Made by a program: the position numbers and the translations under genes. A stretch of 64,000 nucleotides of DNA. Source: Clostridiales bacterium (GTDB taxonomy: Bacteria; Bacillota; Clostridia; Christensenellales; CAG-138). Shown piece after piece: positions 1 through 64,000 of the stretch; the first letter of the stretch is position 1; each line of letters starts with the position of its first letter. The DNA lies in the NCBI GenBank assembly GCA_012838425.1, contig DUPG01000001.1:1-64000 (forward strand), read 5' to 3'. The notes below the pieces were generated by a model. The model was not told where the DNA came from and made no database searches. It saw nothing but the letters and a program-made list of their open reading frames with translations.

Positions 1-204
1 AAAAAACACTACATACACTTAAATTGCTATTGTATAGAAATCACGAACACAGCAAAATGTTGCGTGCAAGCGCAATATTTCATTCACGTAAGGGTATTTC
101 ACGCTGCTCGGCGACCTTATGAGTGTGGAGTTAGCGCACAGCACGGAATATAACAACAGAAAAGGGGGAAGCGTTCCCCCTATTTTTCGACATTAACCTT
201 TTAA
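1..204. other. Left-edge intergenic sequence, no gene
   Basis: No credible coding sequence is seen. The stretch contains a TTCATTCACG word and a GAGTGTGGAG word, both typical of the hairpin repeat family found in other gaps of this window, and it ends in the hairpin that probably terminates nrdG transcription. Confidence 0.5.
164..180 (-). terminator. Intrinsic terminator after nrdG
   Basis: A GGGGGAA/TTCCCCC stem with a GCG loop lies 25 bases beyond the nrdG stop. On the minus strand it is followed by TTTTCTGTT. The plus side also has TATTTTT, so it could work in both directions. Confidence 0.7.
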
Positions 205-873
205 TTACAAGCCGCGCACTATTACATTATCTATATACTGCCTTGCGCGTTCCGCCGCCTGCTCGACCTCGGAATTGCTGTGCGGAGCTAACGCTATGAT
301 ATTGTCGTGCTCCCTGCGGTATTGCTGTATCGCGTACTTCTTAGCGCCTTGCAGCTGTTGCGCTATGAGTTCTATATCGTCAACGCTTAGCTGCGGAGCG
401 AATGTGGTTCTGAATTCGTAATCTATGCCGCTGTTCATAATCAGCTCAATGCTTTTTTCTATGTTGCACTCGTTTATTTTCATAGACTGAATTCTATTGT
501 ATTCGCCAAGCGGAGCCTTTACATCCATAGCGATATAGTCTATGTCCTTGAACAGACGCTCGATTACATGGGGCAGCAGACCGTTTGTATCCAATTTCAC
601 TTTATAGCCCATAAGCCTTATGCGTTTTATGAACTGCGCTAAATCACGCTGCAAGGTAGGCTCGCCGCCTGTTATTACTACGCCGTCAAGAAAGCCTATA
701 TGCGATTCTAAAAAGTCGAATATTTCTTTTTCGGGTATGCGTTCTACGGTATGCCATATATGCTTGTTGTGGCAATATACGCAATCCATATTGCAGCCGG
801 GTACAAATACAGTAGCTGCAATGTACCCGGGATAGTCAACAAAGGAGTTCTTAACTAAGCCTGCAATCTGCAT
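205..873 (-). CDS. nrdG: Anaerobic ribonucleotide reductase activating protein
   Basis: Radical SAM enzyme that uses an Fe4S4 cluster and S-adenosylmethionine to place the glycyl radical on NrdD, allowing deoxynucleotide synthesis without oxygen. The 222-residue protein has the cluster motif CNMDCVYC near residue 28 and an ITGGEPTLQ glycine motif near residue 69. ATG at 873 is preferred over the TTG just upstream, because a GAGG site sits seven bases before it and it shares one base with the nrdD stop (TGATG), which implies translational coupling. The length is at the long end for NrdG and fits the NrdG2-type proteins of Clostridia. Identification is firm from motifs plus the partner gene. 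Confidence 0.93.
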   Translation of the reverse strand: MQIAGLVKNSFVDYPGYIAATVFVPGCNMDCVYCHNKHIWHTVERIPEKEIFDFLESHIGFLDGVVITGGEPTLQRDLAQFIKRIRLMGYKVKLDTNGLLPHVIERLFKDIDYIAMDVKAPLGEYNRIQSMKINECNIEKSIELIMNSGIDYEFRTTFAPQLSVDDIELIAQQLQGAKKYAIQQYRREHDNIIALAPHSNSEVEQAAERARQYIDNVIVRGL

Positions 874-2960
874 CAATTCGCCTCGTCTATTACGAATTTA
901 ACCCTTTGCTTGTATTCTTCCTTCTTACCGTCGTTATAGTTCTGAACGGGGCGCAAGTATCCAACTACCCTGCTCCATACCTCAGCCTGTCTGCCGCATG
1001 TCGGGCAGGTGAAGTGCTCGCCCGTTATGTAGCCATGCTCGTCGCATATGCTGAATGTGGGCGTGATTGAGATATAGGGCATCTTGTATTGGTTGAATAT
1101 CTTTTGTATCAGGCGCTTCGCGACCTCTATATCCTCAATTTTCTCACCTAAGTACAGGTGCTGAACGGTGCCGCCCGTGTATAGCGATTGCAGCTCGTCT
1201 TGCAGCTGTATCATCTCCATAATGTCGGAGGTATAGTCAACGGGAAGCTGTGTAGAGTTTGTATAGTACGGCACATTTGTACCCGATGAAATTATATCCA
1301 AGTACCTGTCCTTATCCAGCTTTGCCAACCTGTAGCTTGTGCCCTCTGCGGGTGTAGCCTCTAAGTTGTAGAACTGCCCTGTTTCCTTTTGGAACTCCTG
1401 CATAATGTCGCGCAGGTAGTGCATTACCTCTACGGCGAAATCATGCCCTTCCTTTGTTTCAATGCCCTTGCCCATGAAGTTTAACAGCGCTTCGTGCATA
1501 CCTATTATGCCAATGGTATTGAAGTGGTTGTACCAGTATGAGCCGAACCTCTCCTTTACATCTTTCAGATATACGCGCGAATAGGGGTAAAGGCCTGCTT
1601 CGGTTTGCTGCTCTATTATCTTGCGCTTAATCTCTAATGATGTCTTTGCTATCTCCGCCTGTCTGCGCAATCTTGCGAAGAATTCTTCCTTATTGCGCGA
1701 CAGGTAGCCTATTCTCGGAAGGTTAATAGTAACAACGCCTATTGAGCCTGTCATGGGGTTTGAGCCGAAAAGACCGCCTCCGCGCTTTCTCAATTCCGTA
1801 ACGTCTAAGCGCAAACGGCAGCACATTGATACTGCGTCCTCAGGCGACAGGTCGGAGTTCACATAGTTTGCGAAATACGGTATGCCGTACTTGCAGGTTA
1901 TCTCCATGAACTTGTTTACAACGGGGCTGTTCCAATTGAAATTCCTTGTTACATTGATTGTAGGAATAGGGAACGTGAATACTCTGCCCTTCGCGTCGCC
2001 CTTAAGCATAACCTCGCAGAATGCCATATTCAGCATATCCATTTCCTTCTGATAATCGCCGTATGTGGTGTCCTGTGGCTCTCCGCCTATTATTACGGGC
2101 TCATTCTTCAATGTTTCCGGCACAGTAATATCAAATGTAAGGTTTGAGAAGGGGCATTGGAAGCCAACGCGCGTGGGTACATTGAGATTGAATACGAACT
2201 CCTGCATGCACTGTTTTACCTGCTCGTATGTCATATTATCTTTTCTGATGAAGGGAGCGCAATAAGTGTCAAAGCTTGACCAAGCCTGCGCGCCTGCCGT
2301 TTCGCCCTGAGTCGTGAATGTTGAGTTTATTACCTGACCCAAGAATGAGCGCAGGTGCTTTGCGGGCTTGCTTTCAACCTTGCTGGGAACTCCTCCGAAG
2401 CCGTTTATAAGCAGCTGGCGCAAATCCCAGCCGGCGCAGTATGGACCGAAAAAGCCCAAGTCGTGCAGATGCAGATCGCCCGACGCGTGCGCCTCGCGTA
2501 CCTCTTCGGGATAAATTTCGTGCAGCCAGTATTTCTTCGTAAATTCCTCGCGCACATAGTTGTTCAGGCCGTTTACACTCTTTAATGTGTTTGCGTTTTC
2601 TTTAATACTCCAATCCTTATCTTTTAGATAATCGGAAAACATATCTATTGTTGCGCCTATTAAAGCATTAGCTTCCCTTGCACGCTTGCGCTTTTCACGA
2701 TAGAGTATGTACGCCTTGGCTGTTTTTGCGTGGCCGTTCTTTATAAGCACACGCTCGACTATGTCTTGTATTTCTTCAACATGAGGGATTCTATCGCCAT
2801 ACATTTCATATGCGGTCCGCACTACCTGATCCGACAACTGCTTTGCAAGCTCATAATCGTCTCCACCTACTGCCTTTGCCGCTTTGAAAATGGCTTCCGT
2901 AATCTTATGCTGGTCAAACTTTTCCTTCTGACCGCTTCTTTTTAGAATGAGTTCAAACAT
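873..2960 (-). CDS. nrdD: Anaerobic ribonucleoside-triphosphate reductase
   Basis: Class III ribonucleotide reductase, a cytoplasmic glycyl-radical enzyme that reduces ribonucleoside triphosphates. The roughly 695-residue protein has an N-terminal ATP-cone (residues 1-90), a ten-stranded-barrel catalytic core, a C-terminal zinc site (CDEH then CPTC), and the glycyl radical loop RVVGY with the radical Gly near residue 667. An ATG lies 21 bases further upstream but lacks a ribosome site; the ATG at 2960 follows AAAGGATATGGTG, so it is preferred. The first zinc pair reads CxxH rather than CxxC. nrdG overlaps its stop. The promoter upstream carries two NrdR-like boxes. Confidence 0.95.
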   Translation of the reverse strand: MFELILKRSGQKEKFDQHKITEAIFKAAKAVGGDDYELAKQLSDQVVRTAYEMYGDRIPHVEEIQDIVERVLIKNGHAKTAKAYILYREKRKRAREANALIGATIDMFSDYLKDKDWSIKENANTLKSVNGLNNYVREEFTKKYWLHEIYPEEVREAHASGDLHLHDLGFFGPYCAGWDLRQLLINGFGGVPSKVESKPAKHLRSFLGQVINSTFTTQGETAGAQAWSSFDTYCAPFIRKDNMTYEQVKQCMQEFVFNLNVPTRVGFQCPFSNLTFDITVPETLKNEPVIIGGEPQDTTYGDYQKEMDMLNMAFCEVMLKGDAKGRVFTFPIPTINVTRNFNWNSPVVNKFMEITCKYGIPYFANYVNSDLSPEDAVSMCCRLRLDVTELRKRGGGLFGSNPMTGSIGVVTINLPRIGYLSRNKEEFFARLRRQAEIAKTSLEIKRKIIEQQTEAGLYPYSRVYLKDVKERFGSYWYNHFNTIGIIGMHEALLNFMGKGIETKEGHDFAVEVMHYLRDIMQEFQKETGQFYNLEATPAEGTSYRLAKLDKDRYLDIISSGTNVPYYTNSTQLPVDYTSDIMEMIQLQDELQSLYTGGTVQHLYLGEKIEDIEVAKRLIQKIFNQYKMPYISITPTFSICDEHGYITGEHFTCPTCGRQAEVWSRVVGYLRPVQNYNDGKKEEYKQRVKFVIDEAN

Positions 2961-3055
2961 TTTTTCACCATATCCTTTCATTATAATTTTAGCAGCTTAG
3001 GGGCTTATATTTCAAGCTTGAGCCTTAGCTCTATTATAATTGCGTAACAATTCGA

Positions 3056-3106
3056 CCCCTAAATGTTGTATGCAAAAAGTATAGCACCAACTATATATGG
3101 TGTCAA
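3056..3106 (-). promoter_or_regulatory. nrdDG promoter with tandem NrdR boxes
   Basis: On the minus strand TTGACA (3101-3106) and TATACT (3078-3083) are 17 bases apart, a near-ideal housekeeping promoter. Two palindromic 16-mers resembling the NrdR box, consensus acaCwAtATaTwGtgt, lie at 3088-3103 (inside the spacer and -35) and 3056-3071 (covering the start of the transcript). Their starts are exactly 32 bases apart, three helical turns, which is the usual geometry for tandem NrdR boxes. NrdR is a zinc/ATP-cone repressor of reductase genes; its gene is not in this window. The box matches are seen; repression is inferred. Confidence 0.82.
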
Positions 3107-3179
3107 CTGTGTTTTTTTACTTTTTTGAAACTTATTCACACAATGCTTTTTGCAAGCTGTCGCGAAAATGCGATTTACA

Positions 3180-3208
3180 TTGCTGTATTATTGCATATAT
3201 GGTACAAT
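3180..3208 (+). promoter_or_regulatory. Possible ruvC promoter
   Basis: TTGCTG (3180-3185) and TACAAT (3203-3208) are separated by 17 bases. If used, transcription would start about one base before the chosen ruvC ATG at 3216, giving a leaderless message, which fits the absence of a ribosome-binding site there. The -35 is weak. Confidence 0.35.
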
Positions 3209-3215
3209 ACAAGCT

Positions 3216-3731
3216 ATGGATAAAGGGAAAAAGCGCGTTGTGTTGGGTATAGACCCGGGATATGCCATATTGGGCTATGGCGCGATAGAAGCGTGCGGAA
3301 ATCGATTAAAGCTTATCGATTACGGAGTGATTGAAACGGATATAAAACACAGCTTCCCGCAGCGATTGGAATACCTGTATATGCAAACAAAGCTGTTGTG
3401 CGAGCGTATTTCGCCCGACTGCATAGTGTTCGAGGAGCTTTTCTTTTCAAGAAATACAAAAACGGCTATGCAGGTTTCCGCGGCGCGCGGCACTTGTCTT
3501 TTAGCGGCGTATCAAACCTGCCTGCCGCTTTACGAATATACGCCCATGCAGATAAAATCCGCTGTATGCGGCAACGGTCATGCCGAAAAAAAGCAGGTGC
3601 AGGAGATGGTGCGCAGGCTGTTGAATATGGATAAAATTCCAAAGCCGGACGACGCGGCGGACGGCTTGGCGGCGGCAATTTGCCACGCAGGGCTTATAGG
3701 CTTGGCGGCGGAGCAGTTCAGGATAAAATAA
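3216..3731 (+). CDS. ruvC: Holliday junction endonuclease RuvC
   Basis: Resolves Holliday junctions during recombination by paired nicking, acting with RuvAB. The 171-residue protein has the RNase H-like core with the first catalytic Asp in VLGIDPG, the second acidic site in VFEELFF, and the C-terminal acidic pair in KPDDAADGLA. An in-frame ATG 66 bases upstream would add 22 residues absent from the family, so ATG 3216 is chosen even though no Shine-Dalgarno site precedes it. It heads a ruvC-ruvA-ruvB operon with 45 bases to ruvA. Divergent from nrdD. Confidence 0.92.
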   Translation: MDKGKKRVVLGIDPGYAILGYGAIEACGNRLKLIDYGVIETDIKHSFPQRLEYLYMQTKLLCERISPDCIVFEELFFSRNTKTAMQVSAARGTCLLAAYQTCLPLYEYTPMQIKSAVCGNGHAEKKQVQEMVRRLLNMDKIPKPDDAADGLAAAICHAGLIGLAAEQFRIK

Positions 3732-3776
3732 CAGGGAAAAACAGGGAAAAACAGGAGAAAATAATTCGGAGGAAGT

Positions 3777-4388
3777 ATGTACGCATATATATCAGGCACA
3801 GCAACGGATGTAGGCGCAGACTATTGCATATTAGAAGCAAATGGAGTCGGCTACCTGCTGTATTGCAGCTCTAATACGCTAAACAAGGTCAAGCTTAATG
3901 AAAAAAGCAGGCTGTTGACGCACTTGCATGTCGCTGAGGACGCGCTTTCGCTGTACGGCTTCTATTCTGAAGAGGAACGCGCCATGTTCCGCAATCTGAC
4001 AACCGTTACGCGCATAGGCAACAAGACTGCGCTGTCAATACTGTCCATGCTTACGGTTGAGGATATAACTATGGCTATAATCACCGAGAATGCAGCCGCG
4101 TTCGATTGCGTTCCCGGAATAGGCAGAAAAACCGCCGCAAGACTCATATTGGAGCTTAAAGAAAAGATCGCAATGCCTTCTGCCGCAAAGACCGCAAAAG
4201 AGATTACAGAAGAAAACGAGGAGGCTACGGGCTTCTCTATGCGCTCTGAGGCTATTGAGGCGTTAATAGCGCTGGGCTATGACGGTTTGACAGCAGGCAG
4301 AGCGGTGGCAGGCGTGAAGGACGGCGAGTATTCAACAGTAAAGCAGCTTATAAAGCTTGCGCTGGCTAACATAGGAGGGAAAAATTGA
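3777..4388 (+). CDS. ruvA: Holliday junction DNA-binding subunit RuvA
   Basis: Tetrameric junction-binding protein that loads RuvB and drives branch migration. 203 residues, the normal size. The N-terminal OB-fold begins MYAYISGTA; helix-hairpin-helix segments are seen at [12 protein letters not shown] and [13 protein letters not shown]; the C-terminal RuvB-contacting domain ([11 protein letters not shown]) ends the protein. GGAGG sits just before the ATG. The stop overlaps the ruvB TTG start, so the two are probably translated together. Confidence 0.95.
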
Positions 4389-5407
4389 GCGACTATAATG
4401 ACTATAATAGAGATATAATTTCTTCTTCAATGCTTGCGGAGGACGAGCAGTTAGAACTTTCCCTGCGTCCGCGCCTGCTGTACGAATACATTGGGCAAGA
4501 CATTGTTAAGGAGCACATGCAGATATTCATAAACGCGGCAAGGCACAGGAAAGAGCCGTTAGACCATACGCTTTTGTACGGTCCTCCGGGATTGGGCAAA
4601 ACCACGCTTGCGAATATCATATCAAACGAAATGGGGGCTAACATATATAAAACCTCCGGTCCTACATTGCAGAGAGCAGGCGACTTAGCGGCTATACTCA
4701 CTAAATTAGAATATGGCGATGTGCTGTTCATTGACGAAATACACAGGCTGAACCCGAATGTAGAGGAAATACTCTATCCTGCAATGGAGGACTATTCTAT
4801 TGATATTATACTGGGCAAGGGTCCTGGAGCGCGCTCAATTCAGTTAGACCTCAACAAGTTCACGCTTATAGGCGCTACTACGCGAATGGGGCTGTTAACC
4901 TCACCACTGCGCGACAGGTTCGGCATAAAAGAGCACTTGGATATGTACGACACCGAAGCATTGAAGCAGATTATAACAAGAAGCGCAGATATACTTGGAG
5001 TAGAAATTGACGAGGAGGGCGCGAACGAGCTGGCGAGCCGCTCACGAGGCACTCCGCGAATAGCTATCAGATTGTTGAAGCGCGTGCGCGACTTTGCGCA
5101 GGTTAAGGGCGACGGCAGAATAACGCTTAACACCGCTAAAATGGGGCTTGATATGCTGGATATTGACGAGCTTGGCTTAGACAAAACAGACAGGCGCATA
5201 TTGGAAACCATGATATTGAAGTTTGAGGGCAGGGCTGTGGGCTTGGAAACGCTTGCAGCGGCGACAGGCGAGGACCCGCAGACTATAGAGGACGTATATG
5301 AGCCTTATCTTTTAAGATTGGGCTATATTGCACGCACTCCAAGGGGCAGAGTTCCCCAAAGCGGCGCATACAGGCATTTAGGCTTGGAAATAGCAAAAAC
5401 GGACTAA
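4385..5407 (+). CDS. ruvB: Holliday junction branch migration helicase RuvB
   Basis: AAA+ motor that pumps DNA through the RuvA-bound junction. 340 residues, standard length. Walker [11 protein letters not shown], Walker B FIDEIHRL, sensor/arginine-finger segment [18 protein letters not shown], and a C-terminal winged helix ending [13 protein letters not shown] are all present. Translation starts at TTG (4385), which overlaps the ruvA stop; AGGAGGG lies five bases upstream. Last gene of ruvCAB. Confidence 0.96.
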
Positions 5408-5471
5408 TTAGTTATTGAAATACTATACTTTTTACATATATAATTAGAATATATTAAGAGGCAACGAAAGG

Positions 5472-6371
5472 GTGGCAAATATGCGTAAAAAAGAGTTAGA
5501 GGCGCTTGCAGCGAAGCAGGGAGAGGAATTAGCAAAGGCAAAGGCGAAAATAGCCGAATATGAAAAGCAATTAGAGGAGTACAGGCTTAGGGAAGAAAGC
5601 ATAGTAGAAGCGCTTACTACTGCCTCTGAAACGAAAAAGCGCGTATTGGAGCAGGCTGAGAAGGAGCTTGGTCACGCGCAATCACAGGCGCAAAAGGCCA
5701 TAGAAAACGCTAAAAACGAAGCTAACGCAATAATAGCGGCGGCGAAGGAAAAAGCCGAGCGCCTGATAGCCCAAGCACAAAAAAGATGCGAGGAATTAGA
5801 AAAGGAAGCATTAGCAAAGATAAAGGAGCAGAATGCGCTGCACAACGAGATGAGTGCTTCGTTAGCGAATATGGCACAGAAGCTGCACAGCTATATTGAG
5901 AGGTTTCAGCCTAAGTTTGCAGGAGCAGACAAGAAGCCGGCAAGTAAGACAATAGAATTCCCCGAAGAATATGAATCACCTGCCGAGCTATACCACTATA
6001 TAATGAAGCTGAAAGAAGAAAGCGATGAAAGCGACGAGAGCGAAGAAGCCGAAGAAGCAGCCAATACAGCCGAGCAAGAGCCAAAGGCGCCTAAGTTTGT
6101 AACCGTAACCGAGAACCTGCTTTCACAGGAAGAGATCGACGAGGCTATATTGGTTCCCGCAACGCTTGGTGATAAGCCCGAGGAAACCGAGCAGGCGAGC
6201 GAGAGCAAAGCAGAAGCAAGCGAAGCAGCAAGCAGCGAAGCCGACGCAGAAGCCGAAAGCGAAAAAGCAGAAGCCACAAGCAATACCGAAGAAGCCAGTC
6301 AACCCTTGAGCGATTTTGAAGCCGAGCTTGAAAAGGTACGCGAAGCGGTGTTGGCGGTGCTTGAGGAGTAA
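5472..6371 (+). CDS. Coiled-coil DivIVA-like protein
   Basis: A 299-residue cytoplasmic protein with no enzymatic motif. Residues 1-150 form an almost continuous Ala/Glu/Lys-rich coiled coil, including the AKEKAERLIAQAQKR stretch typical of DivIVA/GpsB-family or ATPase-b-like coils. Residues 185-290 are acidic and low complexity (repeats of SDES, EAEE and SEAD), probably disordered, with a short helical end. Two starts are possible: GTG at 5472 with AAGAGG ten bases before it, or ATG at 5481 with AAAGGG ahead. DivIVA-like proteins mark cell poles or division sites; that role is only suggested here. It stands alone between ruvB and a predicted terminator. Confidence 0.6.
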   Translation: MANMRKKELEALAAKQGEELAKAKAKIAEYEKQLEEYRLREESIVEALTTASETKKRVLEQAEKELGHAQSQAQKAIENAKNEANAIIAAAKEKAERLIAQAQKRCEELEKEALAKIKEQNALHNEMSASLANMAQKLHSYIERFQPKFAGADKKPASKTIEFPEEYESPAELYHYIMKLKEESDESDESEEAEEAANTAEQEPKAPKFVTVTENLLSQEEIDEAILVPATLGDKPEETEQASESKAEASEAASSEADAEAESEKAEATSNTEEASQPLSDFEAELEKVREAVLAVLEE

Positions 6372-6439
6372 TTGCCGAGGTGCGCAACAGAGGGTATTTA
6401 ATGCAATAAGCGGCAGTAAACTAATCAAGGTCTATATAA

Positions 6440-6476
6440 AGCAGTAAGGCGGATAATAATAGCATTGCTGCTTTTT
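6440..6476 (+). terminator. Probable terminator after the coiled-coil gene
   Basis: AGCAGTAA (6440-6447) can pair with TTGCTGCT (6465-6472, one G-U pair) and is followed by TTTTT. The 17-base loop makes it less certain. Confidence 0.4.
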
Positions 6477-6800
6477 CAATACAATTGCAATAAATATTTT
6501 AACACATATCGTCAAATCGCTTGACGAATCGGCAAATTTATGATAAATATAGAAGATGCTTACACAGGCATATAAGAGGTTACCGGCAAAAATAACAAGC
6601 ACAAGGATAAGGAACCCGTAGTCGAGGATTTTAAGCTGCTACCTGAAATTATCACCTAACAAGAGATATTCAATGGCTATATGCTGGGCAAAAAATGCAA
6701 AAAGGTATTATCGTTTACTATAATACGCATTTGCTAAAAGCCGGGTTATACAAATATATTCTAATGCTTATATAATCTCAACAAAATTCGGGAGGATTTG
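6477..6800 (+). other. Gap with a possible decayed reading frame
   Basis: No intact gene. From an ATG at 6540 one frame reads about 65 codons to near 6735, broken by TAA codons at 6573 and 6657; the middle part reads like protein (VVEDFKLLPEIIT). This could be the remnant of a small gene, but chance is not excluded. Confidence 0.25.
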
Positions 6801-7187
6801 ATGAAGTACTGCACAAAATGTGGCGCCCAAATGGAAGACAACGACTTTGCCTGTTCGCGATGCGGGTTTTCAGGCCAGAGCGCGCCTAACACCCCTCCAA
6901 ACCAAGGGTATAACCCCAACAACCAAGGGTATAACCCTAACAATCAAGGCGGCTATAACCCGAATTATCAACAAAACCCCTATGACGCTCCCAGTACGGG
7001 CTATGGTGTTCTCGGCTGCTTATTCCCAATAGTCGGCTTAATTATTTATGCAGTTGAAAACAGTAAAAGCCCGCTTAAAGCAAAAAGCGCGTTAAAGGGC
7101 GCTTTATGGGGAATCGGTATCTTCGTGGGGCTTTATATTATTATTTTCGTAATAATATCAGGGGCAGTATTTTCAAGCTTTTATTGA
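6801..7187 (+). CDS. Zinc-ribbon membrane protein
   Basis: A 128-residue protein of unknown role. Residues 3-22 form a zinc ribbon of the double-CxxC type (CTKCG and CSRCG). A Gly/Asn/Gln/Tyr-rich linker follows, made of three near-identical 21-base repeats encoding NQGYNPN. Two C-terminal hydrophobic segments (GVLGCLFPIVGLIIYAV and ALWGIGIFVGLYIIIFVI) suggest a small integral membrane protein with the ribbon in the cytoplasm. The ATG at 6801 is preferred to the TTG at 6798 because GGAGG lies five bases ahead. This architecture is common among uncharacterised Firmicute proteins. Confidence 0.7.
   Translation: MKYCTKCGAQMEDNDFACSRCGFSGQSAPNTPPNQGYNPNNQGYNPNNQGGYNPNYQQNPYDAPSTGYGVLGCLFPIVGLIIYAVENSKSPLKAKSALKGALWGIGIFVGLYIIIFVIISGAVFSSFY
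6900..6965 (+). repeat. Three 21-base tandem repeats inside a gene
   Basis: In-frame repeats encode NQGYNPN, NQGYNPN and NQGGYNPN in the linker of the zinc-ribbon membrane protein. Copy number could vary between strains without shifting the frame. Confidence 0.75.
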
Positions 7188-7414
7188 TTATCGCATTGTA
7201 GCAATATCAAAAAGCTTTTCAGCGCAATAAAACGCAATCATAGGCTTGCGGCTGTGTTTTTGCATACCATTTCAAAATCTGTTACAAATCAGATTATGCA
7301 GAGCTTGACTTTTGCCCCCGTAGAATAATTCATCAATTTCACCAAAAGAGCAGATGAATAATTTGACATACTATGGTATATTAGTCATTACTGTTATATC
7401 TAAGGGAGCTTGGT

Positions 7415-9061
7415 ATGGGGAAGTACATAGCAGATTTGAAAAGAGAATTTCAAGGCTATACTGGCAAAAAATTCTCTAAGGATATAATTGCGGGCATTAC
7501 GGTAGCGGCGGTGGCGCTGCCGCTTGCGTTGGCGTTTGGTATAGCTTCGGGGGCAGGGGCGTCTGCCGGGCTGGTCGCAGGTATTATCGGCGGGCTTATT
7601 GCGGCTTTGCTGTCGGGGGCGTCGTATCAGCTATCAGGTCCCACAGGCACTATGACCGCGATACTTGCTATAACTGTCGCCAAGCATTCGCTGCAAGGAA
7701 TGTTCACAGCCTGCTTTATAGCGGGAGTCATTATACTGCTTTGCGGAGTATTAGAATTAGGGCGCATAGTGAATTTTATTCCGTTGCCCGTAATTACCGG
7801 CTTTACATCAGGAATCGCGCTTATAATCGCGTTTGGGCAGATAGACAGCTTCTTTGGAACAACCTCTGCCGGTAACGGTATTATCCAAAAAGTAATATCA
7901 TACTTCGAAAATGGGTTTCATATAAACCTTACAAGTATGCTTGTGGGGCTTTTCGTTATTGCGCTTATGATTGTATTCCCCAAAAAGTGGAACAATGTAG
8001 TGCCTGCCTCACTTTTGGGAACCATTATTGCAACTATTGCGGTTGCGCTGTTAAAGCTTGATATACCTACTGTGGGCGAGCTTCCGAAAACCATTATTTT
8101 AGAAAACCGCTTTGATATAACAAGCATTAACCTGAATGATATTGGCGCGCTTCTTTCGCCCGCGCTTTCCATTGCGCTGCTATGTATAATAGAATCGCTT
8201 TTCTGCGCCTCATGCGCTGCGCGAATGAAAAAGGAAACCTACGAAACCAACAGAGAGCTAATATCGCAAGGCGTGGCTAATATGGCGCTTCCCTTTTTTG
8301 GCGGCATACCTGTTTCTGCTGTTATGGCGCGAACCACTGTGGGCATAAAGGCAGGCTCAGCGACAAGGCTTACTGGAGTTGTGCATTCGCTCGTGCTTTT
8401 GTTCTGCGTGCTTGTAATATCGCCCGTGTTCAAATATCTGCCGCTTTCCGCGCTGGCAGGAGTATTATTGGCAACCGCCTACCGCATGAACGACTGGGAA
8501 AGCATCAAGACCTACTTCAAAAGACGCATGAAGGGGCCTATTGCGACATTCTTAGTTACGATGCTTGCTACAATAGTGTTCGACCTTACTATCGCAATAC
8601 TGCTTGGAATAGCTGTTGCGCTTTTCGTGTTCATGCTGAATGTATCAAGCCTTGAAATTTCACAATCAAAAATTGAAAAGCACAGATTAAACGCAAAAGC
8701 ACATGACTGCGATATAGAGGAAAAGTTCAAGGACGCTGTTGTGGTGTATATAACAGGACCTATGTTCTTCTTAAACGCGCAGAAATTCACAAATGAGCTT
8801 GAAAAAATTCAGGGCTATAATATGGTGATACTGTCTATACGCGGAGTGCCTATGATTGATGTCAGCGGATTGACCGCGCTTTCCGACTATTACGGCAACT
8901 GCATTGCAAAACGAATAAGGCTCATAATATGCGGCACGCAGGACAGCGTTATGTATAGATTAAAAGCATATGGCTTGTATGATATAATCGGCAAAGAGAA
9001 TTTCTATCCAAGCGTTGACAAGGTCTTAACCTGCGAGGATTTCAACTTAACTAACAGATGA
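7415..9061 (+). CDS. SulP-family anion transporter with STAS domain
   Basis: Membrane transporter of the SLC26/SulP family, which carries sulfate, bicarbonate or other anions; the substrate here is unknown. The 548-residue protein has about 10-14 hydrophobic segments starting at DIIAGITVAAVALPLALAF, the family signature SGPTGTMTAI near residue 75, and a C-terminal cytoplasmic STAS domain (residues 435-540) with the MIDVSGLTAL loop. TAAGGGAGC precedes the ATG. The next gene starts 14 bases after its stop behind its own GAGGAG, so the two look co-transcribed. Confidence 0.88.
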   Translation: MGKYIADLKREFQGYTGKKFSKDIIAGITVAAVALPLALAFGIASGAGASAGLVAGIIGGLIAALLSGASYQLSGPTGTMTAILAITVAKHSLQGMFTACFIAGVIILLCGVLELGRIVNFIPLPVITGFTSGIALIIAFGQIDSFFGTTSAGNGIIQKVISYFENGFHINLTSMLVGLFVIALMIVFPKKWNNVVPASLLGTIIATIAVALLKLDIPTVGELPKTIILENRFDITSINLNDIGALLSPALSIALLCIIESLFCASCAARMKKETYETNRELISQGVANMALPFFGGIPVSAVMARTTVGIKAGSATRLTGVVHSLVLLFCVLVISPVFKYLPLSALAGVLLATAYRMNDWESIKTYFKRRMKGPIATFLVTMLATIVFDLTIAILLGIAVALFVFMLNVSSLEISQSKIEKHRLNAKAHDCDIEEKFKDAVVVYITGPMFFLNAQKFTNELEKIQGYNMVILSIRGVPMIDVSGLTALSDYYGNCIAKRIRLIICGTQDSVMYRLKAYGLYDIIGKENFYPSVDKVLTCEDFNLTNR

Positions 9062-9075
9062 CTGAGGAGCGTTGA

Positions 9076-10731
9076 ATGAAATATCACAATCCCGAGCTGG
9101 AGGCATTGAGCCAGCTTCACCGTTATTTCGATACGGCGCTGAATGTAAAGAGCCGTGAAAACTACATATACGCTGAGAATATTCCGGATAAGATTCAAAA
9201 AGAAATACGAAATATTATAAAAAGCTTCGTTGAAAAATGGAGTGATGTATTATCCAATGAGAGCAAGGAAAGGCTTGCTGAGGATATGAAGCTGAGCAAC
9301 ATATTTTTCTACTTGGCCTCCTGCCATGATAATTTCATTAACCTTATGGACGAAAAGGGCTTAGCCTTCAAGCAAGCAACAGAGGGGCTTGACGAATCAG
9401 TAACAAAATGCTTCGCAAGGCTTAACTACTTTTTGTTCTATGAGAATGACCCTGTATCGCTGCAAAAGAGAGATGAATGCTACTATCTGAACCTATTCGA
9501 TACTCATTCGGCTGTAATCGACTTGGTTTTCAAGGACGCCGAAGCTGAAAATTTGGAGGATTTGCCCTTCATAAACTACGAGCTTTCAAAGGAGGGCGAT
9601 ACATACATATTGGAGTTGGTGCAGTACGACTCAGAGAGCAAGAAGCAATCAAATGCCGTATTGCGCTGCAAAGAGGTCGCTGTGGAATATCAGGTATTCG
9701 ACTATGTGGCTTCGGCTTACAGCAAAAAGCACTATTCTTGGGGAATGTTGGCTTTGGCATTGTACGAGCTTGGCGGGCGTTATTCGTTCGATGAGCGTTT
9801 GGTGAACGAAAAGGAAAGACGCTTTATTCCGCTTAGCAATTTTGAGCCTATTATGTGCCATTTTAGCGATGATTACAATGTTTTTAAGCACGACGACGAG
9901 CAGTTTGATATGTTCATAGGCTATGTTAAGCGAGCAAACTGCGAAAAGCTGTTGCCTGCGTTGAACGCATACAGGGAAGAAAAGAATGAGAAGCGCAAGA
10001 AAAAGAAGCTGAAAAAGCTTACACAGCTTATGGATACGCCCGCATGCGAACCGCTTTGGCGCTTGATATTCAACGAATTAAGCGAAGCGACGGCGGAATA
10101 CCCGAAAAAAGCCGAGGTGTTGGCGGACCCCGAGCTTTTGCTGACTACTCGCGCAAAAATAAAGGCCGCGATGAATAAAGCGGGCTTTAGAGGCGAGTAT
10201 CCGAATTACCGCAAAAGCAATATGGGTACATTAAGCTGCATTTCTTTTGTTGAATACTATGTGGGAAACGAGCTTTACATTATTATAAATACCACAGCTG
10301 CGCAGCCCGACAGAAATAAAGCATATCTCCTGTACGAAAGATTAGATGCGTACGGGGCGTTTTTCTACGGATACGGCAGGGTATTGCCCGTGTTAATTCA
10401 CAAAGACGATACCTCCCAAACCGATGCGCCCGACTTAAAACATACGCTTGCGATTGCAATAAAATTTGCAGAGTTCAAGGAGCTGGATAAGAGTGAATCT
10501 CAGTTCATCGGCATAAGCAAGCATGACGGATTTAATTTCGCAAACCTGTTAGCAATACTTATAATACTGGGAATAGGCATTATGATGCTATTGCTTAATT
10601 TGAATAGCAAACAAGATGAATCGGATTCGCTAATGGCAATACTGCTGTTTTTTGCTTTTGCCGGTAGTCTTGCTGTTATTCAAAAGCCTCTAAAAACAGC
10701 TAAATTAAAAAACCAACGGAAAAAATTATGA
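9076..10731 (+). CDS. Unknown protein with C-terminal membrane hairpin
   Basis: I do not recognise this 551-residue protein. Most of it (1-480) is soluble-looking, mixed helix/strand, with a lysine-rich patch EEKNEKRKKKKLKKL near residue 310. Two hydrophobic segments near the C terminus (LLAILIILGIGIMMLLLNL and MAILLFFAFAGSLAVI) suggest a membrane-anchored cytoplasmic domain. GAGGAG lies six bases before the ATG. It follows the SulP gene closely and may share its transcript, so a link to that transporter is possible but not shown. Confidence 0.6.
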   Translation: MKYHNPELEALSQLHRYFDTALNVKSRENYIYAENIPDKIQKEIRNIIKSFVEKWSDVLSNESKERLAEDMKLSNIFFYLASCHDNFINLMDEKGLAFKQATEGLDESVTKCFARLNYFLFYENDPVSLQKRDECYYLNLFDTHSAVIDLVFKDAEAENLEDLPFINYELSKEGDTYILELVQYDSESKKQSNAVLRCKEVAVEYQVFDYVASAYSKKHYSWGMLALALYELGGRYSFDERLVNEKERRFIPLSNFEPIMCHFSDDYNVFKHDDEQFDMFIGYVKRANCEKLLPALNAYREEKNEKRKKKKLKKLTQLMDTPACEPLWRLIFNELSEATAEYPKKAEVLADPELLLTTRAKIKAAMNKAGFRGEYPNYRKSNMGTLSCISFVEYYVGNELYIIINTTAAQPDRNKAYLLYERLDAYGAFFYGYGRVLPVLIHKDDTSQTDAPDLKHTLAIAIKFAEFKELDKSESQFIGISKHDGFNFANLLAILIILGIGIMMLLLNLNSKQDESDSLMAILLFFAFAGSLAVIQKPLKTAKLKNQRKKL

Positions 10732-10761
10732 TTTCGCTGTACAAACGCAAGAATAATGTGC

Positions 10762-10840
10762 TATAATGTAATGTGCTAACCTTTGGCTCGGTTATGTCGC
10801 TACTCCGGCGCACAGCTTAGCTAATAGGGGATATTATTAA
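10762..10840 (+). promoter_or_regulatory. rpsO promoter and structured leader
   Basis: TATAAT lies at 10762-10767 with a weak TGTACA 18 bases upstream. The leader that follows can form a stem of GCTAA with TTAGC (about 10775 and 10819) enclosing a G/C-rich segment. S15 represses its own mRNA through leader structures in many bacteria; whether this leader does so cannot be told from sequence alone. Confidence 0.4.
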
Positions 10841-10861
10841 GTGAAAGGAGGCAATAGCAAT

Positions 10862-11122
10862 ATGTTGGAAGCAAAGAGCGAAATCATTAAGAAGTTCGCA
10901 CGCCACGAAGGCGACACAGGCTCGCCCGAGGTTCAGATCGCGCTTTTGACTGCTCGCATAAATCATTTGAACGAGCATTTGAAGATTAACCCTAAGGACC
11001 ACCATTCGCGTCGCGGTTTGTTGAAGATGGTTGGTAAGCGTCGCGGTCTGTTGAACTACCTGATAAAGCAGGATATAGAGCGTTACAGAACCATTATTGC
11101 AGAACTGAATTTGAGAAAGTAA
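10862..11122 (+). CDS. rpsO: 30S ribosomal protein S15
   Basis: Primary 16S rRNA-binding protein of the small subunit platform, binding the helix 20-22 junction. 86 residues, the usual size. Conserved segments include [35 protein letters not shown] and KRRGLLNYL. The frame is open to a GTG at 10841, but ATG 10862 with AAAGGAGG ten bases ahead gives the family N terminus [13 protein letters not shown] clear terminator follows, so it is a single-gene unit. Confidence 0.97.
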
Positions 11123-11136
11123 TGCAAAAAAACAAG

Positions 11137-11164
11137 AGCCAGCCGACACAGGCTGGCTTTTATT
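11137..11164 (+). terminator. Terminator after rpsO
   Basis: An eight-pair stem AGCCAGCC/GGCTGGCT with a GACACA loop is followed by TTTATT, fifteen bases beyond the rpsO stop. Confidence 0.9.
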
Positions 11165-11538
11165 ATGCGTATAAATATTGAAAGCGTTTTTCGATTGCGC
11201 AGTGGAATGCCGCACTTGTGCGCAACATTTTGATGTTCGTGATTTCTATGCAACAGCAATTTATGTGCATGAAGTGTTCTATACTGCTTTGCTTTCAAAA
11301 AAGTAGTGCGGTGTGGGGGGACAACGCCCGAAAAGCAGCTTGTGCGACATGAAATATCCTTCGGACATGAAATATTGCGCTTATGCGCAACATTATTTTA
11401 CACCATTTACATACTGCATTTTTCATTCGCGCGTTAGCGCATCTTCATTCACACGAGGCGTCTTCATTCACCCGCAGGGTGTCCTGATGCACCCCGCGAA
11501 TTAACTCGACACTCCTGACTTCACGCCTAAAAAACTAC
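11165..11538. repeat. Intergenic repeats between rpsO and tRNA-Leu
   Basis: No gene is seen in these 370 bases. A partial family-B copy (AAAAAAGTAGTGCGGTGTGG) lies near 11297-11318. Near 11419-11500 a run of TTCATTC words alternates with small palindromes such as GCGCGTTAGCGC and CACCCGCAGGGTG, the same organisation as the array at 62.3 kb. Confidence 0.6.
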
Positions 11539-11566
11539 TTGACAAAACCGACGGGCTAATTATAAT
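11539..11566 (+). promoter_or_regulatory. Promoter of tRNA-Leu
   Basis: TTGACA (11539-11544) and TATAAT (11561-11566), spaced 16 bases, end about ten bases before the tRNA. Confidence 0.8.
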
Positions 11567-11576
11567 AAAATGGTAC

Positions 11577-11660
11577 GCGAATGTGGTGGAACGGCAGACA
11601 CAACGGACTTAAAATCCGTCGGGGCGACCCGTGGGGGTTCAAATCCCCCCATTCGCACCA
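11577..11660 (+). tRNA. tRNA-Leu (anticodon UAA)
   Basis: The 84-base gene folds as a class II tRNA. The acceptor stem GCGAATG pairs with CATTCGC, the anticodon stem ACGGA/TCCGT closes the seven-base loop CTTAAAA with anticodon TAA, and the long variable arm CGGGGCGACCCG marks leucine. The T arm GGGGGTTCAAATCCCCC and an encoded CCA end are present. It reads UUA (and by wobble UUG) codons. Confidence 0.96.
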
Positions 11661-12187
11661 GATTATTAACATAACTTGAGTGTACCCTCATAAGCTGACA
11701 AAAGTTTTTCTTACTCATTTACCAAATCGCATTTGCTGTTTAAATTTTCTAATATAAGTAAACATTTTTAGCGATTTGCCTGCAACAACAAAAATTATAA
11801 AAAAATTTTTGCATAAATAGTCAAAAATATGCAATAATAAGGGGATTTTATATATTATTATATTAAGTGCTGTTACTGGCTATGATTAAAGGCTTTGCGG
11901 GATAATTTGCATATGCAGGCTATTTTTGATTGTATCAATTGAAACAAACACAACAGCAAATTGGATAAGGCTATCGTTTCTGTGCTTTTTTTACTACCTT
12001 TACAAATTGTTGCGCATATATCATAATGAGTTCAAGAAAGCGGGGAGGTATGTGTGGAACTTCTCTTTGCCATTTCTCAAACCTAAAACATCATTACATT
12101 TCTCACAAATACTCCCTCCCGCTGTCTTATAATACATACGCAGCTTCTCAAATGCAAACATTAAAATGAAAAATAATTTCTCCGCTA
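11661..12187. other. AT-rich gap without a recognised gene
   Basis: About 530 bases between the tRNA and the kam operon promoter. One 68-codon frame (11926-12132) has no ribosome site or protein-like composition and is not considered real. No tandem repeats or RNA structure stand out. Confidence 0.5.
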
Positions 12188-12217
12188 TTGACAGCTATTA
12201 TTTCTACCATTTATAAT
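12188..12217 (+). promoter_or_regulatory. Promoter of the lysine fermentation operon
   Basis: TTGACA (12188-12193) and TATAAT (12212-12217) with an 18-base spacer, both perfect hexamers, lie about 25 bases before the lysine riboswitch and in the right orientation for the kal-hbd genes. Confidence 0.82.
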
Positions 12218-12240
12218 GGGTGTAACAATTAAATATGTCA

Positions 12241-12411
12241 GATATAGAGGCGCAGATAGCAAGGTAGGCCTTATATAAACGAGGGGCGACTCGATAAGGT
12301 TTTCGAATGTGCTATTTGCCGAAAGTATATGTGCTTCGCCTATTGCGCATATGCTTGGGCATAACGCTCAGTGCGGTATGACTGTCATCTGGATTCGATG
12401 AAGAGCTATAT
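12241..12411 (+). ncRNA. Lysine riboswitch (L box)
   Basis: The conserved L-box words occur in order and spacing: TATAGAGGCGC, then GAGGGGCGAC, TTTGCCGAAAG, TGGGC, GACTGTCAT, and GATGAAGAGCTATAT. The outer P1 stem pairs ATATAG (12242-12247) with CTATAT (12406-12411). A perfect promoter precedes it and the kal start codon follows 63 bases later. Downstream, CACAAAT/ATTTGTG (12413-12430) can form a hairpin, and a run of seven T lies at 12441-12447. The T run is ten bases from the hairpin, so the switching mechanism is not clear. Because the genes degrade lysine, an on-switch is expected; this is inference. Confidence 0.85.
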
Positions 12412-12474
12412 TCACAAATACTCATTTGTGCGTATGGCAATTTTTTTGTTAAATCTTTTTAGGGAGGTAGAAAC

Positions 12475-12864
12475 GTGGCAGAGAAGGCGATTATCAGATT
12501 AAGAATGAGCAATCATGACGCGCATTACGGCGGCAATTTGGTTGACGGAGCGAGAATGCTTGCGTTGTTCGGCGATGTGGCGACAGAGCTTCTTATCAGG
12601 CATGACGGCGACGAGGGCTTGTTCGTTGCGTACGACAATGTAGAGTTCAAAGCACCCGTATTCGCAGGCGATTTTATCGAGGCTGAGGGCGAGATAGTTT
12701 CTGTCGGCAACTCATCACGAAAAATGGTATTCGAAGCAAGAAAGGTTATTACGGCAAGACCGGACATATCCGATTCAGCTTGCGATGTGTTGGACGAACC
12801 CTTAGTGGTTTGCCGTGCGAGCGGAACCTGCGTTGTTCCCAAAAACAAGCAGAGAAAGGGGTAA
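12475..12864 (+). CDS. kal: 3-aminobutyryl-CoA ammonia lyase
   Basis: Hotdog-fold enzyme that removes ammonia from L-3-aminobutyryl-CoA to give crotonyl-CoA in lysine fermentation. 129 residues, typical for Kal. The N terminus [21 protein letters not shown] matches the family closely. It starts with GTG, with GGAGG seven bases ahead. It is the first gene after the lysine riboswitch, and only four bases separate it from kce. Confidence 0.88.
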
Positions 12865-12868
12865 GGAG

Positions 12869-13696
12869 ATGGAAAAGCTAATCATCACAGCGGCTATTTG
12901 CGGCGCAGAAGTAACCAAGCAGCACAATCCTAATGTTCCTTATACTGTAGAGGAAATCGCGAACGAAGCATATGAGGCATACAAGGCGGGCGCTTCAATA
13001 ATTCACCTGCACGTTAGGTACGACGACGGTACTCCCACGCAGGACGCAAAGCGCTTTGAAGAATGTATGAAGGCTATTTACGCAAAATGCCCCGATGTTA
13101 TTATTCAGCCTTCAACAGGCGGCGCGGTGGGCATGACGAATGACGAGCGCTTGCAGCCCATAACTCTTAATCCCGAAATGGCTACATTGGATTGCGGCAC
13201 CTGTAATTTCGGCGGCGACGAGATTTTCGTAAACACGGAAAACATGATAATAGACTTCGTTGAGAAGATGAACGCACGCGGAATAAAGCCCGAAATAGAG
13301 GTGTTTGACAAGGGCATGATCGACACTGCTATAAGGCTCAACAAGAAGGGCTATATAAAGTCGCCCATGCACTTTGATTTTGTTATGGGCGTAAATGGCG
13401 GAATAACAGGCGAGCCGAGAGATTTGGTATATATGGCCGAGTCGATTCCTCAGGGAAGCACTTGGACAGTAGCCGGCATCGGCAGATTCGAGTTCCCCTT
13501 AGCCACAATGGCTATCATTATGGGCGGACATGTGCGCGTCGGCTTTGAGGATAACATTTATCTTTCAAAGGGCGTTCCTGCTAAGTCAAACGGCGAGTTA
13601 GTCGCGAAAGTCGTGCGCATAGCCAAAGAATTAGGCAGAGAAATTGCAACTCCCGACGAGGCAAGGGCAATTTTAGGCTTAAAGGCACGTGTCTAA
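12869..13696 (+). CDS. kce: 3-keto-5-aminohexanoate cleavage enzyme
   Basis: BKACE-family zinc enzyme that condenses 3-keto-5-aminohexanoate with acetyl-CoA, releasing acetoacetate and L-3-aminobutyryl-CoA. 275 residues, the expected length. The zinc-binding HLHVR lies near residue 46, with the family segments QPSTGGAVGMT and VRVGFEDN. The open frame extends upstream into kal, but ATG 12869 gives the conserved start MEKLIITAAICGAEV and lies seven bases after AAAGGGG. A 213-base repeat-bearing gap separates it from kdd. Confidence 0.92.
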   Translation: MEKLIITAAICGAEVTKQHNPNVPYTVEEIANEAYEAYKAGASIIHLHVRYDDGTPTQDAKRFEECMKAIYAKCPDVIIQPSTGGAVGMTNDERLQPITLNPEMATLDCGTCNFGGDEIFVNTENMIIDFVEKMNARGIKPEIEVFDKGMIDTAIRLNKKGYIKSPMHFDFVMGVNGGITGEPRDLVYMAESIPQGSTWTVAGIGRFEFPLATMAIIMGGHVRVGFEDNIYLSKGVPAKSNGELVAKVVRIAKELGREIATPDEARAILGLKARV

Positions 13697-13909
13697 TGAG
13701 GCGCTGCCCCACACCCAGTTTCTTTTCTAAAATGAAAAGAAGCAAAAGAACCCACTGACATTTAGCTTTTCGCGAAGCGAAAAATTTAGCATTGCGAAGC
13801 AATATTTAGCTGTTAACGAAGTAAATAATTTAGCGTCGCGAAGCGAACCACACCATCACTAAACAGGGATTGTTATCCTACAAATAAATCAAAATAATTG
13901 GAGGATTAT
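13697..13909 (+). repeat. Repeat block inside the lysine operon
   Basis: The kce-kdd gap holds a degenerate family-B unit (GCCCCACACCCAGTTTCTTT to AAAAGAAGCAAAAGAAC, 13706-13751). Four TTTAGC words follow at 13761, 13785, 13805 and 13829, each trailed by a small palindrome such as TTCGCGAAGCGAA or TTGCGAAGCAA. There is no T-rich terminator, so the operon probably reads through; the stems could alter mRNA stability or act as processing sites. Confidence 0.75.
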
Positions 13910-14950
13910 ATGGCATTAAAAGGAAACAAATACGGAACACACAGAGTTATTGAGCCCCAAGGCGTATTGACACAGGCGGCATACAAGATTGACAACGACA
14001 TGAGCAAGCAGTATTCGAATGAAATCGTATGCGATGTAATCTCATTGAACATCGACTCGGCTTCATTCACTCAGATCAAGGAAGCCTGCAACGGCGACGA
14101 CAAGAAGATTGAGGAAATGATTTTCTCAATCGTGAACGAGCGCGGCAAGATGCAGAACCCCGTAACAGGCTCGGGCGGAATGTTCATAGGCAAAGTCGCA
14201 TACATTGGCGAGGACCTGAAGGACAGAGATCTGAAGGTCGGCGACAAAATAGCGTCATTGGTTTCTCTTTCAATGACACCCCTGAAAATCGAAAAGATTC
14301 TTGCAATACACAAGGATATTGACCGTGTTGATGTAGTTGCAAAGGCAGTATTGTTCGAAAGCGCAATTTACGCTAAGCTGCCCGATGATATGACAGAAGC
14401 ATTGGCTTTGGCAGCATTAGATGTTGCAGGCGCACCCGCACAGGCAAGAAAGCTCCCCAAGGAGGGCGACAGCGTTCTCATATTGGGCGCTAACGGTAAA
14501 TCAGGCGTGCTCTGCGGCTATGAAGCCATGAAGGCAGTCGGTCCTAAGGGCAATGTTGTTGGCGTTGTAAGAAATCCCAGCCAGATTCCCGGGCTTATGG
14601 AGCTTGGCGTATTCCACAAGGTTGTGCTGGCGTCGGCTACCGAACCCGTTGCTGTATTGGAAGCGGCATTGGAAGCGAACGGCGGCAAGGAATATGATGT
14701 ATCAATCTCCTGCGTAAATGTTGAGAACTGCGAGATGAGCGCAATTCTGCCCGTAAGAGACGGCGGTATCGTTTACTTCTTCTCTATGGCAACAAGCTTC
14801 ACAAAAGCGGCGCTTGGTGCTGAGGGCATAGGCAAGGACGTTATGATGATAGTCGGAAACGGCTACACGAAGGACCACGCCGAAATCACGCTTAACATTC
14901 TGCGCGAGAGCCCGAAGCTCAGGGCGTTATTCGATAAGAAATATGTATAA
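13910..14950 (+). CDS. kdd: L-erythro-3,5-diaminohexanoate dehydrogenase
   Basis: NAD(P)-dependent enzyme oxidatively deaminating 3,5-diaminohexanoate to 3-keto-5-aminohexanoate. 346 residues, the usual Kdd size. The N terminus [15 protein letters not shown] and the nucleotide-binding loop [16 protein letters not shown] (residues about 190-205) match the family. ATG 13910 follows GGAGG by five bases; a TTG 12 bases upstream is ignored. Placed between kce and kamA. Confidence 0.92.
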
Positions 14951-15036
14951 TTGACGCGAGTATGAGCAAGTGGGGAAACCCACTTGTTCGAAATTTAAGC
15001 GCAATTCTTTTATATATTTCAGAAAGGAAAGTGAAT

Positions 15037-16275
15037 ATGAACACCGTATTCGATCATATACCAAGAGAGCAGTTTAACGATTGGAAATGGCAGGTCGCCA
15101 ACCGAATCGAAACATTAGAGGACTTAAAAAAATACATACAGCTCACACCCGAGGAGGAAGCAGGCGTAAAGGAGTGTCTTAAAACGCTGCGCATGGCAAT
15201 TACGCCCTACTATCTTTCGCTGATAAACTTAGACGACCCGAATGACCCCGTGCGCAAGCAGGCAATACCTACTATTCGCGAGCTGCACAATGTGGAAGCA
15301 GACTTAAAGGACCCTCTGCACGAGGATACGGATTCGCCCGTATATGGCTTAACGCATCGCTATCCCGACAGAGTGCTTATACTCACAACAGACCAATGCT
15401 CAATGTATTGCAGGCACTGCACGCGCCGCAGATTCGCCGGCGTTACGGACTCCGCCTGCTCTTTAGCGCAGATAGACAAGTGCATAGAGTATGTAAGAGA
15501 GCATACCGAGGTGCGCGACTGTCTGCTTTCGGGCGGCGACTGCTTGATGCTTTCAGACGAAAGGCTTGAATACATAATTTCAAAGCTGCGTGAGATTAAG
15601 CACGTAGAGATAATAAGGCTTGGCACGAGAACTCCCGTTGTGCTTCCTCAAAGAATAACGCCTGAGCTGTGCAATATGCTGAAAAAATATCATCCCGTAT
15701 GGCTGAATACGCATTTCAACCACCCGAACGAGATTACTGAGGAATCCAAAAGAGCCTGCGCGATGCTGGCAGACGCGGGTATTCCTTTGGGCAACCAATC
15801 CGTATTGCTTGCAGGGGTTAACGACTGCGTGCATGTAATGAAAAAGCTGGTACATGAGCTTGTTAAGATGCGCGTTCGCCCGTACTATATTTATCAATGC
15901 GACTTGTCAATGGGCTTAGAGCATTTCAGAACGCCCGTAAGCAAGGGCATAGAGATTATAGAGGGCTTGCGGGGGCATACATCGGGCTTTGCTGTTCCGA
16001 CATACGTTGTTGACGCTCCCGGCGGCGGCGGCAAGATTCCCGTAATGCCCAACTACCTTATTTCACAAAGTCCGCACAAGGTCAATTTGAGAAACTTCGA
16101 GGGCGTTATAACCACATACACAGAGCCTGAAAGCTATAAAGAAACCTGTAACTGCGAGGTATGCAGAGGCGAAAAGCAAGCCGAGCTTATAGGCGTTTCA
16201 GGCTTGCAGCATGGCAACGGGCTTTCATTAGAGCCAATAGGATTAAAACGCAATCAAAGGAAGTGGGGCAGCTAA
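15037..16275 (+). CDS. kamA: L-lysine 2,3-aminomutase
   Basis: Radical SAM, PLP-dependent enzyme converting L-lysine to L-beta-lysine, first step of the pathway. 412 residues, near the 416 of the clostridial enzyme. The iron-sulfur motif CSMYCRHC lies near residue 122, the PLP-lysine motif PGGGGK near 331, and a C-terminal cysteine cluster CNCEVC near 370, which binds zinc in known KamA. The ATG at 15037 has AGAAAGGAAA upstream; the extra 25 codons of the open frame are not family-like. Its stop overlaps the kamD ATG by one base. Confidence 0.95.
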
Positions 16276-17843
16276 TGGCAGAGGTAAAAGAGAAGATTAG
16301 ATTAGACAAGAGTCTGATTGACAAGGCGAGGAATTCCGCAAAGCGAGTAGCGGAGAACACTCAAAGCTTCATAGATTTGCACACCACGATAGCGGTAGAG
16401 CGCGCGGTATGCAGACTATTGGGAATAGATGGCGTGAACGAATTTGAGGTTCCGCTACCCAATGTAGTATGCGACGCGCTGTATGGGCACGACCTTTTAT
16501 CGAATGGTGCAGCGTATGTAATAGGCTGTTTAATAAAGGAAACAGGGCTATCCCCGCAGAAAATAGCTGAGGGCATAGCTAATGGCGAAATAGATGTAGC
16601 GCAGTTTAAGCCCATATCCCATTTAGAAGCGAGAGAAGCCGTTGCCGACGCGGTGAACGCTACGATTCAGCGCATACGCAATAATGTCAGCACACGCAAA
16701 AGCTTCTTGGCAGAGTACGGCGATAAGGATACGCCCTATCTGTATGTTATAGTCGCTACGGGCAATATTTACGAGGATATTATTCAGGCGCAGGCGGCCG
16801 CAAGGCAGGGTGCTGACGTTATAGCCGTTATACGCACAACCGGACAGAGCTTATTGGATTATGTTCCCTATGGCCCAACAACAGAGGGTTTTGGCGGAAC
16901 ATACGCGACGCAGGAGAATTTCAGGCTGATGCGTGCGGCGTTAGACGAGGTAAGCAGGGAGCAGAAGCGTTATATACGCCTGTGCAATTACTGCTCCGGG
17001 CTATGTATGCCCGAAATAGCCGCTATGGGTGCGTTTGAAAGGCTTGATGTAATGCTGAACGACGCGCTGTACGGCATATTGTTCCGTGATATTAACCCTA
17101 AGCGCACGCTTATAGACCAATACTTCTCACGCGTTATAAACTCATTCGCTGGCGTAATAATAAACACAGGTGAGGACAACTATTTAACTACCGCTGACGC
17201 TGTCGAGGAAGCGCATACGGTGCTGGCTTCACAGTTTTTGAACGAGCAGTTTGCGCTTTGCGCGGGGCTTCCCGAGGAGCAGATGGGCTTAGGGCACGCG
17301 TTTGAGATTTCACCCGAAGTTGAAAACGGCTTCTTGTATGAAATAGCCCAAGCGCAGATGGCAAGGCAGATATTCCCCAAGGCGCCGCTGAAGTATATGC
17401 CGCCTACCAAGTTTATGACGGGCGATATATTCATGGGCAATGTGCAGGATGCGCTGTTCAACATAGTTACAATAGCCACAAACCAGCGCATACACCTGTT
17501 AGGCATGCTCACAGAGGCCATACATACGCCGTTTATGAGCGACAGGGCGTTGGCCATTGAAAACGCGAAATACATATTCAACACCATGAAGAACCTCAGC
17601 GACGAAATAGAGTTCAAGCAGGGCGGAATAATAGAAAACCGCGCTAACGAGGTATTGAAGCGCGCCGCAGAGCTTTTGGGCGATATAGAAAAGATGGGCA
17701 TATTCCAAACATTAGAGCAGGGAATTTTCGCAGGAATTAAGCGCTCAAGCGATGGCGGCAAGGGCTTGGCGGGAGTAGTTAAAAAGAGCGACATATACTT
17801 CAACCCGTTTATTGAAATAATGAAAGGGGAGGCAAAGCAATGA
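16275..17843 (+). CDS. kamD: Lysine 5,6-aminomutase alpha subunit
   Basis: PLP- and adenosylcobalamin-dependent enzyme that moves the terminal amino group of beta-lysine to C5, giving 3,5-diaminohexanoate. 522 residues, close to the known subunit. The N terminus KIRLDKSLIDKARNSAKRVA and segments VRAVCRL-like AVERAVCRLLGID and YVIVATGNIYEDIIQAQAAA match the alpha subunit. The start overlaps the kamA stop (TAATG) and the end overlaps kamE (ATGA), consistent with tightly coupled subunits. Confidence 0.94.
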   Translation: MAEVKEKIRLDKSLIDKARNSAKRVAENTQSFIDLHTTIAVERAVCRLLGIDGVNEFEVPLPNVVCDALYGHDLLSNGAAYVIGCLIKETGLSPQKIAEGIANGEIDVAQFKPISHLEAREAVADAVNATIQRIRNNVSTRKSFLAEYGDKDTPYLYVIVATGNIYEDIIQAQAAARQGADVIAVIRTTGQSLLDYVPYGPTTEGFGGTYATQENFRLMRAALDEVSREQKRYIRLCNYCSGLCMPEIAAMGAFERLDVMLNDALYGILFRDINPKRTLIDQYFSRVINSFAGVIINTGEDNYLTTADAVEEAHTVLASQFLNEQFALCAGLPEEQMGLGHAFEISPEVENGFLYEIAQAQMARQIFPKAPLKYMPPTKFMTGDIFMGNVQDALFNIVTIATNQRIHLLGMLTEAIHTPFMSDRALAIENAKYIFNTMKNLSDEIEFKQGGIIENRANEVLKRAAELLGDIEKMGIFQTLEQGIFAGIKRSSDGGKGLAGVVKKSDIYFNPFIEIMKGEAKQ

Positions 17844-18595
17844 ACGAAAAGGAATTGAATCTTAAACAGTTAAAGCCATACGGCGACACTTTGAACGACT
17901 CAAAGGTGCAGCTTTCGTTCACTCTGCCTGTTCCCAACGACGAAAAGGGCAAGGAAGCCGCAAGGATATTAGCCAAGAAAATGGGCTTATCCGAGCCCAA
18001 TGTAGCGCTTGCTAAGAGCTTAGATAAGGATTTTACCTTCTACATAGTTTACGGCACCTGCGTTCACAGCGTTGACTATACCGAGATTAAGGTTCAGGCG
18101 GTTGAATCCAAGGTTATGGAGATGGAGGAGACAGACGAGTTTATAAAAACGCACATAGGCAGGAAGGTTGTAGTAGTCGGCGCGGCTACGGGTTCAGACG
18201 CGCACACGGTAGGCATAGACGCTATTATGAACAGAAAGGGCTATGCCGGTCACTATGGCTTGGAGCGCTATGAGATGATAGACGCGCACAATTTAGGCGC
18301 ACAGGTGCCCAATGAGGAGTTCATTAGAAAGGCAGTAGAGCTTAATGCCGATGTGCTGCTTGTTTCACAAACGGTTACGCAAAAAGATGTTCACATTAAG
18401 AACCTGACAGAGCTTGTAGAGCTGTTAGAGGCTGAGGGCTTGCGCAGCCGCTTCATAGTGGTATGCGGAGGGGCAAGGATAACCCATGAATTAGCCAAGG
18501 AGCTGGGCTACGATGCAGGCTTCGGCGCAGGAACATTCGCAGAGCATGTTGCAAGCTTTGCGGTTGAAATGCTTGCGAAGAAGCTGAATAAATAA
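17840..18595 (+). CDS. kamE: Lysine 5,6-aminomutase beta subunit
   Basis: Cobalamin-binding subunit of the 5,6-aminomutase. 251 residues. The base-off B12 motif DxHxxG appears as DAHNLG with the downstream partner segment VLLVSQTVTQ and the glycine-rich VVCGGARI. The lysine that forms the PLP aldimine in the family is probably in AIMNRKGYAG, just before the B12 motif. The start overlaps kamD by four bases. Function therefore depends on a vitamin B12 supply, whose genes are not in this window. Confidence 0.94.
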   Translation: MNEKELNLKQLKPYGDTLNDSKVQLSFTLPVPNDEKGKEAARILAKKMGLSEPNVALAKSLDKDFTFYIVYGTCVHSVDYTEIKVQAVESKVMEMEETDEFIKTHIGRKVVVVGAATGSDAHTVGIDAIMNRKGYAGHYGLERYEMIDAHNLGAQVPNEEFIRKAVELNADVLLVSQTVTQKDVHIKNLTELVELLEAEGLRSRFIVVCGGARITHELAKELGYDAGFGAGTFAEHVASFAVEMLAKKLNK

Positions 18596-18612
18596 TCGTC
18601 AAGGAGGAATTT

Positions 18613-19386
18613 ATGAGCGTATTGTTCGAGTTGAAGGACCATGTAGGCGTAATTACGATTGACAGGCAGGAGGCACTCAACGCGCTTAACAGGCAAACGC
18701 TGTGGGAGCTGAAAAATGTAATCAACGGAGCCGAGGCCGACAAAGATGTGCGCGTGGTAGTAATCACAGGAGCCGGCAGGGCATTCGTAGCAGGCGCAGA
18801 CATAGCTGAGATGAGCGACATGAGCCCTCACGAAGCATACGAGTTCGCGCGCGTCGGCACTCATGTTTTCAACCGCATTGAAAGAGCACGCTTCCCCGTA
18901 ATAGCCGCCATTAACGGCTTTGCGCTGGGCGGTGGCTGCGAGCTGGCGCTTGCGTGTGATATTCGCTACTGCTCAACAAAGACTAAGTTCGCACAGCCCG
19001 AGGTTACATTAGGCATTACGCCGGGCTTCGGCGGCACGCAAAGGCTGCCACGCGTAATAGGTCTGCCCAACGCTATGGAGATGATACTCACAGGCGAAAT
19101 GGTTGACGCCGCAAAGGCTAAGTCGATAGGTCTTGTAAACGATGTGTTCGAGCCGGAAGAGCTTATGGAAAAGGTTATGGAAAAGGCGCGCGCAATAGCA
19201 GGCAACGCACCTATTGCAGTTAGCAAGGCAAAATCTGTAATACGCAGCTTCCATTGCTCTAACATCACCAACGACTTAGAGGCTGAGCATAATGTGTTCT
19301 CCGGCTGCTTCAAAACGCATGACCAGACAATGGCTATGGAGGCTTTCTTAAAGAAAGAGCAGCGCGGCGAATTCGAAGGCAGGTAA
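18613..19386 (+). CDS. crt: Enoyl-CoA hydratase (crotonase)
   Basis: Crotonase-fold enzyme expected to hydrate crotonyl-CoA to 3-hydroxybutyryl-CoA, or the reverse. 257 residues. It has the oxyanion-hole segment AGADIAEM near residue 60, the GGGCELALACD motif and the catalytic Glu region FAQPEVTLGITPGFGGTQRL. AAGGAGG precedes the ATG and 17 bases separate it from kamE, so it belongs to the same operon. Substrate is inferred from the neighbours Kal and Hbd. Confidence 0.9.
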   Translation: MSVLFELKDHVGVITIDRQEALNALNRQTLWELKNVINGAEADKDVRVVVITGAGRAFVAGADIAEMSDMSPHEAYEFARVGTHVFNRIERARFPVIAAINGFALGGGCELALACDIRYCSTKTKFAQPEVTLGITPGFGGTQRLPRVIGLPNAMEMILTGEMVDAAKAKSIGLVNDVFEPEELMEKVMEKARAIAGNAPIAVSKAKSVIRSFHCSNITNDLEAEHNVFSGCFKTHDQTMAMEAFLKKEQRGEFEGR

Positions 19387-19400
19387 GAAAGGAGAGCAAT

Positions 19401-20243
19401 ATGAAAAACATATTCGTTGTAGGCGCAGGCACAATGGGGCTTGATATTGCGCAGGTGTTTGCCGCGGCAGGCTTTTCGGTAACCGTGCGCGACATTACAA
19501 GCGATATTATCGAAAAAGCGCAAAACAGGCTTACCACAACGCTGAATAAGCGTGTAGAGCGCGGCAAGATGACAAAAGAGGATATGGACGCGATAGTAAA
19601 CAGTATTCGCTTCACAACCGAATTGCAGGAAGCGAATGACGCGGACCTCGTAGTAGAAGCAATAATCGAAAAAATCGAAGCAAAGCAGAGCCTATTTGCT
19701 GAATTAGACGGTATATGCAAGGAAAGCGCGATATTCGCTTCAAACACCTCATCAATTTCTATAACCGCAATCGCGCAGAGCACGAAAAGGGCTGACAGGT
19801 TTATAGGTATGCACTTCTTCAATCCCGCAACGGTTATGAAGTTAGTCGAGGTGATACGCGGAATACACACAAGCGACGAAACCTTCGAGGCGATATTCAG
19901 CTTGTCAGAGAAAATAGGCAAGACACCCGTAAAGGTTGAGGAGGCTCCCGGATTCGTCGTAAACCGCCTGCTAATCCCTATGATAAACGAGGCTGTAGGG
20001 CTGCTGACGGAGGGTGTTGCGTCGGCTTCGGATATTGATTCGGCTATGAAATTAGGCGCGAATCATCCTATGGGGCCGTTAGAGCTTGCTGACCTTATTG
20101 GGCTTGATGTATGCTTGGCGATTATGGATACTTTGTATCAGGAGACCCACGATACCAAGTATCGCGCACATACACTGTTGCGCAAAATGGTACGCGGCGG
20201 CCTGTTAGGCAGAAAGACCAAGAAGGGCTTTTACGAGTATTAG
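19401..20243 (+). CDS. hbd: 3-hydroxybutyryl-CoA dehydrogenase
   Basis: NAD(P)-dependent enzyme interconverting 3-hydroxybutyryl-CoA and acetoacetyl-CoA. 280 residues, the standard short-form length. The Rossmann motif VVGAGTMGLDIAQVFA opens the protein; FIGMHFFNPATVMKLVEVI and the C-terminal domain HPMGPLELADLIGLD are conserved. It follows crt by 14 bases, with AAAGGAG ahead. It joins the lysine route to acetoacetyl-CoA. Acyl-CoA dehydrogenase, CoA-transferase and lysine permease genes are not seen nearby. Confidence 0.93.
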   Translation: MKNIFVVGAGTMGLDIAQVFAAAGFSVTVRDITSDIIEKAQNRLTTTLNKRVERGKMTKEDMDAIVNSIRFTTELQEANDADLVVEAIIEKIEAKQSLFAELDGICKESAIFASNTSSISITAIAQSTKRADRFIGMHFFNPATVMKLVEVIRGIHTSDETFEAIFSLSEKIGKTPVKVEEAPGFVVNRLLIPMINEAVGLLTEGVASASDIDSAMKLGANHPMGPLELADLIGLDVCLAIMDTLYQETHDTKYRAHTLLRKMVRGGLLGRKTKKGFYEY

Positions 20244-20284
20244 CCGTAGCCGCTCATAAATTCAAATATTATAGATATTTTCGC

Positions 20285-20309
20285 GGGCGAACAAAAACAG
20301 TGTTCGCCC
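20285..20309 (+). terminator. Hairpin after hbd
   Basis: GGGCGAACA pairs with TGTTCGCCC around an AAAACAG loop, 41 bases after the hbd stop. No T run follows, so it may stabilise the 3-prime end rather than terminate by itself. Confidence 0.5.
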
Positions 20310-20372
20310 CCTTAGGTATGGTATGCTGAAAAACAAGCAAGCCCAATAATTGCACAATATGAGGATACATAA

Positions 20373-21296
20373 ATGAACAAAAGAATAGCACTATTGCTTT
20401 TACTTACCGCCGCGCTGATATGGGGCGCAAGCTTTGTTGCAGTAAAGAATCTGCTTTCGTATATATCGCTGAACTACATACTTGCTTTCAGGTTTACCGC
20501 AGGCGCTTTGGCGCTTTCATATACTCTGATACGAAGCAGGAAAGCTTTTACCCCGAAGCTTATATTGCGCGGCGCATTGGTGGGCTTGTGCTTATATCTG
20601 GCGTTTATGTTTCAAACATGGGGCTTAAAATACATAACCTCAGGCAAAAACGCGCTAATAACCGCTGTATATGTTGTAGTTGTGCCATTTCTGATGTGGA
20701 TATTGCACAAAAAACGCCCGACTCTGCGAACAGTAGTTGCCGCATTCGTATGCTTTTTTGGTGTAGGTGTGTTATCCTCTGTATCTGATGTGGATAGCGC
20801 CGCTAACACCGCGCTTAACATATTGGGCTTTACGCTTTCGGGCAGGGGGTTGGAGCTGTTCGGGATAGCGTTGACATTCATATCCGGCGTATTATTTGCT
20901 GTGCATATCGCGATAGTGGCAATATACTCAGAAGAGCACGATGTGATGAACATTACATTCCTGCAATTTGCTTTCGCGGCTGTGTTGGCTTTCATTGCCG
21001 CATTATCAATAGAAGAATTCCCGCAAATCGCCTCATTCAACTCAAGCGTATGGCTCGGCTTGGGCTATGTGTCCATACTCTCAACAGTTGTGGGACTGAG
21101 CTTTCAGAACATCGGCGTAAAATACGCGCCGCCCGCCTTGGCATCGCTGATACTGTGCCTTGAATCCGTTTTCGGAGCTATTATGGGCATTATAATTCTC
21201 AAAGAAAGCCTCAACGCCGCCATTGTAATAGGCACGATTCTCATATTCAGCTCTATTGTGATTTCAGAACTGCCGCAGAAAAAGAAAAACGAATAA
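20373..21296 (+). CDS. EamA/DMT-family membrane transporter
   Basis: Drug/metabolite transporter superfamily protein, likely a metabolite exporter or permease; substrate unknown. 307 residues with ten hydrophobic helices and two EamA repeats, each opening in family style (ALIWGASFVAVKNLL at residue 14 and a second repeat from about 160). The C terminus LESVFGAIMGIIILKE is characteristic. GAGGA lies upstream of the ATG. It is separated from hbd by a hairpin but could be partly co-transcribed with the lysine operon. Confidence 0.87.
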   Translation: MNKRIALLLLLTAALIWGASFVAVKNLLSYISLNYILAFRFTAGALALSYTLIRSRKAFTPKLILRGALVGLCLYLAFMFQTWGLKYITSGKNALITAVYVVVVPFLMWILHKKRPTLRTVVAAFVCFFGVGVLSSVSDVDSAANTALNILGFTLSGRGLELFGIALTFISGVLFAVHIAIVAIYSEEHDVMNITFLQFAFAAVLAFIAALSIEEFPQIASFNSSVWLGLGYVSILSTVVGLSFQNIGVKYAPPALASLILCLESVFGAIMGIIILKESLNAAIVIGTILIFSSIVISELPQKKKNE

Positions 21297-21309
21297 TGCG
21301 GGTTTTATA

Positions 21310-21668
21310 TTGAGCTTCGCCCCGTACCCCACTCGTAGCAAATATTTGCGGGGCTTCGCCCCACACCCCACTACTTTTCTTGTAAGAAGGTGGCTATCCA
21401 CCGCAGTAGCAAAAGAACAAGCAATTATATAAACATTTAGCGTCGCGCAAACAATATTAAGCTGTTCGCGACAGCGAACCACTCCCCACTACTTTTCTTA
21501 AAAGAAGGTCGTCAGCCACCGCAGTAACAAAAGAGCAAATCAAATCTTTGCTTAATAATGATAACATTCCGGTAAAAACAGAAAGCGGGCGCAATGCGCG
21601 CCCCTACGCAGTAATTCGTTCAGTCATAGCCCGTTTTCATTCACGCGGAGCATTGTCTTCATTGCGCA
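21310..21668 (+). repeat. Composite intergenic repeat, left copy
   Basis: Two family-B units (CCCCACTACTTTTCTTGTAA at 21367 and CCCCACTACTTTTCTTAAAA at 21484), each ending GCAG-AGCAAAAGA-like, flank a TTTAGCGTCGCG palindromic spacer. They are followed by GCGGGCGCAATGCGCGCCCC, CAGTCATAGCCCG and family-A TTCATTC units. The reverse complement of the whole order occurs at 29.84-30.16 kb. Its right end supplies the parC stop codon. Small ORFs here are repeat translations, not genes. Confidence 0.8.
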
Positions 21669-24154
21669 CTCCGCGCGCACTCCACAACCTTCACCACAAC
21701 GTCGTCAAGCACCGATATAACCGCAACCTGCCCTGCCGACGCTCTGCGCTCCCTGCGTATTGCGGCGGTATTTACAAGCGTTTTCGCGCCATGCAGCTGT
21801 TCTACCTCTATATCGAAGTCGTCGCCGTCTAAAAACGCGGCATACACAATTTTTGTGCCATTTGAGCCGTTGCGCTTGAAGTCGAATGTCTTTAAGCCCT
21901 TGCCGTTTCTGCCCTGTATGTCGTAATCAAACACCATAGAGCGTTTAGCGTAGCCCCTGTCCGACACAAGCAGCAGATCGCCTGTTTCGCCTATGGCCTT
22001 TGCAAATACGCAGGTGTCGCCCTTATCAAGCTTTATGCACTTAACGCCGCCTGCCACCCTGCCCATTGCAGGGACCGTGTTCGCCATAAAGCGTATGCTC
22101 ATGCCCTTTTCGGTAACCATCAGAATTGATTTCTGCTCGATTTCCTCCTGCGTTAAAAGCTCTATGCCTATTATTTCATCATCTTTCAGCTTGGCGGCGG
22201 CTATGCGCTTGGTCTTAGTAAGATACTCCTTTGAGGGAGTGCGCTTGATATTGCCCTGCGCTGTGTAGAAGAAGTAATCCGCGCTCTCCTCTTTGTCGGA
22301 CTCAACCACGAACGCCGCGACTACCTTTTCGCCCTCCTCAACGGGAATAAGCGATGTAAGCCTTGTAAGGCGGGATTTGCCCTTGTTTTTCTGCTGCTCG
22401 GGAATTTCATCAACGCTCAAAGTAAGGCACGAACCCGTATTTGTGAACAGCTTTAACTGCTTATCTGTCTTGGTGTCAAAGCCGTACTTGAATGCGCCCG
22501 CGGTTTCGTCGGGATTAGCCATGCCCGGCGCACGCCTTGACAGCTTTACATCCTGCACGCCGTTTAAGTCATAATCTATGAACACCTCTAATCTGCAATC
22601 GCAGCTCGGCCTCTCTACCGCTTCGTCAACATACTCGTCTAATGCCTCTTTTTCGGCTAAAAGCTTTGTGCGCCTTGGATTGCTGTATTTTTGCGCGATG
22701 CCGGCTAACTCCTGCTTGATTACATCTAACAGCAGCTCGCGTGAGCCTAATATTGCCTTTAAGCGTTTTATTGCTGCCTTTATTTCCTTTGCTTCCTTGT
22801 GTATGGCTTCAAGCTCTAAGTTTGTCAATCTCTGCAAGCGCAAATCAAGTATTGCCTGCGCCTGTATCTCTGTGAATTCAAAGCGCTCCATAAGAGCTTC
22901 TTTAGCTGCCTTGGGGGTCTTTGAAGCGCGAATAATGGCAATTACCTCGTCTATATTCATTATCGCCTTTACAAGCCCGTCTAATATGTGCTCGCGCTTC
23001 TTAGCGGCCTCTAAATCATACTTGGTGCGCCTTGTTACTACATCCTCCTGATGCTTCAGATAGCCCTTTATTAGCTCAATGAGGCCCATCTGCTGAGGCT
23101 TGCCCTCTGCTATTACCATCATGTTAACGGAGAAATTAGTCTGCAAATCGGTGTATTTATACAGGGCTTTTAATACCTTTTCTGGCTCGGCGCCCTTTTT
23201 CAGCTCTATTACGGCACGCATGCCCACCCTGTCAGACTCGTCGCGAATATCAGCTATTTGCGCAAACGCCTTTATGCTTTCCTTGCGCTTCTGCGCTGTC
23301 GCTAAAATCTTTGTGAGCATTGTGGCTTTATTGACCTGATAGGGAAGCTCGGTAATTACTATGAGTGTTTTACCGTTCTTCTGCTGCTCAAAATGCGTTT
23401 TTGCACGCAGTATAAGCCTGCCCCTGCCCGTTTCGTATGCGGTTTTCAGCTCGCTTGTGCTTAGTATATAGCCGCCTGTGGGGAAGTCGGGCGCGGGGAT
23501 TATCCTCATAAGCTCGTCAATAGTAATGTCGGGATTCTCCATTACCGCTATGCAGGCGTTTATGGCTTCGTCTAAATTATGCGGAGGTATGCTCGTTGCA
23601 AGACCTACCGCTATGCCGCTCGCACCGTTTACAAGCAGATTCGGGAACCTTCCCGGAAGCACCGTAGGCTCTTTCAGAGTATCGTCGAAGTTATATTCAA
23701 AGCGAACTGTGTCCTTCTCAATATCGCGCAATAATTCCAAAGCAAGGGGCTTCATACGCACTTCTGTATAGCGCATTGCAGCGGCTGTATCGCCGTCTAT
23801 GCTTCCGAAGTTGCCATGACCGTCAATTAGCGGCATACGCATTGTGAATTCCTGCGCCATTCTGACCATAGCGTCATACACCGACGTATCGCCGTGCGGG
23901 TGGTACTTGCCCAAGCAGTCGCCGACTACGCGCGCGCTCTTTCTATACGGCTTGTCGGGATTAAGCCCTAACTCGTGCATTGTGTAAAGAATTCGCCTTT
24001 GCACAGGCTTTAGACCGTCCTCTATGCGCGGCAATGCTCTATCCAATATAACATGCTTAGCATAGGGCAGCATTGAATCGTGCAGGCAATCCTCCAATGG
24101 CTTTTGAATTATTTTTTCGCCTATGTTTTCCGGAATAAGTGTTTTCTTTGCCAT
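21659..24154 (-). CDS. parC: Type IIA topoisomerase subunit A (ParC-like)
   Basis: Breaks and rejoins DNA for decatenation or supercoil control, working with the ATPase subunit encoded just upstream. 831 residues. The quinolone-determining region [19 protein letters not shown] and the active-site tyrosine in AAAMRYTE are present. The C-terminal beta-pinwheel has QGRNGKG where gyrase has the GyrA box QRRGGKG; this degenerate box, plus a separate parE-parC pair, favours topoisomerase IV over gyrase. Start ATG with AAGGAAG ahead, 11 bases after the parE stop. The last codons lie within a dispersed repeat. Confidence 0.85.
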
Positions 24155-24165
24155 GTGTACTTCCT

Positions 24166-26085
24166 TTAATTATCGAAATCTGCGTATTGCTTTATGTATT
24201 CCTTTCTCGGCTCAACCTTGTCGCCCATCAGCACGGTTAAACGCCTTTCAGCCTCCGCCGCGTCCTCTATGGTTACCTGTAAGAGCGAACGGTTATTGGG
24301 GTTCATTGTGGTATCCCATAGCTGCTCGGGATTCATCTCGCCCAAGCCCTTGTAGCGTTGAAGCGAATAGTCCTTCAGATTGGCTGTGAAAGCGGCCAGC
24401 TCCTCATCTGAATACAGATATTTCACCTGCTTGCCGTACTCTACCTTGTATAGCGGGGGCAGACCTATATAAACATGCCCGTCTAAAATCAGCTCCTTCA
24501 TATAGCGGTAGAAGAAAGTCAATAATATAGCGCGTATATGCGCACCGTCCTGATCCGCATCGGAAAGTATTATGACCTTGTTGTATTTAAGTGAGCTCTT
24601 ATCGAAATTGCTGCCGAAGCTTGTGCCCAGAGCAGTAATTATTGAACGATATTCCTCGTTTGCCAGCACCTCGTCTATGCTCTTTTTCTCTACATTCTGA
24701 GGCTTGCCCCTTAGAGGCAGTATGGCTTGAAAACGCCTGTCCCTGCCCTGCTTGGCGCTGCCGCCTGCCGAATCGCCCTCTACTATGAACAGCTCATTTA
24801 TCTCGTAATCCCTGCCTATACAGCTTGCAAGCTTGCCTACAAGCGGCTCATTTTCAAGCTTGTTCTTGTCTCTTGCTAAGTTGCGGGCTTTCCTTGCGGC
24901 TTCACGCGCTTTTGCAGCAGCCAATGCCTTTTGGGCTATGGATTGGCTCACCTGCATATTCTTCAAGTCCTCTAAGAACTTGGTCAGCTGCTCGGTTACA
25001 ACCGCTTCAACCGCAGGGCGCGCTTCGGTATTGCCTAACTTTGTTTTTGTTTGCCCCTCGAACTGCACATTCTGCATCTTCAAAGAAATTACAGCGGTTA
25101 GCCCCTCTCTGAAATCATCGAACTGCAATGAGGCGTCCTTATCCTTCAAAAGCCCATTGTTGCGGCAATACTCGTTAAGCACCTTAGAATACGCAGTCTT
25201 GAAGCCCGTTTCGTGAGTGCCGCCCTCTGTGGTCGATATGTTGTTTACATAAGAAAAAACCGAATCCGTATAACCGTCATTATGCTGTATAGCAATATCT
25301 ACAATGATGCTGCCCGACTTGCCCGAAAGCACTATGGGCGACTCGTACAGCGTGTTCTTATCCGTATTCAACAGCGCGACGAAATCGGCTATGCCGCCTT
25401 CAAAGCAATAGTACGCCTCTTTCCTGTTGCCGCGCTCCCGCGAATCTATGAGATTGAACTTTATGCCCTTGTTCAAGAAAGCAAGCTCGCGGATTCTTCT
25501 ATTCACAGTATCATAATTCATGTGCAGTGTTTCGAACACGCGCTTATCGGGCAAGAAATGCACCTTTGAGCCTGTTTTGCGCGTTCTGCCCACCTCCTGC
25601 AAGGGCGTTACGGGCTTGCCTGAGTGAATTTTATTGTCGTCGCCTAAAAAGCTTTTGAATTCTTGGCGGTACAGCTTGCCATTTACAGCTACCTCGACTA
25701 TTACGAACTCGGAAAGCGCATTAACGACAGCCGCGCCTACGCCGTGCAGACCGCCCGAATAGCTGTACGCGTGATTATCGAACTTGCCGCCCGCGTGCAG
25801 CTGGGTAAATACCACCTCAACACCCGATACGCCTAATTTGTCGTGCGTATCCGGGGGAATTCCCCTGCCGTTATCCTCTACAATCACAGAATTGTCGGGC
25901 AACAGCTGAACGGTTATCTCGTCTGCGTAACCGTTTGCGGCTTCATCTACCGCATTGTCAACTATTTCCCATAGCAGCTGGTGCAGTCCGCGTACTCCCG
26001 TTGAGCCTATGTACATTCCCGGGCGTTTGCGAACAGCGTCAAGCCCCTCCATAACCTGTAAATCTTTTGCTGAGTAATCTGACAT
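24166..26085 (-). CDS. parE: Type IIA topoisomerase subunit B (ParE-like)
   Basis: GHKL ATPase and TOPRIM subunit of topoisomerase IV (or a second gyrase). 639 residues, the short ParE/GyrB form. It shows [28 protein letters not shown] and the ATP-lid [15 protein letters not shown], then the [21 protein letters not shown] and [12 protein letters not shown] metal site, and the C-terminal [21 protein letters not shown] 26085 follows AAAGGAG; an upstream TTG is ignored. The gene pair implies a heterotetramer. Which of the two enzymes it is depends on the rest of the genome. Confidence 0.88.
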
Positions 26086-26176
26086 ATATCTCCTTTGCAA
26101 AATAGGCAATTATACCGCCCTATGCCATAATATCGCTAAGGCAGTACTATATTGCCTACAAGTATATGTATATTCA

Positions 26177-27346
26177 TCAATCCGCCTTGCCTGCATTATA
26201 TGCCTGCATTACGCATGCTTGGTGGCGCGGGCAAGCCCTTGATGTTTCATGCACCTTGGAATTTAATAAATGCACGCAGAAATGCCCATCGAAATTATTG
26301 CTTCTTGTCGGGTTTGCCATGTGGGGCATTGTGTGCATACTTGCGGCAACTGTTTTTCCGTTATAGTAAACCCATATCGCACGCCTGTTCCACGACCATG
26401 AGCCGCCCGAAATCGCCTTCATAATGGCTGTGTCCTGCGCTGTTACCGGCTCGGAATCCGCATGATACCAGCCGCCGAAGCGCCTTGCTTGGAAGCTCAT
26501 ACCCGTTTTTACATCAATTATAGTGAAGTACGCGCCCTTTTTAAGCCATGATGAGCCGCCCTCGAACCAGTCCAACAGCTCGACTGTGCCCTTCACTCTG
26601 TTGAACATGGCGTTTTCGGAGGTTACCGTATTTGCTTCATCATAAAGCGAAGCTATGGTCGCGTCGCCTGCTATACCATCGCTCGTCAAGCCGCAGGCGG
26701 ATTGGAACGCAGCGACAGCGGAACGCGTTTTTGAGCCATAGTACGATGTAATATCAACGACACTCAAAAAGCCCCTGTCATACAGGGCGTTTTGCAGGCG
26801 CTGAACCTCTATGCCGGACATTCCGGGCATAAGCAGGCGTTCTAATGTAGTGCTGCCCGGTCTTGATACCGATAGATAATCCCTATGCACATAGCCAATA
26901 TTGCTGCCGACTACGCATAAATACCAGCCCGACACCATCGCCTTTATTTTTACAGGCTGACCCGCTTTCAGCTTCGTAATTATATACGAAGAAGTGCCGG
27001 CGCCTCCGCGCAATTTCACATCGTCTTCCGTTACATAGGCGGTTCGCGTGCCTTCTGTATTCACAAAAAGCAAATCTGAACGCACATAGCCCGTTATATC
27101 CTCTGTGCCGTTTGAATAGACAACCTTGTACCAGTTGTCCTTATACTCCAGCACGCTGACGCGCGCGCTTATGGGCATTTTGGCTAATATGTCGCTGCCT
27201 AAATCCGGCTCTGTGCGCAAATTAGCGTCGTTGCCCGTAACCGTGCCATACTGCACCGAAGCGGCATTTGCATTAGTTTTAACGCATACCGCCGCCAGCA
27301 CAATAGCAAGCGCAATTAGCATATATGTTATTTTTTTACACCACAT
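26177..27346 (-). CDS. Secreted SH3 and peptidoglycan-binding protein
   Basis: A 389-residue exported protein likely acting at the cell wall. The signal peptide runs from MWCKKITYMLIALAIVLAA to about residue 28. Two bacterial SH3-like domains follow (YGTVTGNDANLRTEPDLGS near 30 and AYVTEDDVKLRGGAGTSS near 105), then a PG-binding-1 domain (GMSGIEVQRLQNALYDRGF near 178). The C-terminal 140 residues contain a conserved-looking His/Cys region (GHFCVHLLNS, SRACPRHQACV) that may be catalytic; its activity is unknown to me. ATG 27346 is chosen because it gives a proper signal peptide. Confidence 0.78.
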   Translation of the reverse strand: MWCKKITYMLIALAIVLAAVCVKTNANAASVQYGTVTGNDANLRTEPDLGSDILAKMPISARVSVLEYKDNWYKVVYSNGTEDITGYVRSDLLFVNTEGTRTAYVTEDDVKLRGGAGTSSYIITKLKAGQPVKIKAMVSGWYLCVVGSNIGYVHRDYLSVSRPGSTTLERLLMPGMSGIEVQRLQNALYDRGFLSVVDITSYYGSKTRSAVAAFQSACGLTSDGIAGDATIASLYDEANTVTSENAMFNRVKGTVELLDWFEGGSSWLKKGAYFTIIDVKTGMSFQARRFGGWYHADSEPVTAQDTAIMKAISGGSWSWNRRAIWVYYNGKTVAASMHTMPHMANPTRSNNFDGHFCVHLLNSKVHETSRACPRHQACVMQAYNAGKAD

Positions 27347-27501
27347 AGTATCACCCAATAAATGCCTTACGGCAAAAAATCCTTGCGCAGAATTACACTT
27401 ATTCATTGTTTCATTCTGTGCATTCTGATGCTTCACACATAAAAAATTATATCATAGCGAAAAAACGCTTTCAAACCGCGTTTATGAACTATAAGTAAAT
27501 T

Positions 27502-28503
27502 TTACTCCAAGGCTGTGTTTGCTGTGCTTACAAGATACTTCATACTATCAACAGGATACTTGCCTATGGCTGTTTCGCCTGTAAGCATAAGCGCCGACGC
27601 GCCGTCGCATATTGCGTTGTATATATCACATACCTCCGCGCGCGTGGGTACAGGCTGAGAGAGCATAGAATGCAGCATTTGAGTAACGACCAAGAACTCC
27701 CTGCCCTGCGCGTTGCAGGCGTTGGCTATATGCTTCTGAGTTTTTGGAATATCAAAAAGCGGAATGTGCATACCTAAATCGCCACGGGCTATAACCACGT
27801 AATCGCAATGCGGAATTATGCTGTTTATGTTCTCAACGCCTACTCTGCTTTCGATTTTCGCGTATATCTTGAAATTATCCGCACCTATGCTTTTTAGCAC
27901 ATCACGAACATATATTACATCATCGGCTTTCTGCACAAATGGCACCATTACGCCGTAAATTATGCCTGTTTCTTTTGCGAATTCAAGGTCAAGCCTGTCC
28001 GCCTCGCATATTATGGGCAGCTCTACCTCTATATCGCACGAAATGCTCTTATGGGGACGAATCACACAGTCATTCTGCGCACGATATTCCAAGTATTCAC
28101 CCGCATTGCTTACGGGTTCTAATCTGATCAGCCCATCATCTAAGAGCAATGGCACTAAGCTTTTCTGCAATGCTTCAAACAGCTCCTTAGGCACAGGCAC
28201 CTGCTTCTTGCCGCTTGCCTGTTGGCTGACTATCTGCACAGCTTCATGCGCCTTTAATAAAAATGGCTCGGTTAGGCTGCATATCCTCAACTCCGAGCCT
28301 TGCAGGTCCATAAGAACCTTTTGCGGCTTTCCCGCAAGCTCCATAGCCCGCCTTATAGCCTCAATATACTTCTTGCAATCAACTAAACGGGAATGAGAAT
28401 TGTTTATCCTCACTCCCGTCATTCCCGCATTTATTAAAGCGACAAGCGTTTCGACCGCGCTGCACGCAGGTCCTATGGTTCCGAAAAAATCAATACTTCG
28501 CAT
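27502..28503 (-). CDS. Short pyruvate kinase-like protein
   Basis: Pyruvate kinase-family barrel protein of 333 residues, against about 470-590 for the full enzyme: the C-terminal allosteric domain is absent. Catalytic landmarks remain: GTIGPAC at the start, KIYAKIES (the catalytic Lys), ARGDLGMHIPL (metal-binding), TQMLHSM, and TRAEVCDIYNAICDGASALMLTGETAIGKYPV-like end region. The RxNxSHG motif is altered to RINNSHS. The ATG overlaps the murA stop by one base (TGATG). It may be an active unregulated enzyme or have another phospho-substrate. Confidence 0.75.
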   Translation of the reverse strand: MRSIDFFGTIGPACSAVETLVALINAGMTGVRINNSHSRLVDCKKYIEAIRRAMELAGKPQKVLMDLQGSELRICSLTEPFLLKAHEAVQIVSQQASGKKQVPVPKELFEALQKSLVPLLLDDGLIRLEPVSNAGEYLEYRAQNDCVIRPHKSISCDIEVELPIICEADRLDLEFAKETGIIYGVMVPFVQKADDVIYVRDVLKSIGADNFKIYAKIESRVGVENINSIIPHCDYVVIARGDLGMHIPLFDIPKTQKHIANACNAQGREFLVVTQMLHSMLSQPVPTRAEVCDIYNAICDGASALMLTGETAIGKYPVDSMKYLVSTANTALE

Positions 28504-29780
28504 CAATTTACCCTCTTTATTCTTGCGCCTAAGGCTTTTAGCTTTTCCTCTAAATTCTCGTAGCCCCTGTCCGTATAGTGCAGATTATACACGCGCGTTT
28601 CACCCTTAGCCATAAGCGCGGCAATAATAAGCGCAGCGCCCGCGCGGAGATCAGTCGCGTAAATATCTGCGCCATGCAAGGACTCAACTCCTATAATTTC
28701 AGCCTTGCCATTGCCCAAAACGCGCATATTCGCACCCATCTTGTTCAATTCGTTTACATGTTTGAACCTTTCGGTGAATATCTTGTCTATGATTATGCTT
28801 TCGCCCCTTGCAGTTGATAGAAATGCCATCATGGGCTGCTGCAAATCAGTAGGGAAGCCCGGATAGGTGCAGGTTTCAATTCGTAAAGGGCGGGGACGCA
28901 TTGTAGAGGCGACATTCAGAATATAGTCGTTTCCCTCTATTGCCGGGTCAACGCTGACGCCTGCCTCCATGAGCTTTGCGGTTATTGCCTCTAAGTGCGC
29001 AGGGATTATGTTCTTAATAACTACTTCGCCACCCGTTGCCGCCGCCGCAATCATGAATGTACCTGCTTCTATCTGGTCGGGAATAATGGCATACGAACAG
29101 CCATGCAGATTACCGCGACCCACTCCCACAATACGGATAGTGTCGGTACCTGCGCCCTTTATTCTTGCGCCGCACATATTTAAGAAGTTCGCCACATCAA
29201 CCACATGAGGCTCCTTCGCGGCATTGTGAATTTCTGTTGTGCCCTCAGCACAGCTTGCCGCCAGCATAATATTGATTGTCGCGCCGACGCTTGCCTTGTC
29301 AAGATATATCTCTGCGCCAACCAGCGTATGCGCCTTAGCAGTTATTATGCCATTGGCTTTATCGAAATCTATGACTGCGCCGAGCCTGCTCAAGCCCTTA
29401 ATATGCAGGTCTATGGGACGCTCGCCTATAGCGCAGCCGCCCGGATAGGCTATCTTTGCATAGCCGTATCTGCCAAGCAGTGCGCCCAAAAGATAATACG
29501 AAGCGCGCAGCTTTGTCATATCCTCCGACAGCGCTTCGTTTGTATGTATAGTAACAGGGTTTGCGGTGAATACATTATCGGAAAAATCAACCTCAGCGCC
29601 TAAGCTTGATAAGATATTGCGCAATATAGCAACATCTTCTATATTCGGAATATTCTCAAGCCTGCACGCGCTGTTGCATAAAATAACGGCGGGTATAATG
29701 GCCACCGCTGCGTTTTTCGCTCCGCTAATAGTTACTTTTCCTCTTAGTGGATGTCCACCTTCTATCTTATAATGCTCCAT
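28503..29780 (-). CDS. murA: UDP-N-acetylglucosamine 1-carboxyvinyltransferase
   Basis: First committed enzyme of peptidoglycan synthesis, adding enolpyruvate from PEP to UDP-GlcNAc. 425 residues, normal size. It has GGHPLRGKVTISGAKNAAVA at the N terminus, the catalytic cysteine loop PGGCAIGERPIDLH (the fosfomycin target Cys is kept), and FPTDLQQPMMAFLS. Start ATG with AGGAGTG upstream. The stop overlaps the start of the pyruvate kinase-like gene, and both enzymes use or make PEP. Confidence 0.95.
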   Translation of the reverse strand: MEHYKIEGGHPLRGKVTISGAKNAAVAIIPAVILCNSACRLENIPNIEDVAILRNILSSLGAEVDFSDNVFTANPVTIHTNEALSEDMTKLRASYYLLGALLGRYGYAKIAYPGGCAIGERPIDLHIKGLSRLGAVIDFDKANGIITAKAHTLVGAEIYLDKASVGATINIMLAASCAEGTTEIHNAAKEPHVVDVANFLNMCGARIKGAGTDTIRIVGVGRGNLHGCSYAIIPDQIEAGTFMIAAAATGGEVVIKNIIPAHLEAITAKLMEAGVSVDPAIEGNDYILNVASTMRPRPLRIETCTYPGFPTDLQQPMMAFLSTARGESIIIDKIFTERFKHVNELNKMGANMRVLGNGKAEIIGVESLHGADIYATDLRAGAALIIAALMAKGETRVYNLHYTDRGYENLEEKLKALGARIKRVN

Positions 29781-29829
29781 AGTTCACTCCTAATCGCATA
29801 TATGGTAGCATATCAAAAATGAAAATACA

Positions 29830-30155
29830 AATGGCAAAATGTTTAGGCACACAGGTGCGCCATGAATACACGCTTCGCGTGAATGAAGACGGGCTATGAC
29901 TGAACAATTACTGCACAGGGGCGCGCATTGCGCCCGCATTCTGTTTTAATTATTAAGTAAAGAATAGCTTGTTCTTTTGCTGCTGCGGTGGCAAGCCACC
30001 TTCGTTTAAGAAAAGTAGTGGAGTGTGGTTCGCTATCGCGAACAGCAAATATTGCTTGCGCCGCTAATTGTTGATAAGTTACTTGTTCTTTTGCTGCTGC
30101 GGTGGTTTGCCACCTTCTTGCAAGAAAAGTAGTGGGGTGTGGGGTGAAACCCCAC
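29830..30155 (-). repeat. Composite intergenic repeat, right copy
   Basis: Read on the minus strand it repeats the order of the 21.3-21.7 kb block: two units containing CCCCACTACTTTTCTTGCAA and CTCCACTACTTTTCTTAAAC, a TTAGCGGCGCAAGC spacer, then GCGGGCGCAATGCGCGCCCC, TCAGTCATAGCCCG, TTCATTCACGCGAAGCG. It fills most of the murA-DegV gap. Apparent ORFs here are repeat translations. Confidence 0.8.
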
Positions 30156-30176
30156 AAATAATCGCAAAATAAAAAA

Positions 30177-30198
30177 CGGGGCGAATGCCCCGAATGAT
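30177..30198 (-). terminator. Terminator after the DegV gene
   Basis: CGGGGC/GCCCCG with a four-base loop (30177-30192) is followed on the minus strand by TTTTTTATTTT, ten bases past the stop. Confidence 0.85.
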
Positions 30199-30207
30199 TG
30201 CGTATGA

Positions 30208-31044
30208 CTATTTTCTTATAAACAGAATACCCAATGTTCCCGGTCCGCAATGGCAGGATATTGTGCAGCTTGCGCGGGTTACATAAACCTCGTCGAACTG
30301 CTGGTACTTGCTTATCTCTTCCTTGACGAGTGCTACGGTTTCGTCGGTAACGCCCGAATGGGTAATGAATATGCGGCGTGTATCCACTTGCTGATTCTCA
30401 AGCCTTTCCTTAACATATGCCTTCAAGCAGCGCTCCATTGAGCCTCTGTATGTTGTGGCAACTGTCATTTTACCGTCTATAACGGCTATGCAGGGCTTGA
30501 TTTTCAAAACTGCCGCGCCGAATGCCTGCAACGCTGTGCACCTTCCGCCGCGCTTCAGATAGTCCATTGTTTCTACCACGAAGCTCGCGTCAACCTTGTT
30601 CGTAATCTCCTGAATACGCGCTAAAATCTCTGATGCCGACTTGCCCGCCTTTGCCATTTCAGCAGCCTCGAACACCAGCAGGCCTATTCCTGAGGAAAGG
30701 TTGCGCGCATCGATTACATACACATTCTCAAACTGCTCTGAAGCTAATAGCGCATTTTGATAGCATGCCGACATATCCGCGCTTATGCAGAAATGAACAA
30801 CAGCGTCATAGCCTTGCAGCGCATTTTTGAAATGCTCTTCATATTCGAATGTGTTTATAGCGGCTGTCGTACACATTAAGTTGTCCCGCTCGACATACTT
30901 GTAAACATCGTCGGGGGACATATCAACGCCGTCCTTATAGCTCTTGTCGCCACAGTTTATTGTAAGCGGCAGCAGCCCGATATTGTATGCTTCGAATATG
31001 CTTTGCGGCAAATCGCAGGTACTGTCCGTGCTAATATTTACCAT
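30208..31044 (-). CDS. DegV-family fatty acid-binding protein
   Basis: DegV/FakB family: binds a fatty acid for presentation to a FakA-type kinase in known members. 278 residues. The N terminus ISTDSTCDLPQSIFEAYNI carries the family S/T-D-S-T-C-D signature, followed by DGVDMSPDDVYKYV and VIDARNLSSGIGLLV; the C terminus SCHCGPGTLGILF is characteristic of lipid-head binding. AAAGGAG precedes the ATG. Monocistronic with a clear terminator. No FakA gene is nearby. Confidence 0.88.
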   Translation of the reverse strand: MVNISTDSTCDLPQSIFEAYNIGLLPLTINCGDKSYKDGVDMSPDDVYKYVERDNLMCTTAAINTFEYEEHFKNALQGYDAVVHFCISADMSACYQNALLASEQFENVYVIDARNLSSGIGLLVFEAAEMAKAGKSASEILARIQEITNKVDASFVVETMDYLKRGGRCTALQAFGAAVLKIKPCIAVIDGKMTVATTYRGSMERCLKAYVKERLENQQVDTRRIFITHSGVTDETVALVKEEISKYQQFDEVYVTRASCTISCHCGPGTLGILFIRK

Positions 31045-31109
31045 ACCAAACTCCTTTCTTAATATAATTACTTAACATATATACTTTTAAGAACCTTTTG
31101 TCAAGCGCA

Positions 31110-31628
31110 TTACACTACCTCTATTTGACAGGTGAGCATTACTGACAGCGCTGCGTTATGTCCTTCCTCGGTTATCCCGGCGCAGCAGGAGCTATCAACT
31201 ATTATTTTATTCTCCGGGAATGCCGCTTTGAGAATCAAAGCGTTTGATATTACGCAAATGTCGGTAGCTATGCCTATTAGCTCTATCTCGGTTTCGGGCT
31301 TAATGTGCTTTTTCAATACATCTACGAGTTCGAATGAGCCAAACGCAGGCTTGTCAACAATAAGCGCGTCTTTTTGCATAACCTCCTGCAATTCGGGGGC
31401 AATTTCCCAGCCCTTTGTGCCTGAAATGCAATGCTTTACGGGCAAGCTACGACCCTCTTGCGTGTTCATATAATCGTCTGTGTGCGTGTCACGCGTGAAC
31501 ACAACCATGCCATTGTGCGCCTTAATCTTATTACGCGCATTCTCAACAATAGCTTGCGCAGATTTTGAGCCTAACGCGCCGCTGATAAAATCGTTCTGCA
31601 TATCGATTACTACAAGAATTCCTTTCAT
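31110..31628 (-). CDS. Isochorismatase-like cysteine hydrolase
   Basis: Nicotinamidase/isochorismatase-fold hydrolase of 172 residues. The catalytic triad is recognisable: Asp in VVIDMQNDF, Lys in LIVDKPAFGSF and the nucleophile Cys in IGIATDICVISNA. The size and the RDTHTDDY metal-site motif fit nicotinamidase-related enzymes, but nicotinamide, ureido or other amide substrates are possible. TTAGGAGG lies before the ATG, 13 bases after the stop of the membrane protein gene upstream, so the pair may be an operon. Confidence 0.8.
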   Translation of the reverse strand: MKGILVVIDMQNDFISGALGSKSAQAIVENARNKIKAHNGMVVFTRDTHTDDYMNTQEGRSLPVKHCISGTKGWEIAPELQEVMQKDALIVDKPAFGSFELVDVLKKHIKPETEIELIGIATDICVISNALILKAAFPENKIIVDSSCCAGITEEGHNAALSVMLTCQIEVV

Positions 31629-31641
31629 AATAACCTCCTAA

Positions 31642-33042
31642 TCAATAAATAGGTGATGACCATGCGAATAGTATTAAATAAGCTATATTGAGCACAGCCA
31701 TTACGCCGATAACGACTGTTTTATGCTTTTTTGTGCTGAGTATGAGCGCTAATCCTAAGGGAAGCACTGCCGAAGCCATTAAGTAGCGCGGCGCAGATAA
31801 AAGCCATGTCGCGCCTATCGTAAACATGAAGTAAACCAAGAAATAGCACAGGTATTTCGCGTTGATTTTCCTGCGGACATACGCTATTGCGCCTAAGCCT
31901 CCGAATATCGCGATAAGCTCGGGAAGCCACAGCGCAAAGGCTGTTTTATAGTCCCATATAGCAGAGGAAGAGTTTAGCTCCGCCACCTTGCCGCAGAAGT
32001 TGCCTGAAATCATAGCAATTGTTCTCACGAAATAGCCCATCTTCTGCCCCCAATGCTCTCTTTGGAATATCGAGAACTGCAACGGGTTGCCCCATACCTT
32101 GTAGTTTATATAGAGATACACCAATAAACCGCTTGATATAAACAGCACGAATAATGCGCTGACAATTAGCTTTGCGTATGAATATCCCGCCTTATATTTC
32201 ACCTTTTCTATGAGCATTTTTACATACTCTATCCCGACAGGAACCATGAGAAGCATGCCCGGAGAACGCGTAAATGCCGCCAGAGCGCCGAAAATACCTG
32301 CCGCGGCAAAATTGCGCTTCTTTGTGAAGTACAAGCACAGCAAGCACAGGAACATAAACAGCGATTCCGTCATAGCTGCTGTATAGAAAAATGAGCCCAT
32401 AAGTAAAAATGTGGCAATTACGAAATGCTTGGCTGTTTTATTTGAATATTCATGGCGTACAAGCTCATAGCCTGTAATTGCCATGCCTATTGACGAAGCT
32501 ATTGATACAATAAGCGCTGATACGAAGTAATCCTTAAACACAAAGGAGAATAATTTTATTACTATCGGATAGAATGGGAAGAACACGATATGGTACATGG
32601 GGTCGCCCTCTGTTACATACCAGTTTTCCGCTATGCCTAAGTAGCTTGGCGAATCTATGCCGCACTTTGACCATATCGAATACAGGCTGTCAAAAAAGCC
32701 CGTATTTAGCCTGCCGGTCAGCCTTGCAACCGCATAGGCGACAATTAGATTCAACAAGTGAAACACAAGCACGAAGCCGGCAATTTTTGCCCATGCTTTT
32801 ATTGAGCTGCGCGGCTTTTGCTTTAATAGGAGCGGATTGGTTACAGGCGGCGATGACCAGTATATAATCAGCTTTCGTATAGCTTCATGTAGTATAAGTA
32901 AAAACAGTGCCAACGCGATTAGAGCGACAAAAATATCGAACAGCTTATAGCCATTCTTATATAAAAAGAAAAGCGAGAATAGGATTATTATTCCGCTTAG
33001 TATCAGATATGCAATATTGTATGTTCTTCGCTCTATTTTCAT
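31642..33042 (-). CDS. PIG-V-like membrane mannosyltransferase
   Basis: A 466-residue polytopic membrane protein with roughly 11 hydrophobic segments. Its extracytoplasmic loops include WSKCGIDSPSYLGIAENWYV and the HIVFFPFYPIVIKL segment, typical of the PIG-V/GT-C group of lipid-linked mannosyltransferases in Firmicutes. The acidic residue in the first loop (here within GIDSPSY) is usually catalytic. The real acceptor is unknown. ATG 33042 is preferred to the TTG at 33051. Lies upstream of the cysteine hydrolase. Confidence 0.7.
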   Translation of the reverse strand: MKIERRTYNIAYLILSGIIILFSLFFLYKNGYKLFDIFVALIALALFLLILHEAIRKLIIYWSSPPVTNPLLLKQKPRSSIKAWAKIAGFVLVFHLLNLIVAYAVARLTGRLNTGFFDSLYSIWSKCGIDSPSYLGIAENWYVTEGDPMYHIVFFPFYPIVIKLFSFVFKDYFVSALIVSIASSIGMAITGYELVRHEYSNKTAKHFVIATFLLMGSFFYTAAMTESLFMFLCLLCLYFTKKRNFAAAGIFGALAAFTRSPGMLLMVPVGIEYVKMLIEKVKYKAGYSYAKLIVSALFVLFISSGLLVYLYINYKVWGNPLQFSIFQREHWGQKMGYFVRTIAMISGNFCGKVAELNSSSAIWDYKTAFALWLPELIAIFGGLGAIAYVRRKINAKYLCYFLVYFMFTIGATWLLSAPRYLMASAVLPLGLALILSTKKHKTVVIGVMAVLNIAYLILFAWSSPIY

Positions 33043-33063
33043 TTCTTTCAAATTTAGACAACA

Positions 33064-33094
33064 CCAAGCAAGGTACTTTTAATACCCTGCTTGG
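33064..33094 (-). terminator. Hairpin after the PRC-barrel gene
   Basis: CCAAGCAAGGTA pairs with TACCCTGCTTGG (11 of 12) around a seven-base loop. It lies 20 bases after the PRC-barrel stop; the T tract beyond it is poor (TGTTGT). Confidence 0.5.
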
Positions 33095-33115
33095 CAATAT
33101 CTCATTGAAGCAAAT

Positions 33116-33901
33116 TTAGTCTACATTAAGTGCCAGATCCGCAGAAACATCCATCTTCTCTGCGTACTCTATAACTTCATCTGTAACTACTGTTCCCTGT
33201 GCTATAACGACCTTGCCATGCTTGTCGATTATATCAAGAACTACCTTATGACCCAACAGGAACTCTCTCTGCGCCTTAGCATAAGCAGAAAGCTCGGGCT
33301 TCTCAGGGGCTTCCTCTGCTTTTTCTTCGACTGCTTCAGCCTTAACCTCTGCGGGCTTTGCTTCAACGGGCTTTACTTCTTCAAGCTTGGTTTCCTCAAC
33401 TGCTTCTACTTCGGGCTCAAAGTAGAAATCGGGGTCGGGCTGTTCCATAATGTCTAAGAACACAACATCTCTTGCAAGTGTAGCTATAACGCTTGCCAAG
33501 TAATCCTTGCCGTTCGCTAAAATCAGGCTGTCAATATCGCCTGTCTTTTCGTCGAACACCATTTCTTTAACATTGGGAAGCACATTGCCAACAACTGAGA
33601 GAACCTTAGCGCCCAATATGTCTGAGCCGTACAGTGCTGCTTCCATCTCTTGCAAAAGCTCGGGGCTGTCGAAAAGCTTCTTAACATTCTGAACAGTTGA
33701 GGTCATGATATAGTCTGTACCAATACCGGCTATATCTTCAACCGCCAATACACGGAAGCCATATCCTATTTCGTTTTTAAGTATGATGTAGCGCACCTTC
33801 TTCGCTTCCGCATCTATAACGAAATCAACGGCTATACCCTGAGTAACGCCCTCTTTCATGCCCATTACGGGAAGACCCAATACCTGTTTGGTTTGCTTCA
33901 T
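33116..33901 (-). CDS. PRC-barrel domain protein
   Basis: A 261-residue cytoplasmic protein. Two PRC-barrel beta domains are seen: KQVLGLPVMGMKEGVTQGIA at residue 5 and SDILGAKVLSVVGNVLPNVKE-like at about 93. A Glu/Val/Lys/Ala-rich linker (residues 165-205) and a short C-terminal domain (FLLGHKVVLDIIDKHG, then VTDEVIEYAE) follow. PRC barrels bind RNA or proteins in RimM and related factors; the role here is unknown. AGGAGG precedes the ATG. Confidence 0.72.
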   Translation of the reverse strand: MKQTKQVLGLPVMGMKEGVTQGIAVDFVIDAEAKKVRYIILKNEIGYGFRVLAVEDIAGIGTDYIMTSTVQNVKKLFDSPELLQEMEAALYGSDILGAKVLSVVGNVLPNVKEMVFDEKTGDIDSLILANGKDYLASVIATLARDVVFLDIMEQPDPDFYFEPEVEAVEETKLEEVKPVEAKPAEVKAEAVEEKAEEAPEKPELSAYAKAQREFLLGHKVVLDIIDKHGKVVIAQGTVVTDEVIEYAEKMDVSADLALNVD

Positions 33902-33962
33902 TTTTAATACCTCCTAAATTCGATAAAAAAGTTTTGTATATAAATGCGTATTAACGCAATTA

Positions 33963-35459
33963 TTACGGTGCTTCACCCGGTGCCTGCGGCGGATCCAGCG
34001 GAGCAACTGTCGGCTCCGGCTCCGGTGTCGGCTCCGGCTCTCTTGTAGGTTCTATATATGGGGTAGGCGTGGATTCCGGCGTAATGCCTATCTCAACCTC
34101 GCCCTGTATCGGTCTGTAATAGCTCGTGCCTATGATTTCCGAGTCTATCAAAATACCATTATAATAGAAATCTCGCCAAACGCAAGTCCTATATCCTTTT
34201 CTTGAAACAATTATCACCTTTTTCTGCCCGGGCTTTAGTGTGCTTACATACTTTTTGTAGTCGGGCTGAGGCTCAATAGTTTCCAATATCTCTGAGCGAA
34301 TATCTATTGTTACGCCCTCCGGCAAGGGCTGACCGTAAATCTCAACATTTAGCTTGTTTGATGCGGACAAGTCGCGCTTTTCAAGCCATGCCGCAATATA
34401 TATGGGGTAATCGGACATATTCTGTATCTTCAGGTCCTTCTTCGTGTTCCAGTCAAGCGTCGAATCAAGCCCTATTTCCAAGTAATCCGAAGGCCATGAG
34501 TGCGGCCAGCGCTCGACTATGTTCATATTAGCCCAAAGCGCAGCGTTATACAGAGTGCCAGACAGCTGACATATGCCGCCGCCAAGGTCGTTTTCAAGGC
34601 GCTTACCGTCCATTATTGCGGGTGCGGGGAGAAAGCCCTTATCGGCAGTGCGCTCGCCCACAAGCTCGTTGATTGAGAGAATCTCATTCGGCTGCAGCAC
34701 AATACCGTTCACATAATTGCACATTAACTGAATATTGTTATTGCGGTTGTAGTTGTTTGAAGTGATTGACGAATACTCCGCAATTTTAACGGTATTTGCC
34801 TTCAATTCGCTCAATGTGTATTCGGGGTCATAGGTCGAAGTGATAAGCTCAAAATCGGAAAAGTCGCCCTTAACAAGCCTTTCGCAGAGCTTAACAGCTG
34901 TCTGCTCCGCTTCTAATCTAATACCCTTTTTACCGTCTTTATAAGTGAATGTGCGTGTTGCGGCATTGAATATCGCTTCGGCGTTTACCGGCTCTACATT
35001 CACGCTCGCACAGGAGTTTTCTATGCTTTGCTGCAAAACATCTAAGTCTATTGTAAGCTCTGTGTTGAGCATATGCGCTTCCTGCGAAGCCTCTTGCGCA
35101 TAGGGTGAGCTTTGCTTGCCCAGCTTAGCGGCGGAATCTAATACCTCTTCAATATTTGATATAAAGCCAAGCTCTTGACCCTTTAGCGTGAAAGCTTGTC
35201 CTGCATATTTGAGTTTCACTGAGATTGCGTTTATGTTCTCAGAGAATCGCTTTTCAAGGAGCACCTTCGCTTCCTGATATGTCATACCGGAAAGCGGAAC
35301 ACCGTCAACAACTATATTTGAGGTAAATACTTGGGAATTTTTCAGGTCGTTCGCTATTGTGGTCAGGCAAACAACAGAAAGCAAGCATACCGCAATCACA
35401 ATGATTGAGGTATTGACCAAAAACAGCCTTAACTCGCTTTGATGTTTGCGTTCACGCAT
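33963..35459 (-). CDS. VanW-family cell-surface protein
   Basis: A 498-residue exported or membrane-anchored protein. One N-terminal transmembrane segment (LFLVNTSIIVIAVCLLSVVCL) is followed by a peptidoglycan-binding-4 type domain (residues about 40-250), a VanW domain with NEIL SINELVGERT and DLGGGICQLSGTLYNAAL near residues 265-310, and a Pro/Glu/Thr-rich tail. VanW proteins occur near vancomycin genes but are widespread and their biochemical role is unclear. Nine bases downstream of the membrane protein gene, so probably co-transcribed. Confidence 0.85.
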   Translation of the reverse strand: MRERKHQSELRLFLVNTSIIVIAVCLLSVVCLTTIANDLKNSQVFTSNIVVDGVPLSGMTYQEAKVLLEKRFSENINAISVKLKYAGQAFTLKGQELGFISNIEEVLDSAAKLGKQSSPYAQEASQEAHMLNTELTIDLDVLQQSIENSCASVNVEPVNAEAIFNAATRTFTYKDGKKGIRLEAEQTAVKLCERLVKGDFSDFELITSTYDPEYTLSELKANTVKIAEYSSITSNNYNRNNNIQLMCNYVNGIVLQPNEILSINELVGERTADKGFLPAPAIMDGKRLENDLGGGICQLSGTLYNAALWANMNIVERWPHSWPSDYLEIGLDSTLDWNTKKDLKIQNMSDYPIYIAAWLEKRDLSASNKLNVEIYGQPLPEGVTIDIRSEILETIEPQPDYKKYVSTLKPGQKKVIIVSRKGYRTCVWRDFYYNGILIDSEIIGTSYYRPIQGEVEIGITPESTPTPYIEPTREPEPTPEPEPTVAPLDPPQAPGEAP

Positions 35460-35468
35460 TCCACAATA

Positions 35469-36539
35469 TTACCTTTTTAACTCCATAAATCTCAGTCTTG
35501 ATTCAGCCAAAGACTGCTTCTGTTCCTGATTCAGCGTATATTCGCCCGAACGCAGCTTCGATAATAGGTGGTTGAGCTGATTCTCCGCGCGCTCAACATT
35601 GCCCTGCAGCACGCATACTTCCAAACGCTTTACCTCGGCGTCAATACGCGACGCGGTATCCTCGCAGCGCTCAATATACGTTTCGTACATCTGTTCAGCC
35701 AACAAGTACTGCTTTGCCTCTCTGAAGGCCTGTGCCTTCTCTAACATCCTGTTGAGCACAGCTTGCGCCTTCTGCGCCATGCTCTTTTGAGTGATGATGA
35801 CTTCCTTGCACGCTTTGATGAGCATTTGAAGCTCTTGTATATGCTCTCTGTCGGTGCATTTTTCAAGACAAAGCGTATATACCTGCTCTGCCAGCTCGAA
35901 ATAACCTGCTTCCTTGTAGGCTTGTGCCTTTTGCAGCGCTCTTTCGAAGAACGGGTCCGCAGGCTTCTCCGCGGGCTTTTCCAAGGCGGGCTTTGCAGCG
36001 GCTGCGGGCTTTTCTACCGGTGTTTCGGCTTGCTTTTCCTTTGCGCCTCTCTCTGCAACTACCTTTGCAATCATCTCGGGCGTAGGTATAACAGCCTTTT
36101 TATACTCAATAGGCTGAACGCTTACACGCGGTACAACAACCTTGGGTTCTTCAATCTGAGCCTCCTGCGGCTTGCCAAACAGATTTGCAAAAATAGTTTT
36201 CAGATTGGTTTGAGAAGCAGGCTTTTGCGTGGCTCCCGCTTCGCAAGATACTGTAGCTTCTGTTTCTTCTGACTTTGTCTTTCTGAAATACATTTTTACT
36301 CCTACATATGTTACGGCCAATAGTACCATTATCAGTACACATGAGCCGATTATAGTAACTTTTAACAAGCTTGAGTAAGAGCCGAATTTCTGAGCATTAG
36401 AGTACAACAGGAGGAAGCCTAAGCATAGGAATGAAGCAGTCGCCGTAATGACTATACAGGCGATTAAAGACCTTCTATTCACTATAATTGCGACCATTGC
36501 GGCAACAACAGCAATGAGCACTATCATAAACTCAAACAT
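35469..36539 (-). CDS. Membrane protein with TPR-like helical domain
   Basis: I do not recognise a named family. The 356-residue protein has three N-terminal transmembrane segments (residues 1-20, 27-48 and 60-85), a basic/low-complexity linker with Ala/Glu/Pro repeats (130-185), and a C-terminal all-helical region with two similar units, QKAQAYKEAGYFELAEQVY and EKAQAFREAKQYLLAEQMY, that resemble TPRs. It probably scaffolds protein contacts on the cytoplasmic side. First gene of a likely pair with vanW-family gene downstream. Confidence 0.65.
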   Translation of the reverse strand: MFEFMIVLIAVVAAMVAIIVNRRSLIACIVITATASFLCLGFLLLYSNAQKFGSYSSLLKVTIIGSCVLIMVLLAVTYVGVKMYFRKTKSEETEATVSCEAGATQKPASQTNLKTIFANLFGKPQEAQIEEPKVVVPRVSVQPIEYKKAVIPTPEMIAKVVAERGAKEKQAETPVEKPAAAAKPALEKPAEKPADPFFERALQKAQAYKEAGYFELAEQVYTLCLEKCTDREHIQELQMLIKACKEVIITQKSMAQKAQAVLNRMLEKAQAFREAKQYLLAEQMYETYIERCEDTASRIDAEVKRLEVCVLQGNVERAENQLNHLLSKLRSGEYTLNQEQKQSLAESRLRFMELKR

Positions 36540-36669
36540 ATATCAGCACCAATCCTCCGTATGTACTTCTAAGCAATTCTACATTATTGTAAATATGGTA
36601 TCATTGATTTTTTTATGTGTCAATAAACAATCCCTATTTACTGCCCAATTTTTACAATAATATGGATAA

Positions 36670-36694
36670 AAAGGGGGCAAATATACCCCCCTTT
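36670..36694 (-). terminator. Terminator after the EF-G-like gene
   Basis: AAAGGGGG (36670-36677) pairs with CCCCCTTT (36687-36694); on the minus strand it is followed by TTTTTATCC. Confidence 0.75.
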
Positions 36695-36704
36695 GAAGCA
36701 AGCA

Positions 36705-38786
36705 TTATTCTTCGTCGTCGTCTTCGCGCTTTGCCTGCTCTATAATCTTCTGAGCTATGTTTGCGGGGACCTCCTCATACCTTACAAGCTCAGAGGTGAA
36801 CGTGCCGCGCGCCTGCGTCATTGAGCGCAGATCCGTCGCATACTTGAACATTTCCGCCAAGGGTGCTTCCGCTTCTACTATCTGACCTCCCTCGGGATGC
36901 GGGGACATACCCAGCACGCGACCGCGTCTGCGGCTTATATCGCCCATAATATCGCCTGTGTACTCATTGGGCACATGGATATTGTAACGGTAAATGGGCT
37001 CTATCAAAACAGGGTTTGCCTTTGCGCAGCCTGCTTTATATGAAAGCCTTGCAGCAGACTTGAACGCGACTTCCTTTGAGTCAACGGGGTGATACTTGCC
37101 GTCATACAATGTAGCCTTCAAGCCCGTCATGGGATAGCCTGCCAATACGCCCCTCTGCATAGCTTCTCTCAAGCCCTTTTCAACAGCGGGTATGAATTCC
37201 TTTGGAACAACGCCGCCGACTATTGCGTTCACGAACTCGAATTCGCCATCTGCCAAAGGCTCGAACCTTATTTGAACAACGCCGAACTGACCTGCGCCGC
37301 CTGATTGCTTCTTATGCTTACCTTCTGCTTCGGCAGTTGAGCGGATAGTCTCGCGATAGGGAACCTTCGGGTCTGCAAGCTGTGCTTCTACCTTGAACTT
37401 GTTTCTCAGCTTTGAGCAGATAACGTCGATATGCTTCTCGCCCATTCCGCGAATAAGCACATCGCCTGTTTCAATGTTCTTCTCTATTGCCATAGCGGGT
37501 TCTTCTTCAAGCAGCCTGTTCAAGCCTGCGAAAACCTTGTCCTCCTCGCCCTGCTTCTTAGCGCTTATCGCAAGCGACAGGCAGGGTTCAGGGAACTTCA
37601 GCGCGTCGAATTTCACAGGAACGCCGGTGTCTGTCAATGAGTCTCCGGTGTTTGTGAACTGCAGCTTCGCCATAGCGCCTATGTCGCCCGCTGTAATCTT
37701 ATCTGTATCTATGAGCTTCTTGCCGCGCATTACATATACTGCGCCGGACTTTTCTGACTTCTCAACAGTGGGATTGTATGCCGCCAAGTCCGCACTCAAT
37801 GTGCCTGAATATACTCTGATTATCGAAATCTTGCCTACGAAGGGGTCCGCAACTGTCTTTATAACTCTTGCCGCTAACTTGCCTTCGGTGTCAATCTTAA
37901 CCTCAACGGGCTCATTTGTCTTTGCGTTTACAGCGGCGGGAACCTTTGCCATATCCGCTGTGGGTAGATAGTGAATCATGTTGTTCAGCAATGTATTAAC
38001 GCCCAGGTTAAGCGCTGCGGAGCATACGCATACAGGCACTATTGAGCCTTCGTTAATGCCCTTTGCAAGACCTATCTTCATCTCGTCTGCGGTGAGCTCG
38101 CCAGCGTCGAAATACTTTTCCATAAGCTCATCGTCTGCAGCGGCTGCGGCCTCTACCAGCGCTTCATACGCTTCCTCCGCGCTTGCCTTCAAATCGTTTG
38201 GAATGTCGACTTCCTTTTCGCCCTTGCCGTCGAACAGGTATGCCTTCATAGCAACTATATCTACATAGCCCTTGAAGTTAGTGCCTTCCATGATGGGAAG
38301 CTGAATAGGAACAACGGAGGGACCGAATAATTCCTGACTTGTCTTTACGACCTTTTCGAAGTTCGCATTTTCCTTATCTATTTGGTTTACTACCATCATG
38401 TGCGGCTTCTGTTCCTTCTTGCAGGTTAACATCATCTTTTCAGTACCTACTGAGGGGCCTGAAACAGCAGAAGTTACGATAATAGCCGAATCCGTCAACG
38501 CCATAGCCTCAATAACCTCGGCAAAAAAGTCGAAATCGCCGGGCGCGTCAACCAGATTTATCTTCGTATCAAGCCATTCTATTGGCGCGACTGCCGCATT
38601 TATCGAAATCATGCGCTTAATTTCTTCCGGGTCATAGTCTGTTACTGTTGAGCCGTCTTCCACGCGGCCCATACGATCTGTTACTCCTGCGTTGAAAAGC
38701 ATTGCCTCAACGAGAGTCGTCTTTCCTTCGCCGCTGTGCCCGAAAACACCGACATTGCGAATTTTGTTTGCCGAATAATTCTTCAT
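36705..38786 (-). CDS. Elongation factor G-like GTPase
   Basis: Translational GTPase related to EF-G, 693 residues, domains I-V. The P-loop is GHSGEGKTT, G3 is DAPGDFDF and G4 is NQIDK. In canonical EF-G the G3 is DTPGH with a catalytic histidine; here Asp stands in its place. The domain IV tip (residues about 480-600) is retained. Such paralogues (often called EF-G2 or EF-G-like) occur alongside a true fusA. Whether it translocates, recycles ribosomes or does something else is not known. GGGGG lies before the ATG. Confidence 0.85.
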   Translation of the reverse strand: MKNYSANKIRNVGVFGHSGEGKTTLVEAMLFNAGVTDRMGRVEDGSTVTDYDPEEIKRMISINAAVAPIEWLDTKINLVDAPGDFDFFAEVIEAMALTDSAIIVTSAVSGPSVGTEKMMLTCKKEQKPHMMVVNQIDKENANFEKVVKTSQELFGPSVVPIQLPIMEGTNFKGYVDIVAMKAYLFDGKGEKEVDIPNDLKASAEEAYEALVEAAAAADDELMEKYFDAGELTADEMKIGLAKGINEGSIVPVCVCSAALNLGVNTLLNNMIHYLPTADMAKVPAAVNAKTNEPVEVKIDTEGKLAARVIKTVADPFVGKISIIRVYSGTLSADLAAYNPTVEKSEKSGAVYVMRGKKLIDTDKITAGDIGAMAKLQFTNTGDSLTDTGVPVKFDALKFPEPCLSLAISAKKQGEEDKVFAGLNRLLEEEPAMAIEKNIETGDVLIRGMGEKHIDVICSKLRNKFKVEAQLADPKVPYRETIRSTAEAEGKHKKQSGGAGQFGVVQIRFEPLADGEFEFVNAIVGGVVPKEFIPAVEKGLREAMQRGVLAGYPMTGLKATLYDGKYHPVDSKEVAFKSAARLSYKAGCAKANPVLIEPIYRYNIHVPNEYTGDIMGDISRRRGRVLGMSPHPEGGQIVEAEAPLAEMFKYATDLRSMTQARGTFTSELVRYEEVPANIAQKIIEQAKREDDDEE

Positions 38787-38954
38787 AAATTCCCCCTAAA
38801 TATGGTTATATTGCTACACAGGTCAATATTTGACTTGCGCGTGATGCCATATAGAACACCGTTCCATATTGTAACAGATTTTTTGCCTTTTGTAAAGGAG
38901 AAATGCAAAAAAATATGCCGTTAGCACCGTACAAATTTTACCGTATGGGTTTAT

Positions 38955-38984
38955 TTGCACTGTAAATCGTATATATGTTATAAT
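38955..38984 (+). promoter_or_regulatory. Promoter of the class A PBP gene
   Basis: TTGCAC (38955-38960) and TATAAT (38979-38984), 18 bases apart, lie about 50 bases before the ATG at 39034, in the gap between the divergent EF-G-like and PBP genes. Confidence 0.7.
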
Positions 38985-39033
38985 TCAAGGTCGATAAAGC
39001 AGTACCGACATATTGAGTAAAGGAGTATCGGTG

Positions 39034-41922
39034 ATGAACACCGTTTTTGCTAAAATAAAATCAGTCGCCAAGCGCGTATATTCCAGTATAAAGAGATTCG
39101 TATTAAAAGCAGTTGCGAAAATAAGGAGTATTTCCCGGGAAATATGGTTGAAAATCACCAAGCGCAGCAATGACGACGCGGAGCTTACAAAGCGCTTTGA
39201 CCGCTCGCTGCTGCAACTGAATGAGGAACAGCACACTATGGAAATGCAGAACACGACACAAACGAAAAAGAAAGCCACTCCACACACAATGTTTAAGAAA
39301 AACGACAAGCCGCGTTCATTCGCGCTGAGCGTGCTTTTCACCACCTTGAAGGTCATAGCTGTAATAGTTATTCTCGCAGGCGCAACGGGCATGGGGCTTT
39401 TATTGGGCGTCGCTAAGGCGTATATAGACACTACACCTATGCTCGATATATCAAGGCTCACAAGCTCGTCAAAGAACTCATATATATACGATGCTAACGG
39501 AGAGCTTATAACGACATTCGCAGGAATGCAGTACAGGGAATGGGCAAGCATAGACGAAATTCCCGATATGCTTAAAAACGCGGTCGTAGCTATTGAGGAT
39601 GTGCGCTTCTACAAGCATGAGGGTGTTGACTATAAGCGCCTAATATCCGCTGTCGTAAACACATTCAGAAATCAGGATACGCATGGCGGAAGCACAATAA
39701 CACAGCAGTTAGTAAAGAACACTATTTTGACTGATGTTCAATCCTACAAGCGCAAAATTCAAGAAGCGTACTTAGCTGTTCAGCTTGAAAAAATAACAGA
39801 CAAGGACGCAATATTAGAGGCGTATCTCAACCAAGTATATTTGGGCGGTTCAAACTATGGCGTGAAATCCGCCGCCAAGGACTATTTCGGCAAGGAGCTG
39901 AATGAGCTTACGATAAGAGAATGCGCAATGCTTGCGGGTATGATTCAAAAGCCCAACTCATTCAATCCGCGCCTAAACACCTATGACCGCATAGACCCCG
40001 AAACGGGCGAAAACTCTATGTGGCGCACCAATGCAAGAACAGATAATGTGCTTATGATGATGTATAACGCAGGCTTCATAACGCTTGAGCAGAAGAACGC
40101 CGCACTCAACGACACAGTAACCATACTTGAGCACTCGAATAAAGAGGGCGTTTATGAAATGGCGTACTTCGTTGAATACGCGCTGTATGATGTAGTAACC
40201 AATATGCTGAAGCAGCGCGGGCTTTTGGACACCAAGGCGAACAGAAACATTATTGAAACCGAAATCCGCACAGGCGGCTACAACATATATACGACTCTCG
40301 ATACGGATATTCAGAGGATTCTTGAATATGAGGTAGAGAATTACGACAACTATCCGGAGCTGAAAAAATCGTCTGCTTCCGTGCTTGAGCAGGAGAACCC
40401 CGACGGTTCTATCACGAAGATAATTCAGCCCCAATGCGCCGCGGTAATAATAGATCACAATACGGGCAATATAGTTGCCCTTGTAGGCGGCAGGGATCGC
40501 CCCGAACAGCAGAAGGTATGGAACAGGGCGTACATGAGCGCTTTGCAGGTAGGCTCGTCTATAAAGCCTATAGCTGTGTATGGACCTGCGCTTGATATGG
40601 GCTTATCGCCTGCAACAATAGCGTATAACATTCCCGGCAGAATAGACGGCTGGAACACCGACAAGGGCTATCCCTCATTGGGTAATACGGAAATAGATGT
40701 CGTTACTGTGAGAAGGGGCGTGCGCTCATCTCTGAATGTTGTCGCTGCAAGAATCTTAATGGAGTATGTAGGCATTGAGAAAGCAAAAGAGTATCTAATT
40801 AAATTAGGCATTCCCGAGGAAAACATAAATGCCGACGGTCCGGGCCTCGCATTAGGTACAACGGGCATAACTCCTATTCAGATGACGGCCGCCTTCGCTA
40901 CAATCGCTAACAACGGCGTGTATATTCAGCCGCTATCCTTTACGAAGGTTACCGATTCTAACGGCAGAGTAATATTAGACGCCGCCACCATACGCGAAAC
41001 GCGCCGCGTGTTCTCGGAATCCACAGCATATCTTTTGGCTGATATGATGAAGGATGTTGTAACCTCGGGCACAGGCACAAGAGCAAGGATTCCGGGAATG
41101 ACAGTAGCGGGAAAAACAGGTACTAACTCAGATTATTCCTCCGTATGCTTCTCAGGCATTACGCCGTACTATGCTTCTTCCGTATGGATTGGGCATGACT
41201 ATCCGCAGAATGTATTGAGGAGCGCAGCTTCGGGCGGACGATACGCAGCACCTCTATTCAAGAACTATATGGAGCGCATACACGAGGGCTTAGAGGATAA
41301 GCCGATATTAGATGTAACCCCCGAATCGCTGGGCTTGGTGCGCAGAACGGTTTGCTCGGTTTCAGGCTTGCTGGCTACAGACGCTTGCCACGCAGACCCC
41401 GACCACAAGCCTATAACCGACTGGTTTACGAAGGAGAATGTTCCTAAGGAAACCTGCAATATGCACATACAGCTTCCCACCTGCACGGAAACAGAGCAAA
41501 TAGCCACGCCGAACTGTCCTGACACTGTTATTCGCTCATATGTGCTGATACCAAGCACATCGCCGCTTATGCGCTTCAATTTGTCTTACATAAGGGGAAT
41601 TTTCAAAAACTGCATTTTCACAGATGAACCCATAGATTCCTTCACAGGGGCCGGGCACTTCTGCACCACTCATAAGCAGCAGGGCAACCCCGACGCCGCG
41701 CTGAATGAGCTGATAGCCGCAGCACGCGCATTGATAGCAAAGGTTGAGGAGCATATTGCCGACCCCGACAGCGGACTTACCGAGGAGCAGATACGCCTGC
41801 TGAACAACGCGATATCAGCACTGAACTCAGCTATTGACAGGCGGAACGATATGGCGATACGCCTGCAAATGCAGCTGTTAATAAATACATTCCTTGAATA
41901 TACGGGGATAGATTTGAGCTGA
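39034..41922 (+). CDS. Class A penicillin-binding protein (PBP1A type)
   Basis: Bifunctional peptidoglycan synthase. 962 residues with a basic cytoplasmic N terminus of about 100 residues and one membrane helix (ILAGATGMGLLLGVAKAYI). The glycosyltransferase domain has EDVRFYKHEGVD and HGGSTITQQLVKN; the transpeptidase has the active Ser in GSSIKP, the SSLN motif and AGKTGTN. A C-terminal extension beyond residue 750 ends in a coiled coil. AAAGGAG lies ten bases before the chosen ATG; the frame is open slightly further upstream. Followed by the glycosylase gene after 24 bases. Confidence 0.94.
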   Translation: MNTVFAKIKSVAKRVYSSIKRFVLKAVAKIRSISREIWLKITKRSNDDAELTKRFDRSLLQLNEEQHTMEMQNTTQTKKKATPHTMFKKNDKPRSFALSVLFTTLKVIAVIVILAGATGMGLLLGVAKAYIDTTPMLDISRLTSSSKNSYIYDANGELITTFAGMQYREWASIDEIPDMLKNAVVAIEDVRFYKHEGVDYKRLISAVVNTFRNQDTHGGSTITQQLVKNTILTDVQSYKRKIQEAYLAVQLEKITDKDAILEAYLNQVYLGGSNYGVKSAAKDYFGKELNELTIRECAMLAGMIQKPNSFNPRLNTYDRIDPETGENSMWRTNARTDNVLMMMYNAGFITLEQKNAALNDTVTILEHSNKEGVYEMAYFVEYALYDVVTNMLKQRGLLDTKANRNIIETEIRTGGYNIYTTLDTDIQRILEYEVENYDNYPELKKSSASVLEQENPDGSITKIIQPQCAAVIIDHNTGNIVALVGGRDRPEQQKVWNRAYMSALQVGSSIKPIAVYGPALDMGLSPATIAYNIPGRIDGWNTDKGYPSLGNTEIDVVTVRRGVRSSLNVVAARILMEYVGIEKAKEYLIKLGIPEENINADGPGLALGTTGITPIQMTAAFATIANNGVYIQPLSFTKVTDSNGRVILDAATIRETRRVFSESTAYLLADMMKDVVTSGTGTRARIPGMTVAGKTGTNSDYSSVCFSGITPYYASSVWIGHDYPQNVLRSAASGGRYAAPLFKNYMERIHEGLEDKPILDVTPESLGLVRRTVCSVSGLLATDACHADPDHKPITDWFTKENVPKETCNMHIQLPTCTETEQIATPNCPDTVIRSYVLIPSTSPLMRFNLSYIRGIFKNCIFTDEPIDSFTGAGHFCTTHKQQGNPDAALNELIAAARALIAKVEEHIADPDSGLTEEQIRLLNNAISALNSAIDRRNDMAIRLQMQLLINTFLEYTGIDLS

Positions 41923-41946
41923 TAGTTAAACACACAGGTTACGCCG

Positions 41947-42573
41947 ATGAATGAGCTAACGAACGAATTTTCAGAGCTATACGAGCAGGAGCGCAGGCGA
42001 TTGCGGTCTTTTTACGATAGCTTGGGCGATTATGCCTCTCCCGTATTCGGAGAAGGTGATATAAACTCAAAAATCATGCTTATAGGCGAAGCGCCGGGCA
42101 AAAACGAAGCCGAACAGGGCAGGGCATTCGTTGGCAAAGCCGGTAAGCAGCTTAACGAAATGCTTGAATTAGCCAGCCTGAAAAGAGAGCAGCTGTTTAT
42201 CACAAACGCGGTGAAATTCCGACCAATACGAATTGCGAAAAGCAGCATTTCAAACCGCACGCCGACTGTAAAAGAGATAGACTCCTCATTATATGTTCTA
42301 AAAAGAGAGATAGAGCTAATACAGCCAAAATTCGTTATAACATTGGGCAAAACCGCGCTAACTGCTGTTATGAAGCTGACACAAGCGGATTTGTCATTCA
42401 CCGCGCTTAAAGAAATTCAAGGCGTACCTCACAGCATATGCGCAAATGGGTTTGATTTCATACTGTACCCCATGTACCACCCCGCAAGCGTGATTTACAA
42501 CCCGGTTTTGAAAGAAGCTATGGAAATGAGCTTGCGCAGGATACCGCAAATATTGGTTCAGTGTGAAGTGTGA
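41947..42573 (+). CDS. Uracil-DNA glycosylase, family 4-like
   Basis: Base excision repair enzyme of the type-4/5 uracil glycosylase superfamily, 208 residues. Motif I is GEAPGKNEAEQGRAFVGKAG and the C-terminal motif is MYHPAS. Family 4 usually binds an Fe4S4 cluster through four Cys; none of them is visible here (VKFRP stands for the usual VKCRP), so the cluster appears to be missing. Activity without a cluster is plausible for related families. Starts ATG 41947, probably co-transcribed with the PBP. Confidence 0.82.
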   Translation: MNELTNEFSELYEQERRRLRSFYDSLGDYASPVFGEGDINSKIMLIGEAPGKNEAEQGRAFVGKAGKQLNEMLELASLKREQLFITNAVKFRPIRIAKSSISNRTPTVKEIDSSLYVLKREIELIQPKFVITLGKTALTAVMKLTQADLSFTALKEIQGVPHSICANGFDFILYPMYHPASVIYNPVLKEAMEMSLRRIPQILVQCEV

Positions 42574-42585
42574 AATTATCCGCAT

Positions 42586-42786
42586 TTCTTTCAAGGAAGG
42601 CAGTGGGGTGCAGGGGAAAACCCCGTGAACGCTTACGCGCAACATGGAATTGCTTGGCAATGCGGTTGCATTATAAAAACTGACGCGCAATGCGCGTCCC
42701 TACAATATAACTCATTCAACGCAAAGCATTGTATTTACTCGCCGCAGGCGTCGTCATACGCGCTCCTCACGCACACTCCACACTCC
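42586..42786. repeat. Intergenic repeats after the glycosylase
   Basis: Partial family-B sequence (GCAGTGGGGTGCAGGGGAAA) and family-A palindromes (GACGCGCAATGCGCGTCC, CGCCGCAGGCG) fill the space between the convergent glycosylase and RqcH genes. Confidence 0.6.
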
Positions 42787-44514
42787 TCACTCTTTTATAA
42801 GAATCGTTTTGTAATTCGTGTAATACACCTTTCCGGGCAGGGCATTGCTTGGCTTTTTCACATATTTTCTTAGCGTATAGTCTATAAACGCCTGACCGCT
42901 GTTTTTCTGCGACGAATACTTATACGCCAATCTTGCGGCGAATTCAAGCGTGGTGTCGGGCACCTCTGAATCGTTAGTCTGTATTACCACATGACCGCCG
43001 GGAAAGTCCTTTATATGCAGCCATATGTCGTTGGGCTTTGCTAACCTCTGCGTTATGTAGTCATTCTGCTTGTTGTTTTTGCCTACCAACACCGCGAATC
43101 CGTCGGGTGAAATCTCTCGGTGTATGTTTAATTCGCTTCTCTGCTGCCTTATCAGCTTGCCGCTCTTGGTTTTTTGCGGGCGAATGTAGTTCAATTCCGC
43201 AAGCTCGTCGTGAATCTCTCGTATTTCGTCTAAGCTCTCCGCCATATCGATATTGTTAAGCTGATTGGTGAGGTACTCTAACTCCTCATCAACCTCCTTC
43301 AGCATTTTTATAGCGTTTTCCTTAGCCGTTTTCGCCTTGTTATACAGCTTGTAATACCTGTTTGCGTTCTGAACGGGCGTTAATGTTACATCAAACGGAA
43401 TTTCGACCGGCTCATTTTCTGTATAGTAATTCGGAACTATAATGCTCGCCTGTCCCGCCTTTATCTGATAAAGGTTAGCTGTTATAAGCTCGCCGAAAAG
43501 CCTGTATCGCTCCGCCGCCTGCTCTTTGCTTATGGTTTCCTCGTGTATGGCTTTCTTTCTGTAAAGCCTTTCTATATGCCGCTTTATCGTGTTGCGTATT
43601 GTGGCGCTTTTGTTTTTAATAAATTCTTCTTTTTCGGTTTTGCTGTAAAACTCGTTAAGCATTTCGCTTGGTGAAGCAAACCGCCTATACAGACGCTCGG
43701 GCAATGCCGGCACAAATGGACACATCAGCTTGGGAGACAGCCTGTCCCCTACCTCCTCATAAATTATGCAGGGCGTGAACTGCTCGCTTTTATAAAACTC
43801 ATACAAGGATTTCGCTAACAGCTCTTTTTCAGATGGAGTAAACTCCTCAATATGCGTCATGTCAATTCCTGTTTTCTCAATGAAAAGCCCTGCTATTACG
43901 GGTGCTATTCCGTAAAAGCTGTCGGATAAAAGCCTGTCCGCCCTGCCTTGCGCCGCCTTGCTGAGTACGGATAAGAAATCCTCATACGCACAGACTTTTG
44001 GGTCAATTTTCTTGGCTGTGGGGGGAAGCTGGTACTCTATATTCGGCAAAAGCGGGCGCGTCATAGACTGGCTTATGCCTACCCTGCGCAGGCTGTCTAT
44101 AATAATGCCCTGCTCATTTGTCAATATCACATTTGACTGCCTGCCCATAATCTCGCATATGAGCTTGTAGCTGTTTACCTCGTAAAGCTCGCTCATGGAT
44201 TCTATTTCGAATACCACAATCCTGTCTGAATTAACCTGATACACAGACTTTATGCGCCCGCCCGTAAGGTGCTTTCTCAAAAGCATGCAGAACATGGGCG
44301 CGTCTATGGGATTGGGCTTCTTTACATCGGTTATATGAACGCGGCACCTTTGCGCGTCGGTTGAAATGATTACTAATTTATTGCTTGCCCTTAATCGTAT
44401 AGACAGCACGATTTCATGCGCTTCGGGCTGATTTATCTTATCTATTCTGCTGTTTATCAGCGTGCTGTTCAGCTCCTTAACACAGGCGCTGAGCGTTAGT
44501 CCGTCAATCGTCAT
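42787..44514 (-). CDS. rqcH: RqcH/NFACT ribosome quality-control protein
   Basis: Bacterial Rqc2 homologue that binds stalled 50S-peptidyl-tRNA and adds an alanine tail; older annotations call it fibronectin-binding protein. 575 residues. The N-terminal NFACT-N domain begins MTIDGLTLSACVKELN; a long coiled coil lies at about 285-430, and the C-terminal NFACT-R domain contains NDIWLHIKDFPGGHVVIQT and PDTTLEFAARLAYKYSSQK. It overlaps the preceding flippase gene by 11 bases, so the pair is an operon. Confidence 0.9.
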   Translation of the reverse strand: MTIDGLTLSACVKELNSTLINSRIDKINQPEAHEIVLSIRLRASNKLVIISTDAQRCRVHITDVKKPNPIDAPMFCMLLRKHLTGGRIKSVYQVNSDRIVVFEIESMSELYEVNSYKLICEIMGRQSNVILTNEQGIIIDSLRRVGISQSMTRPLLPNIEYQLPPTAKKIDPKVCAYEDFLSVLSKAAQGRADRLLSDSFYGIAPVIAGLFIEKTGIDMTHIEEFTPSEKELLAKSLYEFYKSEQFTPCIIYEEVGDRLSPKLMCPFVPALPERLYRRFASPSEMLNEFYSKTEKEEFIKNKSATIRNTIKRHIERLYRKKAIHEETISKEQAAERYRLFGELITANLYQIKAGQASIIVPNYYTENEPVEIPFDVTLTPVQNANRYYKLYNKAKTAKENAIKMLKEVDEELEYLTNQLNNIDMAESLDEIREIHDELAELNYIRPQKTKSGKLIRQQRSELNIHREISPDGFAVLVGKNNKQNDYITQRLAKPNDIWLHIKDFPGGHVVIQTNDSEVPDTTLEFAARLAYKYSSQKNSGQAFIDYTLRKYVKKPSNALPGKVYYTNYKTILIKE

Positions 44515-46120
44515 CTCTGTACATCAACCTTCTAAGTTTTCTTCCGCCGGGTATGAATTCAAGGTCTGCTTTTGAGAATAATCTGAAAGCCACCACGCAA
44601 GCTCCATACACAACTACGCCTACCGCGACGGAAGCGAGAGTCGCCAGCATGCCATGCCCTGCTTGTGTAAGCACCCTGTACGCAGCGTAAACGAATATTC
44701 CCATAAATAATGAAGCCAATATCGGTTTAATGAACATATCGTAAATATCTATCTTCATACGGGTTACACGCGTCAGCACCCAAACATCCAGCGTTGCCGC
44801 CAGCGCGTAGCAGGCAACTGTCGATATAGCCGCGCCCTGAATATTTATTGAAGGGATACGCATTAGAATAATCATGGTTATTACCTTCAGCACTCCGCCC
44901 AGGAATAAATTTATAACAGGAACAAGAGGACGGTTAAGCCCTTGCAGAACTCCCGTTACCGCCTGCACTACCGATAAGAAAAGCACTCCTATTGCGGCTG
45001 TGCGCATAAGACTTTCGGCGACATCTAATTGCTCGGGCGTCAAATAGCTGAACAGCATGGCTATAATGGGTCTGCCCAAAAGAAACAGCCCGACCGCGCA
45101 GGGCAAGCCTATTATTAGCGATAGCTTCAAGCCGGTTTTTGAAGCCGCTACAACCCCGCGTATATCCCTTTTCGCCCTTGCGCCCGATATTGCGGGAACA
45201 AGGCTCATGGCCAGCGCAACCGTCAACACAGCCGGCATATTTATCAGCACTGTTACATTGCTTCGCAATATGGCGTAATAGCCCTTCGCGACCTCAAGCG
45301 TGAAGCCTGTTTTTGTTAGCGTGTTTATTATCAGGGCACTGTCTGCAATGCCTGTAAGCGGCATTATAGACGCGCCGACGGTTATGGGAATAGCCAATAT
45401 AAGCAGCGATTGCACTATGCTCTTTCTGCGCTCGGGCTTGAACTTATCAGTCTGCTTTTGCTCTCTGCTTATTTGTGCTTTCTTTATGTTGTAATACCAG
45501 ATAATAGCTAACAGCGCAATTGCTTCGGAGATTGATACGCCAAGCAAGGCGCCCATCGCGGCATATTCCACGCCCCTTGGCATTAAAGCCCTTGCAAGCG
45601 TGAAGCCGAATAGCAGCTTTATTACCTGCTCTATTATCTGTGACAAGGCTGTGCCGCCCATATGCTGCATTCCCTGCAAATATCCCCTGTATGCGCACAT
45701 TATTGACACGAAGAATAATGCAGGCGATAGGGCTATGAATGAAAGCCTTGCGTCCTTCAAGCCTGAAAGGCTCGCCAATGCGCCCGACAGCAGAAACATT
45801 ATGGCCGCTGTTGCTATTCCGATTATCACAAGCATTTGGAAGGCTACGCGAAAAACCTTCTTTGCGCCTGAATAGTCGCCCTTTGTTATGCGCTCGGAAA
45901 CCATTTTTGATATTGCTGTGGGAAGCCCTGCAGACGATATGACCAACAGCCATGAGTAATACGGATAGGCGATTTCGTATAATGACATTCCCTCATTCTG
46001 CAATATGCTTGCTAATGGGATTCTGTATACCGCGCCTATTATCTTTGCTAACAGCCCCGCAATGCCTAATACGGCTGCACCCATTACAAATGATTTGGTT
46101 TTCTTGGGCTTGCTCTCCAC
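44504..46120 (-). CDS. SpoVB/MurJ-like lipid flippase
   Basis: MOP-superfamily membrane protein of 538 residues with about 14 hydrophobic segments, resembling SpoVB, YtgP and MurJ, which move lipid-linked cell-wall precursors across the membrane. Key segments are KIIGAVYRIPLASIL and the long helices following. It starts at GTG with GAAAGGA nine bases ahead. Sequence alone cannot say whether it works in spore cortex synthesis, as SpoVB does, or in general wall synthesis. Overlaps rqcH. Confidence 0.86.
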   Translation of the reverse strand: MESKPKKTKSFVMGAAVLGIAGLLAKIIGAVYRIPLASILQNEGMSLYEIAYPYYSWLLVISSAGLPTAISKMVSERITKGDYSGAKKVFRVAFQMLVIIGIATAAIMFLLSGALASLSGLKDARLSFIALSPALFFVSIMCAYRGYLQGMQHMGGTALSQIIEQVIKLLFGFTLARALMPRGVEYAAMGALLGVSISEAIALLAIIWYYNIKKAQISREQKQTDKFKPERRKSIVQSLLILAIPITVGASIMPLTGIADSALIINTLTKTGFTLEVAKGYYAILRSNVTVLINMPAVLTVALAMSLVPAISGARAKRDIRGVVAASKTGLKLSLIIGLPCAVGLFLLGRPIIAMLFSYLTPEQLDVAESLMRTAAIGVLFLSVVQAVTGVLQGLNRPLVPVINLFLGGVLKVITMIILMRIPSINIQGAAISTVACYALAATLDVWVLTRVTRMKIDIYDMFIKPILASLFMGIFVYAAYRVLTQAGHGMLATLASVAVGVVVYGACVVAFRLFSKADLEFIPGGRKLRRLMYRDDD

Positions 46121-46301
46121 GCACTAATGTCCTTTCAGATGTTACCTTAATACATTATACCAGCAACCTTGTAATTATAACAGTTTTTGTTGCGCCATTC
46201 AAATATTTACGATTGTTTTGCTTGACTTTTTCCTGTGAATCAAACTATAATATCTTATTGTATTTTATGCATTTTTTACGTCAATGCGGAAAGGATTTTT
46301 T

Positions 46302-47786
46302 ATGAAAAGAAAATTTTTCAAGCTTATCGGTATTTTTTTGCTCACAATTCTGCTTATCGCTTCACTTGCCGCTCCATTAGGCTGCGTGCAGAAGGCGTCA
46401 AAGGAATATCTTGAATCTAAGCTCACCGATTCGGTTAACTCGACATTTAAGCAGATTGAAGAAGCGAACGCCGAATTGGAACAGTCTTACCCAGAAGGCT
46501 TTTCGACCGATTGCACGATAACTTTTTCAGATGTTTCGTTAGGCGATGAGCAGCTGAACGAGATATTAATCAACCTGCAAATCATATTTGGTCTAAGCAC
46601 TACAAAAGATGAGAGTCTTATCGGAGTTGAAGTAAGCTACAATAATGAGGAGCCTGTTTCAATAGTTGCTCTCAGCAGCTTGGTTGACAAAATGACAGTA
46701 ATATCTTCATCTTTGTTCAGGGACACCTATTCTTTTACTTTTGAAGACCTATCAGAGAACACAGACCTTGACTATACTTCTTTGCCCACCGAGCCGATTA
46801 ACCCCGAGGAAGCAAGAACAGTCGCTAATCATCTCATGGGCATAGTTTTCTTACACATGACAGAGGAGAACCTGACCATTGAGCGCAACGCTGAGGTTAC
46901 GGTTTTCGAAGAAGCTATGAATGCAGACACCTACACTATATATTTCACCGCTGAGGACTACAAAGCCATTCTTAACGATATGCTTGACTACCTATCAACC
47001 GACGAAACCGCGAAAAAAGTAGGCAACGCGCTGTATCCATTTTTCAATGGTTTTTCTTCCAGTAATGACGTAACATGGGATCCGAATTCACCTTATACCG
47101 AAGCAAAGCCTAAGCCTGCTGCTAATTATGAAGAAGCGCTTACGAAGGCAAAGGCCAAGGTTGATGAAACCGCAGAGTATTTGGCAGAGGACGACGCGAC
47201 ATTCAGGTTCGCAATCAGCAAGGGCAAAATCGTGTTGTTCGAATTGGTCGAAACAGATGACGATGATTCAACTAACCTGTTGCGCGTGGAGATAGCTTCT
47301 GATTCTCAAAAAACACAGTGGCGCTTAACCATTGATGGCGAAGAAGAAGGAACACTTGACTTTATAGACAATATGTCCGGCACAAAGCATGAGGGCAGCT
47401 TTACCGTAAACATGAAGCAGGACGAAATTATTAAAGTCGAGTTCTCATACGACGAGGCGCAAAAGTCAAAGCAGGGCTTATGCTTTGGCAATTACAAGCT
47501 TACATTAGATATTGACGGCGACACGCTGACTGCCGATGCTGAAGTAAAGGCCGGCACAAATGGCACAGACATTATTGTAGAGGTTTCAGTTCCTACGAAG
47601 GATATTTCGTTCACCATGAACATAGCAATAAGCGACGCGCCTACCAAGTTCGAGGCACCCACAGGCACACCCAAGGATTTCTCGTCATTGAGCGATAAAG
47701 AACTGAACGACTTGACAACAGAGGTTATGTTCAAGCTTCTGTCAATTTCTTGGATAAGAGATCTGTTTATGCCTTCCGGCGAGTAA
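46302..47786 (+). CDS. Secreted or lipid-anchored protein, unknown
   Basis: A 494-residue exported protein. Signal sequence KRKFFKLIGIFLLTILLIASLAAPLGC ends at a Cys that could be lipidated, although the lipobox is imperfect (PLGC, Pro at -3). The mature part is acidic, mainly beta, with no known domain I can name; it contains repeated Asp/Glu-rich strands and ends IRDLFMPSGE. ATG 46302 is chosen since GGAAAGGA precedes it and the upstream ATG lacks a site. A terminator follows. Confidence 0.65.
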   Translation: MKRKFFKLIGIFLLTILLIASLAAPLGCVQKASKEYLESKLTDSVNSTFKQIEEANAELEQSYPEGFSTDCTITFSDVSLGDEQLNEILINLQIIFGLSTTKDESLIGVEVSYNNEEPVSIVALSSLVDKMTVISSSLFRDTYSFTFEDLSENTDLDYTSLPTEPINPEEARTVANHLMGIVFLHMTEENLTIERNAEVTVFEEAMNADTYTIYFTAEDYKAILNDMLDYLSTDETAKKVGNALYPFFNGFSSSNDVTWDPNSPYTEAKPKPAANYEEALTKAKAKVDETAEYLAEDDATFRFAISKGKIVLFELVETDDDDSTNLLRVEIASDSQKTQWRLTIDGEEEGTLDFIDNMSGTKHEGSFTVNMKQDEIIKVEFSYDEAQKSKQGLCFGNYKLTLDIDGDTLTADAEVKAGTNGTDIIVEVSVPTKDISFTMNIAISDAPTKFEAPTGTPKDFSSLSDKELNDLTTEVMFKLLSISWIRDLFMPSGE

Positions 47787-47803
47787 GGTTAAATCACATT
47801 ATT

Positions 47804-47829
47804 AGGGCTGCATAAGCGGCCCTTTTTAT
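47804..47829 (+). terminator. Terminator after the secreted protein gene
   Basis: AGGGC..GC/GC..GCCCT stem (47804-47823) with ATAA loop, then TTTTTATTT. Confidence 0.8.
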
Positions 47830-47971
47830 TTAGGCTAAGCTCACAAAATGCGTTAGCTTACAGAAAAATTGGCACTCTAATATAATAGAAATGTGTAAAC
47901 GGGTATCTGTTTTTACCCTGTATGCTATTGAGGACAAGTATTTTTTCGCGCCAAGCACCATGCAAATATGT

Positions 47972-47996
47972 AAAAAATCCCCGCATTTGAGCGGGG
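47972..47996 (-). terminator. Terminator of the 48.0-48.5 kb gene
   Basis: CCCCGC/GCGGGG stem (47979-47996) around ATTTGA; on the minus strand it is followed by ATTTTTT. Confidence 0.8.
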
Positions 47997-48037
47997 AGCT
48001 TAGTTTACCAGTATTAAATCAAATAGCGTGTCAATAA

Positions 48038-48496
48038 TCACTGCTTAACGGATACCCGCAAGCTGTTGATAGTGCGCATTGTCAATAAATAAAGGCTTGA
48101 GCAATGCTTGCAGAATGCCATGCAGGCTTCTCTGTCATTGCCGCTGCAATTCATCGAGGAATACTCCGCAAAAGACAACTCACGCGGGGATTTCTTGAAC
48201 TCCTCTACAGGACATTCGCCAGCATTGCTGCAAACACCTTCCACGCCGCCGGCGCCCTCTTTTTGCCTCGCCAATTTTGCCTTAGCGCATTGCATAGCTA
48301 TAACTAAAGCGTCATATGTCTGCTGACCCTGCCATTTTGCAGGCGGTTCAAAGCGAAAACCCCTTGCTTGTAGAAGCTCCGCATCCTCTTGCTCTGCAAC
48401 AAACAGCGATAATACATACTTCAGCCTTTGCTCGGGATCAAGCTCTAAAAACTCTTTACTATAGAATAAATATCTACTTATATCATCTTGATTCAT
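48038..48496 (-). CDS. Small cysteine-rich protein, unknown
   Basis: Not recognised. 152 residues, no signal peptide. The first 90 residues are helical and end in LARQKEGAGG; the C-terminal part has several Cys (CSNAGECPVEE, NCSGNDREACMAFCKHC), perhaps a metal site. It has its own terminator and sits alone between the secreted protein and the dockerin genes. Confidence 0.5.
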   Translation of the reverse strand: MNQDDISRYLFYSKEFLELDPEQRLKYVLSLFVAEQEDAELLQARGFRFEPPAKWQGQQTYDALVIAMQCAKAKLARQKEGAGGVEGVCSNAGECPVEEFKKSPRELSFAEYSSMNCSGNDREACMAFCKHCSSLYLLTMRTINSLRVSVKQ

Positions 48497-48963
48497 TTTT
48501 CACCTATTAAGTCTATATTTAGTATTTGATTCATTTAGCCACCACTAATATTGTACTCCTTGCCAGTTCAACTTTCAACAACGATTAGCAAAATAGTGTA
48601 AATATTTGTTTTCTTCACACTTGCGTAGCATGGAATGTTAATAGTAATTTTTCCGTCTTATTTGTTAAAACAATTGTTAAGTTGTGCGACTGTTTGTACC
48701 TGCTGTTTTCGATTGAAAGCGATTCTCACGCAAATACGCTTATGCGATTTTTTCAGTGCAGCACCCAGCCCTTGTATTTTGCGCCGGCATCACATATTTT
48801 CTTCCTGACTGATTACACCCGATTGGCTTTCCCCAACGCAAAACGACGCATATGCGCCGCTTTGCTGCATTATAAATTGTGTTCTTTGCCAGCACAAACA
48901 AACCTCGCAAAAAGGAAGTGTTTTGTGCAGACTGATATAGGAACAGCTACATTCCGGTTAGTA
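48497..48963. other. Gap without recognised features
   Basis: About 470 AT-rich bases upstream of the small cysteine-rich gene and beyond the end of the dockerin gene. A plus-strand frame of 122 codons (48682-49050) overlaps the dockerin gene and is not protein-like. No repeat or RNA structure is evident. Confidence 0.5.
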
Positions 48964-50223
48964 TTACTTGTTGACCATGTACTTCAATATGGCGGTTACA
49001 TCACCGCTATTGACCTTGCCGTCGCCATTGAAGTCCGCTGCCTTCAGTGACGCATCATCAAGCTGCATTGTACCAACCAAGTAGCGCAATATCGCTGTCG
49101 CGTCGCCTGTATTTACCTTGCCATCGCCCTGTATATCGCCTAATTGACGGTACATAGCGTAGATGTCCCTGTCCTCAGTAACATTCGTATAGTTGCCGTC
49201 CCAGCCTATGAAGGCATAGCCGGCTCTCTGCGGATCTGCGGGCGGTGTCGCGTCCTGACCATGCTCAACTGTTACCTTTGCCAACAGCTTTCCGTCATAA
49301 TCTAAGAACCTGACGGTGTGCGTTTGTGCTGCCTGCGATTCGAATGTGCAGCCGTAAGTCTTAACATTCAGCTCAGTGTAGGTATCTTCCATAATAAGCT
49401 CATTGCAAAGCAGATCGAACGCAACCACATCGAACTGCTTGGCTATTGAGAATGAAACAGTCATTATAGTTCCGCCCTGTATTATGGCTTCTGTGTTTGC
49501 AAAGCCGAATTTGAATTCGCCCGGCGTGCCTGTTGATGAGTTAGGCGGATTCGCCATTACCAAGCCCAGCGAAATTGCGGTGAGCGTGTGCTTTGTGTAG
49601 TCTAAAACTTCGTCGTTGAATAATAACACGAGCACGCCGCTTGCCGCCTGCGAGTTTTCGCTTATTACTATATCGACATTTACAAGCCCGTTTTTGTAGT
49701 ACGCATTTGTGGTAAATGTTACTACGCTACCGGGATTGACTATCTCGTTATAATAAAAAGTGCAGCCGAAGGTTTTGAACGGAATTTGCGTCGTTGTATC
49801 GGTTGCAACTAATTCTAAGCAGCTCAATTCAAAGTCTGTTTTATCAAAAGCCTTCAAGTGTGAAAAGGAAATAGTCATAATAACGCCGCCATCAACTATT
49901 TCCTCTGTGTTAGCGAATGAGAAGCGGAATTCACCGGGAACGCCTGTTGAACTGTCCGGCGCATTTACAACTACAAGTCCTAAGTTTACAGCTGTTTTCG
50001 CGTATTTCGAATATTTGAGCAAGTTCGAGTCGTATTTCAAAACTAACGCGCCGCTTGCGGCTCTTGAATCAGGGCTGATTGTAATATCTACATTTATAAG
50101 CCCATTCTTATAGTACGCATTCGAATTGAATATTACCGTGCTGTAAGACGAAGCAATTGCATTATGCGGCAATAGCATTGCAGCAAACAATACTGCAAGC
50201 GCAAAAGCAAAAAATCTTTTCAT
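48964..50223 (-). CDS. Double cohesin-like protein with C-terminal dockerin
   Basis: Secreted 419-residue protein with a scaffolding-type layout. Signal peptide to about residue 24. Two very similar cohesin-like beta modules follow (about 27-155 and 168-295; each has AYYKNGL at the start, SGALVLKYD/SGVLVLLFN, STGVPGEF/STGTPGEF, FANTEEI/FANTEAI, and ends FGCTF/YGCTF). Then an InlB-type repeat (TVRFLDYDGKLLAKV to DRDIYAMY, about 302-357) and a type I-like dockerin with two calcium loops, GDIQGDGKVNTGD and ADFNGDGKVNSGD. It could bind a cohesin through its dockerin and hold two more dockerin partners. Assignment of the cohesin modules is by pattern, not search. Confidence 0.72.
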   Translation of the reverse strand: MKRFFAFALAVLFAAMLLPHNAIASSYSTVIFNSNAYYKNGLINVDITISPDSRAASGALVLKYDSNLLKYSKYAKTAVNLGLVVVNAPDSSTGVPGEFRFSFANTEEIVDGGVIMTISFSHLKAFDKTDFELSCLELVATDTTTQIPFKTFGCTFYYNEIVNPGSVVTFTTNAYYKNGLVNVDIVISENSQAASGVLVLLFNDEVLDYTKHTLTAISLGLVMANPPNSSTGTPGEFKFGFANTEAIIQGGTIMTVSFSIAKQFDVVAFDLLCNELIMEDTYTELNVKTYGCTFESQAAQTHTVRFLDYDGKLLAKVTVEHGQDATPPADPQRAGYAFIGWDGNYTNVTEDRDIYAMYRQLGDIQGDGKVNTGDATAILRYLVGTMQLDDASLKAADFNGDGKVNSGDVTAILKYMVNK

Positions 50224-50330
50224 CGTTTCTTCCTCCGTATCCTTAAAATAAGCGTAGGAGTTTAACCCAAGCCTTACGCGGCATTGAACTAAACTCCTTA
50301 TCGCACTCTCTAAAATCTAATGGTCTTTAA

Positions 50331-52352
50331 TTAGTTACCGCTTACCATGAACCTCAATATAGAGGTTGCGTCACCTGTGTTAACCTTGCCGTCCTGGTTG
50401 AAGTCAGCTGCTACTAATGCATCACCGCTCAAGGGGTTACCACCAGTCATGTGACGGAGAATTGCAACTGCGTCGCCCGAGTTAACATTACCGTCCTGGT
50501 TAGCGTCACCAATCAATACGCTGGGACCATAACCGTCGGTTGTGAGTGTGAACTCAGCAGCAATGTAGTACCAGTCAGGGCTGCCGCCGCCATAGTGGTA
50601 AACTTCTTCATGCTCAGATACTGTCCAACCAGCTTTGAACCAGCCGTTTGAATCGTGCATGAGTGTGCACTCTCTGTTGCTGCCGTCGAACTTGGGATTC
50701 TTGCCCAATGTTACATCGGTGTTGAGAATGCCTGTTGACCACATAGCTATTGAGTATGAGCCTTGCAAGCCTGTTGCAACACACTTGAATGTCTTGCAGT
50801 ATACATGGATAGGAGCATTATCGAACAATGCGCCGAGAGGACCTTCAATTGTCAAGCTATCACCTGTGAAGTAGATACCTGCATTGTAGCCTTCGTAGTT
50901 GTACATTGTGTAGTTGATAAGGCCATAATCCTTAATTGAGCTGTTGCCCTTTGATTCAATTGTTACAGATGCCCAGCTGTTGGAGATCCAAATTGAACCG
51001 ATCTTAGCATTATCGAGTGTAATGTATGCGCCGTCATAAACATCGCAGAATACATCTTCGTTAGTGCCCTTGATTACATAGTAGTCAGGATATACGAGAA
51101 GCAATTCGCCTACCCTGTACTCTGCATGCCAGAGGTAGCCCCAACGCTCTTCGGGATCAATGTAATCCTCTGTGCCGAGCTGTGACAGGTCGATTGTATG
51201 AGTCTTGCGGTTCAAGGGTGTATAAATGCTTTCGAAATCAACGATTGAGAATTCGATATGACCCTCATCAGCAAGATAGAAGCCTGCCAATATGATGTGG
51301 TATGTGCCCTTGTGTGTGATCAAAATGGGTAACGGACAATCAGCATATTCAACACCATTTGCAACTGCGCCAGCGCCAATGTATGTTTCGCCGATAATGT
51401 CCATATTTTCGTCAGCGAGGTACAGTCTGCCACCCAAGTTGTCTTGGCTGTCTAATACTGCTGCGAACAGGTCGCCCTCTTCAAACTCAACTTTGTAAGC
51501 AACACCATATGTGGGGACGAAGTTGGGTGTTAAGAACTCAACTGTCTCAGCGCCGCCCAATGTGGTTTGTACTCTTTCACCGGGCTTAATCGTCTTAGCT
51601 GCTACGAGGTCCTTATTGTCCTTCTCATATTCAGCGATTGACATCCAGCCACCGAACTGTGTCAAAGAAGTGTCCATTATAGCGATGTAGAAGATATAGA
51701 AGAAATCATCTTCGGGAGCAGTAACCTTAACGCTGATGCTGTTTGTAGCCAGCCATGAACCGCTCATCTTGATACCATCGCCCTGGAACTCTTCCATTGT
51801 GCCAGCGAACATGTAAACGCCCAATGCAACATCCTTATCGAGGTATGTGATTTCACCGGTTGAATCATTGAAGCTCTTTATGATGTCAAAGTTGAAGAAG
51901 AAGCTCTCGCCCTTCTCAAATACTCTGCGGGTGTTTTCAGCATTGGGATCCAATACTGAGAAAAGCATACCGTAGTTTGACTGGCTTGTGAAGAAGTCAT
52001 CAGCTATTGAGAAATCACCGTCAGCAAGAGTTAAATAGTAGCCGCTCAGGAGAGTGTCAACGGGCTCCATGGGCTCAATGCCGAAATAGGGGCTATCTAG
52101 CCAGCCTGCGTTGATTTCAAGGTCAGCTTCCTTCATAACCATCTTTGATTTATTGATGTTTGAAAAATCGTTGCTAACCTTTGTGTTGACTTTGCGGTCG
52201 TTGTTTAGCTCTGTATTGATTTCGCCACGATCAATAACGTTGCTTTCGATAGGCTGTCTCTCGAACGACTTTGCCGGAGATGCTGCGAAAGCTGTTGGCA
52301 CGAATGCAATCAAGAATGAAAGCACGAGTGCGATAGCAATTAGTCTCTTCAT
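50331..52352 (-). CDS. Large secreted dockerin protein
   Basis: A 673-residue exported protein. Signal peptide KRLIAIALVLSFLIAFVPTAFA to about residue 24. The long middle is mostly beta, with a right-handed-helix-like part around residues 430-560 (ITLDNAKIGSIWISNSWASV, IKDYGLINY), similar to surface carbohydrate-binding or adhesin domains; no hydrolase motif is seen. The C-terminal 60 residues are a dockerin, with calcium loops GDANQDGNVNSGD and ADFNQDGKVNTGD. AGGAGG lies nine bases before the chosen ATG. It is the direct partner candidate for cohesin-like modules nearby. Codon use looks typical of a well-expressed gene. Confidence 0.75.
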   Translation of the reverse strand: MKRLIAIALVLSFLIAFVPTAFAASPAKSFERQPIESNVIDRGEINTELNNDRKVNTKVSNDFSNINKSKMVMKEADLEINAGWLDSPYFGIEPMEPVDTLLSGYYLTLADGDFSIADDFFTSQSNYGMLFSVLDPNAENTRRVFEKGESFFFNFDIIKSFNDSTGEITYLDKDVALGVYMFAGTMEEFQGDGIKMSGSWLATNSISVKVTAPEDDFFYIFYIAIMDTSLTQFGGWMSIAEYEKDNKDLVAAKTIKPGERVQTTLGGAETVEFLTPNFVPTYGVAYKVEFEEGDLFAAVLDSQDNLGGRLYLADENMDIIGETYIGAGAVANGVEYADCPLPILITHKGTYHIILAGFYLADEGHIEFSIVDFESIYTPLNRKTHTIDLSQLGTEDYIDPEERWGYLWHAEYRVGELLLVYPDYYVIKGTNEDVFCDVYDGAYITLDNAKIGSIWISNSWASVTIESKGNSSIKDYGLINYTMYNYEGYNAGIYFTGDSLTIEGPLGALFDNAPIHVYCKTFKCVATGLQGSYSIAMWSTGILNTDVTLGKNPKFDGSNRECTLMHDSNGWFKAGWTVSEHEEVYHYGGGSPDWYYIAAEFTLTTDGYGPSVLIGDANQDGNVNSGDAVAILRHMTGGNPLSGDALVAADFNQDGKVNTGDATSILRFMVSGN

Positions 52353-52416
52353 TACTTGTTTCCTCCTAATAATTTTTTGAATGGGTACACTGAGTATTCC
52401 CCATTGAATCAAGTAT

Positions 52417-52445
52417 ATGATACACTATTTATATGCTTTGTGCAA
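52417..52445 (-). promoter_or_regulatory. Promoter of the large dockerin gene
   Basis: On the minus strand TTGCAC (52440-52445) and TATCAT (52417-52422) with a 17-base spacer lie about 65 bases before the start codon. Confidence 0.65.
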
Positions 52446-52839
52446 CACTTAATTTGATTTTTTTCAGATTATTTTCATAACAAATGACGCTCGCAATAGG
52501 TCTTATGACGAAAATTATATATCGTGTAATTTCCTTCGCTTTTACTTGCAATTTATTACATTTTTGTCGCATTTTGCTTGAATTGTCCACGAAGAACATA
52601 ATTTGAGGAAAAGATTCGTATAATATGCGGAGAATGTGGCGTGAGTTATGGGTGCGGAGTGTAGTGGCGCAAGACGCACATGAATACAGCGGCGTTGCCG
52701 AATGAAGCTTTATTAGTGTGCATATATTGCATAAACGCAGAAACACTTGGAATATAGTATGATGTTATGGCATAACTATTTCAAGTTACACAAAGTGAGA
52801 TATTTCATATTCGCAGGGTATTCCATTTGCGCAAAAAAC
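52446..52839. other. Gap with a family-A repeat
   Basis: About 400 bases between the dockerin gene and the terminator of the PIN-LRR gene. Near 52636-52715 it contains GGGTGCGGAGTGTAGTGG, GCACATGAATACAGCGGCGT and GAATGAAGC, words of the TTCATT hairpin family in reverse orientation. No gene is seen. Confidence 0.5.
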
Positions 52840-52866
52840 AACAGCGGAGCGTTACCCTCCGCTGTT
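52840..52866 (-). terminator. Terminator after the PIN-LRR gene
   Basis: A ten-pair stem AACAGCGGAG/CTCCGCTGTT with a seven-base loop; on the minus strand it is followed by GTTTTTTGC. Confidence 0.88.
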
Positions 52867-52883
52867 AATACTGCCATTCTGTA

Positions 52884-54011
52884 TCAATCCTTCAATTTGA
52901 ACTGTATTCCCTTGCTTATTGCGAACCGGTGAGCAAATGAGTCCTTTTCGCAGTGTATTACTGCATTTTTGACCTTCGCAAAGGCTGTATCGTCTATCGC
53001 AGTTACGCTTCGGGGAATTGAAACTCTCTCCAAGCGCGTACAGCCGTCAAACGCGCGGGGCAATATGCGCGTTACGCCGTCTTTAATTGTTACGGCGACT
53101 ATGTCGGGGCGCGCAATGGACTCAACTGCCACGAAATCCTCCGAAACTGTTACGGTGTTGCCCTGCTGCTTATTGGCTTCCGATGCTGTGAACACCTGCC
53201 CGAAGCCGAATCCGCCTTTTTTAACAGCAGCTTTCTGAGCAGGCTTTGCCTTTACTGTCGGCTTAGGCTCATAAAGCTCGCTCAAGGTTTGTACTGTTGC
53301 GATTTCTTCGCTTTGAGCATCGGATTCGCTTTGCGCTATAACCTTCGTTGCGGCTTGATTATTAGCAACAGACGGATTATGCGCTTGGGGAATATGCTGC
53401 GCTTTGTGCTGCGGAACATGCACAGGCGGCTTGTATGCAGTCGCCTTCCTTTGGCGATTGTCCAAGTGCTCTTGCCTTCCGCTCGGCGTGCGAACCTCTA
53501 AAAATCCCCAGTTATTTATCATCTTTACCGATATGGGCTTGCCTCGCACAGCTTCATTATTATTAAATGAAAGGATATTTGCGGTCAGATTCTTATCTTG
53601 CGTTATAAGAAGAATTTTGTGTTCACGGCGTAATGTTATGAACAGGTCTTCAAAAGAATGATCGGCTATGTCGTCTTCCTTTTCGTCGTAGCATAAAAGC
53701 TTGTACTCTATGAGCTTGTTAAGTGCATACAAGCCCATATATGCGCGTGCTTCGATTTTTATATCTTCGGCAAGGCTCGACGCGCGCATCTGCTCTAACT
53801 TCTTGCGCAACTCTAATAATACTGTTCTTAAAACTATTATCTGCTTGTTTTCGCGAATCAAAATAGGAATTACATTCGACAAAAAGTCGGGGAAAAACGG
53901 GTCCATCACCGCACAGGTGTCTATAAATATTAGGTCGTTGTTTTTTATATCCTGCTCAAGTATGCTCAATCGCCTGCTGCGTTCTATTTCGTAATAATTG
54001 TTCTGCGCCAT
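52884..54011 (-). CDS. PIN-domain protein with C-terminal BspA-type repeat
   Basis: A 375-residue cytoplasmic protein with an unusual fusion. Residues 25-170 form a PIN nuclease-like domain with acidic residues in FIDTCAVMD and in DHSFEDLFI, and a LLITQDKNLTANI strand end. A Gln/Ala/Lys/Pro-rich linker (about 180-275) leads to a leucine-rich repeat of the BspA/LRR-5 type (TIKDGVTRILPRAFDGC, LERVSIPRSVTAIDDTAF, then HCEKDSFAHRFAISKG). PIN domains are RNases in toxin-antitoxin systems; no antitoxin partner is seen here. There is no signal peptide, although LRR-5 repeats are usually on surface proteins. Confidence 0.68.
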   Translation of the reverse strand: MAQNNYYEIERSRRLSILEQDIKNNDLIFIDTCAVMDPFFPDFLSNVIPILIRENKQIIVLRTVLLELRKKLEQMRASSLAEDIKIEARAYMGLYALNKLIEYKLLCYDEKEDDIADHSFEDLFITLRREHKILLITQDKNLTANILSFNNNEAVRGKPISVKMINNWGFLEVRTPSGRQEHLDNRQRKATAYKPPVHVPQHKAQHIPQAHNPSVANNQAATKVIAQSESDAQSEEIATVQTLSELYEPKPTVKAKPAQKAAVKKGGFGFGQVFTASEANKQQGNTVTVSEDFVAVESIARPDIVAVTIKDGVTRILPRAFDGCTRLERVSIPRSVTAIDDTAFAKVKNAVIHCEKDSFAHRFAISKGIQFKLKD

Positions 54012-54320
54012 TTGTACCTCTTTTTATTTTATCTACAATAATTATAGAACGCGCGTGAAAATTTTGCAAGGAATGAGATTTGGCATTGATGGGAAAGCTT
54101 TTGAAGCTGCACGGATAAGTTTTCGATGAGTAACACTGAATATTTGACGATAATTTCAGATGAGCATACTCCTTAAATAATGTGCCCTGCTATGCCGGTT
54201 TTCACAGAATAAGCGGCAATTCACTCTTTTCGCACTGATGTTTATAAGCAATCAAAATCAAAATTTGCTTAGACTTTTATTGTTTGGTAAAGTTAATATA
54301 CTAAGAATTGGAGGTGCGCT
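54012..54320. other. Gap between divergent PIN-LRR and nitroreductase genes
   Basis: About 310 bases containing the promoters of the two divergent genes; no gene or strong repeat is visible. GGAGG precedes the nitroreductase ATG. Confidence 0.5.
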
Positions 54321-54878
54321 ATGAACGAAACCATTAAGACAATATTTGAGAGGGCGTCAATAAGGGCGTATTCAAGTGAGCCGTTGACTGAGAGTGAGCT
54401 TGAAACGCTTGCAAAATGCGCATTGGCCGCTCCTACCGCGCGAAACATTCAAACAAGGCGTTTTTACTTTATAACGAACAAGGTGCTTATAAACGAAATC
54501 GAGCGCGAGGTCGTGAACATAATATACGCTTCCGGCGACGAGCTGATGATTCAGCGCACGAAGGAGCGCAACGAAAAGGTCATTTACGATGCGCCATTAT
54601 TGGTCGTTGTGGCTGTTGACAAGAGCAACAAGTACAGCGCGGTCGACGCAGGAATTGCGGTTGCGACGCTGAGCTTAGCCGCGAAATCGATGGGGCTTGA
54701 TTCGGTAATATTAGGAATGCCCGCAATGGCTTTCACGGGGCCTCGCCGCGAATACTTCAAGGAAAGATTGGGAATGCCCAAGGAGCTGGAGTTCGAAACC
54801 TCAATAGCTATTGGTCATAAAGCGATGGAAAAAGCACCGCATGAATTTGATATGGAGCATGTTATATTCGTTAAATAG
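54321..54878 (+). CDS. Nitroreductase-family flavoprotein
   Basis: FMN-binding nitroreductase-like oxidoreductase of 185 residues, likely NAD(P)H-dependent. The FMN phosphate region RASIRAYSSEPLTESELE (about residue 12), the AAPTARNIQTRRFYF segment and VDAGIAVATLSLAAKSMGLDS match the family, and the C-terminal IAIGHKAMEKAPHE is typical. Natural substrate unknown. GGAGG sits seven bases before the ATG. Confidence 0.85.
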   Translation: MNETIKTIFERASIRAYSSEPLTESELETLAKCALAAPTARNIQTRRFYFITNKVLINEIEREVVNIIYASGDELMIQRTKERNEKVIYDAPLLVVVAVDKSNKYSAVDAGIAVATLSLAAKSMGLDSVILGMPAMAFTGPRREYFKERLGMPKELEFETSIAIGHKAMEKAPHEFDMEHVIFVK

Positions 54879-54885
54879 TGTGAGT

Positions 54886-55012
54886 ATGGAATTGGCACGC
54901 GAGCGCGCATGAATACACCTGCAAGTGAATGATGAGTTTTCGGTGCGGAGTGTGGAGTCGGCACGCATATTGACAAAGGAGATATCGCTGAATGAAACTC
55001 CCTACAATATTA
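54886..55012. repeat. Family-A repeat remnants
   Basis: Sequence after the nitroreductase has GCACGCGAGCGCGCATGAATACACC, GTGAATGATGAG and GGTGCGGAGTGTGGAGTCGG, words of the TTCATTC hairpin family in reverse orientation (each quoted piece is part of one repeat). Confidence 0.5.
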
Positions 55013-55027
55013 AAATCCAAAAAGAAG

Positions 55028-55049
55028 CGGCGCACCTTTTGATGCGCCG
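55028..55049 (-). terminator. Terminator of the cohesin-like gene pair
   Basis: CGGCGCA/TGCGCCG stem with an eight-base loop; on the minus strand followed by CTTCTTTTTGG. It ends the 55.1-56.6 kb pair. Confidence 0.75.
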
Positions 55050-55082
55050 TTTTGAATTTTATTTGCCTATTCTACTGCTTGA

Positions 55083-55796
55083 CTACACTTTTTTACGCAG
55101 GGTTAATGCGCCTATTCCGGCGGCCGCGCTGACGACTGCTGCAAATGCCAATGTAATGCCGCCTGTTTGCGGAGGATTCGGGTCATACTCCGGTATATGT
55201 GTTGAGTTGCCATCATCATCCGGCGAGGGCGAAACCTCCACAGAAGGAGTGGTAGGTATTGGCACATAAGTCGGTTCAGACGTGGGCGGGAATGGTGTGA
55301 TCGGCGCTTCTGAGGGCTCAGGATGCTCATTCACTTCAATTGAACAGCCTGCTGCTTCAGTTTCAATCAGCGTAATTGTATCCTTTTCAATTAGCTCCCT
55401 GACTTCGAGTTCAAAATCTATTATCCCTACAAACATAGGGTCAACGAAATCAAACACAAATTTAATAAACTCGCCGCCCTCATTAAATTCAACAATGTTA
55501 GCGAACGCAAACATTACCGAGCTGTTGTAATTACCATTCACACCAAAAACTCCATAGTCAAAATCGCATTCTATATAAGTCGCATATTGCAGTATTTCAT
55601 CATCGTATTTGAGCTTCAATGCGCCCGATGTAAACGCACCGTTCTCAGATACCGAAATCGTTACTATAATCTGGTTTGCCGCGGTCAGCTCGGCCTCAGT
55701 TGTGAACACTACCGGGCGAACCGGTTCCGCAAAAGCCGGTGAAGCGAATGCGAATACAAATACAAGTACTATTAGTGTAGAAATTAACTTTTTCAT
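55083..55796 (-). CDS. Wall-anchored cohesin-like protein (third of three)
   Basis: A 237-residue surface protein. Signal peptide to about residue 23. One cohesin-like module (about 27-155) has SGALKLKYDDEILQY, FAFANIVEFNEGGEF and ends AAGCSIE, closely paralleling the two modules of the double-cohesin gene. A Pro/Ser/Thr linker (158-202) precedes an anchor: PPQTGG, hydrophobic segment, RKKV. The anchor resembles LPXTG with Pro replacing Leu. It is 19 bases downstream of its paralogue, so they share a transcript. Confidence 0.72.
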   Translation of the reverse strand: MKKLISTLIVLVFVFAFASPAFAEPVRPVVFTTEAELTAANQIIVTISVSENGAFTSGALKLKYDDEILQYATYIECDFDYGVFGVNGNYNSSVMFAFANIVEFNEGGEFIKFVFDFVDPMFVGIIDFELEVRELIEKDTITLIETEAAGCSIEVNEHPEPSEAPITPFPPTSEPTYVPIPTTPSVEVSPSPDDDGNSTHIPEYDPNPPQTGGITLAFAAVVSAAAGIGALTLRKKV

Positions 55797-55815
55797 AATT
55801 CTCTACATTCATCTA

Positions 55816-56622
55816 TTATTGCTCTTTCTTGCGTAGTGCGACTGCGCCTAAGCCTGCTATTCCGCTAAAAACTGATACAACAAGCAGCGTCATATCACCT
55901 GTAACAGGCGGCACTGGCTCTTCATTCGTTTCTGAAGGAACCGGAGCCTCGCCGTCTGGAGCTTCGCTCTCTGGAACATCCGGGAAGTCAGTAGCTGCTG
56001 GCGAAGGGGATGTTTCCCCTGCGGGCGTGGGTGATTCATAATTAGGCGTGTTCGACGGATTTGCGGGCGAATTGGTTACAGCATACGTCGTTGTAGGCGT
56101 TGACTGCGGTGTTGGCGGAGGTGTAGGCGGTGCGAATGTCTCTTGAGGATTTTCGCCGACAGCGATTGTGCAGCCATATGCCTCTGTTCGAACTTTCGAA
56201 ACCGTGTCCGTATCGATTAGCTCGTGGAATTTCAGTCCGAAAACAATGTAACCCTCAAACCCGGGGTCATTGAGGTCAAATAGTAAGCGCATGAACTCGC
56301 CGCCCGCATTGATTGCTTCATCGTCGGCAAACGCGACCTTGACCCTGCCGTCTTCATCGCCAGCGGTTTCGACTAAGTCAACGCCTATGTCGGTTTTCTG
56401 AACCTCAATGAACTTGATTATGCCTGTGGCGAATGTGATTTCAAAAAACCCCGACACGAAATCGCCGTTTTCAGAGACCGAAAGCGTGAGTACGATTTGC
56501 TTCTGCTCGTTAAGCACCGCGTTGCATGTGAACACTACCGGGCGAACTGCTTTCGCCAAGGCAGATGTTGTAAACGCGAGAATGAATACGAACAACAACG
56601 CCATTAAAATGATCTTTTTCAT
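55816..56622 (-). CDS. Wall-anchored cohesin-like protein (second of three)
   Basis: A 268-residue surface protein. Signal peptide to about residue 23. The cohesin-like module (about 26-152) has SGFFEITFATGIIKF, VAFADDEAINAGGEF and ends YGCTIAV. The linker (about 155-235) is Pro/Thr/Ser/Glu-rich with repeated TPPPTP and SPSP words. The C-terminal anchor is PPVTGD, hydrophobic segment, RKKEQ. First gene of the pair with the following paralogue; start ATG. Confidence 0.72.
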   Translation of the reverse strand: MKKIILMALLFVFILAFTTSALAKAVRPVVFTCNAVLNEQKQIVLTLSVSENGDFVSGFFEITFATGIIKFIEVQKTDIGVDLVETAGDEDGRVKVAFADDEAINAGGEFMRLLFDLNDPGFEGYIVFGLKFHELIDTDTVSKVRTEAYGCTIAVGENPQETFAPPTPPPTPQSTPTTTYAVTNSPANPSNTPNYESPTPAGETSPSPAATDFPDVPESEAPDGEAPVPSETNEEPVPPVTGDMTLLVVSVFSGIAGLGAVALRKKEQ

Positions 56623-56970
56623 AAAAGCCCCCCGTTTTTTTGATTTGACACTGCCAAGATTTGGTTGTCGCCTTCATTGTATACCCTATATATTATTGAG
56701 TCAATCGAAATGCAATATATATTTATGAACTTTCTGTAAATTTAACAATGATTGGTACTTAAAATGAATAGTGTGGGATTGTCAAAGGGTAGCGGTGCTG
56801 CCGCTCAATTAGATGCCTAAGGCAAATGAATATAACAGCAAGCTATAGTGTCGAGTGGAAAATTAAAATTTACAATCAAGTTGCAACCTGCTATATTTCA
56901 CTCGCCACAGGCAACAAACTCCATATTTCACACTCAACACTCAAAACAAATATGCGCTCTTCCAAAAATA
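56623..56970. other. Gap upstream of the second cohesin-like gene
   Basis: No gene. On the minus strand TTGACT (56699-56704) and TATACA (56678-56683) are 15 bases apart, a weak candidate promoter. Family-A words (AAATGAATATAACAGC) lie near 56823. Confidence 0.4.
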
Positions 56971-56997
56971 AAAACGCCCTCATTACGAAGGCGTTTT
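56971..56997 (-). terminator. Terminator of the first cohesin-like gene
   Basis: AAAACGCC/GGCGTTTT stem, 11-base loop, followed on the minus strand by TTTTTATTTTT. It sets this gene apart from the downstream pair. Confidence 0.85.
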
Positions 56998-57017
56998 GAC
57001 TGTTATTCTACTCTAAA

Positions 57018-57722
57018 TTAGTCCTTCTTGCGAAGTGTGAGAGCGCCCAAACCAGCAACTGCGCTGATGATTGCTACTGAAACGAGTGTCATGCCACCAG
57101 TTACAGGAGTTGTGGGTTCGTCTGTTTCTGTGGGTTCATCAGTGGGTTCATCTGTGGGTTCATCAGTGGGATCATCTGTGGGTTCATCAGTGGGGTCATC
57201 TGTGGGGTCATCTGTGGGGTCATCTGTGGGTTCTTCGCCCTTGATCTCGATTGAGCAGCCTGTTGCCTGAGTTTCGATCTCAGTTAATGTGTCGATCTCA
57301 ATGAGCTCTACAACCTCGAGTTCGAAATCGATCGTGCCTTTGAACTCAGGATCTACCAAGTCGAATACGAAGCCGAGCATTTCGCCGCCAGCATTTTGCT
57401 CTTCTGCGTTAGCGAAAGCTACCTTAACGATACCATCATCTTCGCCGTTAGCTTGCATGAGCCCCAAGTCGATATCAGTCTTCTGGATCTTAACATACTT
57501 CAGAACGCCTGTGGGGAATGAAAGATGCACAAGACCTGATGCAAATGCAGCGTCAGCGCTGATTGAAACCATAACGAGAACTTGATTTTGTTCTGTCAAT
57601 GTAGCTTCTGATGTGAAGACAACAGGTCTTACCGGATTGGGATTCTCAGTCTCTGCGAGTGCAGGTGCCGCAAATGCGAATACAAGTGCAAGCACGATTG
57701 CTAATGCAATTGTCTTTTTCAT
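57018..57722 (-). CDS. Wall-anchored cohesin-like protein (first of three)
   Basis: A 234-residue surface protein. Signal peptide MKKTIALAIVLALVFAFAAP to about residue 23. Cohesin-like module (about 30-155) with SGLVHLSFPTGVLKY, VAFANAEEQNAGGEM and end TGCSIEI. The linker (about 160-204) is a run of PTDD/PTDE tetrapeptides. Anchor TPVTGG (205-210), hydrophobic helix, RKKD. It has its own strong promoter and terminator, and codon choice looks like that of a highly expressed gene. Sortase is not encoded in the window. Confidence 0.75.
   Translation of the reverse strand: MKKTIALAIVLALVFAFAAPALAETENPNPVRPVVFTSEATLTEQNQVLVMVSISADAAFASGLVHLSFPTGVLKYVKIQKTDIDLGLMQANGEDDGIVKVAFANAEEQNAGGEMLGFVFDLVDPEFKGTIDFELEVVELIEIDTLTEIETQATGCSIEIKGEEPTDDPTDDPTDDPTDEPTDDPTDEPTDEPTDEPTETDEPTTPVTGGMTLVSVAIISAVAGLGALTLRKKD
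57140..57236 (-). repeat. Twelve-base coding repeats (PTDD/PTDE)
   Basis: Tandem units such as TGATGAACCCACAGATGACC-like 12-mers encode Pro-Thr-Asp-Asp or Pro-Thr-Asp-Glu in the wall-spanning linker. Copy number is likely to vary between strains. Confidence 0.8.
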
Positions 57723-57788
57723 AGTTGTGTCTCCTTTTACGTTTTTTTTGACGCTTCCAAAGAAATGGATAGCGCCTTGTATGTTGCT

Positions 57789-57817
57789 ATTCTACAACAA
57801 TGAATTTCTTGTGTCAA
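57789..57817 (-). promoter_or_regulatory. Promoter of the first cohesin-like gene
   Basis: On the minus strand TTGACA (57812-57817) and TAGAAT (57789-57794), 17 bases apart, lie about 65 bases before the start codon. The rest of the 57.7-58.06 kb gap holds no gene. Confidence 0.8.
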
Positions 57818-58064
57818 GCATTGTTTTGAAAATTATTATATAATTTGCCTATGCTAATTTGTAAATTTTTTGTATCATTATATATTTCATACGAAATTTG
57901 ATTCAATTTTAATAAATTTGTGCTTGAATGGTAACAATGAAGCTATTGTGCATATCATCATATGAATTATGCTTTGTGTGAATATTCCTATTATTTGCGG
58001 GAATAATAGAGTAGAGGTCAATCGCGGTAGCGTTAGACGAAAATGATTTGGAGGAATAAATAAT

Positions 58065-58505
58065 ATGAAAACATTCGCTAAAAAACTTGTTATGCTGCTA
58101 TTTGTGGCAGTGGTAATCGCGTTGTTTTTCGGATGCGAGCCCATGTCTCCCACACCCTCACCAACAGGAGGAGCGAACGGCTCACCGGGGCTTACTGCCG
58201 GAATGTCGCCTGACTTATCACCTGATATGACTCCGGGCGAAGGCGGCGAATCTCCCGCACCGACAGGCGACGAAATACCTAACTTCATGGAAGGAACAGT
58301 AGTTGACCCCGACACAGTTCCCGAAATAGTGAACGCTGTTAAGGCACAGTACCCGAATGCGCAGATTCAAAGCGTTACTCATGCGCTGCACCTGAACCAG
58401 CAGGTATATGAGGTAACATTCTTAGACGGAGCAAACACGAATACAGTATTCGTAACTCCCAGCGGGCAGCTGTTAGACCAAGATAATCAAGCGTCGCCTA
58501 CATAA
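58065..58505 (+). CDS. Small lipoprotein, unknown
   Basis: A 146-residue exported protein. The signal ends in a lipobox-like FFGC at about residue 24, so it is probably membrane-tethered. A Pro/Ser/Thr/Gly-rich linker (28-75) leads to a C-terminal domain of about 65 residues (VPEIVNAVKAQYPNAQIQSV, QVYEVTFLDG, TVFVTPSGQLL) resembling a PepSY-like fold. GGAGG lies ahead of the ATG. A terminator follows. Function unknown. Confidence 0.65.
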   Translation: MKTFAKKLVMLLFVAVVIALFFGCEPMSPTPSPTGGANGSPGLTAGMSPDLSPDMTPGEGGESPAPTGDEIPNFMEGTVVDPDTVPEIVNAVKAQYPNAQIQSVTHALHLNQQVYEVTFLDGANTNTVFVTPSGQLLDQDNQASPT

Positions 58506-58526
58506 TATAATAGTAGGCATAATTAA

Positions 58527-58552
58527 AGGCGGTGTGTGCCGCCTTATTTTTA
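58527..58552 (+). terminator. Terminator after the lipoprotein gene
   Basis: AGGCGG/CCGCCT stem with TGTGTG loop, then TATTTTTAATT. Confidence 0.85.
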
Positions 58553-58565
58553 ATTGTGCCTGTTC

Positions 58566-59510
58566 TTAATCCCCCTGCTGCGAGCAAACAATTATTGAAA
58601 AGGTAGTATATAGCTGCGAAAACAGCTCATTGAAGGGCAATGCGTTTATTCTGCCTGCGTCGTCATCCAATACTATCATGCAGGCCAGCATAAGCCTATG
58701 CGGTATGCTTAGCGAAAACCTGCCAAAGCCCTTATGTTCAAGCAAGTAGTGATAAACTTCTATAATTTCGCTTACTGCTTCGCCTATGTCTTTTCCATGG
58801 CACGCATTTGCGAATATTCCGAGAGTGGGGAGCTCTACAACCGTACCATATTTCAGCCTGTGCTGCGAGAACGCGCTGAAGAAATCCATAGCGTTTTGCG
58901 CTTTCACATCGGGAACGGCGTCATACATTGCAAGCACATAGCTTAATAGCAATGCCGGCTCAGCAAGGAAGAACCTGCGCTTAATCATCGCAAACACATC
59001 TTCGGCATCTATTAGCATGCTTCGCCAATCCTTTTCGCACAAGGCAAGCAGCCCCGCGTATGTAATATGCGAAATGTTGGTGAGCCACGGGTGTTCCTTG
59101 CGCATTGAGGAAAAAATATCCTCAGTTCTCAGAATAAGCTCCTGCGCGTTTGGCTTATCGTTGAACAATACAGCAAGCTGAGGAAGGAATATGCTGCGCT
59201 TGAAGGTTCGTTTCAAATCATCATATGTATTCAGAATATTATTGAATTCAGCCTGATAATCTTCTGAAAAAGACAGGCGAACTGCCAACTCAAGCGAGCT
59301 TATCGAATTAAAGTATGAGAACCTGCCCGAAGCTTGACGAATATAGCCCCTGCACTCATGCACCCTTTGAATATCTATGAGCTTATTTTGGTTCGCGGCA
59401 TAGCTTGCGCCTAATAAAATCCTGCATATGCCCGCAGTTTTGAAGGCGCCTTTTAATATGTTGCGGTTTTCAATTAAAATATCGGCTTTACGCTTGGTTT
59501 CGGTTCTCAT
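58566..59510 (-). CDS. DUF4003-like protein
   Basis: A 314-residue, mostly helical cytoplasmic protein similar to Firmicute proteins of the DUF4003 group, by overall layout and segments such as EDIFSSMRKEHPWLTNISHI and LPTLGIFAN. No catalytic motif is visible and no role is known. Single gene, convergent with the lipoprotein gene and sharing its terminator region. Confidence 0.6.
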   Translation of the reverse strand: MRTETKRKADILIENRNILKGAFKTAGICRILLGASYAANQNKLIDIQRVHECRGYIRQASGRFSYFNSISSLELAVRLSFSEDYQAEFNNILNTYDDLKRTFKRSIFLPQLAVLFNDKPNAQELILRTEDIFSSMRKEHPWLTNISHITYAGLLALCEKDWRSMLIDAEDVFAMIKRRFFLAEPALLLSYVLAMYDAVPDVKAQNAMDFFSAFSQHRLKYGTVVELPTLGIFANACHGKDIGEAVSEIIEVYHYLLEHKGFGRFSLSIPHRLMLACMIVLDDDAGRINALPFNELFSQLYTTFSIIVCSQQGD

Positions 59511-59685
59511 AGTTCACCTCTATTCTGCATTTTATCACACAAACCCGCATATTTCAATGAATGTTTGATCCTTCTTTACAAATGAAATTTATTCCTTTAT
59601 TATATATTAAGTGATGGAGCAACAAAATGCTTGACAACTAATTTTGAGGATATTAAAATAGAAAAAATTTTGGAGGGAGAAGTAT

Positions 59686-60636
59686 ATGACAATAGATTTT
59701 AAGGGGAAAGACATACTGAATGGCTTTCAGTTTTCTAATCAGGAATTGAATGTCATTATGGAAACAGCTTCTTACTATGAAATGCGCGTAAAGCGAGGGG
59801 AAATCATTAAGGATTTAGAGGGCTTGGTAGTTGCTACCCTCTTTTTTGAGCCAAGCACGAGGACAAGGCTGTCATTCGAAGCGGCTATAAACAGGCTGGG
59901 CGCAAGGGTGGCTTCTATGGCAGAGCCTGCGAACTCATCTATAGCCAAGGGCGAATCTTTGGAGGATACAATACTGACTGTTGACGGTTATTGCGACTGT
60001 ATAGTAATGCGCCACCCCGTTTCGGGTTCGGCAGCACGCGCGGCGGAGGTAGCTGTTCACCCTGTAATAAACGGCGGCGACGGTACCTCGCAGCACCCCA
60101 CGCAAGCATTGCTTGACATATACACGATTCGCAAGGAAAAAGGGCATATAGGCGGGCAGACAATAACCTTCTTAGGCGACCTGAAGTATGGCAGAACGGT
60201 ACACAGCTTAGGCTATCTGATGCAGCAGTTCAACAACAAAATGATATTCGTTTCACCCGAAAGCCTGAGAATGCCCGAGGAAATTACAGCAGAGCTAAAA
60301 AGCAGAGGTGCTGACATAGAGGAAACCGACGACATCAAGTACGCACTTTCTCAAAGCGATATAGTGTATGTAACGCGCGTTCAGAGAGAGAGATTCCCGA
60401 GCGTTGAAGAATACGAGAAATGCAAGGGCTCATACATACTCAACAACGACCTGCTTAAATACGCAAAGCCGGGCATAACAATAATGCACCCCCTGCCGCG
60501 CGTTGACGAAATTGCCACAGAGCTTGACACATACGAGGGCTCGGCGTACTTCCGTCAGGCAAGCAACGGTATGTATCTGAGAATGGCGCTGTTAGGGCTT
60601 GTAACGGGCAGGCATAATATCTGCTACTCCATATAA
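59686..60636 (+). CDS. pyrB: Aspartate carbamoyltransferase catalytic subunit
   Basis: Joins carbamoyl phosphate and aspartate in pyrimidine synthesis. 316 residues. Carbamoyl phosphate loop PSTRTRLSFEAAINRLGA, then HPTQALLDIYTIRKE and the aspartate site MHPLPRVDEI. GGAGGG lies before the ATG. No pyrI regulatory subunit is adjacent. A terminator-like hairpin and then a dihydroorotase-type gene follow, the usual next step of the pathway. Confidence 0.95.
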   Translation: MTIDFKGKDILNGFQFSNQELNVIMETASYYEMRVKRGEIIKDLEGLVVATLFFEPSTRTRLSFEAAINRLGARVASMAEPANSSIAKGESLEDTILTVDGYCDCIVMRHPVSGSAARAAEVAVHPVINGGDGTSQHPTQALLDIYTIRKEKGHIGGQTITFLGDLKYGRTVHSLGYLMQQFNNKMIFVSPESLRMPEEITAELKSRGADIEETDDIKYALSQSDIVYVTRVQRERFPSVEEYEKCKGSYILNNDLLKYAKPGITIMHPLPRVDEIATELDTYEGSAYFRQASNGMYLRMALLGLVTGRHNICYSI

Positions 60637-60644
60637 TATGTAAG

Positions 60645-60727
60645 TATGGAGCTATCCGCGCGTTGCCGCTGAATAAAGACGGGCTGCGCGCAAGTATATC
60701 GCCCCTGCGGGGCTTATGGAAAATTTG
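60645..60727. repeat. Family-A repeat remnants after pyrB
   Basis: Contains GTATGGAGCTATCCGCGCGT, GCTGAATAAAGACGGGCTGC and CGCCCCTGCGGGGC, short palindromes with GAATAAAGAC linkers like those in the other arrays. Confidence 0.5.
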
Positions 60728-60751
60728 CGGGGGATATTCCCCCGTTTAATT
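60728..60751 (+). terminator. Probable terminator after pyrB
   Basis: CGGGGG/CCCCCG stem with ATATT loop followed by TTTAATTT, about 90 bases past the pyrB stop. Confidence 0.6.
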
Positions 60752-60821
60752 TGCACTGGCGAGCACAGGGTATAATAAGGTAATATGATATTAGATAAGG
60801 AAAACAAAAAGGGGTGATAGA

Positions 60822-62213
60822 ATGGCATTTGAAAGAGCAATCATTAACGGCAATATAGTTACTGGAAACGAAAGCTATTTAGCAAACATATACATAAAAG
60901 ACGGTAAAATAGCCTTGATTTCAAAAGAGGTGTTAGAGGCGGACGAGGTAACCGACGCGAGCGGAAAAACCGTAATGTCGGGCTTCATAGACACGCATGT
61001 TCATTCGCGCGACGGCATACATGGCGCGTATCAGAAGGAGGACTTCTCATATTCCACAAAGGCGGCTGCGGCTGGCGGAATCACGACAATATTCGAAATG
61101 CCGAACTGCAATCCCGCTATATACAATGTCGAAATGCTTGAATCCTTCATAGAGTGCGTATCGAAAAAAGCATATGTTGACTACTGCGTATGGGGCATAG
61201 CGTTGGGCGAAGTAAACGAGCACGCGCTTGATGACCTGGCGAAGGCAGGCGTAGTGGGCTTCAAGTACTTCTGGGGCTATGCTGTTGATAAGAAGAATTA
61301 TCAGCTCATATACAACTACAAGGAGGGCGCGGACGATATTGCGCCGCCCATGCACAGAGGTCAGATACGCGATATGTTCCAAAGCGTAGCCAAAACAGGC
61401 AAGCTGTTGGGCATACACGCAGAGGATTTTGAGATAATAAGGCACGAATCAAAAAAGGTGCTGGCGCAAAGCGGCAGAACATATGCCGATTTGTTGAAAA
61501 TGCGCCCGGCTATATGCGAAACGACCATTATTCAAAGCGCAATAGCATATGCGCATGAATGCGGACTTCGCCTGCATATTCATCACTTATCAGTCGGCGA
61601 CAGCGTAGATATAATAAGGCAGGCACAGAAGCAGGGCAAGAGTGTTACCGCCGAAACCTGCCCGCACTATTTAGAGCTTTCCGCCGAGGAGCATGGCGAC
61701 ACATTGGGCGCGTATATGAAGTGGTTCCCGCTGGTTCGCGAGAAGTTCAATCAGGCGCCGCTGTGGGAGGGTCTGCGCGACGGTACCATAGCTCATGTAA
61801 GCTCAGACCATGCGCCGCACACAGCCGAAGAAAAGCAAAAGGGGCTGTTCGACTCTCCCTCAGGCAACGCAGGCGTCGAAACATTAGGACTGCTTATGAT
61901 AAACGCGGTATCAGAGGGCAAAATCACCGAAAATCAGCTTGCTAAGCTTTTAAGCGAAAATCCTGCAAAGCTGTATGGGCTGTATCCGCAAAAGGGCTCA
62001 TTGGAAATAGGCACAGACGCGGACCTGGTGATAATAGACTTCGACCACGAATACGAGTTTAAGCAGGAGAACATACACTCAAAGGTAAAGCTGTCGCCAT
62101 TCAACGGGCGTAAATTAAAGGGCAAACCCGTTGAAACCATACTGCGAGGAAAAACCATTATGAAGGACAGCGAAATTATAGGCGAAGCGGGCGGAAGGTT
62201 TATTAAAGTGTAA
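60822..62213 (+). CDS. Dihydroorotase/hydantoinase-family amidohydrolase
   Basis: Cyclic amidohydrolase of 463 residues, most likely dihydroorotase given pyrB upstream; allantoinase or dihydropyrimidinase cannot be excluded. Metal ligands are in DTHVHSRDGIHG near residue 53, a lysine in GFKYFWGY may be carboxylated, later His in HIHHLSV and ETCPHYL, and the Asp ligand in SSDHAPH. The final domain holds the cleft loop NAGVETLG. A ribosome site AAAGGGGTG precedes the ATG. Confidence 0.82.
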   Translation: MAFERAIINGNIVTGNESYLANIYIKDGKIALISKEVLEADEVTDASGKTVMSGFIDTHVHSRDGIHGAYQKEDFSYSTKAAAAGGITTIFEMPNCNPAIYNVEMLESFIECVSKKAYVDYCVWGIALGEVNEHALDDLAKAGVVGFKYFWGYAVDKKNYQLIYNYKEGADDIAPPMHRGQIRDMFQSVAKTGKLLGIHAEDFEIIRHESKKVLAQSGRTYADLLKMRPAICETTIIQSAIAYAHECGLRLHIHHLSVGDSVDIIRQAQKQGKSVTAETCPHYLELSAEEHGDTLGAYMKWFPLVREKFNQAPLWEGLRDGTIAHVSSDHAPHTAEEKQKGLFDSPSGNAGVETLGLLMINAVSEGKITENQLAKLLSENPAKLYGLYPQKGSLEIGTDADLVIIDFDHEYEFKQENIHSKVKLSPFNGRKLKGKPVETILRGKTIMKDSEIIGEAGGRFIKV

Positions 62214-62214
62214 A

Positions 62215-62275
62215 GGCGCAAAGCGTGCATAAAGACAGCGTTTCACGCTGAATGAAGGCGGCAAAGCCGCCTATT
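62215..62275 (+). repeat. Family-A repeats after the amidohydrolase
   Basis: GCGTGCATAAAGACAGCG, CACGCTGAATGAAGGC and GGCGGCAAAGCCGCC: palindromes with GAATGAAG linkers, the reverse orientation of the array that follows. Confidence 0.6.
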
Positions 62276-62284
62276 TTTATGCAC

Positions 62285-62560
62285 AAAAGCATATTCATTC
62301 ACGTAAAGCGCGTTTTCATTCGCCACTATGCGTCTTCATGCACGCAAAGCATGTATTCATTCGCCACTATGCGTCTTCATGCACGCAAAGCATGTATTTA
62401 TTCGCCACTATGCGTCTTCATGCACGCAAAGCATGTATTCATTTGCTCCGCAGGAGCATCTTCATTCGCCACAGGCGTCTTCATTCACGCGAAGCGTGTC
62501 TTCATTCGGGCACAGCCCGTCTTCATTCGCCGCAGGCGTCTTCATTGCGTGCCTAAGCAC
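62285..62560 (+). repeat. Array of TTCATT-hairpin units
   Basis: Thirteen TTCAT[TG]-type words (one variant TTTATT) start at 62294, 62315, 62335, 62356, 62376, 62397, 62417, 62438, 62461, 62480, 62501, 62522 and 62541, spaced 19-23 bases. Between them are small palindromes such as CGCCACAGGCG, CACGCGAAGCGTG and CGGGCACAGCCCG. A 41-base double unit occurs three times in tandem from 62315 (the third has one base change). Spacing near 21 bases makes some frames open (VFIR/VFIH every seven codons), but these are not genes. Confidence 0.85.
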
Positions 62561-62565
62561 GCACT

Positions 62566-62757
62566 TCACTCGCTCAACTCCTGCTCTATTCCGTCAAACA
62601 CTACACGAATTTCGTTTGAATCGCTGTTTTCCTTTATGTAGTCAAGCAGCAGCTTTGCGGCGGCAATTCTGTCCGACGGTTTGTTTTCGCTGTCCGTGCA
62701 GATTGCGTACAGCTCCTGCAATATGCTTTGATACTTGCTTGCGTTATCGCTGCTCAT
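62566..62757 (-). CDS. Small phage-associated protein
   Basis: A 63-residue helical protein (KYQSILQELYAICTDSENKP, then ELSE at the end). No family recognised. Its start overlaps the 3-prime end of the portal gene by 14 bases, as is usual for phage structural operons, so it probably belongs to the same phage module. It ends just before the hairpin repeat array. Confidence 0.5.
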   Translation of the reverse strand: MSSDNASKYQSILQELYAICTDSENKPSDRIAAAKLLLDYIKENSDSNEIRVVFDGIEQELSE

Positions 62758-64000
62758 TCACTTCTCCGTTTTCACCGTTTAACTGCCGCATTTTCGCCAA
62801 TGCTTCTTCCTTACCGTCGAATATCAGCATTTCCAAGCCAATCTGCGGAGTAATCATGCCCATCTGCACCAGCTTGAACACTGTTTCGTTGTGCGCCATA
62901 ACGGAGAATCGGCTCTCCCTCTGCACCTTTACGCTTACCTTGAACTCTAAGGGGTAGTCGTCAATATCCCTGAATATGTCGCTCGAATACGCAACCTTGA
63001 TGCTGTTCACATATACGGGGCGTGAAAATACCGCGTACTCCCTTTCTACCTCAATTTCCATGCGAACTGCTTCTGCGAATGATGAGTGAACGCTTTTCGC
63101 TATCATACGGGAGCGCTTGTTGCTCATCTCCTGCAACGCCATTATTGCTGAAGCCGCTGTTACGCCATTAGCAGTTGAGCCGCGTGAGAACTCATTCGCG
63201 CCCGATTCCTCCTTCACATTGCCGCGCATACGCTCTATGTATTCGATTATATAGCCCGGCAGCGGAGCGGTTGAGAACCACTTTATGCCGTTTATGTTCT
63301 CGCCCGTATGCACCTGCTTTGACCAGTTGCAAAGGTCGTTTATATCAAAGCCCGATGCGGAGCTTACGAGCAGCTTGTTATGCGATGCCATAAGCGCGTT
63401 TTTGATAACTATTTGGTCTAACTTATCCGAAAGCCTTTGCTGCTGTTCGAACACATCGCAGAAGCCGTAGCCCAATATGCAGCCCTTACGCGGGAAAAGC
63501 GCAGTTACCACAAAAGGATACCTGCCATGCGCAAAAAGCCCATATTCGTATGTTTCGCGGCTATCCTCCAATACTACCCTGCCGGCAACCTTAATCATAT
63601 GAACATTGTAGCGGCAGCGTACCGCGTCATACTCCCTTTTCCAGAACTCTATGAGCACCGCGCTTTCCTCTGAGGTATTCGCAGCTAAGGCAATCTCGTC
63701 AGCCACCATTTTTATTGCGTGCTTGGGGTAATGCTCATAATACCAGCTTATAGGGTGAACGCTGAACTTGATTATAGCGCGGCATTCGTCAACCGTTGAG
63801 GCGTTAGGGTCAAACATAATGCACCTGTTGTCAACATGACGAATATACGCGGCGCCAAGCCCCCAGTTGCTGTCGGGGTCAAAGCCTACCTCCTGTATCA
63901 TTGTTCCGCCTACTAAAAGGTCGTGAATGGCTTTTTCGTATTCGCGCTCATAGTTGCAGCCTATATGATTCTCGGAGATTACTGCTGTAAGCGCGTTTGC
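62744..64000 (-). CDS. Phage portal protein, 5-prime part missing
   Basis: Portal-type protein, the ring at the phage head vertex that takes up DNA. The frame is open to the window edge, so the N terminus lies beyond it; 418 codons are visible. It has WKREYDAVRCRYNVHMIKV, FARGRYPF-like FAHGRYPFVVTALFPRKG, and GIKWFSTAPLPGYIIEYIERM, with a C-terminal MAHNETVFKLVQMGMITPQI stretch; these fit P22-type portals. Terminase and protease genes would be expected beyond the edge. Part of a prophage or prophage remnant at the right boundary. Confidence 0.65.
   Translation of the reverse strand, partial: ANALTAVISENHIGCNYEREYEKAIHDLLVGGTMIQEVGFDPDSNWGLGAAYIRHVDNRCIMFDPNASTVDECRAIIKFSVHPISWYYEHYPKHAIKMVADEIALAANTSEESAVLIEFWKREYDAVRCRYNVHMIKVAGRVVLEDSRETYEYGLFAHGRYPFVVTALFPRKGCILGYGFCDVFEQQQRLSDKLDQIVIKNALMASHNKLLVSSASGFDINDLCNWSKQVHTGENINGIKWFSTAPLPGYIIEYIERMRGNVKEESGANEFSRGSTANGVTAASAIMALQEMSNKRSRMIAKSVHSSFAEAVRMEIEVEREYAVFSRPVYVNSIKVAYSSDIFRDIDDYPLEFKVSVKVQRESRFSVMAHNETVFKLVQMGMITPQIGLEMLIFDGKEEALAKMRQLNGENGEVNEQR

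What the first reader, a model, noticed from the sequence alone, without database searches (positions are those of the whole stretch)
12188..12474. Lysine riboswitch ahead of a lysine-degrading operon
A perfect promoter, an L-box aptamer and then kal-kce-kdd-kamADE lie in order. Most lysine riboswitches turn biosynthesis or uptake off when lysine binds. A degradation operon would need the opposite response. The expression platform is not standard: the stem CACAAAT/ATTTGTG ends ten bases before a seven-T run, so it may not be a plain terminator.
Basis: partly seen in the sequence, partly recalled or inferred. Interest (0 to 1): 0.75.

Follow-up and report, generated by a model that had tools for sequence, protein, structure and literature searches.

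The report
Lysine-activated riboswitch for lysine fermentation
An RNA sensor at the start of this operon very probably turns on lysine-fermentation genes when lysine is plentiful, because the strand that closes the lysine-binding fold is the same strand needed to build the transcription stop signal; this kind of switch was predicted before, but relatives carry an apparently undescribed version with two or three successive stop gates.

Summary
A lysine aptamer (RF00168, 72.4 bits, cut-off 30) lies at 12237-12416, behind a perfect sigma-70-type promoter and ahead of kal-kce-kdd-kamA-kamD-kamE-crt-hbd. P1 and terminator exclude each other, which predicts that lysine turns the operon ON. In 52 of 52 kal-linked leaders with a scorable terminator, the terminator needs the P1 3' strand (median loss 18 kcal/mol without it); riboswitches before synthesis and transport genes mostly do not. 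ON logic for lysine riboswitches, and lysine riboswitches before kal, are already in the literature (PMC2258182, PMC5584792): a new member of a known kind. Lysine binding and induction were not tested here. Unexpected in relatives: 27 of about 81 kal leaders carry a second copy of the aptamer's 3' end behind the first terminator, usually building a second terminator, and covarying with the aptamer's P5 strand: one aptamer, two or three gates. The window's leader has one gate.

The parts
12188..12217 (+). sigma-70-type promoter TTGACA-18-TATAAT; start of transcription expected near 12224
   Evidence: 12/12 match, unique in the window, 0.04 expected by chance
12237..12416 (+). lysine riboswitch aptamer (L box)
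   Evidence: RF00168, 72.4 bits, model 1-182, gathering score 30
12241..12247 (+). P1 5' strand GAUAUAG
   Evidence: pairs with 12406-12412; P1 probability 0.86 in a transcript ending at 12431
12405..12412 (+). switch strand: P1 3' strand, also the outer 5' strand of the terminator
   Evidence: MFE of the full leader and of the isolated hairpin both use it in the terminator; P1 is lost when 12432-12438 is transcribed
12405..12438 (+). terminator hairpin: 7 bp outer stem, U-C mismatch, 7 bp inner stem, ACUC loop
   Evidence: -14.6 kcal/mol, z -3.9
12441..12447 (+). U7 tract of the terminator
   Evidence: sequence
12461..12467 (+). Shine-Dalgarno AGGGAGG, 7 nt before the GTG start of kal
   Evidence: sequence
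12475..12864 (+). kal, 3-aminobutyryl-CoA ammonia lyase
   Evidence: NF052388, 202.8 bits, cut-off 160
12869..13696 (+). kce, 3-keto-5-aminohexanoate cleavage enzyme (probable ATG start)
   Evidence: NF052387, 470.6 bits, cut-off 382; PF05853
13910..14950 (+). kdd, L-erythro-3,5-diaminohexanoate dehydrogenase
   Evidence: NF052381, 261.6 bits, cut-off 200
14962..16275 (+). kamA, lysine 2,3-aminomutase
   Evidence: TIGR03820, 629 bits, cut-off 525
16275..17843 (+). kamD, lysine 5,6-aminomutase alpha subunit
   Evidence: NF052384, 901 bits, cut-off 600
17840..18595 (+). kamE, lysine 5,6-aminomutase beta subunit
   Evidence: NF052385, 405 bits, cut-off 280
18613..19386 (+). crotonase-type enoyl-CoA hydratase
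   Evidence: PF00378, 216 bits
19401..20243 (+). hbd, 3-hydroxybutyryl-CoA dehydrogenase
   Evidence: NF004474, 427 bits, cut-off 408

Best explanation
This is a transcriptional lysine ON riboswitch. Transcription starts near 12224. The aptamer folds first, and P1 (12241-12247 with 12406-12412) is favoured while the RNA is short. When 12432-12438 emerges it competes for the same P1 3' strand. Without lysine the terminator wins and RNA polymerase stops at the U7 tract. With lysine bound, P1 is held; the terminator loses its outer seven pairs, the leftover hairpin ends ten bases short of the U tract, and transcription runs into kal-kce-kdd-kamADE-crt-hbd. Shown by computation: the aptamer, the operon, the strand sharing, its conservation and the order of folding. 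Inferred: that lysine is the ligand, that it stabilises P1 in time, and that the operon is induced.
For: RF00168 72.4 bits. The MFE of the whole leader puts the P1 3' strand into the terminator. Partition function along the transcript: P1 0.86 at 12431, then P1 0.00 and terminator outer stem 0.99 at 12438; forcing P1 costs 6.2 kcal/mol. Without the P1 strand only a -5.4 kcal/mol hairpin remains, away from the U tract. 59 of 61 kal-bearing genomes among 151 relatives have RF00168 just upstream. In 52/52 kal leaders with a scored terminator, it depends on the P1 3' strand (difference -8 to -25, median -18 kcal/mol); among other riboswitches the median is +4 and 13/68 reach -5 or lower. Those others precede asd, an NhaC-type transporter, an ABC binding protein, lysC, lysA and dapA, often in the same genomes (genes named by me from the sequences of the clusters, not by a profile search). 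The fifth P1 position changes as G-C/A-U/U-A in step with both alternative partners. The same strand sharing recurs outside the family (G534, G180, G222, G403, G461, G504, an Anaerolineaceae MAG, a Mycoplasmatota genome). Independent physiology: the lysine-pathway proteins of Intestinimonas AF211 rise about 10-fold on lysine (PMC4697335; Kal itself was not detected), though that paper names no riboswitch.
Against: No binding, transcription or reporter data exist for this leader. P1 is short and A/U-rich (-3.6 kcal/mol as a duplex), so switching depends on ligand and kinetics that the folding programs do not model. The terminator has only four G-C pairs, one mismatch and two A's before the U tract, and the built-in terminator scan missed it.
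Confidence: 0.92

Rival explanations
1. Ordinary OFF switch: lysine binding favours the terminator and lowers expression of the degradation operon.
For: Most characterised lysine riboswitches (lysC of B. subtilis and E. coli) are OFF switches, and the relatives' biosynthesis and transport riboswitches mostly have terminators independent of P1.
Against: P1 and terminator share one strand, so a ligand that stabilises P1 cannot favour this terminator; no P1-independent terminator was found in the leader; it would shut off lysine use when lysine is present.
Confidence: 0.03
2. Translational control: the aptamer governs access to the kal ribosome-binding site.
For: The Shine-Dalgarno sequence lies only about 20 nt behind the hairpin.
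Against: By eye, no CCUCC-type anti-Shine-Dalgarno stretch occurs in 12225-12460; the switching helix is followed by a U7 tract, and kal leaders as a group keep a U tract behind the hairpin.
Confidence: 0.02
3. The aptamer reads another ligand of the pathway, such as beta-lysine made by kamA.
For: The operon makes beta-lysine; ligand identity cannot be tested by sequence.
Against: The conserved core segments (UAGAGG, GCCGAA, UGGGC, GACUGUCA, AGnGCUA) match the RF00168 consensus, and the score is well above the cut-off.
Confidence: 0.03

Closest known systems
Lysine riboswitches with ON logic (named in Barrick and Breaker 2007, PMC2258182, citing Rodionov et al. 2003)
   Same: Ligand binding buries part of a terminator stem in an alternative pairing; transcription control; lysine aptamer.
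   Different: Nothing essential for the window's single-gate leader; this is a new member, in an uncultured Clostridia lineage.
Lysine riboswitches upstream of kal/kce in Clostridium sticklandii, Fusobacterium nucleatum and Thermoanaerobacter (Mukherjee et al. 2017, PMC5584792)
   Same: Same aptamer family in front of the same lysine-fermentation genes, stated there to be positively regulated.
   Different: The passages I read give no expression-platform mechanism; here the operon runs to hbd and the P1/terminator sharing is shown across 52 leaders.
Adenine pbuE and glycine ON riboswitches
   Same: Aptamer helix competes directly with the terminator; catabolism or export turned on by the metabolite (from PMC2258182 and general knowledge).
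   Different: Different ligand and fold.
Tandem (pseudo-cooperative) lysine riboswitches (review PMC9481103: 14 double lysine riboswitches)
   Same: Two lysine-fermentation operons found here (G461, G504) carry two complete aptamers in tandem, each with a terminator.
   Different: The window has one aptamer and one gate; the duplicated 3'-end gates seen in relatives have one aptamer and two or three gates, an arrangement not found in the passages of that review I read.

Membership tests
Lysine riboswitch (RF00168) | Covariance-model score above the gathering score, full length | tested here: met
   72.4 bits, cut-off 30, model 1-182
Lysine riboswitch (RF00168) | Conserved core segments and P1 closing the five-helix junction | tested here: met
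   Alignment; P1 pairs 12241-12247 with 12406-12412
Lysine riboswitch (RF00168) | Located in the leader of a lysine-related operon | tested here: met
   kal-kce-kdd-kamADE directly downstream
Lysine riboswitch (RF00168) | Selective binding of L-lysine | not testable with these tools
   needs in-line probing or calorimetry
Transcriptional ON riboswitch | Aptamer helix and terminator share a strand, so they exclude each other | tested here: met
   conserved in 52/52 kal leaders with a scored terminator
Transcriptional ON riboswitch | U tract directly behind the hairpin | tested here: met
   U7 at 12441-12447, 2 nt after the stem
Transcriptional ON riboswitch | Ligand raises read-through | not testable with these tools
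   needs in vitro transcription or a reporter
Multi-gate lysine leader (second copy of the aptamer 3' end) | Second P5-3'/GNGCGCUAU copy after the first terminator | tested here: not met
   the window's leader has no second copy

The most novel reading that the evidence does not exclude
In relatives, though not in the window, one lysine aptamer serves two or three terminators in series. The aptamer's 3' end (P5 3' strand, J5/1, P1 3' strand) is repeated behind the first terminator, usually as the 5' strand of a second one. When lysine is bound the first gate is passed; copy 1 can then fall back into its now harmless terminator hairpin while copy 2 takes its place in the aptamer and opens the second gate. 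This would be a strand-exchange relay that rechecks lysine at each gate: one aptamer with several expression platforms. Basis: 27 of about 81 kal leaders against 0 of 77 other lysine riboswitches; copy 2 keeps 5-6 of 6 pairs with the P5 5' strand (chance 2.3) and covaries with it over 14 distinct combinations (0 of 10,000 permutations reach it, without correction for relatedness); a terminator-like hairpin built on copy 2 in about 20 of 27; the two docked states differ by -9.8 to +6.1 kcal/mol in 18 leaders computed; RF00168 itself ends on copy 2 in two genomes. One Lachnospiraceae leader (L252) shows three gates.
Probability: 0.35. Interest if true: 0.75.

Novelty: new member of a known kind. 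Interest (0 to 1): 0.45.

Why it matters
Lysine-to-butyrate fermentation in gut bacteria yields butyrate for the host and is induced by lysine (PMC4697335). The leader offers a simple, testable answer to how the operon senses its substrate without a protein regulator, and a clean natural contrast: the same aptamer family is wired ON before degradation genes and apparently OFF before synthesis and uptake genes, often within one genome. If the repeated-gate leaders of relatives work as a relay, they would be a new way to build a sharp or proofread response from a single riboswitch aptamer.

Tried and rejected
Reading the platform as non-terminator: rejected after finding the outer stem. OFF logic and translational control: see rivals. 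Chance origin of the P1/terminator overlap: rejected because non-kal riboswitches, scored the same way, mostly lack it; the 13 of 68 that scored -5 or lower were not resolved one by one. A second-gate motif in the window's own leader: searched, absent. The simple terminator scan and the first-pass RF00168 filters miss true cases: a more permissive scan recovered aptamers in six of eight kal leaders that seemed to lack one. RF00168 control of kal is patchy phylum-wide: of 77 further kal genomes, 3 have it directly upstream and 3 at the head of the operon, so it is not a general feature of lysine fermenters; Tissierella, Geosporobacter, Maledivibacter and Porphyromonas loci showed none in the DNA fetched. 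One apparent second copy (L192) was the first terminator's own 3' strand and is not counted. Not read: Rodionov 2003 and Serganov and Patel 2009, neither held in the library.

Full report
What is there. A consensus promoter (12188-12217), a full-length lysine aptamer (RF00168, 12237-12416, 72.4 bits) and a lysine-fermentation operon, kal-kce-kdd-kamA-kamD-kamE plus crotonase-type and hbd genes, lie in order on the + strand. The aptamer is the only lysine riboswitch found in the assembly. The same assembly has dapA and an aspartokinase but no lysA hit (assembly about 95% complete), so the organism may depend on outside lysine.

How it switches. The outer half pairs GCUAUAU (12405-12411), which is the P1 3' strand, with GUAUGGC (12432-12438), and the U7 tract follows after two A's. 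Both the whole-leader fold and the local fold choose this structure. Along the growing transcript P1 is favoured at 12431 (probability 0.86) and vanishes once 12438 is out, when the terminator reaches 0.99; the difference is 6.2 kcal/mol without ligand. With the P1 strand taken away, only a -5.4 kcal/mol hairpin remains, ten bases short of the U tract. A ligand that holds P1 can therefore only open this gate: an ON switch.

Comparative test. RF00168 was searched in 151 genomes and kal in the same set. Of 61 kal genomes, 59 have the aptamer just upstream once weak hits are recovered. For each riboswitch I scored the best terminator hairpin with and without the P1 3' strand. All 52 kal leaders with a scored terminator need it (difference -8 to -25, median -18 kcal/mol); one more kal leader, G067, gave no terminator within the length limit used. 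Other riboswitches, ahead of asd, NhaC-type transporter, ABC binding protein, lysC, lysA and dapA genes, have a median of +4. Several genomes carry both kinds. At the variable fifth P1 position the switch strand changes together with both partners (G-C, A-U, U-A), as expected if both helices matter. Leaders from other families behave the same way, including two with tandem complete aptamers (G461, G504). In Clostridium frigidicarnis, C. oryzae and Alkalithermobacter the P1-dependent hairpin is followed by a separate terminator; by eye, its 3' strand could act as antiterminator when freed by P1, which would give the same sign (inference).

What is known. Barrick and Breaker (PMC2258182) state that certain lysine riboswitches have ON logic and work by burying terminator pieces, citing Rodionov 2003. 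Mukherjee et al. (PMC5584792) report lysine riboswitches before kal genes in C. sticklandii, F. nucleatum and Thermoanaerobacter and call them positively regulated, citing a review. The Intestinimonas AF211 operon proteins are about 10-fold induced by lysine (PMC4697335). The window's element is therefore a new member of a known kind.

Unexpected lead. Twenty of 53 family leaders, and seven others, repeat the aptamer's 3' end behind the first U tract. An eighth, L052 (G005), shows it by eye but was missed by the scan. None of 77 non-kal lysine riboswitches does. In about 20 of 27 the copy is the 5' strand of a second terminator-like hairpin; in the rest, mainly genus g21, that is unclear. The copy keeps its P5 3' segment, which that hairpin mostly does not need, and this segment covaries with the aptamer's P5 5' strand (for example UCGUC/GACGG, UCAUC/GAUGG, UCAUGC/GCAUGA, UCAUAU/AUAUGA); 14 distinct combinations exceed all 10,000 permutations. 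Relatedness and inherited duplication inflate that figure, so it is support, not proof. Energies of the two alternative docked states are close in many of 18 leaders computed (-9.8 to +6.1 kcal/mol). L252 has three such gates. No passage I found in the tandem-riboswitch review lists one aptamer with several strand-sharing platforms; searches for 'tandem terminators' and 'second terminator' gave no such case. A plain alternative is that the copies are remnants of decayed tandem riboswitches, kept only as extra terminators. A few leaders may be counted twice because two genome collections were used.

Noticed in passing
L053, L040, L046, L076, L034 and others listed; L252 2574-3000: Second (in L252 also third) copy of the aptamer 3' end plus terminator behind the first gate of kal leaders; covaries with the aptamer's P5 5' strand. 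Not present in the window.
   Followed up: partly
L174 201-645 and L175 (reverse strand): Tandem complete lysine aptamers, each with an ON-type terminator, at the head of a kdd-first lysine-fermentation operon (G461, G504); G461 also has a third gate.
   Followed up: partly
L195 2717-3010, L219 2741-3010, L238 340-664: Clostridium-type kal leaders with a P1-dependent hairpin followed by a separate terminator whose 5' strand could pair with the hairpin's 3' strand: a second, three-part design with the same predicted ON sign.
   Followed up: partly
window 13760-13847: Imperfect 22/44-bp tandem units (ATTTAGC...GCGAAGC) in the 200-nt gap between kce and kdd; possibly a REP-like element inside the operon.
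   Followed up: no
own genome (G000): No lysA found although dapA and an aspartokinase are present; the assembly is about 95% complete, so lysine auxotrophy is possible but unproven.
   Followed up: partly
window 62294-62546 and 57127-57233: Tandem repeat arrays (41-bp units at 93% matches; 12/24-bp units), not examined.
   Followed up: no

Follow-up and report, generated by a model that had tools for sequence, protein, structure and literature searches.

Family 4 uracil-DNA glycosylases (UDGs; UDGa) bind an Fe4S4 cluster through four cysteines, of which ligands 1 and 2 form a CxxC pair in the N-terminal region and ligand 3 usually lies in a KCRP motif. Both a structural role and a role in redox or DNA signalling have been argued for the Fe4S4 cluster of some DNA glycosylases (excerpts of PMC5295032 and PMC9266487). 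The uracil pocket of the family has been described for the Thermus thermophilus enzyme (Tth UDGa), in which eight residues (E41, G42, E47, F54, N80, K83, N89, and H155) were followed here. According to excerpts of PMC5387724, F54 stacks on the uracil, N80 reads its N3 and O4, N89 in motif 3 positions the water, and H155 in motif B stabilises the leaving uracil; the roles of the pocket residues are also treated in excerpts of PMC10776899.

The gene described here lies in a stretch of 64,000 nucleotides from a Clostridiales bacterium (contig DUPG01000001.1, positions 1 to 64,000 of the forward strand), which was analysed as a whole and is referred to as the window. Its product (the window protein) resembles family 4 and lacks all four cluster cysteines. 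The openly licensed papers in PubMed Central yielded no description of such a cluster-free branch, of the tandem arrangement reported below or of four-Cys UDGs with a long loop; older or closed literature may hold one.

An intact family-4-like gene without the cluster cysteines

The gene (41947..42573, + strand, stop codon included) is an intact open reading frame that starts with ATG and encodes 208 residues. The window protein matches the Pfam UDG model with 118.3 bits and passes the NCBI family-4 UDG model TIGR00758 (139.4 bits, cut-off 125.3). These scores, together with the family-4 fold match of the AlphaFold2 model described below, bear out a sequence-only reading in which the gene had been called a family-4-like UDG. 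The gene is preceded, in the same orientation, by a class-A penicillin-binding protein gene (39013-41922); its downstream neighbour, of the NFACT/RqcH type, is on the opposite strand. A function in anti-phage defence was considered and rejected, because PADLOC at E 0.01 matched neither the window protein nor the tandem pair L042 of Caldicoprobacter algeriensis (four-Cys UDG at 4294-4872, cluster-free UDG at 4923-5564).

That first reading had also held that the fold motifs are kept and the cluster ligands gone, and the alignment agrees on both points. GEAPG, QGRAFVGKAG, and MYHPAS are found at residues 47-51, 57-66, and 176-181, respectively, and KFRP stands at residues 90-93 in place of KCRP. 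When the protein is aligned with the four-Cys family-4 protein L046, ligand 3 corresponds to F91 and ligand 4 to S114 (42286..42288, + strand), and R20 and Y23, or a gap, stand opposite ligands 1 and 2, an ambiguity that arises because the N-terminal stretch aligns loosely. The protein contains two cysteines, C165 and C206, neither of which is at a ligand position. The N-terminal helix, assigned from the secondary structure of the model (residues 3-23; 41953..42015, + strand), covers the place where family 4 has the CxxC of ligands 1 and 2 and holds no CxxC itself. A frame error that hides N-terminal cysteines, named at the outset as a way in which the observation could fail, is rejected because the open frame 5' of the ATG adds only seven residues, all Cys-free, and because the relatives share this N-terminal stretch and are likewise devoid of the cluster CxxC.

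The uracil pocket, the ligand positions, and an inserted loop

All eight pocket residues of Tth UDGa have counterparts in the window protein, and their conservation was followed in 132 distinct cluster-free relatives (defined below). In motif A, GEAPGKNE (residues 47-54; 42085..42108, + strand as for all features in this section), E48, A49, and E54 are invariant in the 19 rows aligned and in 132/132 relatives; they correspond to Tth E41, G42, and E47. The uracil-stacking F61 (Tth F54; 42127..42129) and the motif 3 Asn that positions the water, N103 (Tth N89; 42253..42255), are also present in all 132, and N87, which corresponds to the uracil-reading Tth N80 (42205..42207), in 131. K90, adjacent to F91 (42214..42219), is found in 122, and H178 of motif B, MYHPAS (Tth H155; 42472..42489), in 130, the other two having one Phe and one gap. 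The complete set of eight is kept in 119 of the 132 relatives, and the remaining 13 miss at least one residue, mostly K90. L191 seems to lack motif B.

The suggestion that the activity might be altered is not supported for the window protein, in which the whole pocket is kept. It may apply to related Bacilli-type proteins. These long-loop, Cys-poor UDGs (L209, L210, L211, L228, and L233) read TS..RSRP in place of TN.VK.RP, with Ser for the uracil-reading Asn and Arg for Lys, and because of these two replacements their substrate may differ. The source of L210 and L211 is unverified 'phage' records, possibly bacterial contigs.

The position of the third ligand, occupied by F91 in the window protein, is Tyr in 66, Phe in 54, and another residue in 12 of the 132 relatives. 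All but one of them (131/132) have an aromatic residue at one or both of ligand positions 3 and 4; the exception, L169, reads KCRL. In the alignment, an inserted loop of nine residues (IRIAKSSIS, residues 94-102; 42226..42252) follows KFRP where four-Cys proteins have two residues. The spacing between KxRP and the motif 3 Asn varies from 7 to 21 residues among the 132 relatives and is most commonly 11 (83/132), against two in those proteins from the same set that have four ligand Cys. The loop is mostly basic, with a mean net charge of +2.2 (range -1 to +5) over the 132 relatives. The sequence-only reading had recognised neither the insertion ahead of motif 3 nor the aromatic residues that replace the ligands, nor the tandem four-Cys partner described below.

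For the window protein, AlphaFold2 gave a model with a mean pLDDT of 91.6 and a pTM of 0.90, in which the loop region (residues 91-100) has a mean pLDDT of 65. Among solved structures the best match is 4zby, a family-4 UDG from Sulfolobus tokodaii (Z 25.6, rmsd 2.1, 189 residues, 33% identity), followed by that of T. thermophilus (1ui1; Z 23.7) and then by UdgX (~22); the BdiUng structure 5gn2 is a distant match with 14% identity. The likeness of the model to family 4 is expected, because its input alignment includes four-Cys proteins.

The cluster-free state is common among clostridial relatives

A search of 103 genomes in the window's family gave matches in 47, which divide into a close kind at ~135-190 bits and a second, distant one that scores mostly 50-86 bits. 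The ligands are missing in all 30 close-kind family loci that were fetched, the window's included. At the level of the class, 165 of 392 genomes matched and 227 had no match of either type; 90 of the 93 strong hits were read as loci (those left out are G382, G446, and G244), and every one of the 90, again with the window among them, is of the cluster-free kind. The whole set comprises 132 distinct cluster-free proteins, nearly all of them clostridial, versus 98 proteins with four ligand cysteines. 'Cluster-free' in this set denotes a loop of at least seven residues together with at most one ligand Cys, and L102 and L110, which are not clostridial, were left out. When the rule is lifted, 140 long-loop rows are obtained: 122 without any ligand Cys, 17 with one, one (L110) with two, and none with three or four. 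The cluster-free state is neither a frame error nor a lone oddity, and it is more than chance because the Pfam and TIGR00758 scores are accompanied by the same state in 30/30 family and 90/90 class loci.

In the window's family, 41 genomes carry a cluster-free protein (one a fragment) and 44 carry another UDG type (56-70 bits), probably family 1, with an overlap of zero among the matches listed; one system seems to replace the other. The gene is not indispensable, because it is missing in G001 (86% complete), the only other genome of the same genus examined, and because neither type is matched in the 227 class genomes mentioned above.

A four-Cys UDG gene is often found directly upstream

A gene for a four-Cys UDG lies beside the cluster-free gene in 61 of the 90 class loci, on the same strand in every case, upstream in 59 and downstream in two (L139 and L168). 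The count is a lower bound because the flanks were of limited length, covering 1.5 kb for L113-L142 and at most ~3.5 kb, or up to the contig end, for L143-L202. All loci together contain 68 upstream pairs, in which the identical proteins L042/L137 and L054/L124 are counted twice. In 66 of these 68 pairs, candidate start codons of the cluster-free gene are located -64 to +118 nt from the four-Cys stop codon, often with overlap; the exceptions are L123 and L191. Judged from the sequences, such an overlap of start and stop would be as in translationally coupled operons. The tandem partners are 31% identical on average (24-38%) and belong to different, well-supported parts of the tree, and a recent duplication of a clostridial four-Cys UDG is not supported.

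This same-strand arrangement with closely spaced genes would fit a reading in which the cluster-free protein serves the four-Cys UDG as a partner subunit or helper: the proteins would bind each other or act one after the other, with sensing or gating left to the cluster-bearing one and the excision, or assistance in it, to the cluster-free one. We consider such a dependence unlikely. No partner was present within the 1.5 kb flanks of any of the 30 loci in the window's family, and in G083, G092, and G080 the cluster-free and four-Cys genes are ~80-99 kb apart on one contig. The low mutual identity of the partners also speaks against it, as do at least nine genomes that apparently contain the cluster-free type only. 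These come from 13 genomes suspected to be cluster-free-only; the nine, among them G199 and G488 (both 99% complete) and G146 (96%), are without another Pfam UDG match, and the other four have one or more further, weaker matches. The nine genomes without another UDG-family protein fit a self-sufficient enzyme.

An rRNA operon in the same orientation often follows the UDG pair at a short distance (L214, L215, L216, L173, L054, and L152). The 16S gene starts ~0.4-2.6 kb past the cluster-free gene in six of the nine large-contig genomes checked; in the remaining loci, a 23S rRNA gene is nearby behind a masked stretch (L143), the 16S gene is on the other side (L195), or none is found (L213). Of 56 draft contigs, 20 break off within 1 kb on the downstream side and four within the same distance on the upstream side, and downstream ends are expected if the repeated rRNA operon breaks the assembly there.

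The window's genome assembly shows the cluster-free gene and no four-Cys partner

In the window's genome (G000, 94.8% complete), the UDG model finds two proteins, the window protein and a second one that the NCBI model TIGR04274 identifies as a DNA-deoxyinosine glycosylase (146 bits). Searching this assembly with a four-Cys partner as the query returned only the window gene. The partner is absent from the G000 assembly, and incompleteness could in principle explain the absence. Loss of the partner for want of cluster assembly was considered and rejected. SUFBD_core (PF01458), which covers one assembly system, has no match in G000 (control 14/14) and is missing in 85 of the 103 family genomes, and its absence does not explain the partner loss because genomes with a four-Cys UDG, such as G031, lack it too. 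The endonuclease IV model TIGR00587 has no match in G000; the same model misses 4/14 controls.

The cluster-free protein is under purifying selection. Its median dN/dS is 0.112 in 27 close pairs, and that of the four-Cys partner is 0.085 in 38 pairs. It evolves faster than the partner, with a mean identity of 45.6% versus 53.3% and a lower identity in 2062 of 2278 genome pairs. The faster evolution, and the missing gene in the genus mate G001, are features that a decaying paralogue on its way out would share. Decay is nevertheless very improbable in view of a dN/dS of ~0.11, a pocket that is complete in nine-tenths of the relatives, and the presence of the gene in the 90 class genomes read.

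The long loop probably preceded the loss of the cluster

Trees of 80, 77, and 75 rows were computed from picked and thinned sets from which several divergent loci were left out; all are unrooted and without an outgroup. In the 80-row tree, from which the N-terminal, loop, and ligand columns had been removed, the cluster-free proteins and one Enterococcus hirae plasmid protein make up one side with a support of 96/89. A wider search of the phylum, of which the best-scoring loci were read, added 19 new loci (L217-L235), comprising three cluster-free clostridial proteins, 14 with KCRP, and two of the other, Cys-poor type. The 14 KCRP proteins of these best-scoring loci also keep the fourth Cys and have the long loop, and they look like a missing intermediate. 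In the 75-row tree, computed without the ligand and loop columns, 40 long-loop rows, including 11 four-Cys long-loop ones, form one side of a branch with a support of 100/99, and the four-Cys members group together (94/94). The window protein, with its nine inserted residues and its place in this clade, belongs to a Bacillota long-loop UDG branch that is marked by an insertion of ~7 or more residues between KxRP and NRxP. The idea of a cluster-free branch, raised by the first reading, is thereby sustained, since the clostridial members of the clade lack the ligands, and the word 'lost' is supported by its four-Cys members.

The cluster-free state requires at least three changes on the 75-row tree. 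Probably the loop was gained first and the cluster was lost afterwards in the clostridial members, a direction suggested for an unrooted tree because the four-Cys state is the general one. Separate losses in Patescibacteria and Saccharibacteria would be the simplest reading of their positions. The existence of four-Cys proteins with the loop weakens the view that the loop is a stand-in for the lost cluster.

The loop also bears on whether the window protein could be a uracil-binding protein or a glycosylase of changed substrate similar to UdgX, for in the alignment the insertion is placed where UdgX has its R-loop (excerpts of PMC10359453 and PMC10776899), and a topology joining UdgX to the long-loop clade could not be rejected (p-AU 0.33). 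We regard this as quite unlikely. UdgX groups with ordinary four-Cys proteins in the free tree, and the pocket of the window protein is that of family 4. Motif A reads GEAPG and not GEQPG (Ala in 132/132 relatives); in place of KRRIH there is IRIAKSSIS followed by N103, the ordinary family-4 Asn at the position of UdgX H109; and the UdgX model TIGR03914 gives 96.1 bits, under its cut-off of 189.95. Membership of UdgX was rejected on these grounds. A reading of the UdgX R-loop as plainly convergent with the long loop is softened by the same p-AU value.

A proposed mechanism for a cluster-free enzyme

The evidence assembled here makes it probable that the window protein is a working family-4-type UDG that folds without an Fe4S4 cluster. 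An active cluster-free enzyme is chemically plausible because the P. furiosus and A. fulgidus family-4 UDGs lose only ~40% of their activity on Cys-to-Ser substitution (excerpt of PMC5295032). We infer catalysis, the replacement of the cluster by aromatic packing, the contact of the loop with DNA, and the lack of iron as follows. The enzyme would flip deoxyuridine out of the DNA, with F61 stacking on the base and N87 recognising its N3 and O4. The uracil O2 would be bound by the E48 backbone and the H178 side chain, both of which would also stabilise the base as it leaves, and N103 would hold the water that attacks the sugar; the product would be an abasic site for base-excision repair. The cluster would have the structural job of linking the N-terminal segment with the region of ligands 3 and 4; aromatic packing (F91 in the window protein, Phe or Tyr in most relatives) and the N-terminal helix may take over this job. 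The flexible, mostly basic loop at residues 94-102 probably touches the DNA. In many Clostridia, a single operon would produce both a cluster-free and a conventional four-Cys UDG, and in the window's genome the cluster-free enzyme would act apparently without a four-Cys one.

A conserved cluster-free enzyme that shares the pocket, and whose gene often comes right after a cluster-type one, offers a natural comparison of a UDG with and without the cluster in the same host and probably on the same substrate; the four-Cys long-loop relatives provide a matched third point. If the proposal is confirmed, a protein that is automatically annotated as 'family 4 UDG' need not be an iron-sulfur protein. 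A possible practical use would be as a UDG from anaerobes that is indifferent to oxygen. More speculatively, and with a low probability, the two genes may constitute a clostridial uracil-repair module in which a cluster-bearing UDG that responds to redox state or iron is paired with a cluster-free one that does not, lineages like the window's having kept only the latter; the four-Cys long-loop UDGs may in addition bridge family 4 to the loop later used by UdgX for its nucleophile.

Comparison with known systems

A further likeness is to the UDG-like domain at the N-terminus of phage family-A DNA polymerases (9qhs; SPO1 gp31, L206). It has the UDG fold (9qhs, Z 16.3), and the SPO1 stretch is without cluster ligands, as in the window protein; it differs in being fused to a polymerase and in reading VQENP, in SPO1, where the window protein has GEAPG. 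Family 5 (UDGb) is characterised by GLAPA and HPSPLN (excerpt of PMC10359453), whereas the window protein has GEAPG and HPASVI.

UDGs of the family-4 kind that miss the full ligand set, as the window protein does, are also found in Patescibacteria (KDRP), in Saccharibacteria (KYRP), and on a haloarchaeal plasmid (L207), but these have a short loop and other replacements and are located elsewhere in the tree, L207 being a long branch of uncertain place. The KDRP type, with Tyr at ligand position 4 and no ligand Cys, is seen in Patescibacteria and some Chloroflexota (L066, L051, L061, L060, L074, L055, L053, L097, L048, and L085). The KYRP type of Saccharibacteria (L073, L052, L043, and L064) has Phe at ligand position 4 and again no ligand Cys. 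L207, from a Halobaculum plasmid, passes TIGR00758 with 154.1 bits and contains no Cys at all.

UdgX (6ail from Mycobacterium smegmatis, and others) shares the superfamily fold (Z ~22) and the place of the insertion with the window protein. Unlike the window protein, with its A49 and N103 and none of the cluster Cys, UdgX carries Q53 in motif A and a nucleophilic histidine, H109, within KRRIH, and it binds an Fe4S4 cluster (excerpts of PMC10776899 and PMC10359453). Three proteins annotated as UdgX (L203, L204, and L205) have His (KHFK) at the third ligand position and Cys at the other three.

The four-Cys long-loop UDGs of Bacillota (L219-L224, L226, L227, L229-L232, L234, and L235) belong to the same clade as the window protein and share GEAPG and the loop before NRxP. 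They differ in having KCRP and the fourth-ligand Cys, and 12 of the 14 also have a CxxC ahead of motif A.

Family 4 itself (S. tokodaii 4zbx/4zby and T. thermophilus 1ui0/1ui1) shares with the window protein the fold (Z 25.6 and 23.7), motif A GE(A/G)PG, the pocket residues, the motif 3 Asn, and the motif B His. The family-4 Gly (Tth G42) is A49 in the window protein, Ala being the usual alternative, and motif B, HPAAVL in family 4 (excerpt of PMC10359453), is HPASVI at residues 178-183, identical in HPA only. The window protein departs from family 4 in the missing cluster Cys, in a loop of nine residues rather than two between KxRP and NRxP, and in a longer N-terminal helix. Set against families 4, 5, and X together, it agrees with the family-4 model and pocket and carries the signature motifs of neither of the other two. 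Because it lacks the four cysteines of the Fe4S4 site, it is filed as a variant and not as a typical member; from its sequence, it is best classified as a cluster-free variant of family 4 that is distinct from UdgX.
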